In this document: in pieces, positions 1-64,000 of the stretch
Numbering within the stretch: the first letter of the stretch is position 1
How the letters are laid out: each line of letters opens with the position of its first letter
Assembly (NCBI RefSeq): GCF_000812665.2
Contig: NZ_CP014327.1
Location: 3,749,501 to 3,813,500, forward strand
Reading direction: 5' to 3'
DNA from: Falsihalocynthiibacter arcticus
GTDB taxonomy: Bacteria > Pseudomonadota > Alphaproteobacteria > Rhodobacterales > Rhodobacteraceae
DNA: 64,000 bases
The notes under the pieces: model-generated
What the model saw: the letters and a program-made list of their open reading frames with translations, nothing else
Databases searched by the model: none
Told to the model about the DNA's origin: nothing
Made by a program: the position numbers and the translations under genes

Positions 1-312
1 CTTCGCCGTCTCCAAAACATTGGCCTCTCGCGGTTTTACCCCGGCCACGGCGCGCCAATCGACTCGCCAGAAACCACACTCACCGCCCTCCTCGCCCATA
101 GAAAACACCGCGAGGCCCAGATTTTCGCGGCACTCACCGCCACACCACAGAGCGTGACTGAAATAACCGCAAAAGCCTATCACGACACCCCGCCCACACT
201 CCTTTTCGCAGCCGCCCGCAACGCCTTCGCCCATCTCATTGATTTATATGACAACAACGAAATTTTCTGCGAAAACCCGCTCGATATCTCCAGTCGTTTT
301 TCTAGAAAATGA
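1..312 (+). CDS. MBL-fold metallo-hydrolase, C-terminal part (5' end outside window)
   Basis: The reading frame is open from the first base to a TGA at 310-312. It encodes about 103 residues with the pattern FYPGHGAPI near residue 12, followed by a helical segment with HRKHREAQIF. This is the usual end of a metallo-beta-lactamase fold hydrolase of the LACTB2/glyoxalase II-like type: the last metal-binding GHG loop and then a C-terminal winged-helix-like domain. The N-terminal HxHxDH metal site is outside the window, so activity cannot be judged. The gene sits just upstream of tRNA-Asn and probably belongs to the core chromosome rather than to the island that starts after the tRNA. Substrate is unknown. 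Confidence 0.75.
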   Translation, partial: LRRLQNIGLSRFYPGHGAPIDSPETTLTALLAHRKHREAQIFAALTATPQSVTEITAKAYHDTPPTLLFAAARNAFAHLIDLYDNNEIFCENPLDISSRFSRK

Positions 313-391
313 AGCCAGAATGATTTTTTTCCAACTTTAAGTGAAATCCCTCTGGACGCCGCAAAACCCAGTTGCTATATCGCCCCCATGT

Positions 392-466
392 TCCGACGTA
401 GCTCAGTGGTAGAGCAGTTGACTGTTAATCAATTGGTCGTAGGTTCGACCCCTACCGTCGGAGCCA
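392..466 (+). tRNA. tRNA-Asn (GTT)
   Basis: A complete cloverleaf can be drawn. The acceptor stem is TCCGACG paired with CGTCGGA, the D arm contains GCTCAGTGGTAGAGC, the anticodon loop is CTGTTAA with anticodon GTT, and the T arm contains GGTTCGACC. The discriminator base is G and the CCA end is encoded. The gene is intact although a recombinase gene starts within 15 bases of its end. It therefore acts as the attachment site of the downstream island: the last 18 bases recur at 30946-30963. Confidence 0.97.
449..466 (+). repeat. Attachment-site repeat attL (tRNA-Asn 3' end)
   Basis: The 18 bases CCCCTACCGTCGGAGCCA at the tRNA 3' end are repeated exactly at 30946-30963 in the same orientation. 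Integration into a tRNA 3' end by a tyrosine recombinase leaves such a direct repeat, and the intact tRNA is kept on the integrase side. Crossover position and exact core length are inferred. Confidence 0.8.
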
Positions 467-479
467 CTTACAACGTAAG

Positions 480-2360
480 TTGTTGAAATACCTAACGAAG
501 TCACAGCGTGACTTCGTGGGTGTGGCATCAGAGTGTTACATCACTCTTCAGCCATATGGCATGATCATTTCGTATCCGTCCGAATCGGATCTGAAACGAA
601 TGTTAAACCAACCTCATCTTTCTAAACGCGGAAATGTTTATCAATGGCGGCGTCGTTTGCGTCGGTTTTCCACAGGAATCGTCGATATCAAGCTCTCGTT
701 AGGGACGACAGACCTGCGCTGCGCACATATATTGTCACGCAGGATCAGTGCGGAAAGCGATATCATCATGGAACAAATCACCCACCAACAGATCACGCCC
801 GATATGGCGCGGCGCTGGCTTGCCGACATCATCACCAAAGAGCGGGCAAAGATCGAGAAACTGAAATTCCTGCACCGCTTTGATTCTCTCGATCCCGCCG
901 ACGATCTTCGCCACGATCAAGCGACGGCTGATGCTTGGGCACAGGTCAACGTGGACGGATTGCACGGTGCAACGTCTGAACACCCCTTAGTTTCATTAAA
1001 TTTGGACATAATCCGCGATGACCTGACCAGCGAAGCCCGTCAGAACATCGTCCAGCGTGATTTCAAAGCATTAACGGGCCACCCGCGGCTTTCGGCGATT
1101 GATCGCATAAAGTTAATGTCGCTGTTGATCGCTGGGAAAGCCGCCGCATGGAATCGGCACGGCGATGCCTTGGCAGACATCGACGGGGCCGCAAATGAAC
1201 TTTGGGACAGCGCCTCAGGTGTGCTGGGTCCGGAATCACAGGCGAAGGCCCCTGATCCAGTGCCGCAGCTTGCTCCGGAAGCAGAAACCGACTATCTCGC
1301 CCCCTCTATGCTGGCCGTCGTATCGCGGATGAATGACATGAAACGCAGTGAGGGAACCGAAGAAAAGACCCTGCGCCAATATGAAAGTTTTGTAGGTCTC
1401 TTCACAACGCTGACGGGCATCAGCGACGTGCGCCTGATCCGGCAAGCGGATGCCACCGCCTTTCGCGCAGCCCTCCATAAACTGCCGAAAAGCTGGGGCA
1501 AAAGCCCCGCTGACCGCAATGCCACCCGTGAAAATATCATGGCCCGCGCAGCCACGCTGCCTCCGGAAAAGGTTGGGTTATCGGTCGGCACAATTAATCG
1601 GCACCTTGAACATCTGGGCCAGATCGTCGAATGGGCGTCTGATGAAGGTATTTTGGTCAACACCAAACTGAAGCCCGGAAAATTGCGGCGCAAAGACACC
1701 GTTCGTGACTGCGACAAAAAGCAGACTTTTAGCGAGTCTGAGCTACAGCGCCTATTCAAAACGCCAGTTTGGATCGGGTCGAAGTCTGAATATCATCAAA
1801 CCGACCCCGGTCCCAACATCTACCGCAACGGCACCTATTGGACGCCTTTGCTTGGCGCTTTCACGGGCGCGCGCCGTGAAGAGATCGCAGGTCTGGCACC
1901 CGCCGATATTGTCGATATCGATGGCATCCCCTGCCTGAACATCGAGGATTCCGAACTACGGCGGATTAAGAATATTTCGTCGAAACGGATCGTGCCGATC
2001 CACAGTCGTTTGATCGAGTTGGGTTTTCTGGATTTTGTGGCTAAAGCCCGCGCCGAGGATCGCATCGACCTATTTCCCGACCTGCGAGAGCCAGCAACTG
2101 GCAAGCATGGCCGCAAACTTGGCCGCCGGATGCGCCAGATCATCGACAAAACCTATGGCCCTGAGGGAGCGGGTCTATCCTTCCACAGTCTGCGTCATTA
2201 CGTCCAAAGCGCACTGGAGCATGTGCCCGAGGTCACCGACAAGGTGCTGCGCGATATAGTGGGCCATGAGGGAAAGGATATCCATGATCGAACTTATAGC
2301 AAGCCGACGCCACCCGCCGTGCTGCAGACGGCTATTGAGAGACTGCCGCTGGTGATATGA
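480..2360 (+). CDS. Tyrosine recombinase (island integrase)
   Basis: This is the probable integrase of the 30.5-kb island; it would join the island to the tRNA-Asn gene by site-specific recombination. The C-terminal third carries the catalytic set: Arg in TGARREE (near residue 464), HSLRH (near 569-573), VGHEG (near 595) and the Tyr nucleophile in DRTYS (near 606). At 626 residues it is longer than XerC/D. The long N-terminal part resembles Rhodobacterales integrases that begin with a KRGNVYQWRRR arm-binding segment. The frame opens with TTG at 480, only 13 bases after the tRNA; ATG codons at 561 and 600 are alternative starts and none has a strong ribosome binding site. It converges on the relaxase gene, which ends at the adjacent base. 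Confidence 0.9.
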   Translation: MLKYLTKSQRDFVGVASECYITLQPYGMIISYPSESDLKRMLNQPHLSKRGNVYQWRRRLRRFSTGIVDIKLSLGTTDLRCAHILSRRISAESDIIMEQITHQQITPDMARRWLADIITKERAKIEKLKFLHRFDSLDPADDLRHDQATADAWAQVNVDGLHGATSEHPLVSLNLDIIRDDLTSEARQNIVQRDFKALTGHPRLSAIDRIKLMSLLIAGKAAAWNRHGDALADIDGAANELWDSASGVLGPESQAKAPDPVPQLAPEAETDYLAPSMLAVVSRMNDMKRSEGTEEKTLRQYESFVGLFTTLTGISDVRLIRQADATAFRAALHKLPKSWGKSPADRNATRENIMARAATLPPEKVGLSVGTINRHLEHLGQIVEWASDEGILVNTKLKPGKLRRKDTVRDCDKKQTFSESELQRLFKTPVWIGSKSEYHQTDPGPNIYRNGTYWTPLLGAFTGARREEIAGLAPADIVDIDGIPCLNIEDSELRRIKNISSKRIVPIHSRLIELGFLDFVAKARAEDRIDLFPDLREPATGKHGRKLGRRMRQIIDKTYGPEGAGLSFHSLRHYVQSALEHVPEVTDKVLRDIVGHEGKDIHDRTYSKPTPPAVLQTAIERLPLVI

Positions 2361-4193
2361 TCATGTCCCCGGCCCGTCAGACATCGGGTCGGTTTGCGCA
2401 TGTGCATTCAGAATGCGGGTCAATTCGGCCCGCTGCTCCGCCTCCATATTCTCGCGCTGTTCGAGAACATAGGCCGCATCTGCGGCAATCTCTGCGCGCT
2501 CGCGGCTCAGGGTTTCTTCAATCGTGCGGCGGATGGATTGCGCGAGGGGCATCAGTTTCGGCATCACAGGTTTAATACGTGTCGCAATCCGTCTGCGGTC
2601 CTCTTTGGTTTTTGGCGCATCCGGTCCCCAGACCAGCTTTTTCTCACTCGGTTTTGGCCCGGGCATCCAGCGCAAGACAGCACCGCCAAGCATATCAATG
2701 CCTTCCGCCAGCGTTTTCATCAAAGACAGCGCCTTTGAAAGCTTCGCCTCAGCGGTCACAACCTTTGCTTCAACATCCACCAACTCTGCTTCTACCGCCG
2801 CCCGCTTCTTTTTCTCCTTGTTCAAAGCCTCGGCTTCGGCCTGCCTTGCCGATTTCAGGGACTGAACCTTCTCTTCAGCCTGGAGTAAGTCCTCTCTTTC
2901 CTTCTTCGCCGCCGACCGAAGGCGATCAAGCTTGTGGCCCTGCTCCGCCACCTCATCTCTAACCTGATCCCGTTCCAATGCAGCTCCTTCAACCTTTACC
3001 AATACATCAGCCAGCCCCGCCTTGGCCTGTTCTGTTTCCGCCCTTGCCCCCTGCAATTTCCCGACCTCTACACTCAACGCCGTCTTAACCTGCTGAAGTT
3101 CCCCCGCCGCCACCTGCGCCGTCTGAGCAATATTTGCTGACTTTTCTGCGATGATGCCGAGTGTAGCTTCGGCATCGCCCCTCTCTTTGCGGGCGCTTTC
3201 CGCTGCCCGCTCCTCTTCTTTGCGGCGGCGCTCCGCCGCCGCCACCTCGCGCGTCGCGGCCTCTTTCCTGCGACGCGCCTCCTTTACCGCGCGTTTACGC
3301 GATTTCCGGATCGTGGCCTTGCCGACGGTCCGTCCATCTTCGATCATCTCTTTGGATTTGCTCTGTGCCACCTCCAAAATCTCGCTGGATTTCTCATAGC
3401 CCGTTGCCCGCTGATCGGCCCGCCATTCCGAAGGCGGGATATGGCGGCGCTTTTTCGGAACGTTTTCGCCAGCCTCCTTCGCAACCCGCCGGGCCTCGGC
3501 CCGCCGCTCTCCTCGGGCAATGCCAAGGGCCGTAAAAGCCTCTCCAGCCAGATCCTGCGCATGCTCGTAATTCTTCAACAGCGAGTTCAATGAGGCCTGC
3601 AACAGCATCTGCCGCCCGCGATTTGCGGTGACTTTCTCTGTCCAGACCACCGCAACAAAATGGATATGAAAGGCCTCTTCGTCATGATGCGCATTGGCAT
3701 AGCGCAACTGCCCTTCCGGAAAATGCTTGAGTAGAAATTCCATTGCGGTTTGCTTGAACGCGGCAACCTTCGCCGTATCCCATTCGGCTTGCCCCGTCCC
3801 GCCAAACCATTCCTTATTCACCGTAAGGATACCCTCTCGCAACGGACCGCCGACACACCGCCGCCATGGATCGCTTTCCCCTTCCGCGATGAGAGCTTCA
3901 CGTTCAGCTTTACGGCCCCTCTTGCGCAATGCTTCCATCCGTTCCCGAAAATTGTTGCGCCTGGCTGCAGCGACTTCTGCCTTGATCGTTTCCTGCCATT
4001 TGGGTTCGCAATGCAGGACCTCATTCAGCTCTGATGCATCCAGATCAACATGAGAGAGATCGCCGCCATTGCGATGATCATGCATATCAAAGCGGCCCAG
4101 GTTATCCGGATGCAGCCCTTGGAACCGCAAAACAATCGGCGGCTTTGGAGAGTTGACGGATTGGGGATTGTCAAACTTGGGATGAACGGACAT
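2361..4193 (-). CDS. MobV-family relaxase (Pre/Mob)
   Basis: The protein would nick the island at oriT and lead one strand into a recipient during mobilization. The MobV signature is visible as a histidine cluster, HHDEEAFHIHF (about residues 173-183 from the chosen start), matching the HxDExxxHxH metal-binding motif of plasmid recombination enzymes. The C-terminal half (from about residue 290) is Lys/Glu/Ala-rich and predicted as a long coiled coil, also usual for the family. The frame is open 28 codons further upstream, but the ATG at 4193 has a GAGG ribosome binding site at suitable spacing and begins MSVHPKFDN, so it is preferred. No coupling protein or type IV secretion genes are present, so transfer would need a helper element. 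Confidence 0.85.
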   Translation of the reverse strand: MSVHPKFDNPQSVNSPKPPIVLRFQGLHPDNLGRFDMHDHRNGGDLSHVDLDASELNEVLHCEPKWQETIKAEVAAARRNNFRERMEALRKRGRKAEREALIAEGESDPWRRCVGGPLREGILTVNKEWFGGTGQAEWDTAKVAAFKQTAMEFLLKHFPEGQLRYANAHHDEEAFHIHFVAVVWTEKVTANRGRQMLLQASLNSLLKNYEHAQDLAGEAFTALGIARGERRAEARRVAKEAGENVPKKRRHIPPSEWRADQRATGYEKSSEILEVAQSKSKEMIEDGRTVGKATIRKSRKRAVKEARRRKEAATREVAAAERRRKEEERAAESARKERGDAEATLGIIAEKSANIAQTAQVAAGELQQVKTALSVEVGKLQGARAETEQAKAGLADVLVKVEGAALERDQVRDEVAEQGHKLDRLRSAAKKEREDLLQAEEKVQSLKSARQAEAEALNKEKKKRAAVEAELVDVEAKVVTAEAKLSKALSLMKTLAEGIDMLGGAVLRWMPGPKPSEKKLVWGPDAPKTKEDRRRIATRIKPVMPKLMPLAQSIRRTIEETLSRERAEIAADAAYVLEQRENMEAEQRAELTRILNAHAQTDPMSDGPGT

Positions 4194-4322
4194 GGTGAAC
4201 CTCGGGTTATCTGCTTTCCCCAAGAATACTCGATAGCCCTGAAAATCCCGGCACAGGTTGCAGAGGTTTTCTTTCACCTTCCCATCACAAACCCGTCAGA
4301 ACTGCCGCTGCGCTACTCACTA

Positions 4323-4362
4323 GTCATGTTGCAGTCCGGGCAAGCCCTCCCCACAACATGAC
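4323..4362. promoter_or_regulatory. Candidate oriT inverted repeat
   Basis: A 9-bp inverted repeat, GTCATGTTG at 4323-4331 and CAACATGAC at 4354-4362, surrounds a GC-rich 22-base loop. It lies 130 bases upstream of the relaxase start. MobV relaxases act at inverted repeats next to their own gene, which makes this the best oriT candidate. The nic site cannot be placed from sequence. Confidence 0.4.
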
Positions 4363-4699
4363 GTTCGCTCAGGGGATACCCCCAAGACCCCTTCTCGTCA
4401 GATCCGTCCGGGCCAAGCCCTTCCTGATCTTCCTGCGACCAGCAGCCTGCTGGACCCGTGGCGTTATGCGAAACTTTTTTCTTACAACGCGTTGAGGGCG
4501 GCTTTGAATGTCACAACATCAAACAAATATTTCCCGCTTGCATCTATCGCCGTCGGCCCTCTATGCTTATCGGCATGATCAAACACCTTTCCATTCGAAT
4601 TAGTCGCATAGGCGCATAAGACCCTTTTCTGGGTCCATGACGCCTGCTGTTCTCTAATCGAATGCTGCCCCTTGCGGGGCGAATGAAAGGCCCTCCCCC

Positions 4700-5845
4700 A
4701 TGACCACCTCTACCGTTCCCGCCCGTTTCGTCGGGTTTGATCTGCCCACATCGCCAGAGGATTCCGTCGAGAAAGTCCGTGATCGTCTGATGCGCAGCCA
4801 GCAAGCCCGCGCGGCGCGGCGGACCACTGCGCCCGCGATCACAACAACGCCGAATTGTCTGGACGATCTTCTCGATGATCTGCTCGATACATCGCCAAGC
4901 GATACGCCTTCCGTCGGGACATCCAACCGGGCGATCACATGGAGCCGCCGTTACATGCGCCGTCGCACGGCGAACCTTGAGCGATTGAACCATCTCAAAC
5001 CCGACGACCGCGCTTCGCTACTTGCAGCCGCCTGCGGTGCGCGTGCCGTTGGCGTGGTTGACCGTGACCAGATGGAAGAGCTGATCGCAGAGTTGCACGC
5101 GATCTATCCATGGCTGGCTCCGGCCTCAACGGCAGTCATGAAGCATATGCGGCTGCGCACCCTCGCCGGCCCCGCGCCTTTGCATACGCCGCCGCAGATC
5201 CTCCTTGGTCCGCCCGGTATCGCGAAATCAAGCTGGGCACGCGATCTGTCTCGGGTGTTCAACGTGCCATCGGTTGATATCGACGTGGGCGCAAGCAATG
5301 GCGCGACCTTTTCGGTGTCAGGCGTTGAGCGCGGTTGGGGCTCCGCCACGCCCGGTCGTGTGGTGCAGACCATGCTGCGCGAGCGTCTGGCGAACCCATT
5401 GGTGATCTTGGATGAAATCGACAAAATCCCGGAACGGGTGACGACCAACGGTGGTGGCAAACTACCGGGCGCATTTGAAGTGCTCAAAAGCATGATCGAG
5501 CCGACCACGGCCCGCGCATGGACCTGCCCGTTCTACCAACTCCCTTTCGACCTGACACAGGTGAGCTGGATCATGACAACCAATTCGATCGACCGGATGC
5601 CCACCGCATTTCTAGATCGCTGCAAGGTCATCCGTCTGGAATCTCCGAGCTTCGATCATCTGGCTGCCGCTGGAAATCAGCTGCTGCGCAACCGACTACC
5701 CGACCATCTACACGATCTCGGCGGCGGGCTGCTGAACGACGGACTGCGCTGGCTTGAGAAAAAGCAGGCCCGCGTATCACTGCGGCACGTCGAGCGGATG
5801 GTTGAAACAGTGGTCGAAGGGCTGAGCAGTCCCATGCTGATGTAA
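4700..5845 (+). CDS. AAA+ ATPase (Lon-like ATPase module)
   Basis: A 381-residue AAA+ protein. The Walker A motif is GPPGIAKSS (about 170-178), Walker B is VILDEIDKI (about 234-242), and a sensor-1 Asn lies in IMTTNSIDRMP (about 290-300) followed by an arginine-finger-like FLDRCK. The ATPase core resembles that of Lon, but there is no protease domain and no Lon N-terminal domain. The first 80 residues are low-complexity and rich in Ser/Thr/Asp. It stands alone, divergent from the relaxase. A damaged relative lies at 43448-43843, so similar genes have moved through this genome, probably with related elements. The function on the island is not known; a role in DNA remodelling or stabilisation is only a guess. 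Confidence 0.8.
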   Translation: MTTSTVPARFVGFDLPTSPEDSVEKVRDRLMRSQQARAARRTTAPAITTTPNCLDDLLDDLLDTSPSDTPSVGTSNRAITWSRRYMRRRTANLERLNHLKPDDRASLLAAACGARAVGVVDRDQMEELIAELHAIYPWLAPASTAVMKHMRLRTLAGPAPLHTPPQILLGPPGIAKSSWARDLSRVFNVPSVDIDVGASNGATFSVSGVERGWGSATPGRVVQTMLRERLANPLVILDEIDKIPERVTTNGGGKLPGAFEVLKSMIEPTTARAWTCPFYQLPFDLTQVSWIMTTNSIDRMPTAFLDRCKVIRLESPSFDHLAAAGNQLLRNRLPDHLHDLGGGLLNDGLRWLEKKQARVSLRHVERMVETVVEGLSSPMLM

Positions 5846-6081
5846 CAGGGACACAGCAGTGGCGTTTCCATTCAAAATGCTAACGCCTGATGAAATATAA
5901 GTATTTGGGACCGTTCTACGAGAACGGCCCTAAGTAGACGTTGGCCTGATTGCCTTTCGCCGCAGTGCAGCTTCCGCATTGCGGACATTGGCAATTGCAA
6001 AAGGTAGCTCCAGTCTGCCTTTTGCAGTCATGAGGGCCTTGATGGAACGGTATGTCTGGAAGATTTATACGTTTAGAGCAG

Positions 6082-7145
6082 CTATTCGGACGGGGTGAAT
6101 TCTATTTCCATGTTTGGGAAAGCCTCATGCAACTCTACCATGGCAAGTTTCCAGTTAGCTCCCCCCCACTGGTTCGAAAAAACATATGTCCGTCCTTCAA
6201 AGTGTAGCAAATCGTCATCATCACTGAAAAAGCGTTTAGGGTCAAAGTTGAACCCTTTCTTTGCTCGAGCTTCTTTTGCTAGACGGTGGAAGTTCTCTGC
6301 ATTCACTTCGCCATCAATCGAAATGAGGACGCGATTGCGTCGCGGGCCGCAGTGTTTAGCGATATTTGGGGGGGCGATGCCTTGCTCTACGAGATAGCGA
6401 AACGTCTGATATATGGCCTGTCGCTTAGGTAGTCCCATTAACTTCTGCCCGCCAAGGGTGATATCGTAGCTAGTCCGGTCTCGGGTATCCGTTCGCGCCG
6501 CTCGTTCTTTGCGCTTCTTTTCAGCAACCCGAACTTGGTAATCTGCGACCTCTGGGAGAGGGATGATCTGCTGGATATCCACAAAAACGCGGCCATTTTG
6601 ATTGTAAGGCTGTAGTCGCACACAGCGGATGTCGATGCCGCTCTCGTTGAGCCAGATAACCGATGTCGTCAATTCGCGAGCGAACTCGGCTGAAGCCAGA
6701 ACGATCCGACATCTTGCGCGAACGCATCCTCATCGGGCTCGTCCCAACTTAAGAAGTCGAGCAGCTCAGTCCTAGCATCGGTTTCGATTTGTCCTATATT
6801 TTCAAGATACCGTTCAAACGCATCGGTTGCCTGATCGAAGGTCATGGTCGAGACCATTGCAGCGTAGCGGATGGCCTGCAGGTCCATATGGCCGCCATCT
6901 TCTATTCGTTTGAGTTCAAACACAACAAGCTTTGCATCACGATCTATACCTAGGAGGTCGATGCGCCTGCGCGACTCGTCCCAGTCGCCGAACTCTTCTG
7001 CTATCACCATCGTATCAGGTGCGATAACTGATATGTTGGCCCTCAGAAGTCGCTGAATATCACGCCGTTCTTGCAACTGAACTTGGCTAAAAGTTGTTTT
7101 TGACAATGGATGAATTTCTTCACGGGAAAATTCGTAGATTGGCAT
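6082..7145 (-). pseudogene. DUF91/NucS-type nuclease-like gene with a frameshift
   Basis: Two adjoining minus-strand frames make one protein. The upstream frame (start ATG 7145) ends in a nuclease-like core with ELKRIEDGGHMDLQAIRYAA, which resembles the PD-(D/E)XK-like DUF91/NucS domain (E-x-K plus QAIRY). The downstream frame continues as RIVLASAEFARELTTSVIWLNE if one base is restored near 6705-6708, where the sequence reads GATGTCGGATCG. Without the correction the first frame stops after 158 residues and the second opens at 6672. The intact protein would be about 355 residues. Such proteins may cut DNA, possibly in defence, but this copy is probably inactive unless the shift is a sequencing error or is bypassed. 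Confidence 0.7.
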
Positions 7146-7401
7146 CAGCAATTGTAATCCCTATGAAACTACCGCCATTCAATCGCAGTACTAACGGGCT
7201 GGCAAGTGCCATCTGCTCGCGTTCGTCTCCGCCCTGTGTCGACCAGTTGAGGCCACCGCCCAAACCGGCCATTGACCATGCCTTCCCGATGCTGCGCTGC
7301 GGCCCGTCGAAGCGGCCATTGGTGCATGGTGCAGCATCTTAGTAGGCTGAAACGTCGGTCAGAGGGACTTAGTTGCCATTCGCAATACTACGACGATAAA
7401 G

Positions 7402-7788
7402 TCACTGACTGCCAAAACAACGTTGCATCTCGCCACCCAGTTCGACGGCAATTTCTTTGGGTGACTTCCCAAACTCAGATTTAGCTGCCGGATTCGCACC
7501 AGATTTCAAGAGCGCTTCCACAACCTTAATGTTTCCTTGGCTTACGGCGACATGAAGTGGCGTTTCTGACATGTCTCCAACGGCGTTTAAGTCGGCACCT
7601 GCCTCGATAAGTAACAGTGCTCCATACGTATTTTTTCGCCAAAGCATTACATGCAATGGGGTATCACCATCACTGTCTCTGCTATCGATGCTAACGGGAG
7701 CTTCACCCATTTCGGCAGGAAACATGGTGTCGGAACATGAAGAAAGGAGTTGATCCAACGTCTCTCTGGATTTGAACTTTTTAGACAT
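7402..7788 (-). CDS. Ankyrin-repeat protein
   Basis: A 128-residue protein with about two and a half ankyrin repeats: DGDTPLHVMLWRKN (from about residue 39), SETPLHVAVSQGN (about 73) and a degenerate FGKSPKEIAVELG near the end. Spacing between the TPLH motifs is about 34 residues, as expected. A GGAAG ribosome binding site precedes the ATG at 7788. No signal peptide or membrane segment is seen, so it is probably cytoplasmic. It would bind a partner protein, but nothing nearby suggests which one. The gene stands alone between the broken nuclease gene and a MITE-like repeat. Confidence 0.8.
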   Translation of the reverse strand: MSKKFKSRETLDQLLSSCSDTMFPAEMGEAPVSIDSRDSDGDTPLHVMLWRKNTYGALLLIEAGADLNAVGDMSETPLHVAVSQGNIKVVEALLKSGANPAAKSEFGKSPKEIAVELGGEMQRCFGSQ

Positions 7789-7876
7789 TTTTCTTCCCGC
7801 GAGAATCGTCTTCAGTGCTCCAATAATACATTAGAATTCCGCATTGCTAACGAGAAACATCAAATCAAAGTGGGCG

Positions 7877-8044
7877 TATTTTGTTGAAAAACTCCGATAT
7901 CGGGCGTTCGGGTCAAATTTGACAGAATTGTATTCTGGTTCTCTCAAATTCTTCCAATATTTCTTGGCATATCCTCACCAACGAAGAACAGCTTTCTGAT
8001 TTTTAAAAGTTTGCAGACGCAGCAAAGAGTTTTTCCACAGAATC
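7877..8044. mobile_element. MITE-like element, copy 1 (168 bp)
   Basis: This non-coding unit is bounded by imperfect inverted repeats TATTTTGTTGAAAAACTC (7877-7894) and GAGTTTTTCCACAGAAT (8027-8043). Copy 2 at 13397-13564 has the same length and nearly the same ends, including CAGCAAAGAGTTTTT before the right end. The interior of the two copies has diverged and neither encodes a protein. This fits a non-autonomous element or an internally deleted IS. Confidence 0.55.
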
Positions 8045-8081
8045 GGCTCACTGCCGACTTTATCGGCTCACTGCCGACTTT
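8042..8081 (+). repeat. Two perfect 20-bp tandem repeats
   Basis: ATCGGCTCACTGCCGACTTT occurs twice head to tail at 8042-8061 and 8062-8081, directly after the right end of the MITE-like element. The stretch 8082-8493 that follows has no recognisable gene. Confidence 0.85.
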
Positions 8082-8493
8082 CGCTGCGTTTGCACGCGAA
8101 ATCAACGTAAAATCGAATAGCGAGCGGCGACTGTGCGGACAAAGCCGACCTTGGGTTTTGCACCTTTGCTTACGCAGCATTACTTTGCACTGTTGGCGAG
8201 TTTTACGATGTAACACAGCGCAAGCGCGGAAGCGTTAGATGGTATAAATATCGATATTGTTATTAGGGCTTGTGGAGAGACGAACAAGGTTTTCCGTCGT
8301 TAACTAACCGACAATTCAAGATCTCTATAAGCAGAAGATAGACAGCAAAGAATGGGGTGATGTGCGCTCGTTTTGCGGGCCCCATTGCATGGCGATCTCA
8401 AAGATAAAACGCCGAAACAAGGACTTTCGCCATCGACAAACGCGCATCCTGATGAAACACGGGACTGACTCAATCACATGAATAGGTGCAACC

Positions 8494-9282
8494 TTGGAAC
8501 TGCTTGTCAAAGTCCACCTAGTTTACTCTGCGGATCAGCCAAGCGATATCTTGTTGCAGATTGAGGCGGCGCAAGGCAACGACCAAGTGCTGTTGGATGC
8601 TATGCTGGATTTTACTGAACCGACTGAAACTTTTGTCGTAGCTGGCGAGGAAAATATTGGCGTTCGACGTTGGTTGAAAGTCGACGGTCAGTTTGACTGC
8701 ACGTATGTTGCGTCAGTTGACGTTGTTCGCGTCGATGACGATCTGGCAGACTGCGCCCAAGCCAAGCTGTCATCCCTTCCGAGCGACGTCACAAAATTCT
8801 TGATGCCGTCACGGTATTGCCACCCGGAAGATTTCTTTGCGTTTACCGCTGATCAGTTCGAGCACCTTAGCGGGGGCGCTGTCATCAAGGCGATGTCCAA
8901 TTGGATCAACACCCATTTCAAGTACGACACCGACGTCAGCAACGCCGCAACGTCAGCCTCGCAAAGTTTCGAACTGCGTGCAGGCGTGTGTCGCGATTTT
9001 GCCCACGTCTTGATCGCAATGGCGCGCGCAGTTGGCATTCCGGCCCGCATTGTCAGCGCATATGCGCCCGACGTGTCGCCGCAGGACTTCCATGCCGTCA
9101 CCGAGGTATATCTGGAGAACCGCTGGCAACTTATTGATTCGACGGGGATGGCGCGCGCATCTGAAATTGTGCGGATTGGCGTTGGTCGCGACGCGGCAGA
9201 TGTGTCTTTTTTGACCTCATATGGTGCGTTGTCGCTGAAAAAACAGACCGTTGAGGTATCGCGCATCGTAAAGCCGTCCTAA
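8494..9282 (+). CDS. Transglutaminase-like cysteine protease
   Basis: A 262-residue cytoplasmic protein with the papain-like transglutaminase core. The catalytic Cys is in AGVCRDFAH (about residue 166), the His in DFHAVTEVYL (about 195) and the Asp in LIDSTGMA (about 210). The start is TTG at 8494 with an AGGTG ribosome binding site; MELLVKVHLVYSA fits the family N-terminus. It heads the cluster of ATP-grasp, alpha-E, second transglutaminase and Anbu genes. Families of this kind accompany Anbu in many proteobacteria and are thought to work on a peptide-like modification or its removal, but the substrate is unproven. Confidence 0.85.
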   Translation: MELLVKVHLVYSADQPSDILLQIEAAQGNDQVLLDAMLDFTEPTETFVVAGEENIGVRRWLKVDGQFDCTYVASVDVVRVDDDLADCAQAKLSSLPSDVTKFLMPSRYCHPEDFFAFTADQFEHLSGGAVIKAMSNWINTHFKYDTDVSNAATSASQSFELRAGVCRDFAHVLIAMARAVGIPARIVSAYAPDVSPQDFHAVTEVYLENRWQLIDSTGMARASEIVRIGVGRDAADVSFLTSYGALSLKKQTVEVSRIVKPS

Positions 9283-9330
9283 TCGAGAGCAAGCTATTGT
9301 AGATCGCGGCGTAACGTCTACCGTTTAAGG

Positions 9331-10758
9331 ATGAATACAAAACGCCCACATTTCGATGAGATGCTATTAGATACCGATGGCAACCGTGCGCCGTACACAG
9401 AATATGCAAAATGGTTTGCGCAGCAGGATCCCGCCCGGCTGATTCAAAAATCCAAGGAGGCCGAGGCTTTCTTTCGTCGGACTGGTATCACGTTCAATGT
9501 TTACGGCGAGGACGAAGAGCAGGAACGCCTGATCCCGTTTGATTTAATTCCGCGTATCATCGCGAACCGCGAATGGACAAAGCTGTCCAAGGGCATTGAA
9601 CAGCGTGTGCGGGCAATCAACGCATTCCTGCATGACATCTATCACCGACAAGAGATTTTGCGCGCTGGCATTGTGCCAGTGGAGCTCATCTCGCGCAACG
9701 AAGCATACCTGCCACAGATGATTGGCGTCACCCCACCGGGCGGCATTTATACGCATATTGTTGGCACTGATATTGTCCGCACAGGCGAAGACGACTTCTT
9801 TGTGTTGGAAGACAATGCGCGCACCCCGTCTGGCGTGTCTTACATGCTCGAAAATCGTGAAACGATGCTGCAAATGTTTCCAGAGCTGTTCAGCCAGATC
9901 AAAGTGCAGCCCGTCAGCAATTACCCAAAAAATCTGCGCCGATCCCTTGCCGCGTGCGCACCCGCCCATTGTGAGGGGAAGCCCACGGTCGCGATTTTAA
10001 CGCCTGGCATCCACAATTCCGCGTATTTTGAACATTCGTTTCTGGCCGATCAGATGGGTGTCGAATTGGTTGAAGGACATGATTTACGTGTGGTCGACGG
10101 CCACATCGCAATGCGCACCACCGAAGGGTACCGCGTGATTGATGTGCTGTATCGTCGTGTCGATGATGACTATCTTGATCCGCTGAACTTCAATCCTGAT
10201 TCCATGTTGGGTGTACCCGGCATCATGGACGTTTACCGAGCTGGAAATATTACGATCGCCAACGCGCCCGGAACCGGGATTTCGGACGACAAGGCAATTT
10301 ATTCCTACATGCCTGAAATTATTGAATTCTATACGGGTGAAAAAGCGATCCTGAGAAACGTTGAGACATATCGATGCTCTGAAGCGGACACGCTGAAATA
10401 TGTTTTGGAAAATCTGGCTGATCTGGTGGTCAAAGAGGTCCACGGCTCGGGTGGCTACGGGATGCTGGTTGGCCCTGCTGCGAACAAACAAGAACTGGCA
10501 GATTTTGCGAATAAGTTGCGGGCACGTCCAAGCAATTACATTGCTCAGCCGACGCTATCGTTGTCCACGGTGCCTATTTTCGTCGACAAGGGGCTCGCGC
10601 CGCGCCACGTTGATTTACGACCCTTTGCATTGATGTCTCCCAAGGACATCAACATCACTGCGGGTGGGTTGACCCGTGTCGCGCTGAAGGATGGGTCGCT
10701 GGTGGTGAATTCAAGCCAAGGCGGCGGCACCAAAGACACTTGGGTTTTGGAGGACTAG
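9331..10758 (+). CDS. Circularly permuted ATP-grasp protein (DUF404/DUF407 type)
   Basis: At 475 residues it has the full length of the circularly permuted ATP-grasp family found beside alpha-E and transglutaminase genes. Typical stretches are FFRRTGITFNVYG near residue 48, GTDIVRTGEDDFFVLEDNARTPSG around 144-166, VLYRRVDDDYLDP around 270 and GSGGYGM near 374. Such proteins are expected to form a peptide or amide bond using ATP; the product is not known. It starts 48 bases after the first transglutaminase, and the next gene follows within 5 bases after a GGAGG site, so it belongs to one operon with the genes through 13289. Confidence 0.9.
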   Translation: MNTKRPHFDEMLLDTDGNRAPYTEYAKWFAQQDPARLIQKSKEAEAFFRRTGITFNVYGEDEEQERLIPFDLIPRIIANREWTKLSKGIEQRVRAINAFLHDIYHRQEILRAGIVPVELISRNEAYLPQMIGVTPPGGIYTHIVGTDIVRTGEDDFFVLEDNARTPSGVSYMLENRETMLQMFPELFSQIKVQPVSNYPKNLRRSLAACAPAHCEGKPTVAILTPGIHNSAYFEHSFLADQMGVELVEGHDLRVVDGHIAMRTTEGYRVIDVLYRRVDDDYLDPLNFNPDSMLGVPGIMDVYRAGNITIANAPGTGISDDKAIYSYMPEIIEFYTGEKAILRNVETYRCSEADTLKYVLENLADLVVKEVHGSGGYGMLVGPAANKQELADFANKLRARPSNYIAQPTLSLSTVPIFVDKGLAPRHVDLRPFALMSPKDINITAGGLTRVALKDGSLVVNSSQGGGTKDTWVLED

Positions 10759-10762
10759 TCGA

Positions 10763-11704
10763 ATGCTAGGAAAAACCGCAGGTGGGCTGTACTGGATGTT
10801 CCGACTTCTGGAACGCAGCGAAAACACCGCACGTCTCATTGAAGCCGGATTTCGCATTGCGTTGACCCGATCAACCGACCCAGCATCGGAGTGGAAATCG
10901 GTCCTGACCACAGCAGGTGTGCGCGCAGGCTATGACGCGAAATACGACAGCTACTCAGCTGCTTATGTCGTCGACTATTTGCTGCGCGACGCTGACAATC
11001 AATCCAGTGTGATGGCATGCATCGAAAATGCGCGCATGAACGCCCGCATGGTACGCACTGCCCTGACAACCGAAGTTTGGGAAGCCGTCAATGAAAGCTG
11101 GATGACGCTTTGCGAGGTGTTGAAAGAGCCGGTCAAAGACACTGAATTACCTGCAGTATTGGGTGAAATTCGTCGTCGTACGGCATTGGTTCGTGGTGTG
11201 ATGCACGGGACAATGCTGCGCAACGACGTGTTTGATTTTACGCAAATCGGGATCGCGCTGGAGCGCGCTGATAACACCGCGCGGATCATTGATGTGAAAT
11301 ATTTCACGCTGCTCCCCACGGCGAGCTATGTCGGATCGACATTGGACAATGTGCAATGGGAAACCATTTTACGATCCGTCTCGGCCCACCGGTCTTTTCG
11401 GTGGCTACACACTGATGACATGTCACCAGATAAGATTGCCGAATTTCTGATCCTCGACAGTCGCTTTCCAAGATCCCTGTCGTTCTGCAGCCGTACCATA
11501 GAGCAAAGCATGGAATTCCTCGCCAAGGATTACGGCAAAACCCTGCCGTGCCATGGTCTGATCGAACAGCAACGCGACAAGATGCGAAACCATACCATTC
11601 AGACAATTTTTGAGGATGGCCTGCACACGTTCATCACTGAGTTCATCCATGACACGAAGGTCATTGGGCGCCAAATTGAACAAGATTACCGGTTTACTGG
11701 GTAG
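10763..11704 (+). CDS. Alpha-E domain protein (DUF403)
   Basis: A 313-residue all-helical protein beginning MLGKTAGGLYWMFRLLERSENTARLIE, the hallmark of the alpha-E family. A second ERADNTARIIDVKYF motif at about residue 155 repeats the same helix pattern. These proteins are almost always encoded beside the circularly permuted ATP-grasp and transglutaminase genes and are thought to act with them; no reaction has been assigned. The GGAGG site overlaps the end of the ATP-grasp gene, showing tight coupling. The TTG-started transglutaminase gene follows 10 bases later. Confidence 0.9.
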   Translation: MLGKTAGGLYWMFRLLERSENTARLIEAGFRIALTRSTDPASEWKSVLTTAGVRAGYDAKYDSYSAAYVVDYLLRDADNQSSVMACIENARMNARMVRTALTTEVWEAVNESWMTLCEVLKEPVKDTELPAVLGEIRRRTALVRGVMHGTMLRNDVFDFTQIGIALERADNTARIIDVKYFTLLPTASYVGSTLDNVQWETILRSVSAHRSFRWLHTDDMSPDKIAEFLILDSRFPRSLSFCSRTIEQSMEFLAKDYGKTLPCHGLIEQQRDKMRNHTIQTIFEDGLHTFITEFIHDTKVIGRQIEQDYRFTG

Positions 11705-11714
11705 GATTAGTACG

Positions 11715-12512
11715 TTGAAACTGAAAATCATCCACACGACAAAATACACCTACGACGCGCCGGTTTCGTACGGCCTGCAACAGGTGCGCTTGACGCCTGT
11801 ATCATCCAAAAACCAAACGGTTCTAGACTGGAACGTTGCACTAACTGGGGCGACCAAAGAGCTGGCATTCGAGGATCAGTATCAGAACCAAACGCTGTTG
11901 TTACAGGTCGAACCCGGCGCGCGTGAAGTTTCCGTCGAAGTGTCTGGCCATGTTGAAACACATTCAACATACGGGATTTATGGCAAGGATTATGGGACTG
12001 TACCGCTTTGGCATTTCAGGCAAAGCACACCGCGCACGCACGCTGGTGAAAACGTACACGCTCTTGCCAAACAGATCGCCAGTACAGACGATACACTCAG
12101 CGCTCTGCACGACCTATCGAAGGCCATTGTAGACATCGTGCCCTACGGCGAAGCACAGACATCTGCAGGAACGACGGCAGAACAGGCCCTTATCGCGAAA
12201 GGTGGCGTCTGTCAGGACCATGCTCAGATTTTCGTGTCCGCCGCGCGCGTTGCAGGTGTTCCGGCACGCTACGTCAGCGGATACCTGATGATGAATGACC
12301 GCGTTGATCAGGACGCCAGCCATGCTTGGGCAGAGGCATATCTGGATGGTTTGGGCTGGGTCGGGTTTGATGTGTCCAATGGCATAAGTCCGGATGAACG
12401 CTATGTCCGGATCGCCACGGGCCTCGATTCTCGTGATGCTGCACCATTAACCGGTATGCGGATGGGGGCTTCGACTGAATCAATGATTGTATTGTTGCAA
12501 GTTCAGCAATAG
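11715..12512 (+). CDS. Transglutaminase family protein with N-terminal beta domain
   Basis: About 265 residues. The N-terminal part, LKIIHTTKYTYDAPVSYGLQQVRLTP, is the bacterial transglutaminase N domain. The catalytic core has Cys in GGVCQDHAQIF (about residue 166), His in ASHAWAEAYL (about 203) and Asp in GFDVSNG (about 218). I chose the TTG at 11715 because the family N-terminus begins there and it lies just after the alpha-E stop; the frame itself is open further upstream. It is the third member of the alpha-E/ATP-grasp/transglutaminase set and the immediate neighbour of the Anbu gene. Confidence 0.88.
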   Translation: MKLKIIHTTKYTYDAPVSYGLQQVRLTPVSSKNQTVLDWNVALTGATKELAFEDQYQNQTLLLQVEPGAREVSVEVSGHVETHSTYGIYGKDYGTVPLWHFRQSTPRTHAGENVHALAKQIASTDDTLSALHDLSKAIVDIVPYGEAQTSAGTTAEQALIAKGGVCQDHAQIFVSAARVAGVPARYVSGYLMMNDRVDQDASHAWAEAYLDGLGWVGFDVSNGISPDERYVRIATGLDSRDAAPLTGMRMGASTESMIVLLQVQQ

Positions 12513-12557
12513 ATGAACGGGTGGCTTTGTGCCCCGATCTACCACTGGATTTCTTAA

Positions 12558-13289
12558 ATGACATACTGCATCGGCCTGCGCCTGAATTCTGGTCTGATTT
12601 TCATGTCGGACACCCGCACAAATGCGGGCGTCGACAACTTTTCGATCACCAAAAAGATGTTCACGTGGAATGTTGAAGGCGACCGCGTCATCACGATCAT
12701 GACGGCGGGCAACCTCGCGACCACGCAAGCCTTGATCAGCTTGCTTGATGAACGCTCCAAGATCACGTCAGAACGCAACCCGACCATTCTGGAACTGCCA
12801 ACAATGTTCCAGATTGCGCGCCTTGTGGGTACCACGCTGAAAGAAGTGATCGACGACAGCAACCCTGCGGGCCCTGAAGCGTCAACCAAGTTCAAGGCGT
12901 CGGTTATTGTTGGAGGTCAGATCAATGGCGGCGATCCAACCCTATTCATGATTTACCCCGAAGGTAACTTTATCGAAGTCACTGACGACAACCCGTTCTT
13001 CCAAATAGGTGAGGCCAAATACGGCAAGCCGATCCTTGTGCGTGCCTATGATCGAGCTATGAGCTTTGAGGACACAATCAAACTCATGCTGGTCTCGTTC
13101 GACTCCACAATCAAAGCCAACTTGTCTGTCGGGCTACCGCTTGATTTGCAGGTCTATGAAGCAGGCAGTTTCGCAGTCAGCAACAAGCCCCGCATCGAAT
13201 TGGGAGATGCGTATTACGAAGCGGTATCGTCCGGTTGGGGGGATGCATTGCGAACCGCATTGGACCAACTACCAAGCTACAAAGGCTAA
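12558..13289 (+). CDS. Anbu proteasome-like peptidase
   Basis: A 243-residue Ntn-hydrolase fold protein of the Anbu family (ancestral beta subunit), a bacterial relative of HslV and the 20S proteasome. After removal of the initiator Met, Thr1 would be the nucleophile: the protein starts MTYCIGLRLNSGLIFMSDTR. The Asp/Arg of SDTR, Lys33-like KKMF and a GNLATTQAL segment are in family positions. Length matches other Anbu proteins. It closes an operon of alpha-E, ATP-grasp and transglutaminase genes, the usual Anbu neighbourhood. Physiological substrates remain unknown. Its position on a tRNA-integrated island suggests that the whole operon can move. Confidence 0.92.
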   Translation: MTYCIGLRLNSGLIFMSDTRTNAGVDNFSITKKMFTWNVEGDRVITIMTAGNLATTQALISLLDERSKITSERNPTILELPTMFQIARLVGTTLKEVIDDSNPAGPEASTKFKASVIVGGQINGGDPTLFMIYPEGNFIEVTDDNPFFQIGEAKYGKPILVRAYDRAMSFEDTIKLMLVSFDSTIKANLSVGLPLDLQVYEAGSFAVSNKPRIELGDAYYEAVSSGWGDALRTALDQLPSYKG

Positions 13290-13884
13290 TCTGGTCAGTG
13301 TTCCGCTGGAATTGGAGCACGAATGATCATGCAACTGCAGCATTTTTTCGTGATACAAACGTGCGCAGCGGGTAAAGCCAACTCACAGTGTGGGCTTATT
13401 CTGTTGAAAAACTCTGATATTGTCCGTTTTGACCAAGTTGAGAGGAATAATATTCCGTTTCATTCATGCTTCGACTGTATCTCGGGACGTATTTCGACTC
13501 TGGGATAACGTTTTTCTACTTTCTGAAAATTTGCAGTCGCAGCAAAGAGTTTTTCAACAGAATAGGCTCCTTGCTGCCGTTCGCTGCGGGTGAAACCGTT
13601 GAGTGCTGCCGAACGTCTGCTTTCTCATATCCAGAAACCAAGTTTCGCAACTGCAGCGAATGTCCGGTTCCCGCCCGAAGTGTCGATCGGCGCGAACGGC
13701 CCAGAGCCGCCATTCAATAAAGGCTTCAGTGCCGCAGCGCAGCTTACCCTGAGCAGACATTCATTATCGGCTATTTTTCATCGTCAGGTGGTTTATCCGT
13801 AAGAATTTTGCGCCAATTAATAGGATTATTGTTCTTCAGTTGAGTTTCGAACTCTCTCAAACCTTTATGGCCTGGGTGACACTC
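13290..13884. other. Gene-free stretch with MITE-like copy 2
   Basis: No convincing gene was found between the Anbu stop and the IS3 left end. It holds the second MITE-like element and, after it, the motif CTGCCGTTCGCTGC with degenerate inverted copies (GCTGCAGCGAATG-like) that also occur in other intergenic regions of this window. Confidence 0.5.
13397..13564. mobile_element. MITE-like element, copy 2 (168 bp)
   Basis: The ends TATTCTGTTGAAAAACTC (13397-13414) and GAGTTTTTCAACAGAATA (13547-13564) are perfect 18-bp inverted repeats. Copy 1 is at 7877-8044 with equal length. Single half-sites with the same end sequence are present near 21213 and 40951. No coding capacity is present, so a transposase would have to act in trans. 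Confidence 0.65.
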
Positions 13885-13923
13885 TGAACCGCCCCTTGTT
13901 TGCCGGAGGCTGATTACTTCGTC

Positions 13924-14829
13924 TCACGCGACCATATCTAACGCATTGAATTGTGCATAGTACCTCTCTTCTGCTTCTGCTGGCGGGATGTATCCGATGG
14001 GCTCAAGTATGCGACGGTTGTTAAACCAGTCGACCCATTTGAGCGTTTCCCACTCGACTGCAGCCATGGTTTTCCATGGACCTAGCCGGTGGATGACCTC
14101 GGCTTTGTAGAGGCCGTTTATGGTTTCGGCCAAGGCGTTGTCGTAAGAGTCACCGACGCTGCCAACCGAGGGCTCGATCCCCGCGAGGGCCAACCTCTCG
14201 GTATAGCGAATGGACAAATATTGCCCCCCACGGTCGGAGTGATGAATGAGGCCACCTTTGTGAACTGGGCGTCGATCATGCAGCGCTTGCTCCAAAGCAT
14301 CCAACACAAAATCTGTTTTGGGTGAACTCGAAACACGCCAACCAACAATTTTGTCTGCGAAGGTATCGATGATAAAAGCCACATACACGAAGCCCTGCCA
14401 CGTCGAGACGTAAGTAAAATCACTCACCCAAAGCATGTTTGGTGCGGGGGCTCGAAACTTGCGATTTACCTTGTCTTTTGGGCATGGCTGGCTCTTATCC
14501 GGCACCGTCGTCTTCTTTATCTTTCCTCGAATAACACCATGAATAGATTGGCGTTTCATCAACCTGGCCACAGTGCAGCGCGCAATAGTGAACTTCTCAC
14601 GCTGCATTTGATGCCAGACCTTTCGGATGCCGTAGACTTCATTGTTCTCTTCCCAAACACGTTTGATCTCAGGAACCAGATCCGTGTCCCGTTTGGCACG
14701 ATCGGACGCCAAGTCTGGGTTTTTGAGGATCGCAGCATGCGCATAGAATGTGGACTGGGCTATTGGCAAAACCTTGCAAATCGGCTCGACTCCCAGGTCA
14801 TTGCGGTGCTCTTCAATGAAGGCAATCAT
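13924..14829 (-). CDS. IS3-family transposase OrfB
   Basis: A 301-residue DDE transposase. An HTH_21-like N-terminal part leads into the integrase core: Asp in WVSDFTYV (about residue 136), Asp in HHSDRGGQY (about 199) and Glu in LAETINGLYKAEVI (about 235). The C-terminus WFNNRRILEPIGYIPPAEAE is typical of IS3 members. Its start overlaps the stop of orfA by four bases (ATGA), so it is read either by coupling or as an OrfAB fusion after a -1 frameshift. All catalytic residues are present and the frame is intact, so the element may still be active. Confidence 0.95.
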   Translation of the reverse strand: MIAFIEEHRNDLGVEPICKVLPIAQSTFYAHAAILKNPDLASDRAKRDTDLVPEIKRVWEENNEVYGIRKVWHQMQREKFTIARCTVARLMKRQSIHGVIRGKIKKTTVPDKSQPCPKDKVNRKFRAPAPNMLWVSDFTYVSTWQGFVYVAFIIDTFADKIVGWRVSSSPKTDFVLDALEQALHDRRPVHKGGLIHHSDRGGQYLSIRYTERLALAGIEPSVGSVGDSYDNALAETINGLYKAEVIHRLGPWKTMAAVEWETLKWVDWFNNRRILEPIGYIPPAEAEERYYAQFNALDMVA

Positions 14830-15167
14830 CGCTTGAACGGGCGGGCGAGCTCCGCCTGCGCAAAATATGCTGACGCCTTTCTGAGGATCTCATTGGCTTG
14901 GCGAAGCTCTCGGATTTCGCGTTCCATCGCCTTAATCTGCACACGCTCATCAGAGGTCTGCCCGTCTTTGCGCCCGCTATCGATATCCGACTGTTTGACC
15001 CACCTTCGCAGTGTGTCCCTGCCACACCCGATCTTGGGTGCGATGGCCATGATCGCCGCCGATTGATTGGCATACTCATGCTCGTGTTCAAAAATCATCC
15101 GAACCGCGCGGGCGCGGACCTCGGTCGAAAACCGGTTTGCTCTGGTACTTTTTTCCATAGGCTCCAT
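14826..15167 (-). CDS. IS3-family transposase OrfA
   Basis: A 113-residue DNA-binding subunit with a helix-turn-helix (about residues 10-55, including CGRDTLRRWVKQ) followed by a leucine-zipper-like helix, MEREIRELRQANEILRKASAYF (about 77-98), used for multimerization. It overlaps orfB by ATGA. It ends 42 bases inside the IS right inverted repeat. Confidence 0.95.
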   Translation of the reverse strand: MEPMEKSTRANRFSTEVRARAVRMIFEHEHEYANQSAAIMAIAPKIGCGRDTLRRWVKQSDIDSGRKDGQTSDERVQIKAMEREIRELRQANEILRKASAYFAQAELARPFKR

Positions 15168-15209
15168 CCATACTTACTTTGGAGCCTCCGGAAAACTAGG
15201 GACGGTTCA

Positions 15210-15844
15210 GTTTTGGGTTATTCTCAAGCCCTGTAACTGCACAAATCCAAACGCAAAGCGATATTACCACGCGGATCACCGAAGCCGCGCCTTCGGAGCG
15301 GATGTTTGTTAAAGACCAACCCATTTTAGGCTGGCGGCTTGAAAGTGCTGATCTTACGGAATTGCCAGAAGCTATCCAAAACAACCTTGGCTCTGTTGAT
15401 GCCACGGGCTATGACGCGGCCTATCTCGCAGAGAATGTAGGAAGCATAGTTGCACTGCAGATGACAGGCGATGGCCCAGATTTTTACATCATCGGTCTTC
15501 AAACATTTACTGACAGCTATAAAACAGTCTCCCTTAAAGAGGTTTCTGAGAAAAATGCCCGTTTAGTGGAGCGGCTAGAGATGGTGCCAGAATTAGCCAA
15601 AAAACTTGCCGCGAATGATCCAAGCGTAGTAGGGGCACTAAAAACCGTCCCGGTCCCAATGATCGCCATGTCAGACGTCGGTTTCGCCATCGCAGAAGAA
15701 ATCACCATCGAAGCGCCATGGGGGGCACAGACTAAGCCTGCCGGACAGGATGCCTATTTGGTCTACGATACCAGTGAGGAACAGTATTACATGGTGAACT
15801 CAGGGCAGGATGGCAATCCACTTAATTACGTTCCGTCAGAGTAA
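15210..15844 (+). pseudogene. 5'-truncated copy of the secreted 228-residue cargo protein
   Basis: The frame reads in phase from the IS edge: it lacks the start codon and first 18-20 residues, including most of the signal peptide, that are present in the full copy at 57220-57906. An internal ATG at 15302 leaves a 180-residue frame starting MFVKDQPILGWRLE. Over the shared region the two copies are almost identical. Without its signal peptide the product would stay in the cytoplasm, so I regard it as a remnant created by the IS3 insertion. Confidence 0.85.
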
Positions 15845-16304
15845 GGCACCCCAAAGAGTTTAGCGTTTCGGGCCCAGTTAAAGCAATAACGTAGACCAAC
15901 TGGTCCGCATTATTGTCGAATACTCCGGCGGCAATTATTTCACCCTTTTCCTGGGCCCGTCTCAATCTGAACAACTAATCAACGTAAGCGAGTCACTCGA
16001 CAAGGCCACACAGTGCGGCGTCGCACAGCTGTTACTGAAAATGGCCGAATCCAAACCATTTCTGTTTTATTTCTCTAACACCGGTTATAGCCTCACGGGC
16101 ATCGAAACCCCGACTCGACATCTATAAAAACTGAGCTATATCAATCATCTATATAAAAAACCTCATGGAGATTTATATAGATGCTCTCGACCTTTACCCT
16201 CCTCACCCTTGGAAGCACTGCCTTCCGCCTTGGCCTCAATTGGGGCCTCAAGACCAAAACCGATTATCGCATAAGTGTCCCGCAAATCCTGGTGGGAGCC
16301 TTGA
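15210..16304 (+). repeat. 1.1-kb duplication of 57272-58364
   Basis: The segment from the IS3 edge to the GGGAGCCTTGA breakpoint near 16304 matches 57272-58364 with only a few substitutions and two single-base length differences. It contains the truncated cargo gene, the 330-base spacer, and the start of the 78-residue membrane-protein gene. The near identity points to a recent duplication or transposition of one element. Confidence 0.9.
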
Positions 16305-16429
16305 CGGATGCAGAGGTGGTGACTTTGTTGGGGGCCAATGATCCCCTACTCACGCCCCTCCTATGTCTCTGCTTGCTCACAGGTATGCGCTCCGGGGAGG
16401 CTTGTGGAATAATGGGGGAAGATCCGTAA
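16181..16429 (+). pseudogene. Deletion chimera: membrane-protein start fused to integrase middle
   Basis: Residues 1-41 equal the first half of the 78-residue membrane protein seen at 33579 and 58241. From TDAEVVTLLGANDPLL onward the frame equals the integrase encoded at 34123-35361 (its Arg-containing TGMRSGEAC box). About 1.1 kb present in the 33.6-35 kb copy is missing between the two parts. The fusion keeps the reading frame by chance and stops after 82 residues. It is scar DNA rather than a working gene. Confidence 0.85.
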
Positions 16430-16505
16430 TGCAATCAACCAGATGAGCCGAACTCTCTCTTAGTTTAAGCCGCAATTGGTTCCAAAAACCCTGACGACGG
16501 ACAAT
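16427..16505 (+). repeat. IS right-end remnant, copy 1 (79 bp)
   Basis: This stretch is nearly identical to 30680-30758, in the same orientation. It can be read as the last codons of a transposase (NAINQMSRTLS then stop) followed by an IS tip ending CCTGACGACGGACA. The two remnants bracket 14.2 kb that includes the glucosylglycerate and arsenic genes. Confidence 0.6.
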
Positions 16506-17193
16506 AAACTTCCCATTATTCTATGCTGCGAGGGATGAACCACTGTGTGGCCGCCCTTTCTAGTGCCACCAAATAATTACACCAATACGGACAGGTCTGG
16601 GCTTCTAGAACGACACATCCTTATATCCAAGAAACGAGGCTTCGTGAGGATCTATGGCACCAATGGCGGTTTTTGCTTACCTGAGGGTCGAAATAGTATG
16701 CTTTAGTGGTTCAATTTAGGTCAAAACTTGAAGCAACCAGATTCATATGGAAACGTTCGGCTAAACTGGTTGAGAGGAGCTGACGGGTTTGTAGATTTCG
16801 TTGGCACTTTAGTCAAAGCAATGCCGGAGCCAGGGTGGCGTTAGGGTTTGATGCGGTACAATTCGGGCCGCGAGCCCAATTCAACATTTTTCCCGGAGAA
16901 CCGGAAAACTATTTGTTTGAAGTGGGTGGCGATTTTGCCATATCGACAAATGCTCTGAGATGGCGTGTCATGTTTCGTTCACTGCGATAGTTGAGGGAGT
17001 AGCGCAGTGGCTGCGCTAAGTGATCTTGTAGCATTTCGGTGACATCATCTGAGCTTGCAACGTTTTGAAACTTATTTCACGCACTTTCTTTTTGCACTCA
17101 ACCATGTCCAGAGCATTCACCGGCCGCCTAAAATTTAGACGTCGCCGATCAAATGTGTCGACGTTCATTCTGTTAAGAGCCAGCTCCTAATCC
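16506..17193. other. Gene-free stretch
   Basis: About 690 bases with no supported gene. It must contain the promoter of the GH13 gene, but no clear -35/-10 pair stands out. It looks like decayed DNA between the IS remnant and the glucosylglycerate cassette. Confidence 0.4.
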
Positions 17194-19005
17194 TTGAGAT
17201 CTAAAAACGTCGAACACCTTGAAAAGGTCTTCGTTTTGAAGCCTTCTGATATCATGCAGACACCCCAAGCCAACTCTTTCGATCGACGTTTAACGTCTCT
17301 TGTTCATCGTATTTATCCTAAAATTGATCGCGACATTCTGGCGAGCCTGATCGTTGCTGCCTTCTGGCCCGAGGGAACCAAGCCGCGTAAGCGCGGGCGG
17401 TTGCCCGGCAATAACCTATGGACAGAAAAAGACGCGTTGCTGATCACCTATGGCAACTCTATCCTTGATGGGGCGCACAAGCCGCTGGATTTGCTGCATG
17501 ATTTTCTTGTGCGTCGGATGAAAGGCGTGGTTAACGGCGTGCATATTCTGCCGTTTTTTCCTTTCACATCTGACGATGGCTTTGCGGTTTCAGATTTTCG
17601 CGCGGTCAATCCGCAATTGGGCGACTGGCCCGATATCAACCGGATCAGCACCGATTTTCGGCTGATGTCTGATCTGGTTTTAAATCATGTTTCCAGTCAG
17701 GGAAAGTGGTTTAACGGCTACCTTCAGGCGCAGGCGCCCTATGATAAATTTTTCTTTGAGGCCTTGCCCGAGGAAGACCTAACCGACGTTGTCAGGCCGC
17801 GTACCACGCCCTTGTTACAAAAGGTAGAAACGGCAAATGGCCCCCGCCATGTTTGGTGTACCTTTAGTCACGATCAGATTGATCTGGATTTTCGCAACCC
17901 CGAAGTTTTGTTAGAATTCCTGCGCATTATCCGGCTGCATGTCGACAATGGGGTGCGCATCATTCGGCTGGATGCAGTCGCGTTTCTTTGGAAAGAGACG
18001 GGCACATCCTCGATCCACCTGCCGCAAACCCATGCCATCGTGCAGCTGATGCGCCTACTGTGTGATTACGCGGCTGAAACGATCATTCTGTTGACCGAAA
18101 CCAACGTGCCAAAGGCGGAAAACCTAAGTTATTTTGGCAACAGGAACGAGGCGCACGCAATTTATAATTTCTCCCTGCCGCCGCTGATTTTGCATGCGGT
18201 CATGTCCGGGTCTGCACGGTATTTGCGGGGCTGGCAGCGCGGCATGCCGCCTGCGCAACTTGGCTGCGCCTATCTGAATTTTACGGCAAGCCATGACGGG
18301 ATCGGCATGCGCCCCGCTGAAGGGATTTTACCTTCAGCCGAGCAAGCAAAGATGATTGAGACCATCAAAGATATTGGCGGACTTGTATCAATGCGGGCGC
18401 TGCCAAATGGCGGGCAAGCCCCTTATGAGATCAATACCACATTTTATGCCGCTACGGGGCAGACCTTTGATGGTAAAGACGATTATCAATTCGAACGTTT
18501 TGTTTGTTCGCAGACCATTGTGATGTCATTTGAGGGTATTCCCGCCTTCTATATCCATTCGATGCTGGCGACACCAAATGACCTTGAGCAGGTCGCGCGG
18601 CGGGGTATGAACCGTGCCATCAACCGCCATCGCTGGGATTATCCGAGGTTAAATGCGCTGCTTGACGACCCCACTTCGGATCAATCGCGCGTTCTGACTG
18701 CCTTGTCAGACCGAATGCAGATCAGAGCCAAGCAATCGGCGTTTCATCCCAATGCCACCCAATTCACCATGGCGCTGGATGACCGTGTGATGGGCGTTTG
18801 GCGGCAAAGCCTTGACCGGCACCAATCGATTTTTGCGCTGCATAACGTCAGCAACCACACGGTTGAGGTGTCATTGCTGTCAATGAACCTGATCGATGAT
18901 GAGCCGTGGTTCGATCTGCTCAACGAGGAACAGATTGATACAACCCAAGAAACGATTACCCTTGCGCCGTATCAATGTCGTTGGATCAGCAACCGCACCC
19001 GTTAA
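17194..19005 (+). CDS. GH13_18 phosphorylase, probably glucosylglycerate phosphorylase
   Basis: A glycoside hydrolase 13 protein of the sucrose-phosphorylase subfamily, 603 residues. The nucleophile Asp is in IIRLDAVAF (about 260), the acid/base Glu in LLTETNVP (about 302) and the third Asp in ASHDGIGMRP (about 367). Subfamily 18 enzymes split sucrose, glucosylglycerol or glucosylglycerate with phosphate. The convergent neighbours make glucosylglycerate, which favours that substrate; this is inference from context. The enzyme would recover glucose 1-phosphate and glycerate from the compatible solute. The start is either TTG at 17194 or ATG at 17254 (MQTPQANSFDRR); neither has a strong ribosome binding site. 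The stop codon lies inside an 18-bp palindrome shared with the opposite gene as terminator. Confidence 0.85.
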   Translation: MRSKNVEHLEKVFVLKPSDIMQTPQANSFDRRLTSLVHRIYPKIDRDILASLIVAAFWPEGTKPRKRGRLPGNNLWTEKDALLITYGNSILDGAHKPLDLLHDFLVRRMKGVVNGVHILPFFPFTSDDGFAVSDFRAVNPQLGDWPDINRISTDFRLMSDLVLNHVSSQGKWFNGYLQAQAPYDKFFFEALPEEDLTDVVRPRTTPLLQKVETANGPRHVWCTFSHDQIDLDFRNPEVLLEFLRIIRLHVDNGVRIIRLDAVAFLWKETGTSSIHLPQTHAIVQLMRLLCDYAAETIILLTETNVPKAENLSYFGNRNEAHAIYNFSLPPLILHAVMSGSARYLRGWQRGMPPAQLGCAYLNFTASHDGIGMRPAEGILPSAEQAKMIETIKDIGGLVSMRALPNGGQAPYEINTTFYAATGQTFDGKDDYQFERFVCSQTIVMSFEGIPAFYIHSMLATPNDLEQVARRGMNRAINRHRWDYPRLNALLDDPTSDQSRVLTALSDRMQIRAKQSAFHPNATQFTMALDDRVMGVWRQSLDRHQSIFALHNVSNHTVEVSLLSMNLIDDEPWFDLLNEEQIDTTQETITLAPYQCRWISNRTR

Positions 19006-19012
19006 CGGGTGC
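18995..19012. terminator. Bidirectional terminator palindrome
   Basis: GCACCCGTTAACGGGTGC is a perfect 18-bp palindrome between the convergent phosphorylase and synthase genes. It overlaps the phosphorylase stop codon and lies 8 bases before the end of the other gene. Confidence 0.6.
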
Positions 19013-19019
19013 ATGCGGG

Positions 19020-20240
19020 TTAAACAAATTCCTCCTCATCGGCCTTGGCCGCGACCCTCATATCCGAAATAAACGCAGGGTCGGCCGAATGGACGCGGTT
19101 CCAAGTTGGAATAAACGGCGTTTCATGCGGATTTTCCAAAAAGACCTGACCCGCGCGCATGATGTTTTCCGCAAACAGCTCGATCGAGCGTTCTTCGGTG
19201 TGGCGATCAATCGACAACCCGTTCATTTTCGCATCATTATAGTGAGCCTCTAAAATATCCAAGGCGCAGCGGTAATATGTGGCCTTTAACGTGCGGAAAA
19301 CATTGGGCGTGAACACCGTACCATCGGCGGCAAGTTTGCGGAAAATCGCCTTGCAAATATCCGTCGACATCCGGTTCAGGCCAGCATTTGCTTCATCCGA
19401 ACTTAGGGTTTGATGTTTGTGGTCATAGGCGTCTGAAATATCGACCTGACACACCGCTTTAGGGGCCAGGTTGCGCCACGCCTCGGACAGCACACCAATT
19501 TCCAGCCCCCAATCCGATGGCATCCGCAAGTCGGGTAAAATCGCGGTGCGCATGGCAAACTCACCCGACAGCGGATAGCGAAAGCTGCGCAAATATTCGA
19601 TGTAATCTCGGTCGCCGATCACCCGTTTTAGTGCGATCAGCAGCGGGCTGACCAAGAGGCGCGTCACCCGACCATTCAGATTGCCACCGCCGATACGGGG
19701 GTAGTATCCCTTAGCAACCTGATAGGAAAAGTTGGGGTTTGCCACCGGATAAACCAGCCGCGCCAGCATCTCTTTATCATAGGTCAGGATGTCACAGTCA
19801 TGGATCGCCATGACGGCACTATCGGCGCAACCTATCAGATAACCGATTGAGGCCCATACGTTTTTTCCCTTGCCTTGTTCGATCGGGCCCAGCCCCATTG
19901 CCTGCAACCGCGCCCCAAGCGCCCGCATGCGCGGGCTGTCGTTCCAGATCACAATATGGTTTTGATTTAGGCCTTCAAAGAATCTTTTGGCGTGGCGAAA
20001 CTGCGCTTGATCCGCAGCATCCAGCCCGATAATGATCCTGTGCAGATAACTGACTTTGGAGAGTTGTGACAAAATATGCGGCATCGCCTCGCCCTCAAGT
20101 TCCGAATAGAGGCAGGGCAAGATAAGTGAGATTTTTCGCGACTCTGCAAACACTGAAAGCTCATGCTCTAGGTCATTTGCCGATCGGGCCCGCAAATTGT
20201 GCAGCGTTGTGATGTTTCCGTTTTGATGAAAATCGGACAT
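19020..20240 (-). CDS. gpgS: Glucosyl-3-phosphoglycerate synthase
   Basis: A 406-residue GT-A glycosyltransferase that would transfer glucose from a nucleotide sugar to 3-phosphoglycerate, the first step of glucosylglycerate synthesis. Visible features are ISLILPCLYSE (N-terminal nucleotide-binding strand, about residue 37), a GKGKNVWASIGY segment (about 124), the metal-binding DCD in AIHDCDILTYD (about 147) and LSGEFAMRT followed by PSDWGLEIG (about 225-250), all typical of GpgS. The phosphatase gene lies 10 bases upstream on the same strand, so the two steps are co-transcribed. Glucosylglycerate is a compatible solute that accumulates under salt stress and nitrogen limitation in marine bacteria. 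Confidence 0.88.
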   Translation of the reverse strand: MSDFHQNGNITTLHNLRARSANDLEHELSVFAESRKISLILPCLYSELEGEAMPHILSQLSKVSYLHRIIIGLDAADQAQFRHAKRFFEGLNQNHIVIWNDSPRMRALGARLQAMGLGPIEQGKGKNVWASIGYLIGCADSAVMAIHDCDILTYDKEMLARLVYPVANPNFSYQVAKGYYPRIGGGNLNGRVTRLLVSPLLIALKRVIGDRDYIEYLRSFRYPLSGEFAMRTAILPDLRMPSDWGLEIGVLSEAWRNLAPKAVCQVDISDAYDHKHQTLSSDEANAGLNRMSTDICKAIFRKLAADGTVFTPNVFRTLKATYYRCALDILEAHYNDAKMNGLSIDRHTEERSIELFAENIMRAGQVFLENPHETPFIPTWNRVHSADPAFISDMRVAAKADEEEFV

Positions 20241-20250
20241 GTGGGAAATC

Positions 20251-21036
20251 CTATTGCAATTCTAGTCGGTTAAGTAGGTAAAGCACTGCCGCGTTCCAGC
20301 CTTCGGGGCCAGCCGCCTGCGTGCGCAAAACGTGGCCTTCGGGCTCGCCCTTTAAGGGCGGCAGCGGTAAGCGATGGGGATTGGCGACGACCACCCCAAA
20401 CTCGGCAGCTTCCAGCATCTGCACGTCGTTGGGTGCGTCACCAAGCGCGATGGTGTGTTTGGGGTGATAAGCTTTGATAATGCTGCGCATTTGATCGGCT
20501 TTGTTGCCGCCAAATGAAAGGGTTAAAAACCGGCCGCCTTGTTGCACCTGGATGCCCCACGATGTCAGCAGCGTCACGAACTCGGCCTGTTGTGCATCAG
20601 TGCCAAGCCATTGCCCAGGCTCCGAAAAACAGCGGTTTTGTGCCCGTGCAGCGGCAGCAGGCGAAAGGCCCGTGATGTCAGCCAGTTCAGTGGTTGTGAT
20701 GTCAGCAAAGCCACGGAAATGGCGGCGCAAGCCCGGTGGAACCTGTGCTAAGGTCACAAGCAAATCTTGGTAGGCTGACTGCGTTGCAACATCTGCCACA
20801 AACGGAGGCAAAATCCCTGCGCCATTTTCAACAATCGCAGGCCATTTTTCCAACCCAAGTTCCGCACGTAGTCTGCCAATTTCCGCAGCCGTTTTGCTGC
20901 TGGACAGCACAACACCCGCAGAAATATTATCCAAGGAGGTCAACGCTTGCCGTGCCGGAGCCCACTCATACGTATTGTGGTCGATCAAGGATCCATCCAG
21001 ATCGGTGAAAACCATCAGCTCAATTTCCGAATTCAT
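20251..21036 (-). CDS. HAD phosphatase, glucosyl/mannosyl-3-phosphoglycerate phosphatase type
   Basis: A 261-residue HAD hydrolase that would dephosphorylate glucosyl-3-phosphoglycerate. Motif I is FTDLDGSLID (about residues 9-18), motif II is the SS of VVLSSSK (about 43), and motif IV is IALGDAPNDVQMLEAA (about 196-211). ENGAG at about residue 71 is characteristic of mannosyl-3-phosphoglycerate phosphatases, which also accept the glucosyl compound. The frame opens with TTG at 21078, but the ATG at 21036 (MNSEIELMVFTDLDG) matches family length better. It is the first gene of the two-gene synthesis operon with gpgS. Confidence 0.85.
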   Translation of the reverse strand: MNSEIELMVFTDLDGSLIDHNTYEWAPARQALTSLDNISAGVVLSSSKTAAEIGRLRAELGLEKWPAIVENGAGILPPFVADVATQSAYQDLLVTLAQVPPGLRRHFRGFADITTTELADITGLSPAAAARAQNRCFSEPGQWLGTDAQQAEFVTLLTSWGIQVQQGGRFLTLSFGGNKADQMRSIIKAYHPKHTIALGDAPNDVQMLEAAEFGVVVANPHRLPLPPLKGEPEGHVLRTQAAGPEGWNAAVLYLLNRLELQ

Positions 21037-21476
21037 ACGGTAAATTATGCCAATCCACTCCACGGATCGCAACCTCAATAGAGGTCGACGCTTGGTAAGT
21101 AAGGCAATAAGGTTCAGATCTTTTAATTATGCACAATTCTAGTGCGAAAATAGATTGCCCATCAAAAGAAATGAGCATTGTTCTGAATTTTTAGCGCATT
21201 TTTTTTGGTGTTGGAGTTTTTCAACAGAATAAGCCCAATGTGTTGATCTTCTGTGCTGCAGCGAATGTCGGCTTTCGAGAGAGGATGAGATCGCGCGCAG
21301 ATGACCTGGAAGTGAATTCTTGATTGCACGACACATCAGAAAATACGCTAGAGTTTGTGGACGCAACGATTTGTCGAATACCAGAGCGAATACACGCAAG
21401 TGTAGCCCACGAAAAAGGTTGTGGCGGCGAAAATAGAAGACAAAGCTAAGTAATACTTTGATGATGTGAAGGTGAC
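21037..21476. other. Gene-free stretch with one MITE half-site
   Basis: No supported gene. GAGTTTTTCAACAGAATA at about 21213-21230 is the same end sequence as in the 168-bp MITE-like elements, but no partner end is seen within several hundred bases, so it is a relic or a solo end. Confidence 0.5.
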
Positions 21477-22394
21477 CTATACCTGTTCTGGCCCCTCCCA
21501 AATCGGTGATTTGGACAAGCGGTCGAGCAAAAAATCCATGAAAACGCGCACCTTTGCGGAAAGAACATTTGTCTTGGGATACACAAGCCAAAGCGCTGTT
21601 CTGGTGGCCATTTCGAACTCAGGCAGGACGCGAACTAGGCTACCATTTGCGATTTCGTTATAAACGCTCCAACGCGAGTTGATGGAAATACCTGCGCCTG
21701 CGACCGTTGCAATTTTCTGGCTCAATCCGTCATCTAGGATCAAACGGCTGCGTGCTGCACGCGGATCAAACACGGCGGTCTTGCCGCCTAAACCGATGAG
21801 TGGGCGTGCTGATTGTTCCTGAAAAGCGATCAAGTGATGCGCCGCGAGATCATCGGGATGCACGGGCGTGCCGTGCTTTTCGAGGTATGAGGGAGAGGCA
21901 CAAAGAATGCGTTTATCATCGGAAAGCTTGCGCCCCTTTAAGTTTGAATCCGTCAATTCGGAGTTACGCAGCGCCAAATCAAAGCTCCCTTCAATGAGGT
22001 CGAATTGAACATCGGACAGGCGCAGATCAAGCGTCACATCGGGATGGGCCGCGAGGAAATCTGGCAGGATTGGTGCAACATGAAGCTGGGCAAACGTGCT
22101 TGGCGCGGTAAACCGCAAAGTGCCTGTCGCGGTTGGTTTACCGTTACCAAGGGCTGCCAACCCCGCGTCTGTCTGCTGCAAGATTTCGCGCGCAAAGGGG
22201 AGAAACTCCGCGCCCTCAAGCGACAGCGCCACTTTGCGGGTGGAGCGTCGTAACAGATCAGCACCGACCTCATTCTCAAGCTTTGCAAGACGGGCGCTGG
22301 CGACTGCAGGCGCAAGGCCCAGTTCACGACCTGCGGCACTTATGTTCAGCTTTTCAGCCGCCAGAACAAACAGACGAAGCCCATCGGTATCCAT
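21477..22394 (-). CDS. LysR-family transcriptional regulator
   Basis: A 305-residue LysR protein. The N-terminal winged helix-turn-helix reads MDTDGLRLFVLAAEKLNISAAGRELGL with a recognition helix around ASARLAKLE (about 36-45). The effector-binding domain follows from about residue 92. The ATG at 22394 is preferred over upstream Met codons because it matches the family start. It is divergent from the LLM oxidoreductase gene across about 100 bases, the classical arrangement in which a LysR protein controls the opposite gene. The likely regulon is the LLM/SDR/quinone-reductase cluster. Confidence 0.9.
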   Translation of the reverse strand: MDTDGLRLFVLAAEKLNISAAGRELGLAPAVASARLAKLENEVGADLLRRSTRKVALSLEGAEFLPFAREILQQTDAGLAALGNGKPTATGTLRFTAPSTFAQLHVAPILPDFLAAHPDVTLDLRLSDVQFDLIEGSFDLALRNSELTDSNLKGRKLSDDKRILCASPSYLEKHGTPVHPDDLAAHHLIAFQEQSARPLIGLGGKTAVFDPRAARSRLILDDGLSQKIATVAGAGISINSRWSVYNEIANGSLVRVLPEFEMATRTALWLVYPKTNVLSAKVRVFMDFLLDRLSKSPIWEGPEQV

Positions 22395-22493
22395 GACATT
22401 ATATCCCATTTGCGAATTCTGAACAAAGATTTCGGGCATTTATACACGCTGATAAACATGTATGCCAGCCTTGGAGACGCTGGAAAAACGAGA

Positions 22494-23468
22494 ATGCACA
22501 TGAACTACACCTCTCTTAACGCTGGGTTCCCCAAGTTGAACCGCGCTTACAATACTGTCTTCAAACCCAATCGTCTGAGCATTGGGCTGGTCGTTCCGAT
22601 TGCAAATTATGCGCAATCCGTGGTGCCTGACATGTCGGGGCATATTGAACGTGCGCAGCTTGCCGAGGCACTTGGGTTTTCGGCGCTTTGGCTGCGCGAC
22701 GTGCCGTTTAATGTGCCCAGTTTTGGGGACGCTGGGCAGATGTATGATCCGTTTGTCTATCTGGGAGTGCTGGCCGCGACGACGCGCAACATCGCACATG
22801 GGGTCGCCAGCGTTGTGCTGCCTTTGCGCCACCCTGCACATGTGGCAAAGGCGGCGGCAACCGCTGACGCGCTTTCTGGTGGGCGGCTTTTGCTGGGCGT
22901 TGCCTCGGGCGATAGGCCTGACGAATACCCAGCGTTGAACATGACCTATGCTGACCGAGGCGAACGGTTTCGCGAGAGCGTCGACTATATTAATGCGGTT
23001 TCACAGGGCTATCCACAGTTTCAGAATGGCGCGGGCGTTTTGACGGGTGGTATTGATATGCTGCCCAAGCCGACTGCAGAACACATCCCGCTGCTTATCA
23101 CTGGCGGCAGCCAACAGTCGCCCGAATGGGTTGCGCAGAATGGCGATGGTTGGATGACTTATCCGCGCGACGCGCAGACACAAGGGCGCGTTGTCGCTCA
23201 GTTTCGTCAGCTGATATCAAAAGTAGGCGGGATCGACAAACCTGTGATGCAGTCACTTTATGTTGACGTTTTAGATGACGCCGATGCACCGGCAAAACCT
23301 ATCCATCTCGGGTTTCAATCTGGGACGCGGTTTCTGCGCCGTTACCTCGCGAAAATCCAAGCTCTCGGAATGAACCATGTCGCGCTGAACCTACGGTTCA
23401 ATGGAGCGGAAATCGAAACCACGTTAAAGCGGTTGGCAGATGATGTTCTGCCCGACTTTGCGCAGTAA
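22494..23468 (+). CDS. LLM-class flavin-dependent oxidoreductase
   Basis: A luciferase-like monooxygenase fold protein of about 324 residues, close to the TIGR03571 group. Evidence: IGLVVPIANYAQS near the N-terminus, GFSALWLRDVPF, VASVVLPLRHPAHVAKAAATADALSGGRLLLGVASGDRPDEY (flavin and TIM-barrel core) and LLITGGSQQSPEWVAQNGDGWM. It would use reduced flavin to oxidise an unknown substrate. The frame is open upstream of 22494; the ATG pair at 22494/22500 is chosen from family length. The SDR gene follows after 13 bases, so both are probably one operon under the divergent LysR regulator. Confidence 0.85.
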   Translation: MHMNYTSLNAGFPKLNRAYNTVFKPNRLSIGLVVPIANYAQSVVPDMSGHIERAQLAEALGFSALWLRDVPFNVPSFGDAGQMYDPFVYLGVLAATTRNIAHGVASVVLPLRHPAHVAKAAATADALSGGRLLLGVASGDRPDEYPALNMTYADRGERFRESVDYINAVSQGYPQFQNGAGVLTGGIDMLPKPTAEHIPLLITGGSQQSPEWVAQNGDGWMTYPRDAQTQGRVVAQFRQLISKVGGIDKPVMQSLYVDVLDDADAPAKPIHLGFQSGTRFLRRYLAKIQALGMNHVALNLRFNGAEIETTLKRLADDVLPDFAQ

Positions 23469-23481
23469 AGGAAATTTGAAA

Positions 23482-24270
23482 ATGACGAAGACAATACTGA
23501 TCACAGGTGCGACCGACGGCATCGGCCTTTTAACCGCGAAAATGCTTGCGGCAAAGGGCCACCTGATCCTGCTGCATGGGCGGAATGCCGACAAACTGGC
23601 GGCCGCGGCGAAAGAGGTTGGCAGCAAGGTCGAGGTTTACCTCGCTGATCTGACGCGGCTGGGGGATGTCACATCAATGGCCGATGAAATCTTGGCCCGA
23701 CACGCCAATCTTGATGTGCTGATTAATAACGCGGGAGTTTTAAAGGCTGCCGAGACTCGCACGCCCGAGGGCTTGGATGTTCGATTTATGGTTAATACCT
23801 TCGCGCCTTTTGTTCTGACCAATCGATTGCTTGCGATCATCCCAAAATCAGGTCGCGTCGTGAACTTATCATCGGCAGCGCAAGCGCCTGTGGATCTGGC
23901 CGCGATGGCTGGCGAGAGCCGTTTAGGCGACATGGAAGTCTATGCACAAAGCAAGCTCGCGATTACTGTTTGGGGCCGCGAAATGGCCCGTGTATTGCCC
24001 GATGGTCCCGTGATCGTTGCGGTGAACCCCGGATCCTTGCTCGCCTCAAAAATGGTGAAGGAAGGGTTTGGCATTGCGGGCAATGACCTTGCGATTGGCG
24101 CAGACATTTTATGTGAGGCTGCACTTGATGCATCGTTCGCGGACGCATCAGGCAAGTATTTCGACAATGATGCAGGGCAATTCGCAAACCCAAATGCGGC
24201 AGCGCTGAACGCCGATCATGCTGCGTCGATTATGCAGGAAATGACTCGCATCATTGCCTCCATTGCATAG
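23482..24270 (+). CDS. Short-chain dehydrogenase/reductase
   Basis: A 262-residue SDR. The Rossmann motif is ITGATDGIGLLTAK (about 7-20), NNAG appears as LINNAGVL (about 84-88), Ser of the active site in VVNLSSAAQ (about 131) and the YxxxK motif is VYAQSKLAI (about 153-157). The ATG at 23482 has an AAAGGA site and lies 13 bases after the LLM stop. The upstream in-frame Met inside the LLM gene is not needed. Substrate unknown; context suggests action on a product of the LLM enzyme or detoxification of reactive carbonyls. Confidence 0.9.
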   Translation: MTKTILITGATDGIGLLTAKMLAAKGHLILLHGRNADKLAAAAKEVGSKVEVYLADLTRLGDVTSMADEILARHANLDVLINNAGVLKAAETRTPEGLDVRFMVNTFAPFVLTNRLLAIIPKSGRVVNLSSAAQAPVDLAAMAGESRLGDMEVYAQSKLAITVWGREMARVLPDGPVIVAVNPGSLLASKMVKEGFGIAGNDLAIGADILCEAALDASFADASGKYFDNDAGQFANPNAAALNADHAASIMQEMTRIIASIA

Positions 24271-24362
24271 CAAAACCGAATACTGAATTCCAAATTATCC
24301 TATTTATATAGAAATTGGATAGGAATAGATTGGGGGTTCATTCATCCTTTGGAGACCCCCCG

Positions 24363-25349
24363 ATGAAAGCCATGATCCTGAACACCTACGGCGAAACCGC
24401 AGTATTTGAAGCCGCGGACCTGCCGAACCCTACCGCGAAAGAAGGCCATGTTATTATCAAGGTCGCTGCGACAAGCGTGAACACTGTCGACACGATGATC
24501 CGTATTATGGGCAGCGACTTGCCGTTGTCCCCTGCATTGCCTGCCGTTTTGGGCATGGATTTTGCGGGCACTATTACCGAGCTTGGCGACGGCGTCACAG
24601 GCTTTGCGATTGGTGACGAGGTTTACGGTTGTGCTGGCGGCTTGGCCGATTTGCAGGGTGCATTGGCCGAATTCATGGTGGTCGACACGCAGTTGATCGC
24701 ACTGAAGCCAAAGTCGATCTCAATGCGTGAAGCGGCAGCATTACCACTCGTTGCGATCACTGCCTACGAGGGCTTGGTGCGTGCTGGCGTTAAGTCCGGT
24801 CAAAAGGTTCTTGTGCAGGGCGGCGCTGGTGGCGTGGGTCACGTCGCGGTTCAACTGGCCAAGCATTTTGGTGCTGATGTTTATGCGACAATCAGTGGTG
24901 AAAAGACAGCCCAGATCATCAAAGGTTACGGTGCAACACCAATCAATTACCGCAGTGAAACTGTCGAAGACTACGTTGCAGCACATACAAATGATGCTGG
25001 TTTTGACGTTGTTTATGACACAGTGGGCGGCGCAAATATGACCAACTCTTTTGCGGCTGCAGCCTTGAACGCGCAGGTCGTCACAACAAGCTCCATGCTT
25101 GAAATCGACCTATCGACGGCACACTTCAAAGGCCTGTCGTTGCATGTTGTGTTCATGCTGATCCCGATGCTGCACAATTACAAACGCGACGTGCATGGCG
25201 ATATCCTTGCGAAACTCGCAGCCATCATAGACGCGGGCGATTTAAAGCCGCTTCTTGATGACCAAGCGTTTGGTCTTGCTGAAGTTGGCAACGCATACGC
25301 GCATCTTTCCAACGGCAAAGCAGTTGGTAAAGTCGTCGTTGACGTCTGA
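24363..25349 (+). CDS. Quinone oxidoreductase-like medium-chain dehydrogenase
   Basis: A 328-residue MDR protein of the NADPH:quinone reductase/zeta-crystallin type. It begins MKAMILNTYGE, has the GDEVYGCAGG loop near residue 86 and the NADPH-binding motif VLVQGGAGGVGHVAVQLAK (about 144-162). The structural zinc cysteines of alcohol dehydrogenases are absent, as expected for the quinone reductase branch. A GGAG site precedes the ATG at 24363. It lies 92 bases after the SDR gene and may share its transcription or have its own promoter. The gene ends before a strong hairpin. Confidence 0.9.
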   Translation: MKAMILNTYGETAVFEAADLPNPTAKEGHVIIKVAATSVNTVDTMIRIMGSDLPLSPALPAVLGMDFAGTITELGDGVTGFAIGDEVYGCAGGLADLQGALAEFMVVDTQLIALKPKSISMREAAALPLVAITAYEGLVRAGVKSGQKVLVQGGAGGVGHVAVQLAKHFGADVYATISGEKTAQIIKGYGATPINYRSETVEDYVAAHTNDAGFDVVYDTVGGANMTNSFAAAALNAQVVTTSSMLEIDLSTAHFKGLSLHVVFMLIPMLHNYKRDVHGDILAKLAAIIDAGDLKPLLDDQAFGLAEVGNAYAHLSNGKAVGKVVVDV

Positions 25350-25379
25350 ATCCACAGCGAAGATCAAGCATTAAGAAAA

Positions 25380-25413
25380 CAGGCGCGAAGGCACGACAAT
25401 TACCTCGCGCCTG
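25380..25413. terminator. Hairpin terminator after the quinone reductase gene
   Basis: CAGGCGCGA at 25380-25388 pairs with TCGCGCCTG at 25405-25413; two more pairs can form past a one-base bulge. There is no clear T-run, so termination strength is uncertain. Confidence 0.5.
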
Positions 25414-25641
25414 CACGACTAACTAATGGCATTGGAACAATGTTCTGTTTGGTGGGGCCTTCCGCAATGAGCCCTCTTTACTGATTTTCTGCAACGCAGC
25501 TAACGTCTGCTACCACTTTGAGGTCAATAACCTTCAACAACTTCTTGGGTTTTGAGCGGGGCTTTTAACAGCATCAACAATGCTGTTTGCGCCCGTTCCA
25601 AAATGGAGCGTCTTAGGTGCCCCTGATTCACCAAAAAGCGC

Positions 25642-25677
25642 TTGACCTACGCTTCATATATCAATAATTCCAGATTC
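25642..25677 (+). promoter_or_regulatory. Likely arsR promoter/operator
   Basis: TTGACC at 25642 is a good -35 hexamer, and the AT-rich run TTCATATATCAATAATTC just before the arsR ATG fits the AT-rich operators of ArsR-type repressors. Exact operator bases are not determined. Confidence 0.4.
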
Positions 25678-26010
25678 ATGGATAACACACACGCTCTCGA
25701 CGCTTTCGCCGCTCTCAGCCAGTCTACTCGGCTCGATGTATTCCGCCTGCTCATTAAGGCCGGAGAGGCAGGCATGACGGCGGGTGATATAAGCGACACC
25801 CTCGGGGTTCGCCAGAATACAATGTCGGCCAACCTAAGCATTCTGTCCCGCGCCGCCCTGATCCGGAACAAACGGGAGGGTCGCAGCATCCGCTATTTCG
25901 CCGATATGGACGGGATGCGCGGTTTATTGGCCTTCCTCATGGAAGATTGCTGTGGCGGACGTCCCGAACTTTGCCAGCCCGTCATCAATGAGCTCGCTTG
26001 TGCCTGCTAA
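25678..26010 (+). CDS. arsR: ArsR-family arsenic-responsive repressor
   Basis: A 110-residue winged-helix repressor beginning MDNTHALDAFAALSQSTRLDVFRLL. The recognition helix is in GVRQNTMSANLSIL (about 43-56), and the wing is NKREGRSIRYFAD. The C-terminus has cysteines in DCCGGRPELC and ACAC, as in the group of proteobacterial ArsR proteins that bind As(III) through C-terminal cysteines. It starts the operon arsR-acr3-arsC-arsH and should repress it until arsenite binds. Confidence 0.92.
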   Translation: MDNTHALDAFAALSQSTRLDVFRLLIKAGEAGMTAGDISDTLGVRQNTMSANLSILSRAALIRNKREGRSIRYFADMDGMRGLLAFLMEDCCGGRPELCQPVINELACAC

Positions 26011-26044
26011 TGCGAGAAACTCTTAGAATGGATACTTGCCTGAA

Positions 26045-27112
26045 ATGACCGATTTATCGCTTCCCGCTGCGGCGGGTCTGGGAGCTTTTGAGCGCTGGCT
26101 TTCCGTCTGGGTGGCGCTCGCCATCGGCGGCGGGCTGCTTCTGGGCAATCTCTTTCCGGGTCTCTTCTCCTTTCTGGCCTCGCTGGAGGTAGCCTCGGTC
26201 AACCTGCCCGTGGCGGTGCTGATCTGGGCGATGGTCTATCCAATGATGGTCGGCGTGGATTTTGGCGCACTACGCCAAGTCGGGGACAAACCAAAAGGGC
26301 TGGTCGTGACGTTGGTCGTCAACTGGCTAATCAAACCCTTCACGATGGCCGCACTCGGCGTGCTGTTTTTCGAGCATGTCTTCGCGCACCTGATCCCGCC
26401 GGACGACGCGCAGGCCTATCTCGCGGGCGTCATTCTGCTGGGGGCCGCGCCCTGCACCGCGATGGTCTTTGTCTGGTCGAACCTCACGCGCGGCGATGCG
26501 ACCTACACACTGGTGCAGGTCAGCGTAAACGATGTAATCATGGTTTTCGCCTTTGCGCCTATCGTCGCCTTCCTACTTGGTGTGACCGACATCGTCGTGC
26601 CGTGGGATACCCTGCTATTGTCGGTAGGTCTCTACGTCCTGCTGCCGCTGGTGGCTGGATATCTAACGCGCCGAAACCTTGTCGCGAAGGGTGGCGAGGC
26701 AGCGGTAGGTGCATTCAAGTCCCGCGTGCAGCCGTTCTCGATCCTTGGGCTGCTGGTGACGGTCGTGCTGCTGTTCGGTTTTCAGGGTGAGGTTATTCTC
26801 GACCGCCCGCTGGTCATCGCCTTGATCGCAGTGCCGCTGCTGATCCAGTCCTACGGCATCTTTTTCTTGGCTTACGGCGCGGCGCGGGCATGGGGCATCC
26901 CGTTCAACGTGGCAGCGCCCTGCGCCATGATCGGCACGTCCAACTTCTTCGAGTTGGCCGTCGCCGTGGCCATCAGCCTATTCGGGCTGGGGTCCGGAGC
27001 GGCCCTAGCAACTGTCGTCGGGGTCCTCGTGGAAGTGCCGGTGATGCTCTCACTCGTCGCCTTCGCCAACCGGACGCAGCACTGGTTTCCAAAGGAAGGG
27101 GGTAGCTCGTGA
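26045..27112 (+). CDS. arsB: Acr3-type arsenite efflux permease
   Basis: A 355-residue inner-membrane protein with about ten hydrophobic segments, of the Acr3 family. The signature [25 protein letters not shown] (about 140-165) contains the conserved Cys needed for As(III) export, and the C-terminal half has [19 protein letters not shown]. It would extrude arsenite using the proton gradient. A TTG three codons upstream (26036) is an alternative start. Its stop overlaps the GTG start of arsC. It is part of the island's arsenic operon. Confidence 0.92.
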
Positions 27113-27531
27113 GCATCGTCATCCACCATAACCCCGACTGCGGCACCTCGCGCAACGTGCTGGCGATCATCGAGGCGGCGGGCGAGACCCCCGTGGTCAT
27201 CGAATATCTTCAAACCGGCTGGACCCGTCCGCAGCTTCTGGCGCTATTCGCTGCTGCCGGTCTGACGCCCCGCACCGCCCTGCGGACGACGAAATCCCCA
27301 GCGGAGGAACTGGGGCTGCTCGATTCTTCCGTGGACGACGAGACGCTGCTCGCGGCAATGCTGGAGCACCCCGTTCTGGTCAACCGTCCTATCGTCTGCT
27401 CATCCAAGGGCGTCCGGATGTGCCGCCCGAGCGAGACCGTGCTGGATCTTCTCGACCGCCTGCCACTCGGCCCGATGTCGAAAGAGGGCGGCACACCGCT
27501 GATTGACGAGGAAGGACACCGCCTTGGCTGA
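27109..27531 (+). CDS. arsC: Arsenate reductase, glutaredoxin-dependent
   Basis: A 140-residue ArsC of the E. coli R773 type. The catalytic Cys is in [10 protein letters not shown] (residue 11), followed by [11 protein letters not shown] and the conserved [19 protein letters not shown] segment with arginines that hold arsenate. It reduces arsenate to arsenite for export by Acr3. GTG is the start codon; it overlaps the acr3 stop and follows a GGAAGGGGG site. The C-terminus has an extra 25 residues after [10 protein letters not shown], common in ArsC. Confidence 0.93.
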
Positions 27532-28234
27532 TACACCTAACCTCGAAGAAACCCATTTCCAAGCCATCGATACGGATCGCCTGTTTGCACCGGCGCGGGC
27601 GACGCACGCCCCGCGCATCCTGCTGCTTTACGGATCGCTCCGGGACCGCTCATTCAGCCGACTGATGACCGAGGAGGCCGCCCGCGTCCTGACGCGATTG
27701 GGGGCCAAGACGCGAACCTATTGCCCGTCCGGTCTTCCACTGCCGGACGACGCGGAGGCCGATCACCCTAAGGTGAAAGAGCTACGCGATCTCGTCACCT
27801 GGTCCGAGGGCATGGTCTGGTGTTCGCCCGAACGGCACGGCGCGATGACCGGCATCATAAAAACGCAGATGGACTGGATACCGCTGTCACTCGGCGGCGT
27901 GCGCCCAACACAAGGCAAGACGCTGGCCGTCATGCAGGTCAGCGGCGGCTCGCAGAGCTTCAACGCCGTGAACCAACTCCGTATCCTCGGCCGCTGGATG
28001 CGCCTGCTGACCATCCCGAACCAGTCCTCCACCCCGAAGGCGTTCCTAGAGTTTGACGAGGCGGGCCGCATGAAACCCTCGCCGTTCTATGACCGGATGG
28101 TCGATGTCATGGAAGAGTTGATGAAGTTCACGCTGCTCACTCGCGACAATAAGGATTGTCTACTCGACCGCTATAGCGAGCGTAAGGAAAGCGCAGCAGA
28201 GCTATCCAAGCGAGTAAACCAGAAATCTATATAA
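27524..28234 (+). CDS. arsH: ArsH NADPH-dependent FMN reductase
   Basis: A 236-residue flavoprotein of the ArsH family, which oxidises trivalent organoarsenicals and protects against oxidative stress. The phosphate-binding loop is [13 protein letters not shown] (about 36-48), and [28 protein letters not shown] is the ArsH signature. The TTG at 27524, preceded by GAGGAAGGA, gives [13 protein letters not shown], the usual ArsH N-terminus; it overlaps the arsC stop by eight bases. It is the last gene of the operon. Confidence 0.92.
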
Positions 28235-28487
28235 TTGAAGGCTTCAGTCAAAGTCGAGCCGCCCCTCCCAATTCACGCGTGGTCTTCTAAAAAACCACCG
28301 CTTGTTGAAGGGCTCGCCAGACTGGACGTCGGCCCACTTGCCGCGAATGGCAGCTATTGGCAACTCCGAGCCCACTTCGACCGATGCTGCGCATTGCATG
28401 AAGGTCCGCTACGCGCGTCCATAATGTCCGATTCTGCTAGAGAACGAGACTTCTCACCACTCGGTTATCACTTTTAAATTTTGCTCC
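28235..28487. other. Gene-free stretch after ars operon
   Basis: About 250 bases between converging genes. An 80-codon frame exists here but has no ribosome binding site or family resemblance. Its GC-poor end has no clear terminator. Confidence 0.4.
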
Positions 28488-28873
28488 TCAGGCGTCGTCA
28501 TCCTCTACTTCAAAAACTTCCAACGCGGCGTTCAGCGCATTGATCGCCGAAGGGAAGCCACCATAGAGCGCCATCTGCCAAATGACTTCTGCGATTTCTT
28601 CCTGTGATAACCCGGCTTTGCGCCCGCCCGTGATATTGACCATCAGTTGTGGCCTTGTCTGACCACCCAATGCAGCCAAAGCGGCGATTGTCGCCAAATA
28701 CCGGTCACGTAAGGATAACCCAGGCCGAGCATATTGGCGACCGTATGCAAAGTCGACGACCCCCTCGGCCATACCGGGGAGCAGGTGGCCGTAACGCGCG
28801 TTCAGCGCGTCTTCCATCCTGGGTTCAAACGTTCAGAAAGTTCTCTACCTGTTTGTGTTGTATTCTTCGCCAT
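28488..28873 (-). pseudogene. Carboxymuconolactone decarboxylase family gene with frameshift
   Basis: The main frame from 28817 encodes [27 protein letters not shown] and a CMD-like helix with [29 protein letters not shown]. Just upstream, in another frame, an ATG at 28873 with an AGGAAG site starts [18 protein letters not shown], a normal N-terminus for this family. Restoring one base near 28820 (in AACCCAGGATGG) joins the two. The family usually has CxxC or C-x-x-H; here the pair is absent. CMD proteins are small helical oligomers; some act on protocatechuate products and many are of unknown role. It is probably inactive, or starts at 28817 with a shortened N-terminus. Confidence 0.7.
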
Positions 28874-28912
28874 GGTGCTTCCTACTTTCGATAGTTTGTT
28901 TCGTGCCAACGA

Positions 28913-29827
28913 TTAAGAGCCTGTCATTTGAAATTCAGGGACATCCCGAAATTGGCGCACAAGGAAATCAATGAACGCACGTATTTTTGGAGCGAGGTTA
29001 CGTTTGTCTGCAAACATGATGGCAATATCAGTACTTGGAGGCGCGTATTCCGGCAAAACATGAACCAATTCACCCGAATGGAACTTTCGGTCCGTCAAGT
29101 AACAGGGGAGCCGCGCAATGCCGATCCCTGCAAGCGCCGCGCGATAGATAACGTCGGTGCTGTTTCCCTCGAAACGACCTTTTGCCTCAAAGCCTTGGCC
29201 GTTGAAGGGGTCAGAGTCGTCCCAAGAATTCCGATTACTGTTTCCAGCAATCCTAAGACAATTGTGCTGTCTTAACTCTTCGAAATTTTTGGGGTTTCCC
29301 CTCCGTTCCAGATAGGTAGGTGAAGCACACAAGACCCGACGGCTTTGCATGATGCGACGAACCATGATGTCAGGGATTTTGCGCTGTTCGGCGAAACATA
29401 TGGTGGCGTCAAAGCCCTCGCTCTGCAAATCGACAACGCGATCTGTGAGCTCCAAGGACACCTGAACATCAGGGTTTTCCTCGAGAAATGCAGGCAAAAC
29501 TGGGATCAATTGAGACTTACCAAACGCAACACTTGATGCGATTTTGAGCATCCCACGCGGGATACCATCCAAGTTCAGGATTAGCGCCTCAGCCTCCTTG
29601 TACTTTTCCGCCATGGCTTTGCACTTTTCGTAGAATTCCTGGCCTTCTTGCGTCGGAGAGACGCCTGTTCTGGTCCGATTAAGCAAACGGTAGTGAACCT
29701 GATCTTCAAGCAGACCAATTTGTTTACTGACCGCAGAGGGTGTCTGTCCAATCGTTCGTGCCGCAGCCGAAATGCTGCCGCGTTCGACAACAGTCGCAAA
29801 GGTCAACATCTGCGCAGAAATATCCAT
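28913..29827 (-). CDS. LysR-family transcriptional regulator
   Basis: A 304-residue LysR protein starting MDISAQMLTFATVVERGSISAAARTIGQTPSAVSKQIGLLE, a clean winged helix-turn-helix, then an effector-binding domain from about residue 90. It belongs to the large LTTR branch with VRRIMQSRRVLCASPTYLERRG. It lies 39 bases after the start side of the broken CMD gene, with the same orientation, and is divergent from the DUF1127 gene at 29959. The CMD gene downstream could have been a target. Confidence 0.92.
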   Translation of the reverse strand: MDISAQMLTFATVVERGSISAAARTIGQTPSAVSKQIGLLEDQVHYRLLNRTRTGVSPTQEGQEFYEKCKAMAEKYKEAEALILNLDGIPRGMLKIASSVAFGKSQLIPVLPAFLEENPDVQVSLELTDRVVDLQSEGFDATICFAEQRKIPDIMVRRIMQSRRVLCASPTYLERRGNPKNFEELRQHNCLRIAGNSNRNSWDDSDPFNGQGFEAKGRFEGNSTDVIYRAALAGIGIARLPCYLTDRKFHSGELVHVLPEYAPPSTDIAIMFADKRNLAPKIRAFIDFLVRQFRDVPEFQMTGS

Positions 29828-29958
29828 TATACATCACTTCCCTGTGCCTATCCGGAACAGGCCCTTTGCCAAATTGCCTAATTGTGAGCGCTACCAAATA
29901 CTCGTATCTCTGCAGTGCAGCATAAATACTGCATCGCAGCAATGAACGAGGACATATC

Positions 29959-30183
29959 ATGGCAGTTACCCGATCAAACTCTGGGCTAGACGTCGTTTTA
30001 GATGCTGGCCGCACAATTTTTCATCAAAAGCGTGATCAAATCCGACAGGCGCTGGCCAAGCGTAAGGTCTATCGCGCCACGTTTTCAGAACTCGCGGCGC
30101 TCACGGACCGTGATCTGAGAGATCTGGGCATACCGCGCAGCAACATCAAGAGATTGGCTATGGAGGCCGTTTATGACTGTTAA
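29959..30183 (+). CDS. DUF1127 protein
   Basis: A 74-residue protein whose C-terminal half, RATFSELAALTDRDLRDLGIPRSNIKRLA, is the DUF1127 (YjiS-like) motif of about 30 residues. In alphaproteobacteria small DUF1127 proteins are arginine-rich RNA-interacting regulators linked to sRNA turnover and phosphate or stress physiology. No signal peptide is present. It overlaps the next small gene by 11 bases. Confidence 0.88.
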   Translation: MAVTRSNSGLDVVLDAGRTIFHQKRDQIRQALAKRKVYRATFSELAALTDRDLRDLGIPRSNIKRLAMEAVYDC

Positions 30184-30430
30184 CTCACATACGGCTGGGC
30201 CTGAAGGCCGTCATGCCGTCACCGCTACAATCTCTTTGTCAAAGATGGCGCATGGCTTTGTTTCAATACTGGCGCCGATTGGGGCCAAAGCACATTCCGT
30301 ACTGAAATCCCTTCAAATGGCCAGGATGCTGTCCACCCTCGCGAACATGAGCGACCATCAGCTTGCCCAGATTGGTATCCGGCGCTCTGACATACCCAAG
30401 TATGCAGAAACACTGATGGCTGAGGAATAA
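30173..30430 (+). CDS. Second DUF1127-like protein
   Basis: An 85-residue protein whose C-terminus LQMARMLSTLANMSDHQLAQIGIRRSDIPKYAETL is a DUF1127 motif in weaker form (the L-x-x-L-x-D-x-x-L-x-x-I-G-I-x-R-x-x-I pattern). The start overlaps the upstream DUF1127 gene, implying translational coupling of two related proteins. Confidence 0.82.
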   Translation: MTVNSHTAGPEGRHAVTATISLSKMAHGFVSILAPIGAKAHSVLKSLQMARMLSTLANMSDHQLAQIGIRRSDIPKYAETLMAEE

Positions 30431-30945
30431 ATAACAGGCCGATCGGTCTGAGAAATACACGAAAAGTGCTGGTTCTCGCTCCTCCCAGAGTAAGCCAGCA
30501 CGAGCGGCGGCGGCAACAAAACCAACAGGGAGCGCCAATGCACAGGGCCAGCATCTTCACCTCCTCCCGAAGAAGCTGGCCCAAACTTTTGGGCAGACGG
30601 GAGGCTCAAGCAATGCGTCTCAACAGACATCCTCAGGATACTCGAAGCGCGGCGCTTGCATCACAGACAACGCGCCGCATAATGCAATCAACCAGATGAG
30701 CCGAACTCTCTCTTAGATTAAGCCGCAATTGGTTCCAAAAACCCTGACGACGGACAATTTCCGAGCATCGTCTTGGACCTTTTAAGCAGTGTCAAAAGGC
30801 AACTCAGGAACCTTAGCTGCTTAGTTGCGTCACCAATTTGCATCCTCTATAAAGTGCTACATCATACTGTGGCATCACCCACGGTTACGTTACGATCATA
30901 TCTTTACTTTTCAATGACTTACAACGACATCGAAGATGGCTCCGC
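30431..30945. other. Gene-poor island end
   Basis: About 515 bases between the last cargo gene and the tRNA repeat. A 77-codon frame at 30466-30699 has no family resemblance. The block contains the second 79-bp IS remnant and then AT-richer sequence leading to the attachment repeat. Confidence 0.5.
30680..30758 (+). repeat. IS right-end remnant, copy 2 (79 bp)
   Basis: Nearly identical, in the same orientation, to 16427-16505; one substitution is visible (TTAGATTAAG against TTAGTTTAAG). It ends with the IS tip CCTGACGACGGACA. Both remnants lack the rest of the element. Confidence 0.6.
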
Positions 30946-30963
30946 CCCCTACCGTCGGAGCCA
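30946..30963 (+). repeat. Attachment-site repeat attR (tRNA-Asn 3' end)
   Basis: Exact 18-base copy of the tRNA-Asn 3' end at 449-466. The surrounding TGGCTCCG (30937-30944) pairs with CGGAGCCA (30956-30963), forming a hairpin followed by a T-rich run (CTCTTTTTT), so it may also terminate transcription. It marks the right end of the island and lies 195 bases before another integrase gene. Confidence 0.8.
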
Positions 30964-31157
30964 ACAAACCCCTCTTTTTTAGATAAAAACAACTAAAATA
31001 AGGGTTTTTGGCCGTTTATGAACCAGTTTGCGAACCGGTTGCGTACCAGTTCCGTCACAATCGAACCTTTTTCTGTCGCGAACAGGCAAACGCCCCTCAC
31101 TCTTTCTGTTGATTCTGGTTACTTCAGAGACCAAGAGCCAGAGAGAGATTTCATCCA

Positions 31158-32456
31158 ATGACCACCGCACCAGCCGTTACGGGTAAAAATAAGCTCCCAA
31201 AGTACGTTAGACAGCGCAGTTGGGGTGCGTACCAGTACAAACGGGACGTCCCAAAGCACTTACGCGTCAAAGCGGGTAAGGCCACTGTGTACCATGCGCT
31301 GGGCACGACCTTCATGGAGATGGTCAAAAACCTCCCCACCATCGACCAACAGGTTGTGACCTACTTTGCGTCCCTGGAGGCTGAGAACTCAAGAACCCGT
31401 ACCCTTGCCATTGTGAAGTCCCACTTTGGAGAACAGGCCGCACAGCAACTTGATGCAGGTCAGTTGAACACCAATCTTATTGCAGGGCTTTGGGATTTAG
31501 CGGGCCGACTTGAAGAGGAAGTTGAGCCTGATGTCTACAGCAACCTCCTTGGGGCCAGTGTTCCAGTCGAGATCATCACCCTGCAAACGGCCTTTGATCT
31601 GTATGGGGCGTACAAGGATGCCGATCAGGACAAGAAGCTCAAGAACGCTCTGTCAAAGGTACAGGCCGACCTCAAAGCCTCCATCGGGGCGGTCAAACTC
31701 AAGGAGGTTGCTTTGGCTGACCTCCGTCGAGAAGATGCCCTCCTCTATCGGAATTATCTGCTTGCGCGCATTTCCCCCAACAGTGTCTCCCGGTACATCA
31801 ACGTTGTCAGGGCGGTAGTGAACCATGCCATTCAAGAGCGTGGGATTGTAGCGATCAACCCGTTCCACAACTTGAAGGTCAAAGGCGCAGGACAGTCCGC
31901 CAAGGACCGCCTCCCTCTGTCAGCTGAGGAAGCAGAAGGCGGTTTGGTTACTATGGGCAGCCAAGAGGACCACCAAGCCATCTATCTGACCCTCTGGGAC
32001 ACAGGAGCACGGTTGAATGAGGTCACAGGGATTGTGGTTGACGACATTGACCTTCAAAATCGCAGTCTGAGCATCCGACCGAACAGCATCAGAGCACTCA
32101 AAACAGCCTCCAGTGAACGCCTCATCCCCCTGTCCTCCAGGGCCGTGAAAGCCCTCACAAACCTCTGCTTTGGCAAGGAGGGTGATGATCCTGTCTTCCC
32201 CCGCTACGGTCGCCCCAACGGCAATACAGCAGCGTCGGCAGCCATGATGAAGAAGTTGCGCAAACAGATCACCGACCCCAAGAAATCCCTGCACAGTCTC
32301 CGCCACAAGAAGAAGGATGACCTGCGTAACGTTGGCTGTCCCGAAGAAATCAGCAAGGTGATCCTTGGCCACAGTAGCCAGGAAGCCGCTACGCGGTATG
32401 GTGCAGGGTATCGCCTAGAGGTTCTTAGAGAGTGGATGGAAAAATCTTACCAATAG
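31158..32456 (+). CDS. Tyrosine recombinase (second integrase at the tRNA-Asn locus)
   Basis: A 432-residue phage-type integrase. The N-terminus YVRQRSWGAYQYKRDVPKHLR is the arm-binding segment; a SAM-like core-binding domain follows. Catalytic residues are Arg in WDTGARLNEVTG (about residue 280), HSLRHKKKD (about 378-381), ILGHSS (about 404) and Tyr in TRYGAGY (about 412). It starts 195 bases after the tRNA 3'-end repeat, in the same orientation as the first integrase relative to the tRNA, which suggests a second element inserted at the same site. A short degraded relative is present at 40271-40382. Confidence 0.92.
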   Translation: MTTAPAVTGKNKLPKYVRQRSWGAYQYKRDVPKHLRVKAGKATVYHALGTTFMEMVKNLPTIDQQVVTYFASLEAENSRTRTLAIVKSHFGEQAAQQLDAGQLNTNLIAGLWDLAGRLEEEVEPDVYSNLLGASVPVEIITLQTAFDLYGAYKDADQDKKLKNALSKVQADLKASIGAVKLKEVALADLRREDALLYRNYLLARISPNSVSRYINVVRAVVNHAIQERGIVAINPFHNLKVKGAGQSAKDRLPLSAEEAEGGLVTMGSQEDHQAIYLTLWDTGARLNEVTGIVVDDIDLQNRSLSIRPNSIRALKTASSERLIPLSSRAVKALTNLCFGKEGDDPVFPRYGRPNGNTAASAAMMKKLRKQITDPKKSLHSLRHKKKDDLRNVGCPEEISKVILGHSSQEAATRYGAGYRLEVLREWMEKSYQ

Positions 32457-32489
32457 CCAAGCCAGTGATCAATAGGGCTTGCTCCAGAG

Positions 32490-32708
32490 GCATCGATTGA
32501 GAGCTCCAAAATATCAGCAAATATCTTTGGTCACTGATAGCTAGGCTTGATAATCATAGGGCTAATTATTGATGATCAGATAGTATTTATCATTAATAAT
32601 CATATAGTTAAATAAGTAGTATTAGATAAATAATAGGGTCCAGTAAGGTGTCCTATTAGATTAACTATAGGGTCTCCCCCTCCTCATATATGGGACCCGT
32701 ATGGGAGC
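32490..32708 (+). repeat. AT-rich non-coding block, copy 1
   Basis: From about 32490 to 32708 the sequence matches 56852-57067. The first bases equal the last codons of the polymerase-like gene of that copy. Then comes an AT-rich core and a highly conserved end: GTGTCCTATTAGATTAAC and ATAGGGTCTCCCCCTCCTCA, then ATATATGGGACCCGTATGGGA. ATAGGGTC recurs within the block. No coding capacity is present. An origin, regulatory region or recombination site is possible. Confidence 0.75.
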
Positions 32709-32723
32709 GCGGATATTTAGGGG

Positions 32724-33359
32724 CTAATCTGCAGATGAAGCGGAACTTGACCGTCTCTCATAACCGGATAAATTTACCAAACCCGCAAGTGTTTCTGCCG
32801 GTGTGTAAATGTGCTTCATCCCAAGGCGCGAAAGTACTTCAGAATTCTTTTGAAAATCCCGGGTGTTATTGGTCACAAAAACATCCCGGCTATCATGGAT
32901 GTGCGAGTATGCCGAGATTACATCGCACCAAGTATTCCTCCACTTTGACAGTGGAGCGGACTGGATTGCATCGTCAGTCATACGAGTCCCAGAAGGGAGA
33001 TGTTCTGATGGATCCCTTGGGACCTTGGAAGCGATCGCACTCCAAAGCGCATCCATATCGCTTTCGAACTTCTCACCGTCGCCCACAAAATAACAGAAGT
33101 CCCAATAGCTTAATCCAATAATTCCGGGCATTGGAACTATGGGCAAATCCTGCCAACCGAGTGCTGAGACTTTGTTTTGAAAAAATTTGGCGTTGCCAGG
33201 AAACTGTTTTGATTTCGAGTTTTCAGATGCCGAAGCCGCCAAGAGCGCAACCTCAAACTGCCCTTTCCTATGGCAATTTATCAAATCGATCACATGAGCA
33301 GCTTGAGGGCGGTCTTCCTCAACTTCGATAACGCAATTCCAATCAAGTGTAAGCTTCAT
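32724..33359 (-). CDS. PIN-domain-like protein (element cargo)
   Basis: A 211-residue protein that begins MKLTLDWNCVIEVEE, like the first acidic site of PIN-fold nucleases, and later has HIHDSRDVFVTNNTRDF, which resembles the second and third acidic positions (D-x-F-V-T-x-x-x-x-D-F). Central conserved acids are less clear. PIN proteins cleave RNA, often as toxins or as antiviral effectors. No antitoxin gene is next to it. It lies in the position that in the 57-kb copy of the element is held by an unrelated secreted protein, so it is interpreted as exchangeable cargo. Confidence 0.6.
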   Translation of the reverse strand: MKLTLDWNCVIEVEEDRPQAAHVIDLINCHRKGQFEVALLAASASENSKSKQFPGNAKFFQNKVSALGWQDLPIVPMPGIIGLSYWDFCYFVGDGEKFESDMDALWSAIASKVPRDPSEHLPSGTRMTDDAIQSAPLSKWRNTWCDVISAYSHIHDSRDVFVTNNTRDFQKNSEVLSRLGMKHIYTPAETLAGLVNLSGYERRSSSASSAD

Positions 33360-33578
33360 TTACTGCGACCTACCTCTACCGGACCCTTACCACGCTATCA
33401 GAAAGCCAGCTGACGGTCCAGCCGTAGATACTGTTCACAAAGTGTTCGAAGCTGCCGTTCGCTACACATCCCACACATGATTGCCTTGAACCTCGCGCAT
33501 CGAAACCCCGGCCAACCATCCATAAAAACTGAGCAACATCAAGCATCTATATAAAAAACCTCATGGAGATTTATATAG

Positions 33579-33815
33579 ATGCTCTCGACCTTCACCCTCC
33601 TCACCTTAGGAAGCACTGCCTTCCGCCTTGGCCTCAATCGGGGCCTCAAGACCAAAACCGACTATCGCATAAGTGTCCCGCAAATCCTGGTGGGGGCCTT
33701 GATCGTGCTGGCGGGACTGCCTGACATCCTCAAGCCCATTCCCTACCCGCTCCCTCTCAGCCTGACCCTGGGGTTCTTCCTCCCAGATCTCTTGCTTCGG
33801 AGGGTTACCCAATGA
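33579..33815 (+). CDS. Element-conserved small membrane protein (78 residues)
   Basis: A hydrophobic 78-residue protein with two or three predicted membrane segments: residues 1-17, ILVGALIVLAGLPDIL (about 36-51) and LSLTLGFFLPDLLL (about 59-72), split by a basic loop RGLKTKTDYR. No family is recognised. Copies with the same upstream 80 bases (ending TGGAGATTTATATAG before the ATG) lie at 16181, 36365 and 58241. It has a GGAG site and overlaps the next gene by ATGA. Conservation of gene, leader and order in several copies argues that it is a real element function. Confidence 0.75.
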   Translation: MLSTFTLLTLGSTAFRLGLNRGLKTKTDYRISVPQILVGALIVLAGLPDILKPIPYPLPLSLTLGFFLPDLLLRRVTQ

Positions 33816-34021
33816 CAACCAGCACCCCACCATCCCTGCCCCTCCAAAGCGGAATGCGTGTTGTGATTGCCGCCTTCGATGACATCCCTGAGCATCTGTT
33901 CTTGGTGTCAGAGGTGCATGATGACTGCGTTGGGGGCGTTGCTCTTACGGGCCCACTTGAGGGTTCTTATGGCGAACCCGATTTGGACCTCGTCTTGCGC
34001 ATTGTACCTGACGACCACTGA
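33812..34021 (+). CDS. Element-conserved small acidic protein (69 residues)
   Basis: A 69-residue protein, not recognised, with a beta-rich pattern GMRVVIAAFDDIPEHLFLVSEVHDDCVGGVAL and an acidic C-terminus. Its ATG overlaps the stop of the membrane-protein gene, so the two are translationally coupled. The same pair is present at 58474, where this gene is cut off after about 45 codons. It might modulate the partner or the integrase (it lies 100 bases upstream of the integrase). Confidence 0.7.
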   Translation: MTTSTPPSLPLQSGMRVVIAAFDDIPEHLFLVSEVHDDCVGGVALTGPLEGSYGEPDLDLVLRIVPDDH

Positions 34022-34122
34022 CCTTCCGCAAGGAACAGGAATAACCAAGTAAGCCGTTGTTCCACCTCAAAAAACCTCAACTTTCACCCAAAAGGGGGCC
34101 TATGCCCCCAGAAGGATACCCC

Positions 34123-35361
34123 ATGTCTGTCACCTTGAAGTATGCCTATCTCAAACATCAAACCTGGCTGTATCGCCGCAACTACCCCAAACACCTGCAA
34201 CCTCACTTGGGACAAGCCCTCAAGCGGTCCCTCAAGACCTCCGATGCGCGAACAGCCAAAACACGGATAGCAGAGATCAATCAGAGCTATGCGGAGATCG
34301 TTTCACAAGCAGAGGCTCGACTAAGGGCAATCCCCGATCCGGATAATGCGCCGACAATCACAATCCCACAGCCCAAAATCGAACGCCTGCGCCTTCAAGG
34401 GCAAACCACGGTGGCGGATTTGGCTCAAACCTACCTTACCCAACGATCACAAGAGCTGAAGCCTGGCAGCTTCAAGTCGATCCGATTTAGTCTTGGGTTA
34501 CTGACCTCCCTCTTTGGCAACACGCGGATCGGGGATTTAAGCCCCACCAACGGTCAGGAATTCCTTGCGCTTCTGTCCCGCCTCAACCCTGACGTCACCA
34601 AGAGCACCACGCGCAAGGGCTTGGGGATACGCGACTTGGTGGCTCTTTCGACAACTTCCGACCGGACAATCGCGCCTCAAACCCAGCATCGGATTTGGAC
34701 CCAGACTTGCCATTTCTTGGATTGGGCGGTGCGGGAAGGTCATCTTGCAGAGCATGGCTTTGGCAAACTTGCGGTTCATTCCAAACCAACGGTTCAAAGC
34801 TATGCGGTGATGACAGATGCAGAGGTGGTGACTTTGTTGGGGGCCAATGATCCCCTACTCACGCCCCTCCTACATTTCTGCTTGCTCACAGGTATGCGGT
34901 CTGGGGAGGCTTGTGGGGTGATGGCGGAAGACCTGATCACCAAGGGCAATCTTGGGGTCTTTGCCAGGATCAGACCAAACGCCATCAGAGGGCTCAAATC
35001 CAAAGCAGCAGAACGTGAAATTCCGCTACACGATGGTCTTTTGGCTACCCTAGCCATGCTACCCAACGAAGGAGCCCTATTTCCAGGGGTTTCCGTGGAC
35101 AGGATCACCAAGAGGTTCTCGCTGTTAAGGCAAAGCACCGGAGCCACCCGCCCTGGCCTTGTATTCCACTCGACCCTCAAGTGGTTCATCACCCAATGCG
35201 AACGCACAGGGGTTCCCGAGCACTTCACCGCAAGTCTTGTGGGCCACCAATCGGCGCGTTCGGCCAACAGGCTGACCTATGGGCTTTACTCTGCGGGGAT
35301 AAGTGATTGCCAGAAACGGGAAATCGTTGATCAGGTCAGGTTGCCTGTGGGCGTGGTGTGA
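34123..35361 (+). CDS. Tyrosine recombinase of the small mobile-element family
   Basis: A 412-residue integrase; the N-terminus LKYAYLKHQTWLYRRNYPKHLQPHLGQALKRSLKT is the arm-binding type. The first catalytic Arg is in LLTGMRSGEACGV (about 257). The usual HxxR box reads FHSTLKWF, with Lys in place of the second Arg, followed by LVGHQSARSANRLTYGLYS with the His and a Tyr. The Lys substitution is unusual. The ATG at 34123 has an AGAAGG site and follows a GGGGGCCTATGCCCCC palindrome (34093-34108); the frame itself opens at 34057. Fragments of the same gene are found at 16304-16425, 40461-40817 and 50455-50575. Confidence 0.9.
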   Translation: MSVTLKYAYLKHQTWLYRRNYPKHLQPHLGQALKRSLKTSDARTAKTRIAEINQSYAEIVSQAEARLRAIPDPDNAPTITIPQPKIERLRLQGQTTVADLAQTYLTQRSQELKPGSFKSIRFSLGLLTSLFGNTRIGDLSPTNGQEFLALLSRLNPDVTKSTTRKGLGIRDLVALSTTSDRTIAPQTQHRIWTQTCHFLDWAVREGHLAEHGFGKLAVHSKPTVQSYAVMTDAEVVTLLGANDPLLTPLLHFCLLTGMRSGEACGVMAEDLITKGNLGVFARIRPNAIRGLKSKAAEREIPLHDGLLATLAMLPNEGALFPGVSVDRITKRFSLLRQSTGATRPGLVFHSTLKWFITQCERTGVPEHFTASLVGHQSARSANRLTYGLYSAGISDCQKREIVDQVRLPVGVV

Positions 35362-35619
35362 AATCGAAAAGCTGCTTTCCGTCCGGGTTCCTTCACGGGG
35401 GCTCGGGCGGGAAGGAAGGAGGTCGCGACACAGAACAAAACGAGCTGTTTTGCGTGAATGAAATAACTACGACAGTGAGGTTTCGAGCTCTCCCATTTTT
35501 GTTTTAGTAGGTACATGCTGGAGGAAAGTCACAAACGATCTTTCGAAAAGGTCATTTTTGAGCAATGGGTAATATAAGGGATAGAAAAATTGTAAATCAA
35601 ACTTGGGTTAAGAGTTTTC

Positions 35620-35985
35620 ATGGCAAAAAATAATTGGACGAATATCGAGCTTGAAGCTGCTGTAGGTACATATTTTCAAATGCTGGCGCTTGAGAAACGC
35701 GGCGAAAAATTCAATAAATCATATTTCATCAGGGAATTGCTAATGCGGCATCTCCCGAACAGAACCAGTGTAGACCACAGGATGCAAAACATCTCTCACG
35801 TACTGAACGAAAAGGGAGAGCTCTGGATCCAAGGCTATAAACCACTTCCAAATATTGGCCCTGGGATTCTACCGTTTTTGACACGATGCGTGGAGGAACA
35901 TCTCTCCCCTAAGACGGCTCCTCTACCATTGTATCCCACACCTAATGATGTAGCGAAATCTAGATTATTGCCTCCAACAGGCTAG
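35620..35985 (+). CDS. Restriction-endonuclease-like N-terminal domain protein
   Basis: A 121-residue protein. Residues 1-75, WTNIELEAAVGTYFQML through RTSVDHRMQNISHVLNEKGELWIQGYKPLPNIG, match the small N-terminal domain found in front of HNH or McrA-like restriction endonucleases. The nuclease part is absent: the protein stops about 45 residues later. It is either a stand-alone domain or a truncated restriction gene. It lies just after the element integrase and before another partial copy of the element. Confidence 0.6.
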   Translation: MAKNNWTNIELEAAVGTYFQMLALEKRGEKFNKSYFIRELLMRHLPNRTSVDHRMQNISHVLNEKGELWIQGYKPLPNIGPGILPFLTRCVEEHLSPKTAPLPLYPTPNDVAKSRLLPPTG

Positions 35986-36265
35986 TTGCAAGGCTCATAT
36001 GTGAATTCAGAAACTGTAAGGGTTAGATAACGCTTGCATTCTGTCAGGTATTTTGGACTTGTACTAACGGGTTTCATTGTTTTATCATTTCTGCTCGTTT
36101 TTGGAGTATGCGCGGATGTCCTCGTTTGACTGCAGCAAAAATCCTGTTCTGAACCAAGGCAACTGTAGAAAGTTTTTGCCTCTCCGGTGATAGCGGTCAT
36201 TCTCCGCGTTGCAGAATTATGGTAAGATGGGCTCGAAGCTGCCGCTCGCTGCTCCTCCGACGAAT

Positions 36266-36527
36266 GACGGCTATGTCTCACGGGCATCGAAACCCCGACC
36301 AACCATCGACAAAAACTGAGCAACATCAGGCTTCTATATAAAAAACCTCATGGAGATTAATAAGATACTCTCGACCTTTACCCTCCTCACCCTTGGAAGC
36401 ACCGCCTTCCGCCTTGGCCTCAATTGGGGCCTCAAGACCAAAACCGACTATCGCATAAGTGTCCCGCAAATCCTCGTGGGAGCCTTGATTGTGCTGGCGG
36501 GACTTCCTGACATCCTCAAGCCGACTT
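36266..36527 (+). pseudogene. Partial copy of the element leader and membrane-protein gene
   Basis: Sequence from the GGGCATCGAAACCCCGACC leader through about 50 codons of the 78-residue membrane-protein gene repeats 33500-33740. The start codon is lost (TTAATAAGATACTCTCGACC instead of TATATAGATGCTCTCGACC). After CTCAAGCC the match ends and unrelated DNA follows. It is a dead end-fragment of a further element copy. Confidence 0.85.
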
Positions 36528-36695
36528 TGGTAGATCGACCAAACACTGCGGCGCAGCTTTCGCATTGCTGCCATTCATGTATTTTGCAGCATTTTTTCGC
36601 CACAAATGGGGGGCAGCGGGACGTTGCGGGCCTTTTGTGGCCAACGGCCCAACACGTCGCGGAGAATTCGAAAATCTCCAATCAAGAGCCTCAAT

Positions 36696-37589
36696 TCAAA
36701 ACGTCGCGGCCCTTCCATCTCGGGGAAAATACTCACCAAGAAACTTCATAAACTTGCGCACTCTCGGTTCTTGGTAAGCCTCCCTTGAAGCCACAAGCCA
36801 GAGCCCGCTGGTCAGGTCGTCAGTTGTGAAGCACATAACGAGATCGGGCAACGGATCGCCCTCAACGCAAGGAAGAACTCCGACGGCTACTTCTGTCCGA
36901 AGAGAGGCCGACATGGTTATTACTGAATCTACTGTGCTGACGATCTTTGATCTGTCTACATGTTGATCCAGCCAATTTAGGAGCTTCACGCCTTTTACCA
37001 TTGCTTCAGGGTAGCTCAGAACCGGGTGATCTCTTAAATCATCTATCGATCGCGGCATCCCGTTCGCCGCCAGATAGGCCTTGCTGCAATAAATGCCCCA
37101 CCTGACGTGCGGAAGCCTTCTGACGATTAGGGTATCGCCCTCGATGTTGTCGGCGGCACGGATTGCAATATCCGCTTCACCACTTTCCAAAGATACATAT
37201 TGTTCGGACGCATTTGTCTCAAAATGGGTGTTCGGATTGTGCTTTCGGAATTCCGAAATCAACGGAAGCACCCAGTGGGTCATGCTGGAGTGTGCCGCGG
37301 TGACCCGTATTGTCCCGACTGATGCCCGCCTTAGATGACTTGCCCGAGTCAGAACCTGATCCACGGCGTTCTCCATGCCCGCAGCAACGTCAAACAATGC
37401 GCTTCCCTGAGCGGTCAATGCGTAGCCCCGCGTGTTACGTTCAAACAAGGTCAGCCCCAAAGCTGTCTCAAGCGCATGCATGCGTCTGCCGACAGTCGTC
37501 TGGTTGATGTTCAATTTCCCCGAAGCCGCCAAGGTAGAGCCTTCTCGCGCAACAGCAAGGAAGATGCGTATGTCGTTCCAGTCGAGCAT
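36696..37589 (-). CDS. LysR-family transcriptional regulator
   Basis: A 297-residue LysR protein starting MLDWNDIRIFLAVAREGSTLAASGKLNINQTTVGRRMHALE, with the winged helix-turn-helix in the first 60 residues and an effector domain after about residue 90. The ATG at 37589 is used because it matches the family start; the frame is open a further 24 codons. It is divergent from the sulfotransferase gene across about 120 bases and may control it. Confidence 0.9.
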   Translation of the reverse strand: MLDWNDIRIFLAVAREGSTLAASGKLNINQTTVGRRMHALETALGLTLFERNTRGYALTAQGSALFDVAAGMENAVDQVLTRASHLRRASVGTIRVTAAHSSMTHWVLPLISEFRKHNPNTHFETNASEQYVSLESGEADIAIRAADNIEGDTLIVRRLPHVRWGIYCSKAYLAANGMPRSIDDLRDHPVLSYPEAMVKGVKLLNWLDQHVDRSKIVSTVDSVITMSASLRTEVAVGVLPCVEGDPLPDLVMCFTTDDLTSGLWLVASREAYQEPRVRKFMKFLGEYFPRDGRAATF

Positions 37590-37711
37590 TGTTTCGCCCC
37601 CCTGAGGGCATTCTGCACGAGTGCCTAACCACTCTGCAAGTCCAGAGATACCCACGACCACGGGCGGCGTTCATATTCTTTAGGCAACACAATCAACAGA
37701 GGAGATTAGAA

Positions 37712-38605
37712 ATGAACGCCTTACCCGCCAAAACCCGCGAAATGCACAACCACCATATGGACAGTTCGGTCTGGAACGATATCGATTTCCGTAACGATGA
37801 CATCGTAATAGCGACCTATGCAAAGTCGGGCACATCCTGGATGCAGCAAATCGTAAGCCAGTTGATCTTTCAGGGTCAGACGGACTTGCCCGTCTCGGAA
37901 ATGTCGCCATGGGTTGATCTTCGCGTGCCACCGAAAGAGGTTAAACTTCCGGAAATTGCCGCACAGACCCACCGCCGGTTTCTAAAAACCCATTTGCCGG
38001 TTGATGCTTTGGTCTTCTCGGAAAAAGCCAAGTATATCTATGTCGGGCGGGATGCACGGGATGTCATCTGGTCATTACACAACCACCATTCGAACGCGAA
38101 CGAGGCGTGGTATGACGCGTTGAACAACACGCCGGGGCGCGTCGGCCCAGAGATCGGCAGGCCACCTGAAAGTCCCGTCGAGTATTTTGCCCAATGGCTG
38201 GACAATGACGGCGCGCCGTTCTGGCCCTATTGGGAGAATGTCCGCAGCTGGTGGGAACTGCGCGATCATGCCAACGTGAAACTCATCCACTTTGCAGATC
38301 TCAAGCATGATCTGCCTGGCCAGATTGCCAAGATAACCGCATTTCTCGACATCGAGGTGACGCCCAATACGATGGAGAAAATCCTGCATCATTGTTCATT
38401 CGACTACATGAAAAACCATGCAGCAGCTTCTGTACCACTGGGGGGTGCGTTCTGGGATGGCGGTGCTAAAACATTTATTCACAAAGGTACAAACGGACGC
38501 TGGAGAGACATACTGCCACGGGCGACAAGCGAACGTTATGAGCATACTGCTGCCGCGGAGCTTGGTGAGCCTTGTGCCAACTGGCTTAAAAACGGCGCGT
38601 TGTAA
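37712..38605 (+). CDS. Sulfotransferase family protein
   Basis: A 297-residue cytosolic-type sulfotransferase that would transfer a sulfuryl group from PAPS. The 5'-phosphosulfate loop is TYAKSGTSWMQQI (about 38-50), the 3'-phosphate-binding segment is YIYVGRDARDVIWSLHNH (about 109-126), and the C-terminal loop is HKGTNGRWRDIL. The catalytic His is probably in RFLKTHLP (about 96). The ATG at 37712 has a GAGGAGA site, better than the upstream frame start. Acceptor unknown. Confidence 0.88.
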   Translation: MNALPAKTREMHNHHMDSSVWNDIDFRNDDIVIATYAKSGTSWMQQIVSQLIFQGQTDLPVSEMSPWVDLRVPPKEVKLPEIAAQTHRRFLKTHLPVDALVFSEKAKYIYVGRDARDVIWSLHNHHSNANEAWYDALNNTPGRVGPEIGRPPESPVEYFAQWLDNDGAPFWPYWENVRSWWELRDHANVKLIHFADLKHDLPGQIAKITAFLDIEVTPNTMEKILHHCSFDYMKNHAAASVPLGGAFWDGGAKTFIHKGTNGRWRDILPRATSERYEHTAAAELGEPCANWLKNGAL

Positions 38606-38666
38606 GCCTTGGTCGGGTGCGGCGGGCAGAACCGCCGCTACCATTCAAAAAGGATTTAATCACCCA

Positions 38667-39020
38667 ATGGCACATTCATTTATCAGCTCAATTTCATTGG
38701 CCACCGCCCTCACCCTCGGTCCTTTTCAGATTGCCACTGCTCAGGAAGCAATAATGATCGTCCAGCATCAAGTTGCTGACTATGAGGAATGGAAATCCGT
38801 GTTCGATGACGCCCTAGCCACGCGGCAAAGCGTCGGCGAAACTGCATATAGAGTTTTAGTAGATCCGGCTGACAGCAATTCCGTGACTGTCATTTTTCAA
38901 TGGGATACCGTTGAACGCGCTCAGATATTCGCCGCGGATCCCATTCTCGAAAACGGAATGCAAGGTGCCGGAGTAACCTCTAAGCCACAATTCAACTTCT
39001 TTAAGATTTCGGATGGCTGA
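38667..39020 (+). CDS. Exported antibiotic biosynthesis monooxygenase-like protein
   Basis: A 117-residue protein with a likely signal peptide (ISSISLATALTLGPFQIATAQ, cleavage after about residue 25). The mature part, IMIVQHQVADYEEWKSVFDDALATRQ through VTVIFQWDTVERAQIFAADPILENGM, fits the dimeric ferredoxin-like barrel of ABM-type proteins. Function unknown, probably periplasmic. The start at 38667 is chosen because it gives the signal peptide; the frame is open far upstream within the sulfotransferase gene. It lies 61 bases after that gene. Confidence 0.7.
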   Translation: MAHSFISSISLATALTLGPFQIATAQEAIMIVQHQVADYEEWKSVFDDALATRQSVGETAYRVLVDPADSNSVTVIFQWDTVERAQIFAADPILENGMQGAGVTSKPQFNFFKISDG

Positions 39021-39192
39021 GAAACGCTAGCGGAAGGGCATCTCTAAATTTAGGGGGGGGATATGGGCATTCTGTTGGGAGGTATGGATTTTCCAATGTT
39101 TCTGGCCCGCAAAGATGCGTGAAGATGCGTGAAGATTTCTCGGACGGCGTAGCGTTTCAAGCAGCGGATGATCTCATTTTTGCTTTTGCCGA

Positions 39193-40093
39193 CTAGCGCT
39201 TCTTACGAAGCCTCAGCTGAGTCAGGCCAACGCCAGACAGGATGATCCCTGCACCTATGTAGGTGCTGAAACTCAGGGTTTCGTTCAGCAGAATGACTCC
39301 CAGAAGAATAGCCCAGAGAGGTACGATGTAGGCCACGAGGCTCATGAATATGGGGCCCGCGGATCGGATCAGCACTACGCGCAGCAGAAAGGCCAAACCA
39401 GTAGGGAGTATACCGGCGTAGAGCAGCGCCCATGTCGCCCGCTCACTGGTGATCTCTGGCATTCCTTCCAGCAGGAGCGCGATCGGCGTCAGTGCAATCG
39501 TTCCCGCCGTTAGCATTCCCGCAGTGAATGCCATTGGAGGGATCGGCGGCGCGCGGCGGATCAGAATGGCACCGACCGAATAGCAGAGCGCCGCCAATCT
39601 TTGCCACAACAGTGCCGCCTGAGACTTGTCCAGCCAAAACCTCAGGCAGGATCAGAACCAGAAGTCCCACGAACCCAAGGATGACGCCCGCGATCCGGCG
39701 CGGACCTATCTGTTCGTCCGGAACGAAGATATACGCAAGGAGCAGCACGAATATAGGGGAAGTGCCCATTGTGATACCAGCAAAGGCTGAGGGTACTCGC
39801 TGTATCCCCCAGGCCAGAAGGCTGAATGGCAAAGCGAAGTTCAAAATCCCCAAAAGCAGGATGAAGCACAGGGCTTTTGGGTTGTTGATCGCCAGATCTG
39901 CCGGACGAGTGACGGCGACGACGGCCAGAAGCGCCAGCGCGCCGATACCGATGCGGCCAGCAGCGACGGTGAAGGGACCGTATTGCTCTAACGCCACAGC
40001 CATTGACATGAACGCGCCTCCCCACACGAAGCTGAGGAACAAAAGGACCGCCCAGTTTCGGGAGGCGGGTGAATTGTGGACGGCTTCTGTCAT
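39193..40093 (-). pseudogene. EamA-family (DMT) transporter gene with frameshift
   Basis: The first frame, from ATG 40093, reads as a DMT transporter (WAVLLFLSFVWGGAFMSMAVALEQYGPFTVAAGRIGIGALALL) with about five membrane helices to KIGGAL near 39590. The second half, ALCYSVGAILIRR to the end at 39193, is in a shifted frame. One base has been gained, or two lost, near 39590-39600. Together they give the standard ten-helix EamA protein of about 300 residues. In its present state it is broken. Confidence 0.85.
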
Positions 40094-40270
40094 TTCTTGG
40101 CAATCGGTTGGTGATTGTTGTCCTTATAATCCTTTTGCATGTCAGCTGCCAGCCCCGGCATTCTGGGCTGTGCCCTTTTCTACCAAACTGTGCCCATTGC
40201 AGCATCGCTTCCGCGCCATCACCCACATCTATCTAGACAGACAGCCTTAAAACTTTATAGATGGGGCCAA

Positions 40271-40382
40271 TCTTGGATCCTGTACAGGCCGACCTCAAAG
40301 CGTCCATCGGGGCGGTCAAACTCAAAGAGGTTGCTTTGGCTGATCTCCGTCGCGAAGGCGCCCTCCTCCAAGCATTCGCGTA
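40271..40382 (+). pseudogene. Fragment of the second integrase (31158 type)
   Basis: About 110 bases (GATCCTGTACAGGCCGACC to GCCCTCCTCC) match 31657-31745 within the integrase gene at 31158, with a few substitutions. Only an internal piece is left. Confidence 0.8.
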
Positions 40383-40460
40383 CTAATGAGTAATACGACT
40401 AAGCGTTTATTCGCTAGGCCCTTTGGGCTGTCTGGGGCACAACTGGGGCACAAACCATGC

Positions 40461-40817
40461 TTAGCGGAGATCAATCAGAGCTATGCGGAAATCGTTGCAC
40501 AAGCAGAGGCACGACTGAGGGCAAACCCTGATCTGGGTAGTCCGCCAACAATCACAATTCCACAGCTCAAACTTGAAAGGCTGACAATCCAGGGGCAAAT
40601 CACGATGGCGGATTTGGCTCAAACCTACCTCACCCAACGATCACAAGAGCTTAAGCCTGGCAGCTTCAAGTCGATCCGTTTCAGTCTCGGACTGCTGACC
40701 TCCCTCTTTGGCAGCAAGAGGATTGGGGATTTAAGCCTCTCCAACGTTCAAGAATTCCTCGCTCTTCTGTCCTGCCTCAACCCTGATGTCACCAAGAGCA
40801 CCGCACGCAAGGTGATC
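40461..40817 (+). pseudogene. Fragment of the element integrase (34123 type)
   Basis: A 119-codon piece, AEINQSYAEIVAQAEARLRANPDLG through LSCLNPDVTKSTARK, equals residues 49-168 of the integrase at 34123-35361 at roughly 85-90% identity. Both the arm-binding N-terminus and the catalytic domain are missing. The match ends near a CGCAAGG junction, after which unrelated DNA follows. Confidence 0.85.
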
Positions 40818-40945
40818 TTGAGGCACATGATCGTCAATCGAGAACTCATAAAACAACGAGCCTTGCGCCTCTTGCTTCGGTCCTAACATCGTCAATCTCC
40901 CGCATTTACAGGTAAATTGAATCAGTGATAGCACTTCAAATCAAC

Positions 40946-40970
40946 AAGAGTTTTTCAACAAAATTGACTT
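40946..40970. repeat. MITE-type half-site
   Basis: AAGAGTTTTTCAACAAAATT resembles the terminal repeat of the 168-bp MITE-like elements. No second end is found nearby. Confidence 0.4.
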
Positions 40971-41093
40971 CAACAAGGGTTTGCTTGACCCCATTTGAGA
41001 ACGCTACAAGAAATTTCTTATCGCCGCTCTTTTGGTCTGCCCATAAAACTGATAAATCACTCATATTGCGTATATGCACTTTGGAGGCGGAAC

Positions 41094-41717
41094 ATGGAAC
41101 GTGTGAATTTCACCCAGATGAAAGATGGCACGAAGGAAGAATATGAATTCCTGACGGCTCACGAGATCGACTATACCAAAGGTACTGCGGACCGATTGAT
41201 GCACGCTCTTGAGCATCTTGATGAGGGCCTTTCGGGATATCAAATCACCCGCTTAGGGCATTCGGCGCAAGCTGCGACCCGCGCTTGGCGCGATGGGGCG
41301 GACATCGATTGGGTCGTATCTACACTTCTGCATGACATTGGGGATATTTTTGCACCGTACAATCATGATGAATATGCCGCGACCATCCTGAAGCCGTTCG
41401 TGCGCGAGCAATGCCGCTGGTGCGTCGAAACCCATGGTGATTTTCAGATGCTGTATTATGGGCAACATCTCGAAGGATTCGATCAGAACAAGCGTGAACG
41501 TCATCGGGGTGCTAAATATTTCGACGACTGTGCGGAGTTCTGTGAACGATGGGACCAGACCAGTTTTGACCCTGATTATGACACGCTGCCGCTCTCATTT
41601 TTTGCGCCTATGGTGCGAGACGTGTTCGCACGGAAACCCTACGATCCAGAGGTCATGCAGGCCGCGGACCAACCTCTGACAGTGCCACAAACCGCAGCTG
41701 AACGTGCGGTTAAATAG
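41094..41717 (+). CDS. HD-domain protein (PhnZ/MIOX-like)
   Basis: A 207-residue HD-domain protein. Metal ligands are H in RLGHSAQAATRAW (about 56), HD in STLLHDIGDI (about 80-81), H in YNHDEYAA (about 91) and H in CVETHGDF (about 110). The extra histidines and spacing resemble PhnZ-like, mixed-valent diiron oxygenases as well as phosphohydrolases, so the reaction is open. The ATG has an excellent TTGGAGGCGG site; the frame starts upstream without one. No operon partner is seen. Confidence 0.85.
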   Translation: MERVNFTQMKDGTKEEYEFLTAHEIDYTKGTADRLMHALEHLDEGLSGYQITRLGHSAQAATRAWRDGADIDWVVSTLLHDIGDIFAPYNHDEYAATILKPFVREQCRWCVETHGDFQMLYYGQHLEGFDQNKRERHRGAKYFDDCAEFCERWDQTSFDPDYDTLPLSFFAPMVRDVFARKPYDPEVMQAADQPLTVPQTAAERAVK

Positions 41718-41950
41718 TCCCTCTTCAGGCTTTGAATATATCCTTTCAAGGTGGACCTCGTGCGGGTTCATGGCAATAGGCAGAAGTGCCAAGGTCAAGA
41801 CCTATCCCAAGCGGCTACCGCAGCATCGAACGGCAGCAACGAGTCCACTTTGACTGATGCTGCCGTTGTACAAATGTCTGCTATGCGTTCGATGAAAGCT
41901 GATCAGTTTAAAATCGTTTCCATTGCCCCCTCTACCAATACTGGCAGACC

Positions 41951-43003
41951 CTAATTGGCGGGCACGATACTCGGCATCTCGTATGCCTTGAACGCTTCAA
42001 CGTCAGGGCGGTAGGCGCGAAGTAGAAAGCTCCAGCCATCGTCGGGGGTTGCAACGTAATTGGGGGCCAACTTCCGGCAATCTTCGGCGCCAAAGGCTAC
42101 CTTGAAAGAACCATCATCGTTGGTGGTGACACCGCGGCTGGAACTCACGATGTTATCTGTATTGGTCATCAGATATTTTTCGGGTCCGTACATCGTGATC
42201 GAATAAAACGCTTTGACTTCAACTTTGGGAAAAGTCGCCGTGTAGCACGTTCCGCCCTTGGCGTCCTTGGGACCACCACTGGCGTACATGGCGTTCTCGT
42301 TGGCCGAAAGGCCCCATGCGCCAGCCGTGACATAGGTGAAAAATTGCCAGTCCTTGACGTCCTCAACACGTTTCACCATCGCACCGAATGAGTTCGGGAG
42401 TTTGGAATACTGAACCAACAGGGCATTGCGCACTGTCGTAAGCGTTTTCTGGTCAACATCGGGTAGCTTACCGCCTGTCGCCGCGCCGGTGATCTTGTAT
42501 TTCGGCTGATACTCTTTCGTTATCTTTGCAACGTCTTCCGCTGTGCCGTCGGTTCCCATTCGGACACCAACCGCAACAAAATCTGTGGCAAAGTCACTGG
42601 CCCTATAGGTCTGTGTGCCACCGCCATAGACGTAAAATGGCGTCATGTGATCTTCGGTGATGATCTGGGTCGCAATGAAACGGTCCCCCACCTCCGGCAA
42701 TTCCAGCGTAAAGCCATCTTTGGCGTTCACCACGGCGATTGAATAGACCGTATCGAGGTTCGGCGACACGACCCAATGGTCGGCGGCTTTGGTCAGTCCT
42801 TGAAAGTTGAAAAACTCGTTCATGCTCGAGCGGCCAAGGAAGTCCGCAAAGAACGAGTTGCTTTCCGCGTTGATGTATTCGGCGGGGCTCATGCCGTAAT
42901 CCCTTGGATTGGTTGCCCATTTCGAGCTGTCGATATCTGGAATTTCTGCGGCGGCGGCACCGGCAATTGCAGCGAATACGGCGGATGTCAGGAGAGTTTT
43001 CAT
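41951..43003 (-). CDS. Secreted DUF1254/DUF1214-type protein
   Basis: A 350-residue protein with a signal peptide (MKTLLTSAVFAAIAGAAAA, residues 1-19). The mature part contains VVSPNLDTVYSIAVVNAKDGFTLELPEVGDRF (DUF1254) and a C-terminal DUF1214-like region FYSITMYGPEKYLMTNTDN and WSFLLRAYRP. Exported to the periplasm. Proteins with both domains are common in marine bacteria, but their role is unknown. Small cysteine pair (CYTAT...EDCRKL) may form a disulfide. Confidence 0.88.
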   Translation of the reverse strand: MKTLLTSAVFAAIAGAAAAEIPDIDSSKWATNPRDYGMSPAEYINAESNSFFADFLGRSSMNEFFNFQGLTKAADHWVVSPNLDTVYSIAVVNAKDGFTLELPEVGDRFIATQIITEDHMTPFYVYGGGTQTYRASDFATDFVAVGVRMGTDGTAEDVAKITKEYQPKYKITGAATGGKLPDVDQKTLTTVRNALLVQYSKLPNSFGAMVKRVEDVKDWQFFTYVTAGAWGLSANENAMYASGGPKDAKGGTCYTATFPKVEVKAFYSITMYGPEKYLMTNTDNIVSSSRGVTTNDDGSFKVAFGAEDCRKLAPNYVATPDDGWSFLLRAYRPDVEAFKAYEMPSIVPAN

Positions 43004-43333
43004 TGTGAATAACCTTTGGCTTAATGTTATTAATGCTAGGTGGAGGAGAGTCGTCCCTCAGAGTCAATTGGTCACGTGCTCATAAGCTGGTGGCTTCCAA
43101 TCTCCAATTGACGCTTCTGCCGTAGTGGTGCCCTGAGCGGGAACCGCCGGCGCAAAGAAGTCAGCGGATATCACAACCGCAGCAAATCTGAGTTTTGATA
43201 AGCACGCGGTAAATATCCCATTAGATTTCTTTTTACTAAATATTCTTCGCAAACACGCGGGTCAAGTGCATAGAGGAGGCTCCAGCCTCTACGAACGACC
43301 GCTTCCGACAGTCCGTGTCGAAAGGCCCAAATT
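43004..43333. other. Gene-free stretch
   Basis: About 330 bases with no firm gene. A 62-codon minus-strand frame (43064-43252) contains an export-signal-like segment but lacks a ribosome binding site; it may be the remnant of a gene related to the DUF1254 protein. Confidence 0.35.
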
Positions 43334-43447
43334 TTAGATTTCAATAGCTTCAGCGATAGCGAACGCGTCTTCGAGCTCGCCTCCCAAATATCGAACGGTG
43401 CTGTCCATTTTCGTATGCCCCAGCAGAAGTTGAACGGCGCGCAGGTC
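43334..43447 (-). pseudogene. Integrase C-terminal tail (part of a mosaic)
   Basis: The last 37 codons of this frame, DLRAVQLLLGHTKMDSTVRYLGGELEDAFAIAEAI, match the C-terminal box of XerC-like integrases, including the GHT and Tyr motif. It is fused in frame to the AAA+ fragment upstream. Nothing else of the integrase remains. Confidence 0.85.
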
Positions 43448-43843
43448 ATGCCTTGTCCCAAGTCCGCGCAATACCTCGTGTTGTAGTTCGTCTCCAAGTG
43501 CCTGTTGTGCTTCGGGCAAGCTGTCACGCAGCAACCGAGTTCCGGTGGATGCTTGATGATCAAAGCTCGGCGTTTCCAGCCGGATGATCTTACACCGATC
43601 CAGAAAGGCGGTAGGCATCCGGTCGATTGAGTTGGTGGTTATGATCCAGCGCACTCCAGTCAGATTGAAAGGGATTTGATAAAACGGGCATACCCAGGCG
43701 CGGGCTGTTGTCGGTTCAATCATGCTTTTCAGCACTTCGAAAGCGCGGGGCAGTCTACTGCCGCTACTGGTCATTACTTGATCGGGGATTTTGTCGACCT
43801 CAACTAGGATTACCAGTGGGTTCGCGATCCGATCATGCAACAT
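43448..43843 (-). pseudogene. Fragment of the island-type AAA+ ATPase (mosaic)
   Basis: The segment from DRIANPLVILVEVDKIPDQV to LLRDSLPEAQQALGDEL matches residues about 230-345 of the AAA+ protein encoded at 4700-5845 at roughly 70-75% identity. The Walker B acidic pair is altered (DE to VE) and Walker A is missing, so it cannot be active. Its divergence from the 4700 gene shows that it came from a related but different element. Confidence 0.85.
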
Positions 43844-44045
43844 TGAAGTCTTTCGGCCATTTGTAGTAGATGCCTTGCGAAATACCTTCTCGCCAGCACA
43901 GCTCAGCAATGCTGTCTTCGCCGCGTGGCCCGTCAAAAACGATCCTGATCTTCTCCTCAGAAGAATACTGTTTGCGGGTGGCCCGCTTAATATCCTTGCC
44001 GATCTTCTCGCCAGGACTTTTCCGTGCTCTAGTTGTTTGTCTCAT
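43844..44045 (-). pseudogene. IS3-family OrfA, 3'-truncated (mosaic)
   Basis: The first 66 codons, MRQTTRARKSPGEKIGKDIKRATRKQYSSEEKIRIV and then AELCWREGISQGIYYKW, are the N-terminal HTH of a well known IS3-type OrfA. The frame then runs directly into the AAA+ fragment. It is not the same IS as the one at 13885. Confidence 0.85.
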
Positions 44046-44308
44046 TTTCCACTCCTTGGTGGTTATGATGAGCCAAAAACTCTCTCTAATCAAATTACCC
44101 TGTATGCACCCATAGGCGTTGACGTCAGACACTTTGTTACTCCTTTTACTTTTGGTCAACTCCCGCTGATTTGAAGTCGGATTGAAAACGACCGTGGTGT
44201 GGCATCATCATCTTTTTATTGCTAATTTGGCCCCTGGAACTAAGATTAATCCCCATACCTAAGTTCTCAATTGTCATTATATATTCCAGCCGTATTGCGA
44301 GGCATAAA

Positions 44309-45481
44309 TTGAGCAGTGATAAAACCCGCGATGCCCTGTCGCGAACACCCTTGGATACCGGAGGGCAAAGCTTGGTCCCCATGCCCAAGCCTTCACTGGC
44401 TCCATCCCCTTGGCGTAAAAAGCGCGTTGTGGTCTTTGCCATCGCGATCGCGGCACTTGCCTTGATCTTGACGTGGTGGGAATTTAGCGGTGTGAGCGGC
44501 GCGCCTACGGTTGCCGTTGAAATACTCGCACCCGGCCCCGTAACGCGGATTTTGGCCGTGAGTGGGCGGACTGCGACAGACATCAGTTCGGATATCGTGC
44601 CATCGGTGACCGCGCGTGTAATGTCCGTTCACGTGAATGAGGGCGACGTCGTCACTACAGGCGATCTCTTGTTGGTGCAGGACGATACGAAACAAAAAAA
44701 CAACGTCCGACAGGCGATGGCTGCGCTCGACGCTGGAATTCTATCCCAGCAGAGCGCACTGGAAGATCGTGATCGCGCAATCGCCCTTGGTACGAGGGTT
44801 GCGAAAGTTGTCGTCTCGGACGCCGAGCAAGCACTGGCATTGGCCGCGTCCGAAGTGGAGCGGTTAAATGCGGCACTTGATCAGGCAAATATTGATTTGC
44901 GCGACTACCGGTTAACCGCACCGATCAACGGTGCTGTGCTCAGTAGGTCGGTCGAGGTGGGGGATCTGGTCACGCCGTCCTATGTCTTGATGCGCCTTGC
45001 AAATGCTGATGATTTACATGTCGAAGTTCAGATTGATAAAATCTACGCCAACGAAATCCATGTGGGCCAGCGCTCCCAGTTACAGCTTGCCGGACACGAT
45101 GAGATTGAAACGGGAGCTGTTTCCTTTGTAGCATCGGAAGTGGATGAGCTGACGGGGAGCTTGCGGGTCAAACTCTCCTTCGACACGCAGCCCAAAACTC
45201 AGATCGGTCTGACAACCGTAGCAAATATTCTGATCGACGAGGCTTCTGATGTCTTAACCGTTCCGCGCAGCGCGTTTGTCAATACTGGTGCTGGCTCGGC
45301 CGTTTTTGTCCTGCGCAACGGGCAGGCCAGCCTAAGACCGATTACCTATATCGATTGGCCCGCAGATCGCGTTCAAATCACGTCCGGCCTGTCTCGGGGA
45401 GATATGTTGGTCCTCTCGCCTGAGGGTGTCAAAGACGGTCAGGCTCTGACCCTTCAAGACGACATGACCGAAAGGGATTGA
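44309..45481 (+). CDS. HlyD-type efflux adaptor
   Basis: A 390-residue membrane-fusion protein. One N-terminal transmembrane helix (VVVFAIAIAALALILTWW) is followed by a periplasmic part with a biotinyl-lipoyl-like hairpin (VNEGDVVTTGDLLLVQDDT), a coiled coil of about 80 residues, the second lipoyl half and a beta-barrel domain with LRVKLSFDTQPKTQIGLTTVANI. The TTG at 44309 has a GAGG site and is my preferred start; an ATG 24 codons downstream (44381) is possible. It forms an operon with the permease (4-base gap) and the ATPase, together a MacAB-like export system of unknown substrate. Confidence 0.85.
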   Translation: MSSDKTRDALSRTPLDTGGQSLVPMPKPSLAPSPWRKKRVVVFAIAIAALALILTWWEFSGVSGAPTVAVEILAPGPVTRILAVSGRTATDISSDIVPSVTARVMSVHVNEGDVVTTGDLLLVQDDTKQKNNVRQAMAALDAGILSQQSALEDRDRAIALGTRVAKVVVSDAEQALALAASEVERLNAALDQANIDLRDYRLTAPINGAVLSRSVEVGDLVTPSYVLMRLANADDLHVEVQIDKIYANEIHVGQRSQLQLAGHDEIETGAVSFVASEVDELTGSLRVKLSFDTQPKTQIGLTTVANILIDEASDVLTVPRSAFVNTGAGSAVFVLRNGQASLRPITYIDWPADRVQITSGLSRGDMLVLSPEGVKDGQALTLQDDMTERD

Positions 45482-45485
45482 GCAG

Positions 45486-46694
45486 ATGCGCTATGGCCTG
45501 AAAATTGCGATCCGTTACCTGACCTCAAACCTTTTCCAGACGGGGTTGTTGGTGTTTGGCGTGGCCACGGCTGTGTTTATTTTTATCTTTATGAGTGCAT
45601 TGATTGGCGGTCTCGCCGATCTTATGGTGAACAACACACTTGGAAGTCTTGCCCATGTGACAATCACCACAGACGACAGAGATCTTCCGCTTCTTGCGCC
45701 GTCATCGGAGGGGACCGTCCTTCTCGCGCGGCAGAAATCCACTCGTGTCGAAGTAGGGATACTCAATGCCGCGCAACTGCTCTCGGTGATCGAAAAAATC
45801 CAAGGTGTTGCGCACACCTCCCTCCATATCAACGAGGGGGCCGTCCTGCTGCGGGGGGAGCGGACGCGACAGGTGAGTGTCACTGGACTGGAACCCGACC
45901 GCGTGACGGCAATTGTGCCGTTTGACACATACTTGTTGCAAGGATCGCTCGCACTGACGGGAGACGGGGTATTGATCGGCGCAACTTTAGCCCAAGAGTT
46001 GAGCCTATCGGTTGGCGGTCGGGTTACAATGCGCACCAACAGCGGAAACACAATTGCGCTGCATGTCACTGGAATTTTTTCCTCTGGCATGGGACAGGTC
46101 GACTCTGCGTCGGCATTTCTGGATATAGGCACGGCCCGCAGCTTGTTTGATAAACCTAACGCCGTGTCTCGGATCGAAGTGAAGCTTGATGATCTCTATG
46201 ATGCAGACCGGGTCGCCGAGCGGATTAACGCCACGACAGGGCTCAACGCCGAACCCTGGACATCATCCGCCAAGCAGCTCTACGATGGCCTGAAGGCCCA
46301 ATCGAATACGGGCCTAATCCTGAAAACATTCGCATTGATCACCATCGTGATCGGCATCGCGTCGTCGCTTATGTTGTCGACTTATCGCAGGCGGCCCGAG
46401 ATTGGCATCATGCGAGCCATGGGCGCGCCCCAAGGATTTATTCTTTTTGTATTTGTGTCTCAAGGCGTGATCATCGGGCTGGTTGGTGGTGTTTTTGGTT
46501 CTATCTTGGGGCTGGTTGTCCTAACCCCCCTGACACCGACAGGCGAAGTTCAACCGGGACAACTTCCAATCGACGTGGCGCAAGGATCGCTCGGCCTTGC
46601 AATTGCGCTCACGGCCATCGCGGCAACGCTTGCGGCGATCTTGCCGGCGCGTGCCGCGTCTCGGATCGATCCCGTGGAAGCTATAGGACAATGA
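45486..46694 (+). CDS. ABC transporter permease, MacB/FtsX-like
   Basis: A 402-residue inner-membrane protein with one N-terminal helix (LFQTGLLVFGVATAVFIFIFMSALIGG), a large periplasmic MacB_PCD-type domain (about 50-270) and three C-terminal helices, including SSLMLSTYRRRPEIGIMRAMGAPQGFILFVFVSQGVIIGLVGGVFG, the FtsX domain signature. It pairs with the ATPase at 46691, which it overlaps by ATGA. Such permeases extract or export lipoproteins, peptides or drugs by a mechanotransmission mechanism. Confidence 0.9.
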   Translation: MRYGLKIAIRYLTSNLFQTGLLVFGVATAVFIFIFMSALIGGLADLMVNNTLGSLAHVTITTDDRDLPLLAPSSEGTVLLARQKSTRVEVGILNAAQLLSVIEKIQGVAHTSLHINEGAVLLRGERTRQVSVTGLEPDRVTAIVPFDTYLLQGSLALTGDGVLIGATLAQELSLSVGGRVTMRTNSGNTIALHVTGIFSSGMGQVDSASAFLDIGTARSLFDKPNAVSRIEVKLDDLYDADRVAERINATTGLNAEPWTSSAKQLYDGLKAQSNTGLILKTFALITIVIGIASSLMLSTYRRRPEIGIMRAMGAPQGFILFVFVSQGVIIGLVGGVFGSILGLVVLTPLTPTGEVQPGQLPIDVAQGSLGLAIALTAIAATLAAILPARAASRIDPVEAIGQ

Positions 46695-47389
46695 CCCAGT
46701 TCAAGCCGCCCGTTGGTCCGCTTTTGGAAATGCGCGATCTGATAAAAACATACGGTGAAGGGGAGACCGCCACCCGCGTTTTGAAGGATTTGAATTTGAC
46801 CCTGCCGCGTGGCAAAATGATTGCCCTTCTTGGCGCTTCGGGCTCAGGGAAAAGCACCTTACTCAACATTCTTGGGACCCTTTTAAGACCGAGTTCGGGG
46901 TCCTTTACAATGATGGGGCAGGACCTGTTTGGCGCTGATGACGCAACTTTGACGGATTTTCGCAACCTTCATATCGGTTTCGTGTTCCAGTTTCATAACC
47001 TGTTGACGGATTTTACGGCACTGGAAAACGTGCTTTTCCCAACAGCAGTGCGAGAAGGCACCGAACGCCCAGAAGCGCGTCGCCGCGGGACTGAGCTGTT
47101 GGAGCTTGTCGGATTAAGTGACCGGGTGAACTTTCGAGCCAGCAAGCTTTCAGGGGGTCAGAAGCAACGCGTTGCCGTCGCGCGCGCTCTGATGAACAAA
47201 CCCGAATTGATCCTCGCTGACGAGCCGACGGGCAATCTTGACAGCGTCTCAGCCAAACAAGTGATGGACTTGTTCATGAAGATTAACGCAGAGGAAAACA
47301 CAACTTTTTTGATTTCCACCCATGATGAAAAAATCGCGGCCCTGTGTTCAGAGCAAATTGAAATTAGGGACGGAAGACTCGTCGAGTGA
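46691..47389 (+). CDS. ABC transporter ATPase, LolD/MacB-like
   Basis: A 232-residue ATP-binding subunit. Walker A is LLGASGSGKST (about 45-55), Q-loop is FVFQFHNLL, the signature is LSGGQKQRVAVARAL (about 152-166) and Walker B is LILADEPTGNLD (about 173-184), with H-switch in STHDEKI. The ATGA overlap with the permease shows coupling. Last gene of the adaptor-permease-ATPase operon. Confidence 0.93.
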   Translation: MTQFKPPVGPLLEMRDLIKTYGEGETATRVLKDLNLTLPRGKMIALLGASGSGKSTLLNILGTLLRPSSGSFTMMGQDLFGADDATLTDFRNLHIGFVFQFHNLLTDFTALENVLFPTAVREGTERPEARRRGTELLELVGLSDRVNFRASKLSGGQKQRVAVARALMNKPELILADEPTGNLDSVSAKQVMDLFMKINAEENTTFLISTHDEKIAALCSEQIEIRDGRLVE

Positions 47390-47458
47390 AGCGGTGCCAT
47401 CAGAAATTTACTTGTGCTATACGCGCCTCACAGGTGCTGAGAAACAGGAGGTACACCC

Positions 47459-48112
47459 ATGGTTGAGCCAGAAACATTTACGTTCCTAACGGATCTCGGG
47501 CAGAACAACCGCAAAGTCTGGCTGGATGCCCACCGCGACGCGCGCGATGACGCCCTGCGCAATTTCGCAGGCATTGCCATGACACTGCACGACTACGCGC
47601 ATCGCTTTGATCCCTTCGTCGCTGAGGCCGTATGCAAACCAAAACAAAGCTACACCAAGTTATACCAAGAGCCGCGCGACCGCATTGGACGTGCTCTGTA
47701 CCGCTCTGGTGTGGATGTTTTTGCCAACGCAGGTCATCCCTCAGAAGACTTCGGATACTATCTCCATATTGAGCCAGGAAACTGCCACGCAGGTGCAGCC
47801 CTTTTTCAACCCTCTAAGCCAGCGCTCGCACGAATGCGATCCCGTTTGGTCGATGATCCGGAAGGCCTGACTGACGTCTTGGCAGACGCTGCGTTTAAGA
47901 AGACTTTTCCAGAGGGAGTGGTCACGCGAAAGACATTGAACGCTGTGCCGGACGGCTTTGTGAGTGGCGATCCAGCCGAGCCTTATTTGAAAATGGTTGG
48001 CCTCGGATGCCGCAAAGACCTGACGGATGCGCTCCTGCTCGACGATGAAGTAATAGATCTGCTCATCGAGATATTTCGCGCCAGCACACCGTTGGTGCGC
48101 TATTTCGATTGA
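47459..48112 (+). CDS. DUF2461 protein
   Basis: A 217-residue protein beginning TFTFLTDLGQNNRKVWLDAHR, with DPFVAEAVCKPKQSYTKLYQEPRDRIGR and GYYLHIEPGNCHAGAALFQPSK. This is the TIGR02453/DUF2461 family, of unknown function, widely found in bacteria. No signal peptide. It has an AGGAGGT-like site (GGAGGTACACCC) before the ATG. It lies 70 bases after the ABC operon and probably has its own regulation. Confidence 0.88.
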   Translation: MVEPETFTFLTDLGQNNRKVWLDAHRDARDDALRNFAGIAMTLHDYAHRFDPFVAEAVCKPKQSYTKLYQEPRDRIGRALYRSGVDVFANAGHPSEDFGYYLHIEPGNCHAGAALFQPSKPALARMRSRLVDDPEGLTDVLADAAFKKTFPEGVVTRKTLNAVPDGFVSGDPAEPYLKMVGLGCRKDLTDALLLDDEVIDLLIEIFRASTPLVRYFD

Positions 48113-48194
48113 AGGCGTGCAAAAGAGTTTGCTGTCCTTCATGGCGCTGCGCGTTAGCATCATCTTGCTCTATCGGAGATGCAGGTTTTTCTCA

Positions 48195-48425
48195 GGGAAG
48201 TTTGTCGTTGCCTTTGGGGCAGAGGTTGATGTCATGGCCGAGGACGACACGCGGCGAACTTTTCGAATTGTAGGAGAGGACGAAGCCGACCCAGCTCACG
48301 GCCTTATCGCTCCCTACTCACCTCTTGGTGATGCCCTGCTTAGTGCCGAACTCGGCAGCATCGTCGAGTGGCGCAAACCTGCCGGCACAGTTGACCTAGT
48401 GATAGTTGCGATACGGTTTCCATAG
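48195..48425 (+). pseudogene. GreA/GreB C-terminal-domain fragment
   Basis: The frame contains FGAEVDVMAEDDTRRTFRIVGEDEADPAHGLIAPYSPLGDALLSAELGSIVEWRKPAG, the FKBP-like C-terminal domain of Gre transcription factors. The N-terminal coiled coil is missing; upstream codons have no family similarity. It may be a 5'-truncated remnant or a stand-alone domain starting at ATG 48234. Confidence 0.7.
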
Positions 48426-48761
48426 AAAACACCAGCTGGGTGAGCGCACGCAATCCGGTTTTTGATTGCCTTGCTTTGGCAAGTTGCATGCGGTTCCAAA
48501 CACGTAGCCTCACGGACCAATCCGGTTTTGGAGACACTTTCTTGCATAATTTTGCAGCAAAGGGATGACTATAGGAAACGCAAAATTCAGTGATGGTTTC
48601 AAACGAGATGCAGCGCATCGAATAACGGCTCGTCACAATGAGGCCCAAACTCACCCCACCTCAAAAATCGCAGTTCATCTAGCGCTTGCACGCGATGAAA
48701 GGTGGCGAACGCGATTGAACGCACTATATATTCAGTGATGTAAACAAATAGGATACCAAGA
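48426..48761. other. Gene-free stretch
   Basis: About 335 bases. Nothing recognisable apart from the putative promoter for the aminotransferase gene. No repeat of the types seen elsewhere in the window. Confidence 0.4.
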
Positions 48762-49889
48762 ATGACTCACCAAGGCTCCACAGTTGATCCAGACGGTTTG
48801 GCGGAATTTTCAGTCGTGTTTACGGACCGATCTCTCAACCATATGTCTAAATCCTTTCAACGCGTTATGAATGATATTTCTGGTATGTTGAAATCCGTTT
48901 ATGCGGCGCAAGGTGTGGCGCTCGTCCCTGGTGGCGGCACCTACGCGATGGAGGCTGTTGCACGTCAGTTTGTCAACAATCGCAAAGCTTTGGTCATTCG
49001 GAACGGGTGGTTTTCTTATCGCTGGACGCAGATATTTGAAGCGGGCGATATCCCCGCCTCGTCCACCGTCCTTAAGGCACGCCGCACAGGTAATCACCAT
49101 CAAGCCCCCTTCTCTCCCCCGTCGATTCAGGATGTGGTTAAGACTATTTTGGATGAGCAGCCAGACGTGGTTTTTGCGCCCCATGTCGAGACATCTTCCG
49201 GCATCATGCTCACCGAAGATTACATTCGCGAGATCACAACGGCCGTTCATTCCTATGGCGGCATGTTTGTCCTCGACTGTATCGCTTCGGGTACTGTTTG
49301 GCTTAACATGGAAGACCTCGGCATCGACGTTCTGATATCCGCGCCGCAAAAAGGCTGGAGTGCTTCACCCTCCTCAGGCTTGGTTATGATGGCCGATTTG
49401 GCGATAGAGCGCCTTGGGCAAACGCAAAGCACCAGTTTTGCCTGTGATTTGGCGAAATGGTTTCAAATCATGCAGGCCTATGAAAACGGCGGCCATGCCT
49501 ATCACGCGACGATGCCAACTGACGCATTGGTTAAGTTTCGCGATGCGATGTTGGAAGCCAAGGATATCGGTTTTGACACGTTGAAATCCAATCAGCTAGA
49601 ATTGGGAGTAAAAACGCGTGAACTTTTGGTTGCGAACGGTTTCCCAAGTGTTGCCGCTGAAGGATTTGCAGCGCCGGGAGTTGTGGTGTCTTATACCGAT
49701 GATCCTGCCATCCAAAATGGTGCGAAATTTTCTTCACAGGGTATGCAAATTGCGGCCGGTGTTCCCTTGCAATGCGATGAGCCAGAAGATTTCCGAACAT
49801 TCCGCCTTGGGCTTTTTGGTTTGGACAAATTGCAAGACGTTGACGGAGCCGTCGACAAAATCCGTACAGCACTTTCAAAGCTTAAATAG
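48762..49889 (+). CDS. PLP-dependent class V aminotransferase
   Basis: A 375-residue fold-type I enzyme. The PLP Lys is in LISAPQKGWSASPSSG (about 198), preceded by the Asp and His positions PHVETSSGI (about 143) and VLDCIASGT (about 172). It resembles alanine-glyoxylate or serine-glyoxylate-like aminotransferases (VPGGGTYAMEAVARQF near residue 56). It would transaminate small amino or keto acids; no pathway context is present, as its neighbours are unrelated debris. Confidence 0.88.
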   Translation: MTHQGSTVDPDGLAEFSVVFTDRSLNHMSKSFQRVMNDISGMLKSVYAAQGVALVPGGGTYAMEAVARQFVNNRKALVIRNGWFSYRWTQIFEAGDIPASSTVLKARRTGNHHQAPFSPPSIQDVVKTILDEQPDVVFAPHVETSSGIMLTEDYIREITTAVHSYGGMFVLDCIASGTVWLNMEDLGIDVLISAPQKGWSASPSSGLVMMADLAIERLGQTQSTSFACDLAKWFQIMQAYENGGHAYHATMPTDALVKFRDAMLEAKDIGFDTLKSNQLELGVKTRELLVANGFPSVAAEGFAAPGVVVSYTDDPAIQNGAKFSSQGMQIAAGVPLQCDEPEDFRTFRLGLFGLDKLQDVDGAVDKIRTALSKLK

Positions 49890-50086
49890 AGGTATGGGAT
49901 AGTCTGAGACTCGAGCCTAAGGCCTCGGTTTAAAACCATGTTTGCTTCACACAACCGCACTCCAAAATCGGAAGTCCGGCGGTGTGGTGCTCACAAAACA
50001 GTTACATCGCAACACTCATTGAACCAGATTCTTCGTCCAGGTCAAAGGTGCTAACACGGCCGCTGAAAGTGTGGATACTGGATTTA

Positions 50087-50402
50087 TCAAATCGGTTCAA
50101 AGATTGCCGTGTGAACGTTGCGATAACTTTGACCAGAAGATCGCAGAAAGAACGGGCTGTAGCTTGACACCGTAATGCGCCTCCCCATCTTGTGGTTCGC
50201 CACAATAGTTTCTCGGGCGATCATCAGGTGAACACAGCGGCAACCAAATCGCAGCCTGAAGTGCAGCATCATCGTCTCGACGCGACTGATACCGCACCGA
50301 CGATCGGTCGAATTGTAAAACATCACACGCCCGCCGCTGGCTCACACCATGCGCCTCGCACAAGTGGACCACGGCATTCCGCTTTGCTGCGGGCGTCACC
50401 AT
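50087..50402 (-). pseudogene. IS3-family transposase OrfB fragment, frameshifted
   Basis: From 50402 the frame begins MVTPAAKRNAVVHLCEAHGVSQRRACDVLQFDRSSVRY, the N-terminal HTH_21 region of OrfB in another IS3 subgroup; an A6 run before the ATG is the usual frameshift site. After QAAI the homology moves to another frame (RFGCRCVHLMIARETIVANHKMGRRI). The catalytic core is absent. A dead remnant. Confidence 0.8.
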
Positions 50403-50454
50403 TTTTTGAATTGATGTCTCGGCACATTGCGTTGCCCAACACCTCAAGCACAAA

Positions 50455-50575
50455 ACCTGGCCCAATCACCGCAACTACCCCAAACACCAGCAACCTCACC
50501 TAGGCCAAGAACGTGAAATTCCGCTGCACGATGGCCTTTTGCCATATTTCCCAACGAAGGGGCCATATTTTTAAG
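50455..50575 (+). pseudogene. Two short fragments of the element integrase
   Basis: AACCTGGCCCAATCACCGCAACTACCCCAAACAC resembles 34160-34200 and GAACGTGAAATTCCGCTGCAC resembles 35012-35032 of the integrase gene. They are directly joined, so over 800 bases have been deleted between them. Confidence 0.75.
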
Positions 50576-50633
50576 GGTTGGGGAGTTCGCGACCGTGACG
50601 GGGGCGGTGACGGTCAACCTCAATCGGGCTTAA

Positions 50634-50907
50634 TCAAACGAGGCTACCGACGGCCACATCCGCTGCGGTCATTCTCAAATCCGCAAGGATCACGGCTTGA
50701 CCCGACAGGGCCGCGTCAAACATGAATGCGCGGCTTTCGTACGCGATAACTCTCTCAGGATTGGCAAGTTTCGACCCTGACGCCTTGGCCCAAGCAGACC
50801 AATCTTCGCGCCATCGCCGACCACTGGCCAGTGGTAAGGCTAAAATAGCACCTGCAGACAAAGGTGCCGTCGGAGAACTTGAATTCCCCCGCATCTGGGC
50901 CCCGTGA
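50634..50907 (-). pseudogene. LysR effector-domain fragment
   Basis: The last about 90 codons, from GNSSSPTAPLSAGAILALPLASGRRWREDWSAWAKASG to RMTAADVAVGSLV, match the C-terminal half of a GcvA-like LysR effector domain. The DNA-binding part is absent. Upstream, the frame runs into the opposite end of the phosphatase gene without a start. Confidence 0.7.
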
Positions 50908-50920
50908 CCTAAGCAAAGTG

Positions 50921-52615
50921 CTACTGGCCCAAGACCTCGAGCAAAACCTCTCCTGTGGCACCTGACGGTGGCCGTGTGCCGGCGACGACGGAAAGGGTCA
51001 GCGCCACGTCGATTGGATGAACCCTGCGTGACACGGTTTGTGGAGAGATCCCCTGACCGGCAAACAAGATTGGTACGAACGTGTCGTAGCGCCATGGTGA
51101 TCCGTGGGTAACAGTCACCGACAACCCATCCATATCGTTGATGAACGATTCCGGCTGGAACACAATATAGATATCGCCGGACCGGTCGGGATGATAGTTG
51201 TTCAACACGGCTTGCATCAAGGCGTTGTCAGGGAGCGAACCTTCTCGCAGGCGCGAACTGGGCACCGCATAGGCCACGCCTGCGAAGGAAACCAATTCAT
51301 CTGCAATGGCGGTCTCAAGTGCAACCCTGTCGATTGCGGGATTATCGCGGACATCTGCGGCCAAGGTCAAATAGGGGTGATCATAGCCTTCGAAAAGTGG
51401 GCCGGTTATGCCAAACCTTGTTTTGATCCGCTCAATCGCAGGCGCGGTGTCCCATTCATCGGGCGAGACATAGCTTCCCGGCATTCCGATTGAGGCCAGA
51501 TAGCCGGGTGCTTCAGGAGCCCCGTGGTCGGCCGCCAGTACAATCAGGGTGTTCTCAAGACCCACCTCGGCATCGACGTAAGCAAAGAGATCGGCCAGCG
51601 TGCGATCAAGTTGAAGCAGATTATCTTCGGCTTCGAGGCTTGAGGGGCCGAAGAAATGGCCAACGTAGTCTGTGACTGAAAAGCTGACAGCAAGGAAGTC
51701 GGTCACGTCGTCATCGCCCAGTCCCTCTGCGTCGATAAGCGTTTTTGCGAAATCGGCCGTCATCTGGTCCCCAAAAGGGCTCAGCGTCAGCATAGTCGTA
51801 TAGTATGTGTCCTCTGTCGTTCCTAGCGGATGCGGAAACGTGCGACCAAACCCTGCGAAATCCGGTTCCCAATCCTGATCGTCGTGTTCGCCAAACATAT
51901 AGGTGCCAATCGGGTTCAAAAGCTCCCACGACTGGCCACTGTAGCTTTGAGGTAGACCCTTAGCGTTCCAATCCTCAACCCATGTTGGATATGCATCATA
52001 GTAGTAGTTGCTTGTTACGAATTGACCCGCTGCTTTTGAGAACCAGAAGGCCTTGCCAGCGTGTCCGGCCATTGAAACCGCGCCACGATCCTTGATTGAG
52101 ACACCGAAGACTTTTGCTTGCCCAACTGTACTGACAGCCAGCTCATCGCCAAATGTCGATGTGAGAATAGTTCGCGGTGAACGCCCTTCGCTTGTCGCGG
52201 CGCGCTGCGTGGGGTCGATTTCGGTGGTATCGTCCACGTCGGCGCCGCTGGTCAGGATGGAATAGTCGGCGTCCTCAATGTTGTAGACTGTCCGACCCGC
52301 GGCGCGGTCGTACCACAGGTTGCCAACCATTCCGTGCGCAGCGGGGTTTGCACCGGTTGCCAGTGTGGTGTGCCCCACAATCGTTTCGGTATTGGCGTGC
52401 GTATGGTGGGCATTGTTGTAATGGATGCCTTGCTCAAGCAGATATCGAAATCCACCTTCGCCGAGTTGGTCCAAATATCTGGTGGGAAGATCTCCCCGCA
52501 ACTGATCCACGGTGATCTGCAGGATAAGCCTCGGTTTGTCTTGAGCGTTGGCGACAATCGGGAATGTGCCCAATGCACACAACAATAGGCTGGAGGTCTT
52601 CGAGAGAGAAATCAT
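50921..52615 (-). CDS. Exported alkaline phosphatase, PafA-like
   Basis: A 564-residue alkaline-phosphatase superfamily protein. The ATG at 52615 gives a clean signal peptide (MISLSKTSSLLLCALGTFPIVANA). The Thr nucleophile is in ANTETIVGHTTLATGANP (about 82-98), with metal ligands DQLRGD near residue 38, SVTDYVGHFFGP (about 325) and LAADHGAPEAPGYL (about 375). This is the PafA type, which uses Thr rather than Ser and is not inhibited by phosphate. It acts in the periplasm to release phosphate from phosphomonoesters. Confidence 0.9.
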   Translation of the reverse strand: MISLSKTSSLLLCALGTFPIVANAQDKPRLILQITVDQLRGDLPTRYLDQLGEGGFRYLLEQGIHYNNAHHTHANTETIVGHTTLATGANPAAHGMVGNLWYDRAAGRTVYNIEDADYSILTSGADVDDTTEIDPTQRAATSEGRSPRTILTSTFGDELAVSTVGQAKVFGVSIKDRGAVSMAGHAGKAFWFSKAAGQFVTSNYYYDAYPTWVEDWNAKGLPQSYSGQSWELLNPIGTYMFGEHDDQDWEPDFAGFGRTFPHPLGTTEDTYYTTMLTLSPFGDQMTADFAKTLIDAEGLGDDDVTDFLAVSFSVTDYVGHFFGPSSLEAEDNLLQLDRTLADLFAYVDAEVGLENTLIVLAADHGAPEAPGYLASIGMPGSYVSPDEWDTAPAIERIKTRFGITGPLFEGYDHPYLTLAADVRDNPAIDRVALETAIADELVSFAGVAYAVPSSRLREGSLPDNALMQAVLNNYHPDRSGDIYIVFQPESFINDMDGLSVTVTHGSPWRYDTFVPILFAGQGISPQTVSRRVHPIDVALTLSVVAGTRPPSGATGEVLLEVLGQ

Positions 52616-52960
52616 GGAATATCCCTTTTGGCTAAGCGGTCTTGGGAGCAAGTATGCAACAATTAATCAGGCCAAAGCAACTTTAGGTCAAGGATCAGCC
52701 TAGATACTCAATTTGGTTCGGGAGTCGCCATTGACGGGTGTTTTTAATATTTGTGGGTTGAATGACGGCTTTGCATCAATCGACTTAACAGTATGCAATT
52801 TCGGCGACGGTCCGGATTCCGCCCTCTATGACTATTGCGGTCAAGTTTGAGATAGCCCAATTCACAATTTTTCCTAAAAAGTGATCCGACCTCGCTTAGG
52901 GGCCGTATACCTTTTATCCAGCAGCTAGCTGGCGTCAATTTTGTAATTTGGAGAGACCCT
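52616..52960. other. Gene-free stretch between divergent genes
   Basis: About 345 bases between the phosphatase and fasciclin genes, which diverge, so it holds both promoters. No Pho box or other motif was identified with confidence. A GGAGAG ribosome binding site precedes the fasciclin start. Confidence 0.4.
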
Positions 52961-53446
52961 ATGTTCCGCCGTACTTTTTTCGCAATCACTTCCGCAGCTA
53001 TGCTTTCGTCCGCCAATCTTGCTTTCGCCGATGGTCACTCAAAAGACATCGTAGACACAGCAGTCGCAGCAGGATCATTCAACACATTGGTCGCAGCCGT
53101 TGGCGCAGCAGGACTTGTTGACACATTGAAAGGTGAAGGTCCTTTCACTGTATTTGCCCCAACAGATGAAGCGTTTGCTGCCCTTCCAGAAGGCACTGTT
53201 GAAAATCTCTTGAAGCCAGAGAACAAAGATCAACTCGTTGCTGTTCTGACGTACCACGTTGTCGCTGGAAAAGTGATGAGTGGCGATCTATCGAACAACA
53301 TGATGGCGACCACCGTCCAAGGCGGCGACATCACAATCATGACTGAGGGTGGCGTAACCGTTAATGGAGCCAATGTAGTCTCCGCTGATATTGAAGCTTC
53401 AAACGGTGTCATCCACGTTATCGACGCAGTTATTTTGCCCAAGTAA
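52961..53446 (+). CDS. Secreted fasciclin-domain protein
   Basis: A 161-residue protein with a signal peptide ([23 protein letters not shown], 1-23). The single FAS1 domain has the conserved boxes [33 protein letters not shown] (H1) and [30 protein letters not shown] (H2). The YH motif is in LTYHVVAGK. Such proteins mediate adhesion at the cell surface or in the periplasm. It ends in a strong hairpin. Confidence 0.93.
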
Positions 53447-53454
53447 CACGTCGA

Positions 53455-53490
53455 AATGGCGGCCTTTTTTCCCCAAAGGAGGCCGCCATT
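53455..53490 (+). terminator. Rho-independent-type terminator after fasciclin gene
   Basis: AATGGCGGCC (53455-53464) pairs perfectly with GGCCGCCATT (53481-53490). The following ATTATTCT is T-rich only in part. Confidence 0.75.
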
Positions 53491-53530
53491 ATTATTCTGC
53501 ACGTCTTAAGAATTAGAGAGATACCCCAAA

Positions 53531-54034
53531 ATGAAACTGTTTTGCGTTCTCACACTCGCTTGCCTCACAGATTCGCAATCCTATGCTGACATTCATTTGG
53601 AATTTCTCGAAGGGGCGCCGAAGGACAAATTTGTATTAACGAACGAAGGTTCATGCCAGGTCAAAAACGCCGTAATTAAAATTGACCTTTCCGGTGCGGC
53701 TGCTGGGCTGATTTTTGACGTGACCGCCGCGGGGGCCGGAGTGGAGGTTTTTCAACCCCTTGAAATCACATCTGGGGCTGAACATTTTTCAACGATTCCA
53801 AAAGTATCAGACGGCGATCAATCTATTACACTTCAGCTACAGAATTTTGGCCCTAACAAAGTTGTGGCATTCACAATCGACGTTGATGACACTACGGGAG
53901 CGCGTGAAATCACCGTATCGGACAGCGAATTTGATGGCGTTTCGGTCTCTGCAACGATGGGCGAGCAGCTCTTCTCAGCAACCCTACAAGATCGTTCCGA
54001 AGTACGCTTAGATATGGCGGGTTGCATGACGTGA
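53531..54034 (+). CDS. Exported aggregation-factor-core-like protein
   Basis: A 167-residue secreted protein (signal MKLFCVLTLACLTDSQSYA). The body, IHLEFLEGAPKDKFVLTNEG, through LSGAAAGLIFDVTAAGAGVEVFQPLEI, VVAFTIDVDDTTGAREITVSDSEF and a final Cys pair, matches proteins called 'aggregation factor core' in Rhodobacterales. The fold is probably beta-sandwich. Function is not established. It overlaps the next gene (TGATG). A fragment of a second member is at 56003-56209. Confidence 0.8.
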   Translation: MKLFCVLTLACLTDSQSYADIHLEFLEGAPKDKFVLTNEGSCQVKNAVIKIDLSGAAAGLIFDVTAAGAGVEVFQPLEITSGAEHFSTIPKVSDGDQSITLQLQNFGPNKVVAFTIDVDDTTGAREITVSDSEFDGVSVSATMGEQLFSATLQDRSEVRLDMAGCMT

Positions 54035-54432
54035 TGAAGTCCTCCAATCCGCTCCCCAACAAAACAAAAGTGTTTTTTGATGGAAGTTGCCCACTGTGTT
54101 CTGCTGAAATAGGCTATTACCAAACCATCGATAACGCGGGATCGTTCGAGGCGATCGACGTAAACAGCAACGCGTTTCGTGAGCTAAATCTGTTGCCACA
54201 TAAAACAGCGATGGCGCGGTTCCATGTTCTTTCCTCGTCGAACCAACTCCTGTCTGGCGCTGAAGCATTTAAAGAAGTCTGGCGCGGCCTGCCAAGGTGG
54301 AAATGGCTTGCAAGAGGTTCAGATTTCCCGGGTGCTACATGGCTCCTAGAGCGGGTATATCGCGCCTTTTTGGTTACAAGGCCTCTTACGGTCAGGGCGT
54401 TCCTTTACTTACGCGGCGAACAGAAGGCGTAG
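54034..54432 (+). CDS. DCC1-like thiol-disulfide oxidoreductase (DUF393)
   Basis: A 132-residue protein with the DCC signature TKVFFDGSCPLCSAEIGYY (Cys-x-x-Cys, about 14-32). DCC proteins are thioredoxin-like and probably reduce disulfides. The ATG overlaps the previous stop codon, so translation is coupled. In the C-terminal part, LERVYRAFLVTRPLTVRAFL may be amphipathic. Confidence 0.9.
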   Translation: MKSSNPLPNKTKVFFDGSCPLCSAEIGYYQTIDNAGSFEAIDVNSNAFRELNLLPHKTAMARFHVLSSSNQLLSGAEAFKEVWRGLPRWKWLARGSDFPGATWLLERVYRAFLVTRPLTVRAFLYLRGEQKA

Positions 54433-54469
54433 TGATTTTTCGACGTAAATTTATGTGAAGGAAACCGCT

Positions 54470-54553
54470 ATGACGAAGTCGAGATCCAATAGCGTTAATT
54501 TACTTATTTTTCTTGCCATTGTTTTCGGAGGGGGCAATCGTGTCGCTTCCTAA
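54470..54553 (+). CDS. Possible 27-residue membrane peptide
   Basis: A short frame MTKSRSNSVNLLIFLAIVFGGG with a GAAGGAAA site eight bases before the ATG. It has one hydrophobic stretch. It may be a genuine small protein, or the remaining start of a lost gene. Confidence 0.3.
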   Translation: MTKSRSNSVNLLIFLAIVFGGGNRVAS

Positions 54554-54601
54554 TGCGGCTATTTTTATACTCAACGGGCCTCAGAAAAGAGAAAGACATC
54601 A

Positions 54602-55264
54602 ATGAGCAGAGCTTTAATCATCGGTTCATCTGGCGGTATAGGGAAGGCCTTAAAAGAAGAGCTTGAGAGCACGGGATGCGACGTTGTAGGCCTGTCGCGG
54701 ACAGAAAACGGACTCGATATAGCCGATGAAACCAGCATAATAAGTGTCACTACAGGACTTAAGGGTACGTTTGATACCATTTTAGTCGCGACAGGTTCTC
54801 TTTCGCCGCGAGATCAAGGACCGGAAAAAACTTATAAGGTTTTAGATGCCGAAACTGCAGCTCTTCAGTTCGCGGTAAATTCAATTGGTCCGATGGTGAT
54901 ACTCAAGCATACCGCGCATTTATTACCACGGGATTCTAAGGCGGTTTTTGCAGTTCTCTCAGCGAGAGTCGGGTCGATCGGCGACAATCATCTTGGTGGC
55001 TGGTACTCTTACCGAGCATCAAAAGCGGCCCTAAACCAATTTATTCGTACAGCGTCCATTGAGTTGGCGCGCACCCATAAAAGGTCAATATGTGTTGCTC
55101 TTCATCCTGGCACTGTCGCGACTGAATTCACCCGAAATTACACAACCCACACGTCCGTTTCCTCATCAGTGTCGTCCAAAAACTTATTGAACGTAATTGA
55201 CGGCTTAACCCCACGAGAGACGGGACAGTTTTTAGATTGGGCTGGGAACCCAATTCCATGGTGA
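54602..55264 (+). CDS. SDR-family protein (C-factor-like)
   Basis: A 220-residue short-chain dehydrogenase. The nucleotide-binding motif is LIIGSSGGIGKALKEEL (about 5-21), the catalytic Ser is in VLSARVGSI (about 120) and the YxxxK motif is YSYRASKAALNQF (about 139-143). C-terminal VALHPGTVATEF is typical. The C-factor/CsgA-like branch is the nearest. Substrate is unknown. Confidence 0.9.
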   Translation: MSRALIIGSSGGIGKALKEELESTGCDVVGLSRTENGLDIADETSIISVTTGLKGTFDTILVATGSLSPRDQGPEKTYKVLDAETAALQFAVNSIGPMVILKHTAHLLPRDSKAVFAVLSARVGSIGDNHLGGWYSYRASKAALNQFIRTASIELARTHKRSICVALHPGTVATEFTRNYTTHTSVSSSVSSKNLLNVIDGLTPRETGQFLDWAGNPIPW

Positions 55265-55335
55265 TCATAAACATCCGAGCGATATTTCTGAGAACGACCC
55301 TAACTGATAAAACCACCCCGAGTAGGAAGACCAAT

Positions 55336-55892
55336 ATGAATCATTTCTTTAAGCGTTATACCGTCGCATTCTTTGTGTTTTTTGCGCCCATGATGGCCAC
55401 GGCAGGATATACCGTTTTGGAAGATTTCAAGTCACAGCCAGAGACAAGATGGGGATTTTTTACGGATGGCGTCATGGGCGGAGTTTCCCTTGGGCAGGCG
55501 TCGTTTGTTGCAGAGAACGATGATGTCCACGCACATATGACTGGAAATGTGAGCACTGAAAACAACGGGGGTTTCATCCAAATCCGCATGGAACTACCGG
55601 ATGGAGCGCCAGAGGATGCCAAGGGCGTGAGGCTCGTCGTGCGCGGCAATAATCAAGAGTACTTTATCCATCTTCGCACTTCTGGAACACGCCTTCCGTG
55701 GCAATACTATCAAGTCGGTTTTGATGTCAGCAACGATTGGAACGAAGTCATGCTGCCTTTCTCCGACTTCAAACCGTCTGGTAGCTTTCTTCGCGCTATC
55801 CCTCGGCAAGCAGCTTAAAATCCATTGGCGTAGTGGCCTTTGGGCGAGACCACGAAGCAGACGTCGACATAAAAGAAATCGGTTTTTACTGA
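55336..55892 (+). pseudogene. CIA30-domain protein with frameshift
   Basis: The frame starts MNHFFKRYTVAFFVFFAPMMATAG (signal peptide) and continues as a CIA30 domain: WGFFTDGVMGGVSLGQASF, FIQIRMELPD, QEYFIHLRTSGTRLPWQYYQVGF. It stops soon after FSDFKPSGSFLRA. The rest of the domain, SLKSIGVVAFGRDHEADVDIKEIGFY, follows in another frame to a TGA at 55890-55892. A one- or two-base change near 55800 separates them. The intact protein would be about 185 residues. Confidence 0.8.
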
Positions 55893-55976
55893 GCTTTCAT
55901 TGCATCATTCGCCAATGGTCTCAACTCTGGTTTTTGCAGCTAGAAATTATGCTGTTATTTTTGCGAGGAGAGCAAC

Positions 55977-56006
55977 TTGAGTTCGGTTGGCCACAACCGA
56001 ACTCAA
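55977..56006. repeat. 30-bp perfect palindrome
   Basis: TTGAGTTCGGTTG at 55977-55989 and CAACCGAACTCAA at 55994-56006 are exact complements around GCCA. It is not followed by a T-run. It falls at the edge of the remaining aggregation-factor fragment and may be a rearrangement scar or a binding site. Confidence 0.7.
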
Positions 56007-56209
56007 CAGACGGTGGCCAAGTCATTGGCCTCAAACTGAACGATTTCGACCAGACCAAAGTCGCAGCGTTCTCGATTAATGTTGATGACACCGCCGGTGC
56101 GAGCAAAATAACGGTGTCTGATAGTGAGATAGAAGGCGTCCAGTTTTCTACCGAGTTGGCAGTTCAAAGCTTTAAGGCCCGTTTAAGGCACCCAAAGGAC
56201 TCGTCTTGA
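56003..56209 (+). pseudogene. Second aggregation-factor-core-like fragment
   Basis: STDGGQVIGLKLNDFDQTKVAAFSINVDDTAGASKITVSDSEIEGVQFSTEL matches residues about 95-150 of the protein at 53531. The N-terminal two thirds and signal peptide are gone. It is a remnant of a paralog that lay downstream of the CIA30 gene. Confidence 0.8.
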
Positions 56210-56333
56210 AAATAGGGCATACCAAAATTCGACTTCTCGCCAAATGAACAAGTCCGGTTCCTGCCCGTCCCGTCGATAGGTTTGAGCATGCTACGGGCAT
56301 CCACCAAGAGCATCTTAGGGTTTTTGGCAAGGG

Positions 56334-56870
56334 ATGAAGCATGATGCGCGGTTGGAAACCCTCTTGATCAATGATGACAGCCTGGTCGAGCTTGATTACG
56401 GTCAGGCAGGGCTTTTGTTGCTCTATGGCTTAATTGGCGCGACACCGCCAACGGGTGATCTTTATGATCTGACAGAGTATGGCTTCGCGCAAGAATGCCG
56501 TCCTGGGATCAAGAAGGTCATTCAAGCCTCGATCAACGCCAGTAAGCCTCTGATCCGTATGCCGAAAGGGATCCGCAAGACCATCCCTGCCAGCAAGTCC
56601 TTCAGTGCCACCCTAGCGGCCATTGGGCAACGCCATCCCGCGATCGTTCACCTCTTTGGCACAGGCGTTGGCTTACAGTTGATGCGAACAGAGGCCGACA
56701 TCCTGGTGGCTGTCCTGTTGGAGCTCAAATCTAGGGATATCTTCGCCCTCCCCATTCATGATGCGATCTTGGTGGAGCCAAGGTATGAGGCGGAGGCAAC
56801 CGAGGTGATGAAAGTGGTATTCAAAGGACGTGTTGGGCTTGCCCCTGATGTATCGGTTGAGGGCTCCTGA
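56334..56870 (+). CDS. DNA polymerase-like (family A palm) protein, probably partial
   Basis: A 178-residue protein. DDSLVELDYGQAGLLLLYGLIGATPPTGDLYDLTEYG resembles motif A (Asp followed by Y) of family-A polymerase-like proteins found in mobile elements and plasmids. LFGTGVGLQLMRTEADILVAVLLELKSRDIFALPIHDAILVEP ends in HDA, close to the HDE/HDS of motif C. A helix with KGIRKTIPASKS could correspond to the fingers. The N-terminal part may be missing: sequence before 56334 has no better start. It lies directly upstream of the AT-rich block in the most complete 5' half of the element family. Confidence 0.5.
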   Translation: MKHDARLETLLINDDSLVELDYGQAGLLLLYGLIGATPPTGDLYDLTEYGFAQECRPGIKKVIQASINASKPLIRMPKGIRKTIPASKSFSATLAAIGQRHPAIVHLFGTGVGLQLMRTEADILVAVLLELKSRDIFALPIHDAILVEPRYEAEATEVMKVVFKGRVGLAPDVSVEGS

Positions 56871-57067
56871 ATATCAGCAGATATCACTGGTCATTGATAG
56901 GTAGGTTTGGTGATCATAGAGGGTAGTATTGATGAATAAATAGTATTTATTATTATAAATCATACAGTTAAATGAATAGTATTAGGTGAAAGATAGGGTC
57001 CAGTGAGGTGTCCTATTAGATTAACTATAGGGTCTCCCCCTCCTCATATATGGGACCCGTATGGGAT
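56852..57067 (+). repeat. AT-rich non-coding block, copy 2
   Basis: Matches 32490-32708 at about 80-85%, with the last 75 bases almost unchanged (from AGGTGTCCTATTAGATTAAC to CCCGTATGGGA). It begins inside the last codons of the polymerase-like gene. The match ends abruptly at the GTATGGGA end in both copies, after which the cargo regions differ. Confidence 0.8.
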
Positions 57068-57219
57068 CAATACAGACTTTCGTATCGTGAACGACTAGGA
57101 GTACATTAATACTTTAGGTAATTTTGCAGTTCATTATGAAACTTGACCCTCACCACAAACAGAAACATTAACGTGATAAGACGTTCTATTTTGGGAAGGT
57201 CGCAATATGGAGAACAAAA

Positions 57220-57906
57220 ATGTTTAAGCCGGTTCACTTCACAAACCTAATTGGCGGATTCGCGCTATGCTGTTTTGGGTTATTCTCAAGCCCTGTAACT
57301 GCACAAATCCAAACGCAAAGCGATATTACCACGCGGATCACCGAAGCCGCGCCTTCGGAGCGGATGTTTGTTAAAGACCAACCCATTTTAGGCTGGCGGC
57401 TTGAAAGTGCTGATCTTACGGAATTGCCAGAAGCTATCCAAAACAACCTTGGCTCTGTTGATGCCACGGGCTATGACGCGGCCTATCTCGCAGAGAATGT
57501 AGGAAGCATAGTTGCATTGCAGATGACAGGCGATGGCCCAGATTTTTACATCATCGGTCTTCAAACATTTACTGACAGCTATAAAACAGTCTCCCTTAAA
57601 GAGGTTTCTGAGAAAAATGCCCGTTTAGTGGAGCGGCTAGAGATGGTGCCAGAATTAGCCAAAAAACTTGCAGCGAATGATCCAAGCGTAGTAGGGGCAC
57701 TAAAAACCGTCCCGGTCCCAATGATCGCCATGTCAGACGTCGGTTTCGCCATCGCAGAAGAAATCACCATCGAAGCGCCATGGGGGGCACAGACTAAACC
57801 TGCCGGACAGGATGCCTATTTGGTCTACGATACCAGTGAGGAACAGTATTACATGGTGAACTCAGGGCAGGATGGCAATCCACTTAATTACGTTCCGTCA
57901 GAGTAA
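57220..57906 (+). CDS. Exported element cargo protein, 228 residues
   Basis: Not recognised. The N-terminus MFKPVHFTNLIGGFALCCFGLFSSPVTAQ is a signal peptide (about 29 residues). The mature protein is hydrophilic with GWRLESADLTELPEAIQNNLG, DFYIIGLQTFTDSYKTV, a helical part LVERLEMVPELAKKLA and IEAPWGAQTKPAGQDAYLVYDTSEEQYYMVNSG. It has no Cys beyond the signal. A GGAGAAC site precedes the ATG. A truncated copy is at 15210-15844. In the 32-kb element copy the same slot carries the PIN-like gene. Confidence 0.75.
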   Translation: MFKPVHFTNLIGGFALCCFGLFSSPVTAQIQTQSDITTRITEAAPSERMFVKDQPILGWRLESADLTELPEAIQNNLGSVDATGYDAAYLAENVGSIVALQMTGDGPDFYIIGLQTFTDSYKTVSLKEVSEKNARLVERLEMVPELAKKLAANDPSVVGALKTVPVPMIAMSDVGFAIAEEITIEAPWGAQTKPAGQDAYLVYDTSEEQYYMVNSGQDGNPLNYVPSE

Positions 57907-58240
57907 GGCACCCCAAAGAGTTTAACGTTTAGGGCCCAGTTAAAGCAATAACGTAGACCAACTGGTCCGCATTATTGTCGAATACTCCGGCGGCAATTAT
58001 TCCACCCTTTTCCTGGGCCCGTCTCAATCTGAACAACTAATCAACGTAAGCGAGTCACTCGACAAGGCCACACAGTGCGGCGTCGCACAGCTGTTACTGA
58101 AAATGGCCAGATCCAAACCATTTCTGTTTTATTTCTCTAACACCGGTTATAGCCTCACGGGTATCAAAACCCCGACCCGACATCCATAAAAACTGAGATA
58201 TATCAAGCATCTATATAAAAACCTCATGGAGATTATATAG

Positions 58241-58477
58241 ATGCTCTCGACCTTTACCCTCCTCACCCTTGGAAGCACTGCCTTCCGCCTTGGCCTCAAT
58301 TGGGGCCTCAAGACCAAAACCGACTATCGCATAAGCGTCCCGCAAATCCTGGTGGGAGCCTTGATCGTGCTGGCGGGACTGCCTGACATCCTCAAGCCCA
58401 TTCCCTTCCCGCTCCCTCTCAGCCTGACCCTGGGTTTCTTCCTCCCTGACCTGCTGCTTCGGAGGGTCGCGCAATGA
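58241..58477 (+). CDS. Element-conserved small membrane protein, second full copy
   Basis: 78 residues, differing from the 33579 copy at about four positions (for example NWGLK for NRGLK and IPFPLP for IPYPLP). The upstream 80 bases are the same. It keeps the ATGA overlap to the next gene. The neighbouring integrase is missing in this copy, so the gene now sits with a broken partner. Confidence 0.75.
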   Translation: MLSTFTLLTLGSTAFRLGLNWGLKTKTDYRISVPQILVGALIVLAGLPDILKPIPFPLPLSLTLGFFLPDLLLRRVAQ

Positions 58478-58610
58478 CAATGAACCCCAAACCAGCCCTT
58501 CCCCTCCAAAGCGGAATGCGTGTTGTGATTGCCGCCTTCGATGACATCCCTGAACACCTGTTCTTGGTGTCAGAGGTGCATGATGACTGCGTTGGGGGCG
58601 TTGCTCTTAG
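58474..58610 (+). pseudogene. Truncated copy of the 69-residue acidic protein gene
   Basis: MTMNPKPALPLQSGMRVVIAAFDDIPEHLFLVSEVHDDCVGGVAL equals the start of the protein at 33812, then the frame enters a LysR effector-domain fragment. The last 24 codons and the integrase that should follow are lost. Confidence 0.85.
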
Positions 58611-59323
58611 CCCTGACCGATGCGGGCGTTCTAGTACAAGATGCCGCGCAGGATATGTTGCGCAAAATACATCAATTGCAACGTGAATTAGGCAGTATTG
58701 AAACAGTCGCCAAGACCCTGATCTTCGCCTCGACGCAGGCGCTTTCCTTTACGTTTTTTCCCGAATGGTTTAGCCGGACTGGTGGCGGTGTTGGCGTGCA
58801 TTTGCTCGCAGACAATATGGAGGCTTGTGAGCAGATCATGCAGGAGGGCAGCGCGCATTTCTTACTGTGCCACACGCATCCGGCCGCGGAAATGACAATC
58901 AATGGCGACCGCTTTCGCAGGCGTACCATCGCGACCGATCAGCCTTTGCCAGTTGCCGCCCCTGATGTTTATGGCACCACGCTATTGCATACTTCCAAAG
59001 CTGACATCCAGCTCTTAAGTTTTGACGAACGCTCTGGCCTCGGGCGAATTCTGAGCGCAGGTCTCGGTGAAAAGCTCGCACGTCTGAACCTACGCCCCGT
59101 TTTCACCTCGCATGTTGCCATGGCATTGCGAACAATGGCTATTGAGGGCAAAGGGATCGCCTGGCTTCCAATGCGGCTTGTGTCCGAAGATATTGCCGCA
59201 GGTAAACTGATGCCACTTGAAGGTACCGAATGGCTACTTGACCTCTTGATCACACTGATAAGGCCTCAAGCAAGGCTGTCCCCTCTGGCAGAAGGGTTTT
59301 GGTCGTCTTTAGGCCATGTCTGA
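58606..59323 (+). pseudogene. LysR-family regulator without its DNA-binding domain
   Basis: About 235 codons from LALTDAGVLVQDAAQDMLRKIHQLQ to PLAEGFWSSLGHV match a LysR linker helix and effector-binding domain. The winged helix-turn-helix has been replaced by the end of the mobile-element copy. An ATG at 58637 or the upstream frame start (58529) could permit translation of a domain-only protein, but there is no ribosome binding site. Confidence 0.8.
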
Positions 59324-59589
59324 TACGAGTAGGCTTTTTCACATCTAAAACGAAAATTCTAACATTTGTGTTTAACCGAAACCACCATCCAACCAATGTC
59401 AGTCACTCTTAGGCAGGGGCTCGCGGCTTTTTTTTTGAAAAAAATCCGCGCGGCGCACCAAGGACCACTAGCGCTCCTTTTGGAGAGCACGGTCCCGTCA
59501 TTCCCTGTGGGTAGTATGTAAACAGACAAGCCTTGATCGGTTTACCTAATGAGATCAGCTTAGATGGTGTTGCGGTCGACTTGGTTGAT

Positions 59590-60113
59590 CCCCGGCATGC
59601 GTCTATCGACTGCAAAACGGGCCCGGCCAAAGTATTAAGTCGTGCGCTGGCGTGAGATCCATTCCCGTCCATCCGGAGCTCATCAGGCTCGGCTTGTTGG
59701 AACTTGTAGCTCTGCGCCGTCAAGAAGGCGAACCACGCCTGTTCCCCGAGCTTGAACGTGGCAAAACAAAAGAAACCTATTCCGAATTATTCACCAAAGA
59801 GTTCACGAAGTACCGACAGAAGAACAATGTGTATTGGCGCGGACTGGATTTCCATGCCTTGCGCACGACCGTCCACCATCAATTGATGGACAACGGAGTT
59901 CCTGGATACGCAAAGCGACGTCTTTTGGGGCATGAAGCCTTAGATGAAGGTGAAAAATCGTATGCTCAACATGGCATATCAATCTCCACCCTATTTACCG
60001 CCGTCTGCGGACTTAGCTATGATCTTTCTGGCATCCGAAGTCCTTTCGAGGGTCAGCAGCTCAATGAGCTGGAGAACGTGGTGAGCGTGAACGGCCTGAG
60101 GGTGATCAAATAG
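59590..60113 (+). pseudogene. Integrase C-terminal half
   Basis: From GVRSIPVHPELIRLGLLELVALRRQEGEPRLFPEL the frame is the catalytic domain of a Rhodobacterales integrase, with HALRTTVHHQL (HxxR) and LGHEALDEGEKSY (His and Tyr). Upstream codons (KSC, PGQSIK-like) remain in frame for about 30 codons, then stops appear; the first catalytic Arg and the N-terminus are missing. It is not the same type as the integrases at 31158 or 34123, and resembles the 480 gene more. Confidence 0.8.
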
Positions 60114-60619
60114 GTTTTTTCGAGTTCTCCGCCGTATACAACAAATCGGGCACGAGAGTCGGTGCGGGGGGAACCACGTCAAAAAAACAAATTCTGGCCA
60201 CACACGCTTCGACATGTTCATTGAGACACTCTGCGGAACTAATCCAAGCCTCACGCGCCTATTTTGCGTTTTGCGGCCCGTATTCTAATGCTCGGGTTGT
60301 ACCAACTGAAACCGCTCCAACACCCCCTTGAATGGCCGAGTTCAGAGCGTGAACGATCCGCCCTCACCCTAAGGAATCAACACAATTGACTAAACGACTA
60401 CCGTCTGGCGACGGTAGGATTACGGATGTGATTTTCCAGGTACTGAAGTACAACATCCTCTGTGATCGCCCCGTTGGTGGTTGAAAGCCGTGCAGCTTGA
60501 TCTTGAAGCCAAGGGCATTATCGCCCGTGCCAAAGGTAGCCCAGTGCGGCTTTATCGACTGGAACCCTAATCGTCGCCTCTTTGAGGAAGCCGCTCACCC
60601 GCGACTTCCTCAACAATGC
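60114..60619. other. Mostly gene-free stretch
   Basis: About 500 bases between the integrase fragment and the orphan gene block. It contains an eight-base-pair hairpin CTACCGTC/GACGGTAG (60398-60417) and a short frame described separately. Confidence 0.4.
60481..60570 (+). pseudogene. Winged-helix-type C-terminal fragment
   Basis: A 29-codon frame LDLEAKGIIARAKGSPVRLYRLEP looks like the wing and final strand of a winged-helix protein. No start or upstream part is recognisable. Confidence 0.3.
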
Positions 60620-61036
60620 TCAGAAATTTGCGTTAACATTTTCGAGCAATCGCCGCGCCGCTATTCTGGCCCGGGCTTGCTTACGAACAAAATCGAAACT
60701 TTCCCATTGCAAGATAAACCGGCGGAGGTCTTCCAACGCATTGTTGAACAGATATTCCTCATGCTTGCAGACATCGAGGACTCGATTTCCGTAGCCTGGA
60801 CGTAAGTCATTGGCTGCGCTTACGAGCGCTGACCCCATAGCGGAGATGCATTCATCATCCTGCGTCTCAAAGACCTCCCCGCACTCCAGTCGCTCCAAGG
60901 TCTGCAGAAGAGCACGACGATGGTAGCTCTTCAGAACCGGCCCAGATTGGGCATAATCTCTCCCAAATGCCTGACCCGAGTTAATTGCACGCGCAACCAT
61001 CACCTCGAGGCTCTCCTCGCGTCGGATATTACTCAC
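60620..61036 (-). CDS. Orphan protein in the paralog block (138 residues)
   Basis: Not recognised. A predicted mostly helical protein, MSNIRREESLEVMVARAINSGQAFGRDY, with LQTLERLECGEVFETQDDECISAMGSALVSAANDLRPGYGNRVLDVC and a basic C-terminus. Three cysteines are present. Its ATG overlaps the stop of the upstream paralog (ATGA), so it is read from the same message. It shows no clear similarity to the three paralogs. Confidence 0.6.
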   Translation of the reverse strand: MSNIRREESLEVMVARAINSGQAFGRDYAQSGPVLKSYHRRALLQTLERLECGEVFETQDDECISAMGSALVSAANDLRPGYGNRVLDVCKHEEYLFNNALEDLRRFILQWESFDFVRKQARARIAARRLLENVNANF

Positions 61037-61404
61037 GCTGCCACCTCACCAGCTTGCTCACCACCCACAGGCATGGTTTGCTCATAGCCGTCGATAAGGG
61101 CACCCACCGCCTCTGTCAGAAGACAGATTTGCCATACGATCGGATCTTCTGGATCAATCATTGCACAGTAGCCAGCCTCCTCTCGATCGAAGTCGGCGAC
61201 ATGCTCGAGGCCCAGGAGCCCATGCAGCCAATTCAACTCGCGGAGCAGCCGAACCTTGCCGTTCGGAGCCGTGAGCGCGCGGCGAAAGCGTTGCAGTCGC
61301 ATTAGAGCGACGGAACCACCAAGTAGCAGAACCGCGTTTTGCAATTCCATGTCGTTTTGTGCGATAAAAGCCTTTACCGCAGCGAGAAGTTGTTTCCGAT
61401 TCAT
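61033..61404 (-). CDS. Orphan paralog 1 (123 residues)
   Basis: No recognised family. It begins MNRKQLLAAVKAFIAQNDMELQNAVLLLGGSVALMRLQRF. Motifs shared with the paralogs at 61770 and 62436 are LLGG-x-x-A-(L/F)-x-R (about 27-35), LH-x-(L/V)LSL-like WLHGLLGLEHVADFD (about 58-72) and IDPEDPIVWQICLLTEAVG (about 80-98). Predicted all-helical and cytoplasmic. The ATG at 61404 has an AGAGGA site; the frame is open upstream into the leader. It is the last of three tandem paralogs on the minus strand. Confidence 0.7.
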   Translation of the reverse strand: MNRKQLLAAVKAFIAQNDMELQNAVLLLGGSVALMRLQRFRRALTAPNGKVRLLRELNWLHGLLGLEHVADFDREEAGYCAMIDPEDPIVWQICLLTEAVGALIDGYEQTMPVGGEQAGEVAA

Positions 61405-61555
61405 GCGGAAATCCTCTTTTTCAATGCCGCCCAATTGGCGGCTCAAGCACCCCGGCACGGGTTCTCCTTTGTACCTCGCGGGGTGTCATTTACTCGTATT
61501 CGGCAGGTCATTTTTTGTTTTCTTGCGGCTCACAAAGAGGCCGCGAGAAATACAA
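61405..61555 (-). promoter_or_regulatory. Conserved leader of paralog 1
   Basis: The 150 bases upstream of paralog 1 are repeated upstream of paralog 3 (62817-62970). A hairpin, GCGGC/GCCGC at 61525-61544, has the same loop TCTTTGTGA-like sequence in both but a T-A pair instead of the G-C pair in the other copy. A second inverted repeat (GCCGCC/GGCGGC) lies just before the ribosome binding site. This pattern suggests a structured RNA leader. Confidence 0.5.
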
Positions 61556-61629
61556 AATATACTGACAGTCTCAATTATTATTCTTTTCCCCCTGCCCGCG
61601 TATGGGCCAGCGGTACGCGGTCTTGCAGC

Positions 61630-61758
61630 TTACACGACCATCTCGGTCGCCATGGGGCCGATGAGACCAAGAACGCACGACAGGAACGGCGGCATGGATA
61701 CACCCAGCCTCAAATTATCGAGTTGAGTTTCTATTTGCCTTTCGGAGCTATAATGCAT
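61630..61758 (-). CDS. Small ORF, 42 residues, with consensus ribosome binding site
   Basis: ATG at 61758 lies seven bases after a perfect AGGAGG. The product, MHYSSERQIETQLDNLRLG and a hydrophobic C-terminus SMPPFLSCVLGLIGP, is not recognised. It begins 12 bases after the stop of paralog 2, so it is probably the next gene of that operon. Too short for similarity arguments, but the start site is convincing. Confidence 0.5.
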   Translation of the reverse strand: MHYSSERQIETQLDNLRLGVSMPPFLSCVLGLIGPMATEMVV

Positions 61759-61769
61759 CGAGGCCTCCT

Positions 61770-62147
61770 TCACGCTGCCATGTCGAAATGGAAGACAGGC
61801 GCATTCGAAGCGTTATCGATAGCGCGCATATGATCCATCAGCCCATCGGTTAAGAGACATATCTCTTCGACCACCGGATCGTATGGGTCGATTCTGGCAA
61901 AAAGACCGTGTTCCAGCCTTTCCGGATCCGCGACGTAATACAAAGACAGAACCTTGTGTAACTCAACCAAGTTACGTTTTGAACTTCGGGTCAATGTCTG
62001 GTTCGATCTGAGATCATCGCACAAAGACTGAATGCGCCGCAGCGCAGGGCCTCCCCCCAATAGAAAGGCTGCGTTTCGCAGCGGTTCGTAATTATGGGTG
62101 AGGAATGAGCACAATCCTTTGATTGCTGTGGTTTCTTGATACGTCAT
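61770..62147 (-). CDS. Orphan paralog 2 (125 residues)
   Basis: Not recognised. MTYQETTAIKGLCSFLTHNYEPLRNAAFLLGGGPALRRIQ, then KRNLVELHKVLSLYYVADPERLEHGLFARIDPYDPVVEEICLLTDGL. It is the clearest version of the shared pattern; identity to paralogs 1 and 3 is roughly a third. Charged, helical and cytoplasmic. The AGGAG site (CCAAAAGGAGTTTC) is strong. Its leader differs from those of paralogs 1 and 3. Confidence 0.72.
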   Translation of the reverse strand: MTYQETTAIKGLCSFLTHNYEPLRNAAFLLGGGPALRRIQSLCDDLRSNQTLTRSSKRNLVELHKVLSLYYVADPERLEHGLFARIDPYDPVVEEICLLTDGLMDHMRAIDNASNAPVFHFDMAA

Positions 62148-62299
62148 TTGAAACTCCTTTTGGTTTTCGTGGTGTGACGGACAAGAGGCTCAGGCGGGGT
62201 GTCGGGTTCTGTTTCATGTCATCTTGCTTCCTTTTTTCTGGGGGCTGACAGAGCTTTTCTGCGCATTCTCACCAAGAAGAATACGCAGAAAAGTTCGCA

Positions 62300-62380
62300 T
62301 CAATCCCCATTTCCTATTGAGGCGTGCGGGCCGACTGCACGCAGATTTCCATTGATTTCGACTATAAAACGCGGGTTCAT
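62300..62380 (-). CDS. Possible small ORF, 26 residues
   Basis: A frame MNPRFIVEINGNLRAVGPH with an AGAGGA site nine bases upstream, in the gap after paralog 3. It could be a leader peptide. Evidence is limited to the ribosome binding site and position, which parallels the 42-residue ORF after paralog 2. Confidence 0.3.
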   Translation of the reverse strand: MNPRFIVEINGNLRAVGPHASIGNGD

Positions 62381-62435
62381 TGCAGCGTTTCCTCTTGCGG
62401 AATCGCCGCATAGACCAAACTCGGCTTGGCTCGTA

Positions 62436-62816
62436 TCAGGCCGCGAGGTGATGGTCCTTGGGCGGCAATTCGTGCTCCGCATCGATCTGCGTGAGAATGC
62501 CATGGAGCCCGTATTTGAGTAAGAAAATGCCTTCGACAACAGGATCCGCAAGGTCGCTATCGACGAGATATCCGCATTTTCTGTTTTCAGGATCAGTGAC
62601 GTGGCGCAAGCTCAGGAGATCATGGAGGGTCTGTAGTTCACGTTTCAACTGGCGTGTTAAAACCGTACCCGCGCAAACATCTTCGAGCAGATTTTTAGAC
62701 CGGTTGAACGCCCGTTGGCCGCCGAGAATAAATGATGCGGCCCCGATGACCTCCCAATTATCTTGCAGGAAGCGATTTACGGCACACAGGTCCGCATTTT
62801 GACGGTAATCAAACAT
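62436..62816 (-). CDS. Orphan paralog 3 (126 residues)
   Basis: Not recognised. MFDYRQNADLCAVNRFLQDNWEVIGAASFILGGQRAFNRSKNL, then KRELQTLHDLLSLRHVTDPENRKCGYLVDSDLADPVVEGIFLLKYGLH. The same conserved positions as in paralogs 1 and 2 are kept (LGG, LH-LLSL, DPVV-I-LL). It is the first of the three after the integrase gene, which lies 278 bases upstream on the same strand. A terminal His pair (DHHLAA) ends the protein. Confidence 0.72.
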   Translation of the reverse strand: MFDYRQNADLCAVNRFLQDNWEVIGAASFILGGQRAFNRSKNLLEDVCAGTVLTRQLKRELQTLHDLLSLRHVTDPENRKCGYLVDSDLADPVVEGIFLLKYGLHGILTQIDAEHELPPKDHHLAA

Positions 62817-62970
62817 TTGGAATGTCTCTTTTTAATGCCGCCCTATTGACGGCTCAAGCGCGCGGTATGGGCCTTTCTCTCAGACCACGCGGGGTATCCC
62901 TTACTCTTTTCGGCAGGTCGTTTTTTGTTTTCTTGCTGCTCACAAAGAGGCAGCGAGAAACAAAAAATGA
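62817..62970 (-). promoter_or_regulatory. Conserved leader of paralog 3
   Basis: Similar to 61405-61555 over 150 bases. The hairpin arms are GCTGC (62935-62939) and GCAGC (62950-62954). The flanking runs TTTTTTGTTTTCTTGC and CACAAAGAGG are unchanged between copies. In the other leader the arms are GCGGC and GCCGC, so the middle pair has changed on both sides. Confidence 0.5.
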
Positions 62971-63093
62971 ACTGCCATATTCCTTTCATACTTTCCGTCC
63001 CCCTCGATCCTCGCATGCAAATAGCGAGCGGATCGCATACTTAATCACATTGCATTTGCCTCCACGATGAAACGTGTTCGATGCTGCCCGCTG

Positions 63094-63993
63094 TTACCCC
63101 TGTAGGGATTTCTCGATCGCACTCAGGTTCTTGAAGGCCTGTGCCCTGCGATACCGGTCGGCGTTTACCTCATAGAACTTCTTGCTTGTCGCATGCGCAT
63201 GCCCGACGAGTGCTTGTGCCACTTTCGCATCGAGACGGTCATCAAGGGTACAGTAATCGTAGATCAACGTGCGAACGATGTGGGCACTATGGCCCGTGTG
63301 CTCGGTCATATTACGGCGCAACCATTCACGCTCATAGCATTTCCAATCGCGTGCAGGGTTGGCAAAGAGTGCGGTGCCGACGCGTTGATCGTAGATCTTC
63401 CAAAGGTATGCCGGGTCCGTGTCCATCAATAATGTGGCATCGAGGAAAGGTGTCAGGCAATCCGCTAACCGACCGGTTATCCGCGTGCCGGTCTTGGAGG
63501 TTTCCAAGTCGACGCGCCAGCCCTCACTATTGCGACTGAACTCTCTCCCTATCTTGCCCTGACGCAAGTCCAGGGCCCGAATGGGCAATTTGCAAAGAAG
63601 AGCGATGGCGCCAGCCAGAGTGTAGTCACGCCTGCGGTTTCGGATGTCGTTTTCCAAAGGAGCCTGCTCAAGAAGCACGCGCGCTGTTTTGGCCAGATCA
63701 ATCAAATCGATCGGCACACGCGCCAGTTTGATTTCCTTACGCTTCAGATCCGGTTTGGCCTCTTTCTTGAGCGCCCAATGAGTTTCCACCAAAGCATTCC
63801 CGATCTCGGCGGCGTATCCTGCGCGCTTGGCAAAATACCCGAGAAAATCGCAATAACCAGCTGCGGAGATCAGCGTGAGATCGCTCGCAACCAAATCTTC
63901 GGCAAAGGCCGTCGCGGTTTCCATAGTGAGCGCGAGCTCCAATTCATGTTGTTTCGCGGAACGCAGCAGGCGCCGAATGGCGCTCCCCATCAC
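63094..63993 (-). CDS. Tyrosine recombinase (right-edge integrase, possibly partial)
   Basis: At least 299 residues of a phage-type integrase. A first Arg lies in CKLPIRALDLRQGKIG (about residue 149), the HxxR box is SAHIVRTLIYDY (about 253) and the C-terminal box is LVGHAHATSKKFYEVN (about 277-290) with the Tyr. The frame remains open to the window edge, and the listed start (GTG 63993) may be internal. Orientation is such that the three orphan paralogs follow it in the same direction, so it probably belongs to the element that carries them. Confidence 0.85.
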   Translation of the reverse strand: MMGSAIRRLLRSAKQHELELALTMETATAFAEDLVASDLTLISAAGYCDFLGYFAKRAGYAAEIGNALVETHWALKKEAKPDLKRKEIKLARVPIDLIDLAKTARVLLEQAPLENDIRNRRRDYTLAGAIALLCKLPIRALDLRQGKIGREFSRNSEGWRVDLETSKTGTRITGRLADCLTPFLDATLLMDTDPAYLWKIYDQRVGTALFANPARDWKCYEREWLRRNMTEHTGHSAHIVRTLIYDYCTLDDRLDAKVAQALVGHAHATSKKFYEVNADRYRRAQAFKNLSAIEKSLQG

Positions 63994-64000
63994 TTTTATG

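Follow-up and report, generated by a model that had tools for sequence, protein, structure and literature searches.

A hairpin-led pair of small genes beside recombinases in Falsihalocynthiibacter arcticus and other Rhodobacteraceae

The stretch of DNA analysed here, referred to as the window, comprises 64,000 nucleotides (C1:3749501-3813500) of the 4.38 Mb genome of F. arcticus. Towards its end lie three small tandem genes next to an integrase, which a preliminary description, made from the letters alone, likened to arrays of immunity or anti-defence genes. The questions raised by this locus are what such genes encode, how they relate to the neighbouring recombinase, and what defines the block in which they are carried.

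Three tandem genes and their partner

The three tandem genes are real and are all encoded on the minus strand, in the series A3 (62436..62816; 126 aa), A2 (61770..62147; 125 aa) and A1 (61033..61404; 123 aa from an ATG, with an alternative GTG start giving 141 aa), followed by a partner gene, B (60620..61036, minus strand; 138 aa), whose GTG start lies in a 4 nt overlap with the A1 stop. The motifs from which their kinship had been proposed, LGGxxAxxR, LHxxLxL, VxD and DP(I/V)VxxIxLL, are present in A1, A2 and A3 and recur among the relatives (96 members of family A were collected), so that their sharing is not a matter of chance. Their portrayal as diverged paralogs is also upheld, with A2 and A3 being only 37 and 34% identical to A1. 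Searches of Pfam, NCBIfam, PHROGs and PADLOC with A1-A3, and then with 48 members, gave no credible match, nor did comparison with the PDB by profile and by fold, in agreement with the earlier remark that no known family fits; a series of TALE-repeat matches in the PDB profile search was rejected as weak matches to a GG-helix motif that had been summed. The AlphaFold2 model of A2 is confidently helical (five helices, pLDDT 93), and fold searches with it returned no significant match. The predicted structure of B is likewise helical (pLDDT 86), with no match in a fold search.

B follows A directly at most loci, either with a 4 nt overlap or 70-110 nt apart, and is more diverse than A across loci. 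Profile comparison of A with the main set of B proteins was not significant, and that with a short B type was weak (E 0.0009, probability 23%). A pN/pS of 0.20 over A1-A3 and B, measured between two copies within one genome, indicates coding constraint, the loss of which in relatives had been named as a refutation of the original observation; the constraint is weaker for A2 alone.

Profile searches detected family A in 44 of 298 and in 62 of 393 Rhodobacteraceae genomes (about 15%, or roughly one in seven), named carriers including Sagittula, Ruegeria, Limimaricola, Thioclava, Paracoccus, Sulfitobacter and Jannaschia; Thioclava nitratireducens, Roseivivax sp. THAF40 and Sagittula salina are carriers in culture. 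Among 289 genomes drawn from across the Alphaproteobacteria, the F. arcticus genome itself was the sole match, the family being absent from the other 288 or so. The A proteins constitute an undescribed family, limited to the Rhodobacteraceae in the genomes sampled. The copy number varies from one to seven per carrier genome and tandem pairs occur elsewhere, as the preliminary description had proposed to check; most loci carry a single A-B pair, and arrays are therefore exceptional. Family A was found on ten plasmids, in no phage record and in one IMG/VR contig, and a phage origin was rejected on this account.

The A-B loci are patchy in occurrence, plasmid-borne and multicopy and combine a couple of small neighbouring genes with RNA-like elements, as would suit a toxin-antitoxin or anti-phage module. 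PADLOC, Pfam and NCBIfam nevertheless returned no match, and neither phage homologues nor a recognisable catalytic motif were found, which renders such a module quite improbable. As for type III toxin-antitoxin systems in particular, a single hairpin per gene with no short direct repeats was found instead of a tandem-repeat antitoxin RNA, and A is predicted to be all-helical. The immunity analogy has nothing positive in its favour beyond patchiness and is not supported, given the lack of PADLOC matches and phage homologues and the rarity of arrays.

The duplicated unit and its recombinase neighbours

A block of 2.3 kb that spans a hairpin, the three A genes and B (60645..62978, minus strand) is present a second time in the same genome, 257 kb away (C1:3552889-3555224), at 96% identity and in different surroundings, where it adjoins a different integrase. 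The homology starts at the outer edge of the hairpin upstream of A3 (hereafter hairpin I) and stops in the last codons of B. When pairs of loci with kilobases of unrelated flank available were compared, the homology likewise started within about 20 nt of the outer hairpin edge and ended near the B stop: the offsets from the hairpin edge and the B stop were +1/-19 for the window genome pair (96% identity), +17/+51 for two copies within another genome (87%), and +14/-10 (83%), 0/+1 (68%) and +3/+31 (72%) for further pairs. Decay of the flanks could mimic such boundaries in the weak pairs but not in the strong ones. Other locus pairs have longer common flanks, and movement of the bare unit is thus recurrent without being the sole history. 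The unit, as delimited by these comparisons, consists of hairpin I, one or more A genes and B, and moves as one piece.

Directly upstream of the duplicated unit lies a large tyrosine-recombinase-like reading frame (63094..64000, minus strand; group c2) which continues past the window edge, and downstream of it lies an integrase fragment (59652..60113, plus strand; group c16). The former is part of a pair of large recombinases (groups c1 and c2), of which a c1 homologue on a Roseivivax plasmid is annotated as 'site-specific integrase'; Pfam searches gave no match above threshold for the reading frame in the window or for the other recombinases adjoining the unit. About a quarter of the 96 A genes, including the window locus, directly follow such a pair on the same strand, and a recombinase or transposase lies within 6 kb of A at no fewer than 50 of the 96 loci, a lower bound as many flanks are short. 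The link of the block to a recombinase, as originally proposed, is upheld. Elsewhere, A adjoins nrdJ (13 of 96 loci), a DDE-type gene (3 of 96) or other integrases.

The gene nrdJ encodes an adenosylcobalamin-dependent ribonucleotide reductase and neighbours A-B at L049, L051, L060, L063, L070, L072, L079, L080, L082, L083, L089, L095 and L102, mostly in convergent orientation and often close to his genes; the repetition of this neighbourhood suggests an insertion hot spot. At another locus, a long hairpin (L008:1108-1170; 28 bp stem, loop GATAAAT) precedes the helix-turn-helix gene within the recombinase operon. Within the window, the neighbouring reading frames at 53531-54034 and 55721-56209 have the stretch VAAF(S/T)I(N/D)VDDT(A/T)GA...ITVSDSE in common, the second looking like a decayed copy of the first.

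The position of A after large recombinases recalls SE elements, GInts and Tn554, in which a small helical gene follows the large tyrosine recombinases and, in SEs and GInts, is an essential recombination auxiliary (PMC10214605). Family A could accordingly be a counterpart of TnpC (Tn554), Srap (SE elements) or GinD (GInts) that serves the adjacent large recombinases, and the layout in about a quarter of the loci matches. Most A loci, however, carry no recombinase pair, the unit has moved between different elements within the window genome, and Srap and GinD homologues are reported to be absent from Alphaproteobacteria (PMC10214605). A differs further from the small genes of these elements in often lying away from such recombinases and in having a hairpin of its own. 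With so loose an association A cannot be placed in the SE, GInt or Tn554 groups, and an auxiliary role of this kind is quite improbable.

The leader hairpins and their strand polarity

Hairpin I recurs about 60-150 nt upstream of each of the three A genes: at 62912..62976 for A3 (model core 62920-62969), with its outer edge coinciding with the end of the duplicated block, at 62240..62306 for A2 (core 62249-62298) and at 61502..61567 for A1 (core 61510-61559). It is also found upstream of most A genes among the relatives. Its stem of 20-30 bp is hypervariable and covarying, the sequence being almost wholly different between relatives, while the tip is constant, with one bulged base on the 5' side of the gene strand, a UC/GA pair and a pentaloop that usually reads NNNGY. 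A stem score of at least 12 was reached in 64% of 92 A upstream regions compared with 0.5% of dinucleotide shuffles. In a gapless alignment of 42 stems, 83.5% of the cells were paired (53% when shuffled), double-sided changes occurred at 21 of 22 pairs, and the covariation was 0.73 as opposed to 0.21 in shuffled and 0.16-0.23 in slid alignments, a slide of the partner by one column sufficing to abolish the pairing signal. As these 42 hairpins were chosen partly by stem strength, the shuffle figure for the 92 upstream regions and the genome search described below are the cleaner tests.

Applied to the F. arcticus genome, a covariance model of hairpin I recovered exactly the six A leaders, each with an E-value of 1.4e-5 or lower, and produced no other match even at E-values up to 1. 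Across 298 genomes of the bacterial family it gave 39 matches at E 0.001, of which, by inspection, 24 stand before an intact A gene, two before a decayed or truncated A, eight before a B without a recognisable A and five before something else, such that 34 front A and/or B. A strict tie between hairpin I and gene A was refuted by the hairpins before B-only and other genes, so that hairpin I marks the module and not gene A alone. Hairpin I comes directly after a large recombinase pair at L156 and L162, where a family A gene is absent; at L162 an unrelated 218-aa reading frame lies behind the hairpin. The first and third hairpins of the window genome are nearly alike, so that specificity for each gene is not general.

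Two further arrangements were encountered among these loci. At L151, L153 and L154, hairpin I gives way within a few nucleotides to another small gene, of about 90-120 aa, which has its ribosome-binding site within the right arm of the hairpin and is followed by a short B-type gene. At L066:7535-7584, an additional hairpin I precedes the one that fronts the A gene by about 640 bp, and no A gene can be recognised behind it. The window also holds an imperfect long hairpin with a 30 bp stem (11166-11233), which bears no relation to the A module, and a strong terminator-like 16 bp hairpin (53455-53490), AATGGCGGCCTTTTTT-CCCC-AAAGGAGGCCGCCATT.

Several simpler identities for hairpin I were rejected. 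A cmscan search of Rfam with E up to 1 assigned it to no RNA family, the microRNA names returned being chance matches to long stems. A T run is absent after the stem on both strands, contrary to a terminator, and a start codon and ribosome site reading past the tip, as in a leader peptide, were present in only 8 of 61 cases. Promoter sites resembling a -10 box are not enriched around it on either strand.

Closer to the gene, immediately ahead of the start codon, the A leader holds AAAGGAG, a CTTGA box and a second hairpin (hairpin II). The CTTGA box followed by a hairpin of 5-9 bp was present in 57 of 91 upstream regions, compared with 0.3 in shuffles, at 40-51 nt from the start codon with two exceptions. 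In the window it lies on the minus strand at 62837..62858 in the A3 leader and at 61426..61447 in the A1 leader, and it is not clearly present before A2. Over a stretch of about 155 bp the leaders of A1 and A3 share 81% of their positions, compared with about a third for the proteins, and this suggests an exchange of leaders. Both leader structures are conserved as structures, hairpin I with a fast-changing sequence.

Since G.U is tolerated within an RNA hairpin and A.C is not, the type of mismatch within the stem reveals the strand that is used. Read on the gene strand, an unbiased set of 53 stems of hairpin I holds 47 A.C against 8 G.U single mismatches (p=8e-8); counted per hairpin, 28 lean towards A.C and two towards G.U, and the opposite strand folds with the lower energy in 35 of 42. 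Control hairpins from these loci show no bias (33 G.U, 35 A.C), and terminator-like hairpins lean towards G.U as expected (22 versus 10). With the test resting on A-linked hairpins, the 14 others being uninformative, the excess of A.C together with the symmetric controls indicates that hairpin I appears to act on the strand opposite gene A.

This asymmetry bears directly on the possibility that hairpin I belongs to the leader of the A mRNA and is bound by protein A, a predicted helical bundle, or by the ribosome in translational autoregulation. Its fixed place upstream of A would suit such a role, as would the tip of bulge, two base pairs and pentaloop, which resembles protein-binding hairpins, for instance phage coat operators. 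The top fold match of A, a Rop-derived bundle, points in the same direction in that Rop is an RNA hairpin binder, but with E 0.22 the match is not significant and may serve as a lead only. Together with the S23/IVP-Avd four-helix proteins, Rop represents the helical RNA-binding bundles among the weak fold matches of A, with non-significant E-values of 0.2 to 2.8, and no Pfam match to S23/IVP-Avd was found among 48 A members. Hairpin II does lean to the gene strand (9 versus 4). For hairpin I, however, A.C far outnumbers G.U on the sense strand, the reverse of what would be expected of a sense RNA, and the strand test therefore disfavours a sense leader bound by A, rendering it distinctly unlikely.

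A possible antisense RNA or folded DNA

The strand asymmetry fits an antisense RNA and a folded single-stranded DNA equally well. The reading put forward here, tentatively and with less than even confidence, is that of an accessory module which can be transferred, belongs to recombinase-bearing mobile elements of the Rhodobacteraceae and would be under the control of a hairpin in cis. Hairpin I would be used by the cell on the strand opposite gene A, most likely as a small antisense RNA, folded into a hairpin, that would base-pair with the leader of A and keep the translation of A and B low. A and B, as small predicted helical proteins, would probably work together, either regulating the element or serving it as an accessory factor. 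Silencing of A and B by such an antisense RNA, a possible though by no means assured role for hairpin I, would work as IS10 RNA-OUT (Rfam RF00240) or a type I antitoxin RNA acts on its partner in cis. Hairpin I resembles these RNAs in being a short hairpin, apparently on the strand opposite a mobile-element gene and near its 5' region, and differs in having no Rfam match, a conserved bulged pentaloop tip and an unrelated controlled protein; the likeness is one of proposed action and no membership is claimed. The lack of enriched -10-like sites, the hairpins that front B without A (eight of 39) or something else (five of 39) and the near identity of the first and third hairpins count against this reading.

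The main rival to the antisense reading is a recombination site recognised as folded single-stranded DNA, with A and B as its cassettes. The attC sites of integrons fold on the bottom strand, and hairpin I shares with them its hypervariable stems, its apparent opposite-strand folding and a unit boundary that coincides with the hairpin edge in independent pairs, with recombinases nearby. The conservation of bulge and loop, the tandem hairpin-gene units of the window, and the recombinase pair that immediately precedes A at about one in four loci, and hairpin I even without A at L156 and L162, would also be accommodated. On the other hand, the R''/R' boxes of attC (RYYYAAC ... GTTRRRY) were found at the base of none of 61 hairpins on either strand, the conserved landmarks lie close to the tip instead of the base, and the opposite end of the unit showed no conserved site. 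Hairpin I moreover lies upstream of its gene, no IntI was identified, and the cargo is nearly always A/B (34 of 39 hairpins) and not arbitrary. Such a site is unlikely on balance, and a full non-integron cassette system of the Rhodobacteraceae, in which large tyrosine recombinases would move hairpin-led small helical genes via a structure-recognised single-stranded DNA site, is improbable.

The preliminary description mentioned neither the partner gene B, hairpins I and II nor the second genomic copy, and it is hairpin I, gene B and the boundaries of the unit that are the more informative features. Neither the A/B proteins nor hairpin I are present in any library tested. The protein pair, so far unannotated, occurs in about one genome in seven across a major bacterial family. 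From one relative to the next almost the entire stem of hairpin I is replaced, yet the shape, the tip and the strand polarity of the hairpin are retained, and its position coincides with one edge of a moving unit. By analogy, antisense control and a structure-recognised site would both have known relatives in their working mode, the recombination reading, if true, being further from anything known. If the folded single-stranded DNA site is borne out, it would represent another natural structure-recognised cassette recombination beside integrons, and if hairpin I acts as an antisense RNA, it would constitute a new cis-RNA control on mobile elements.
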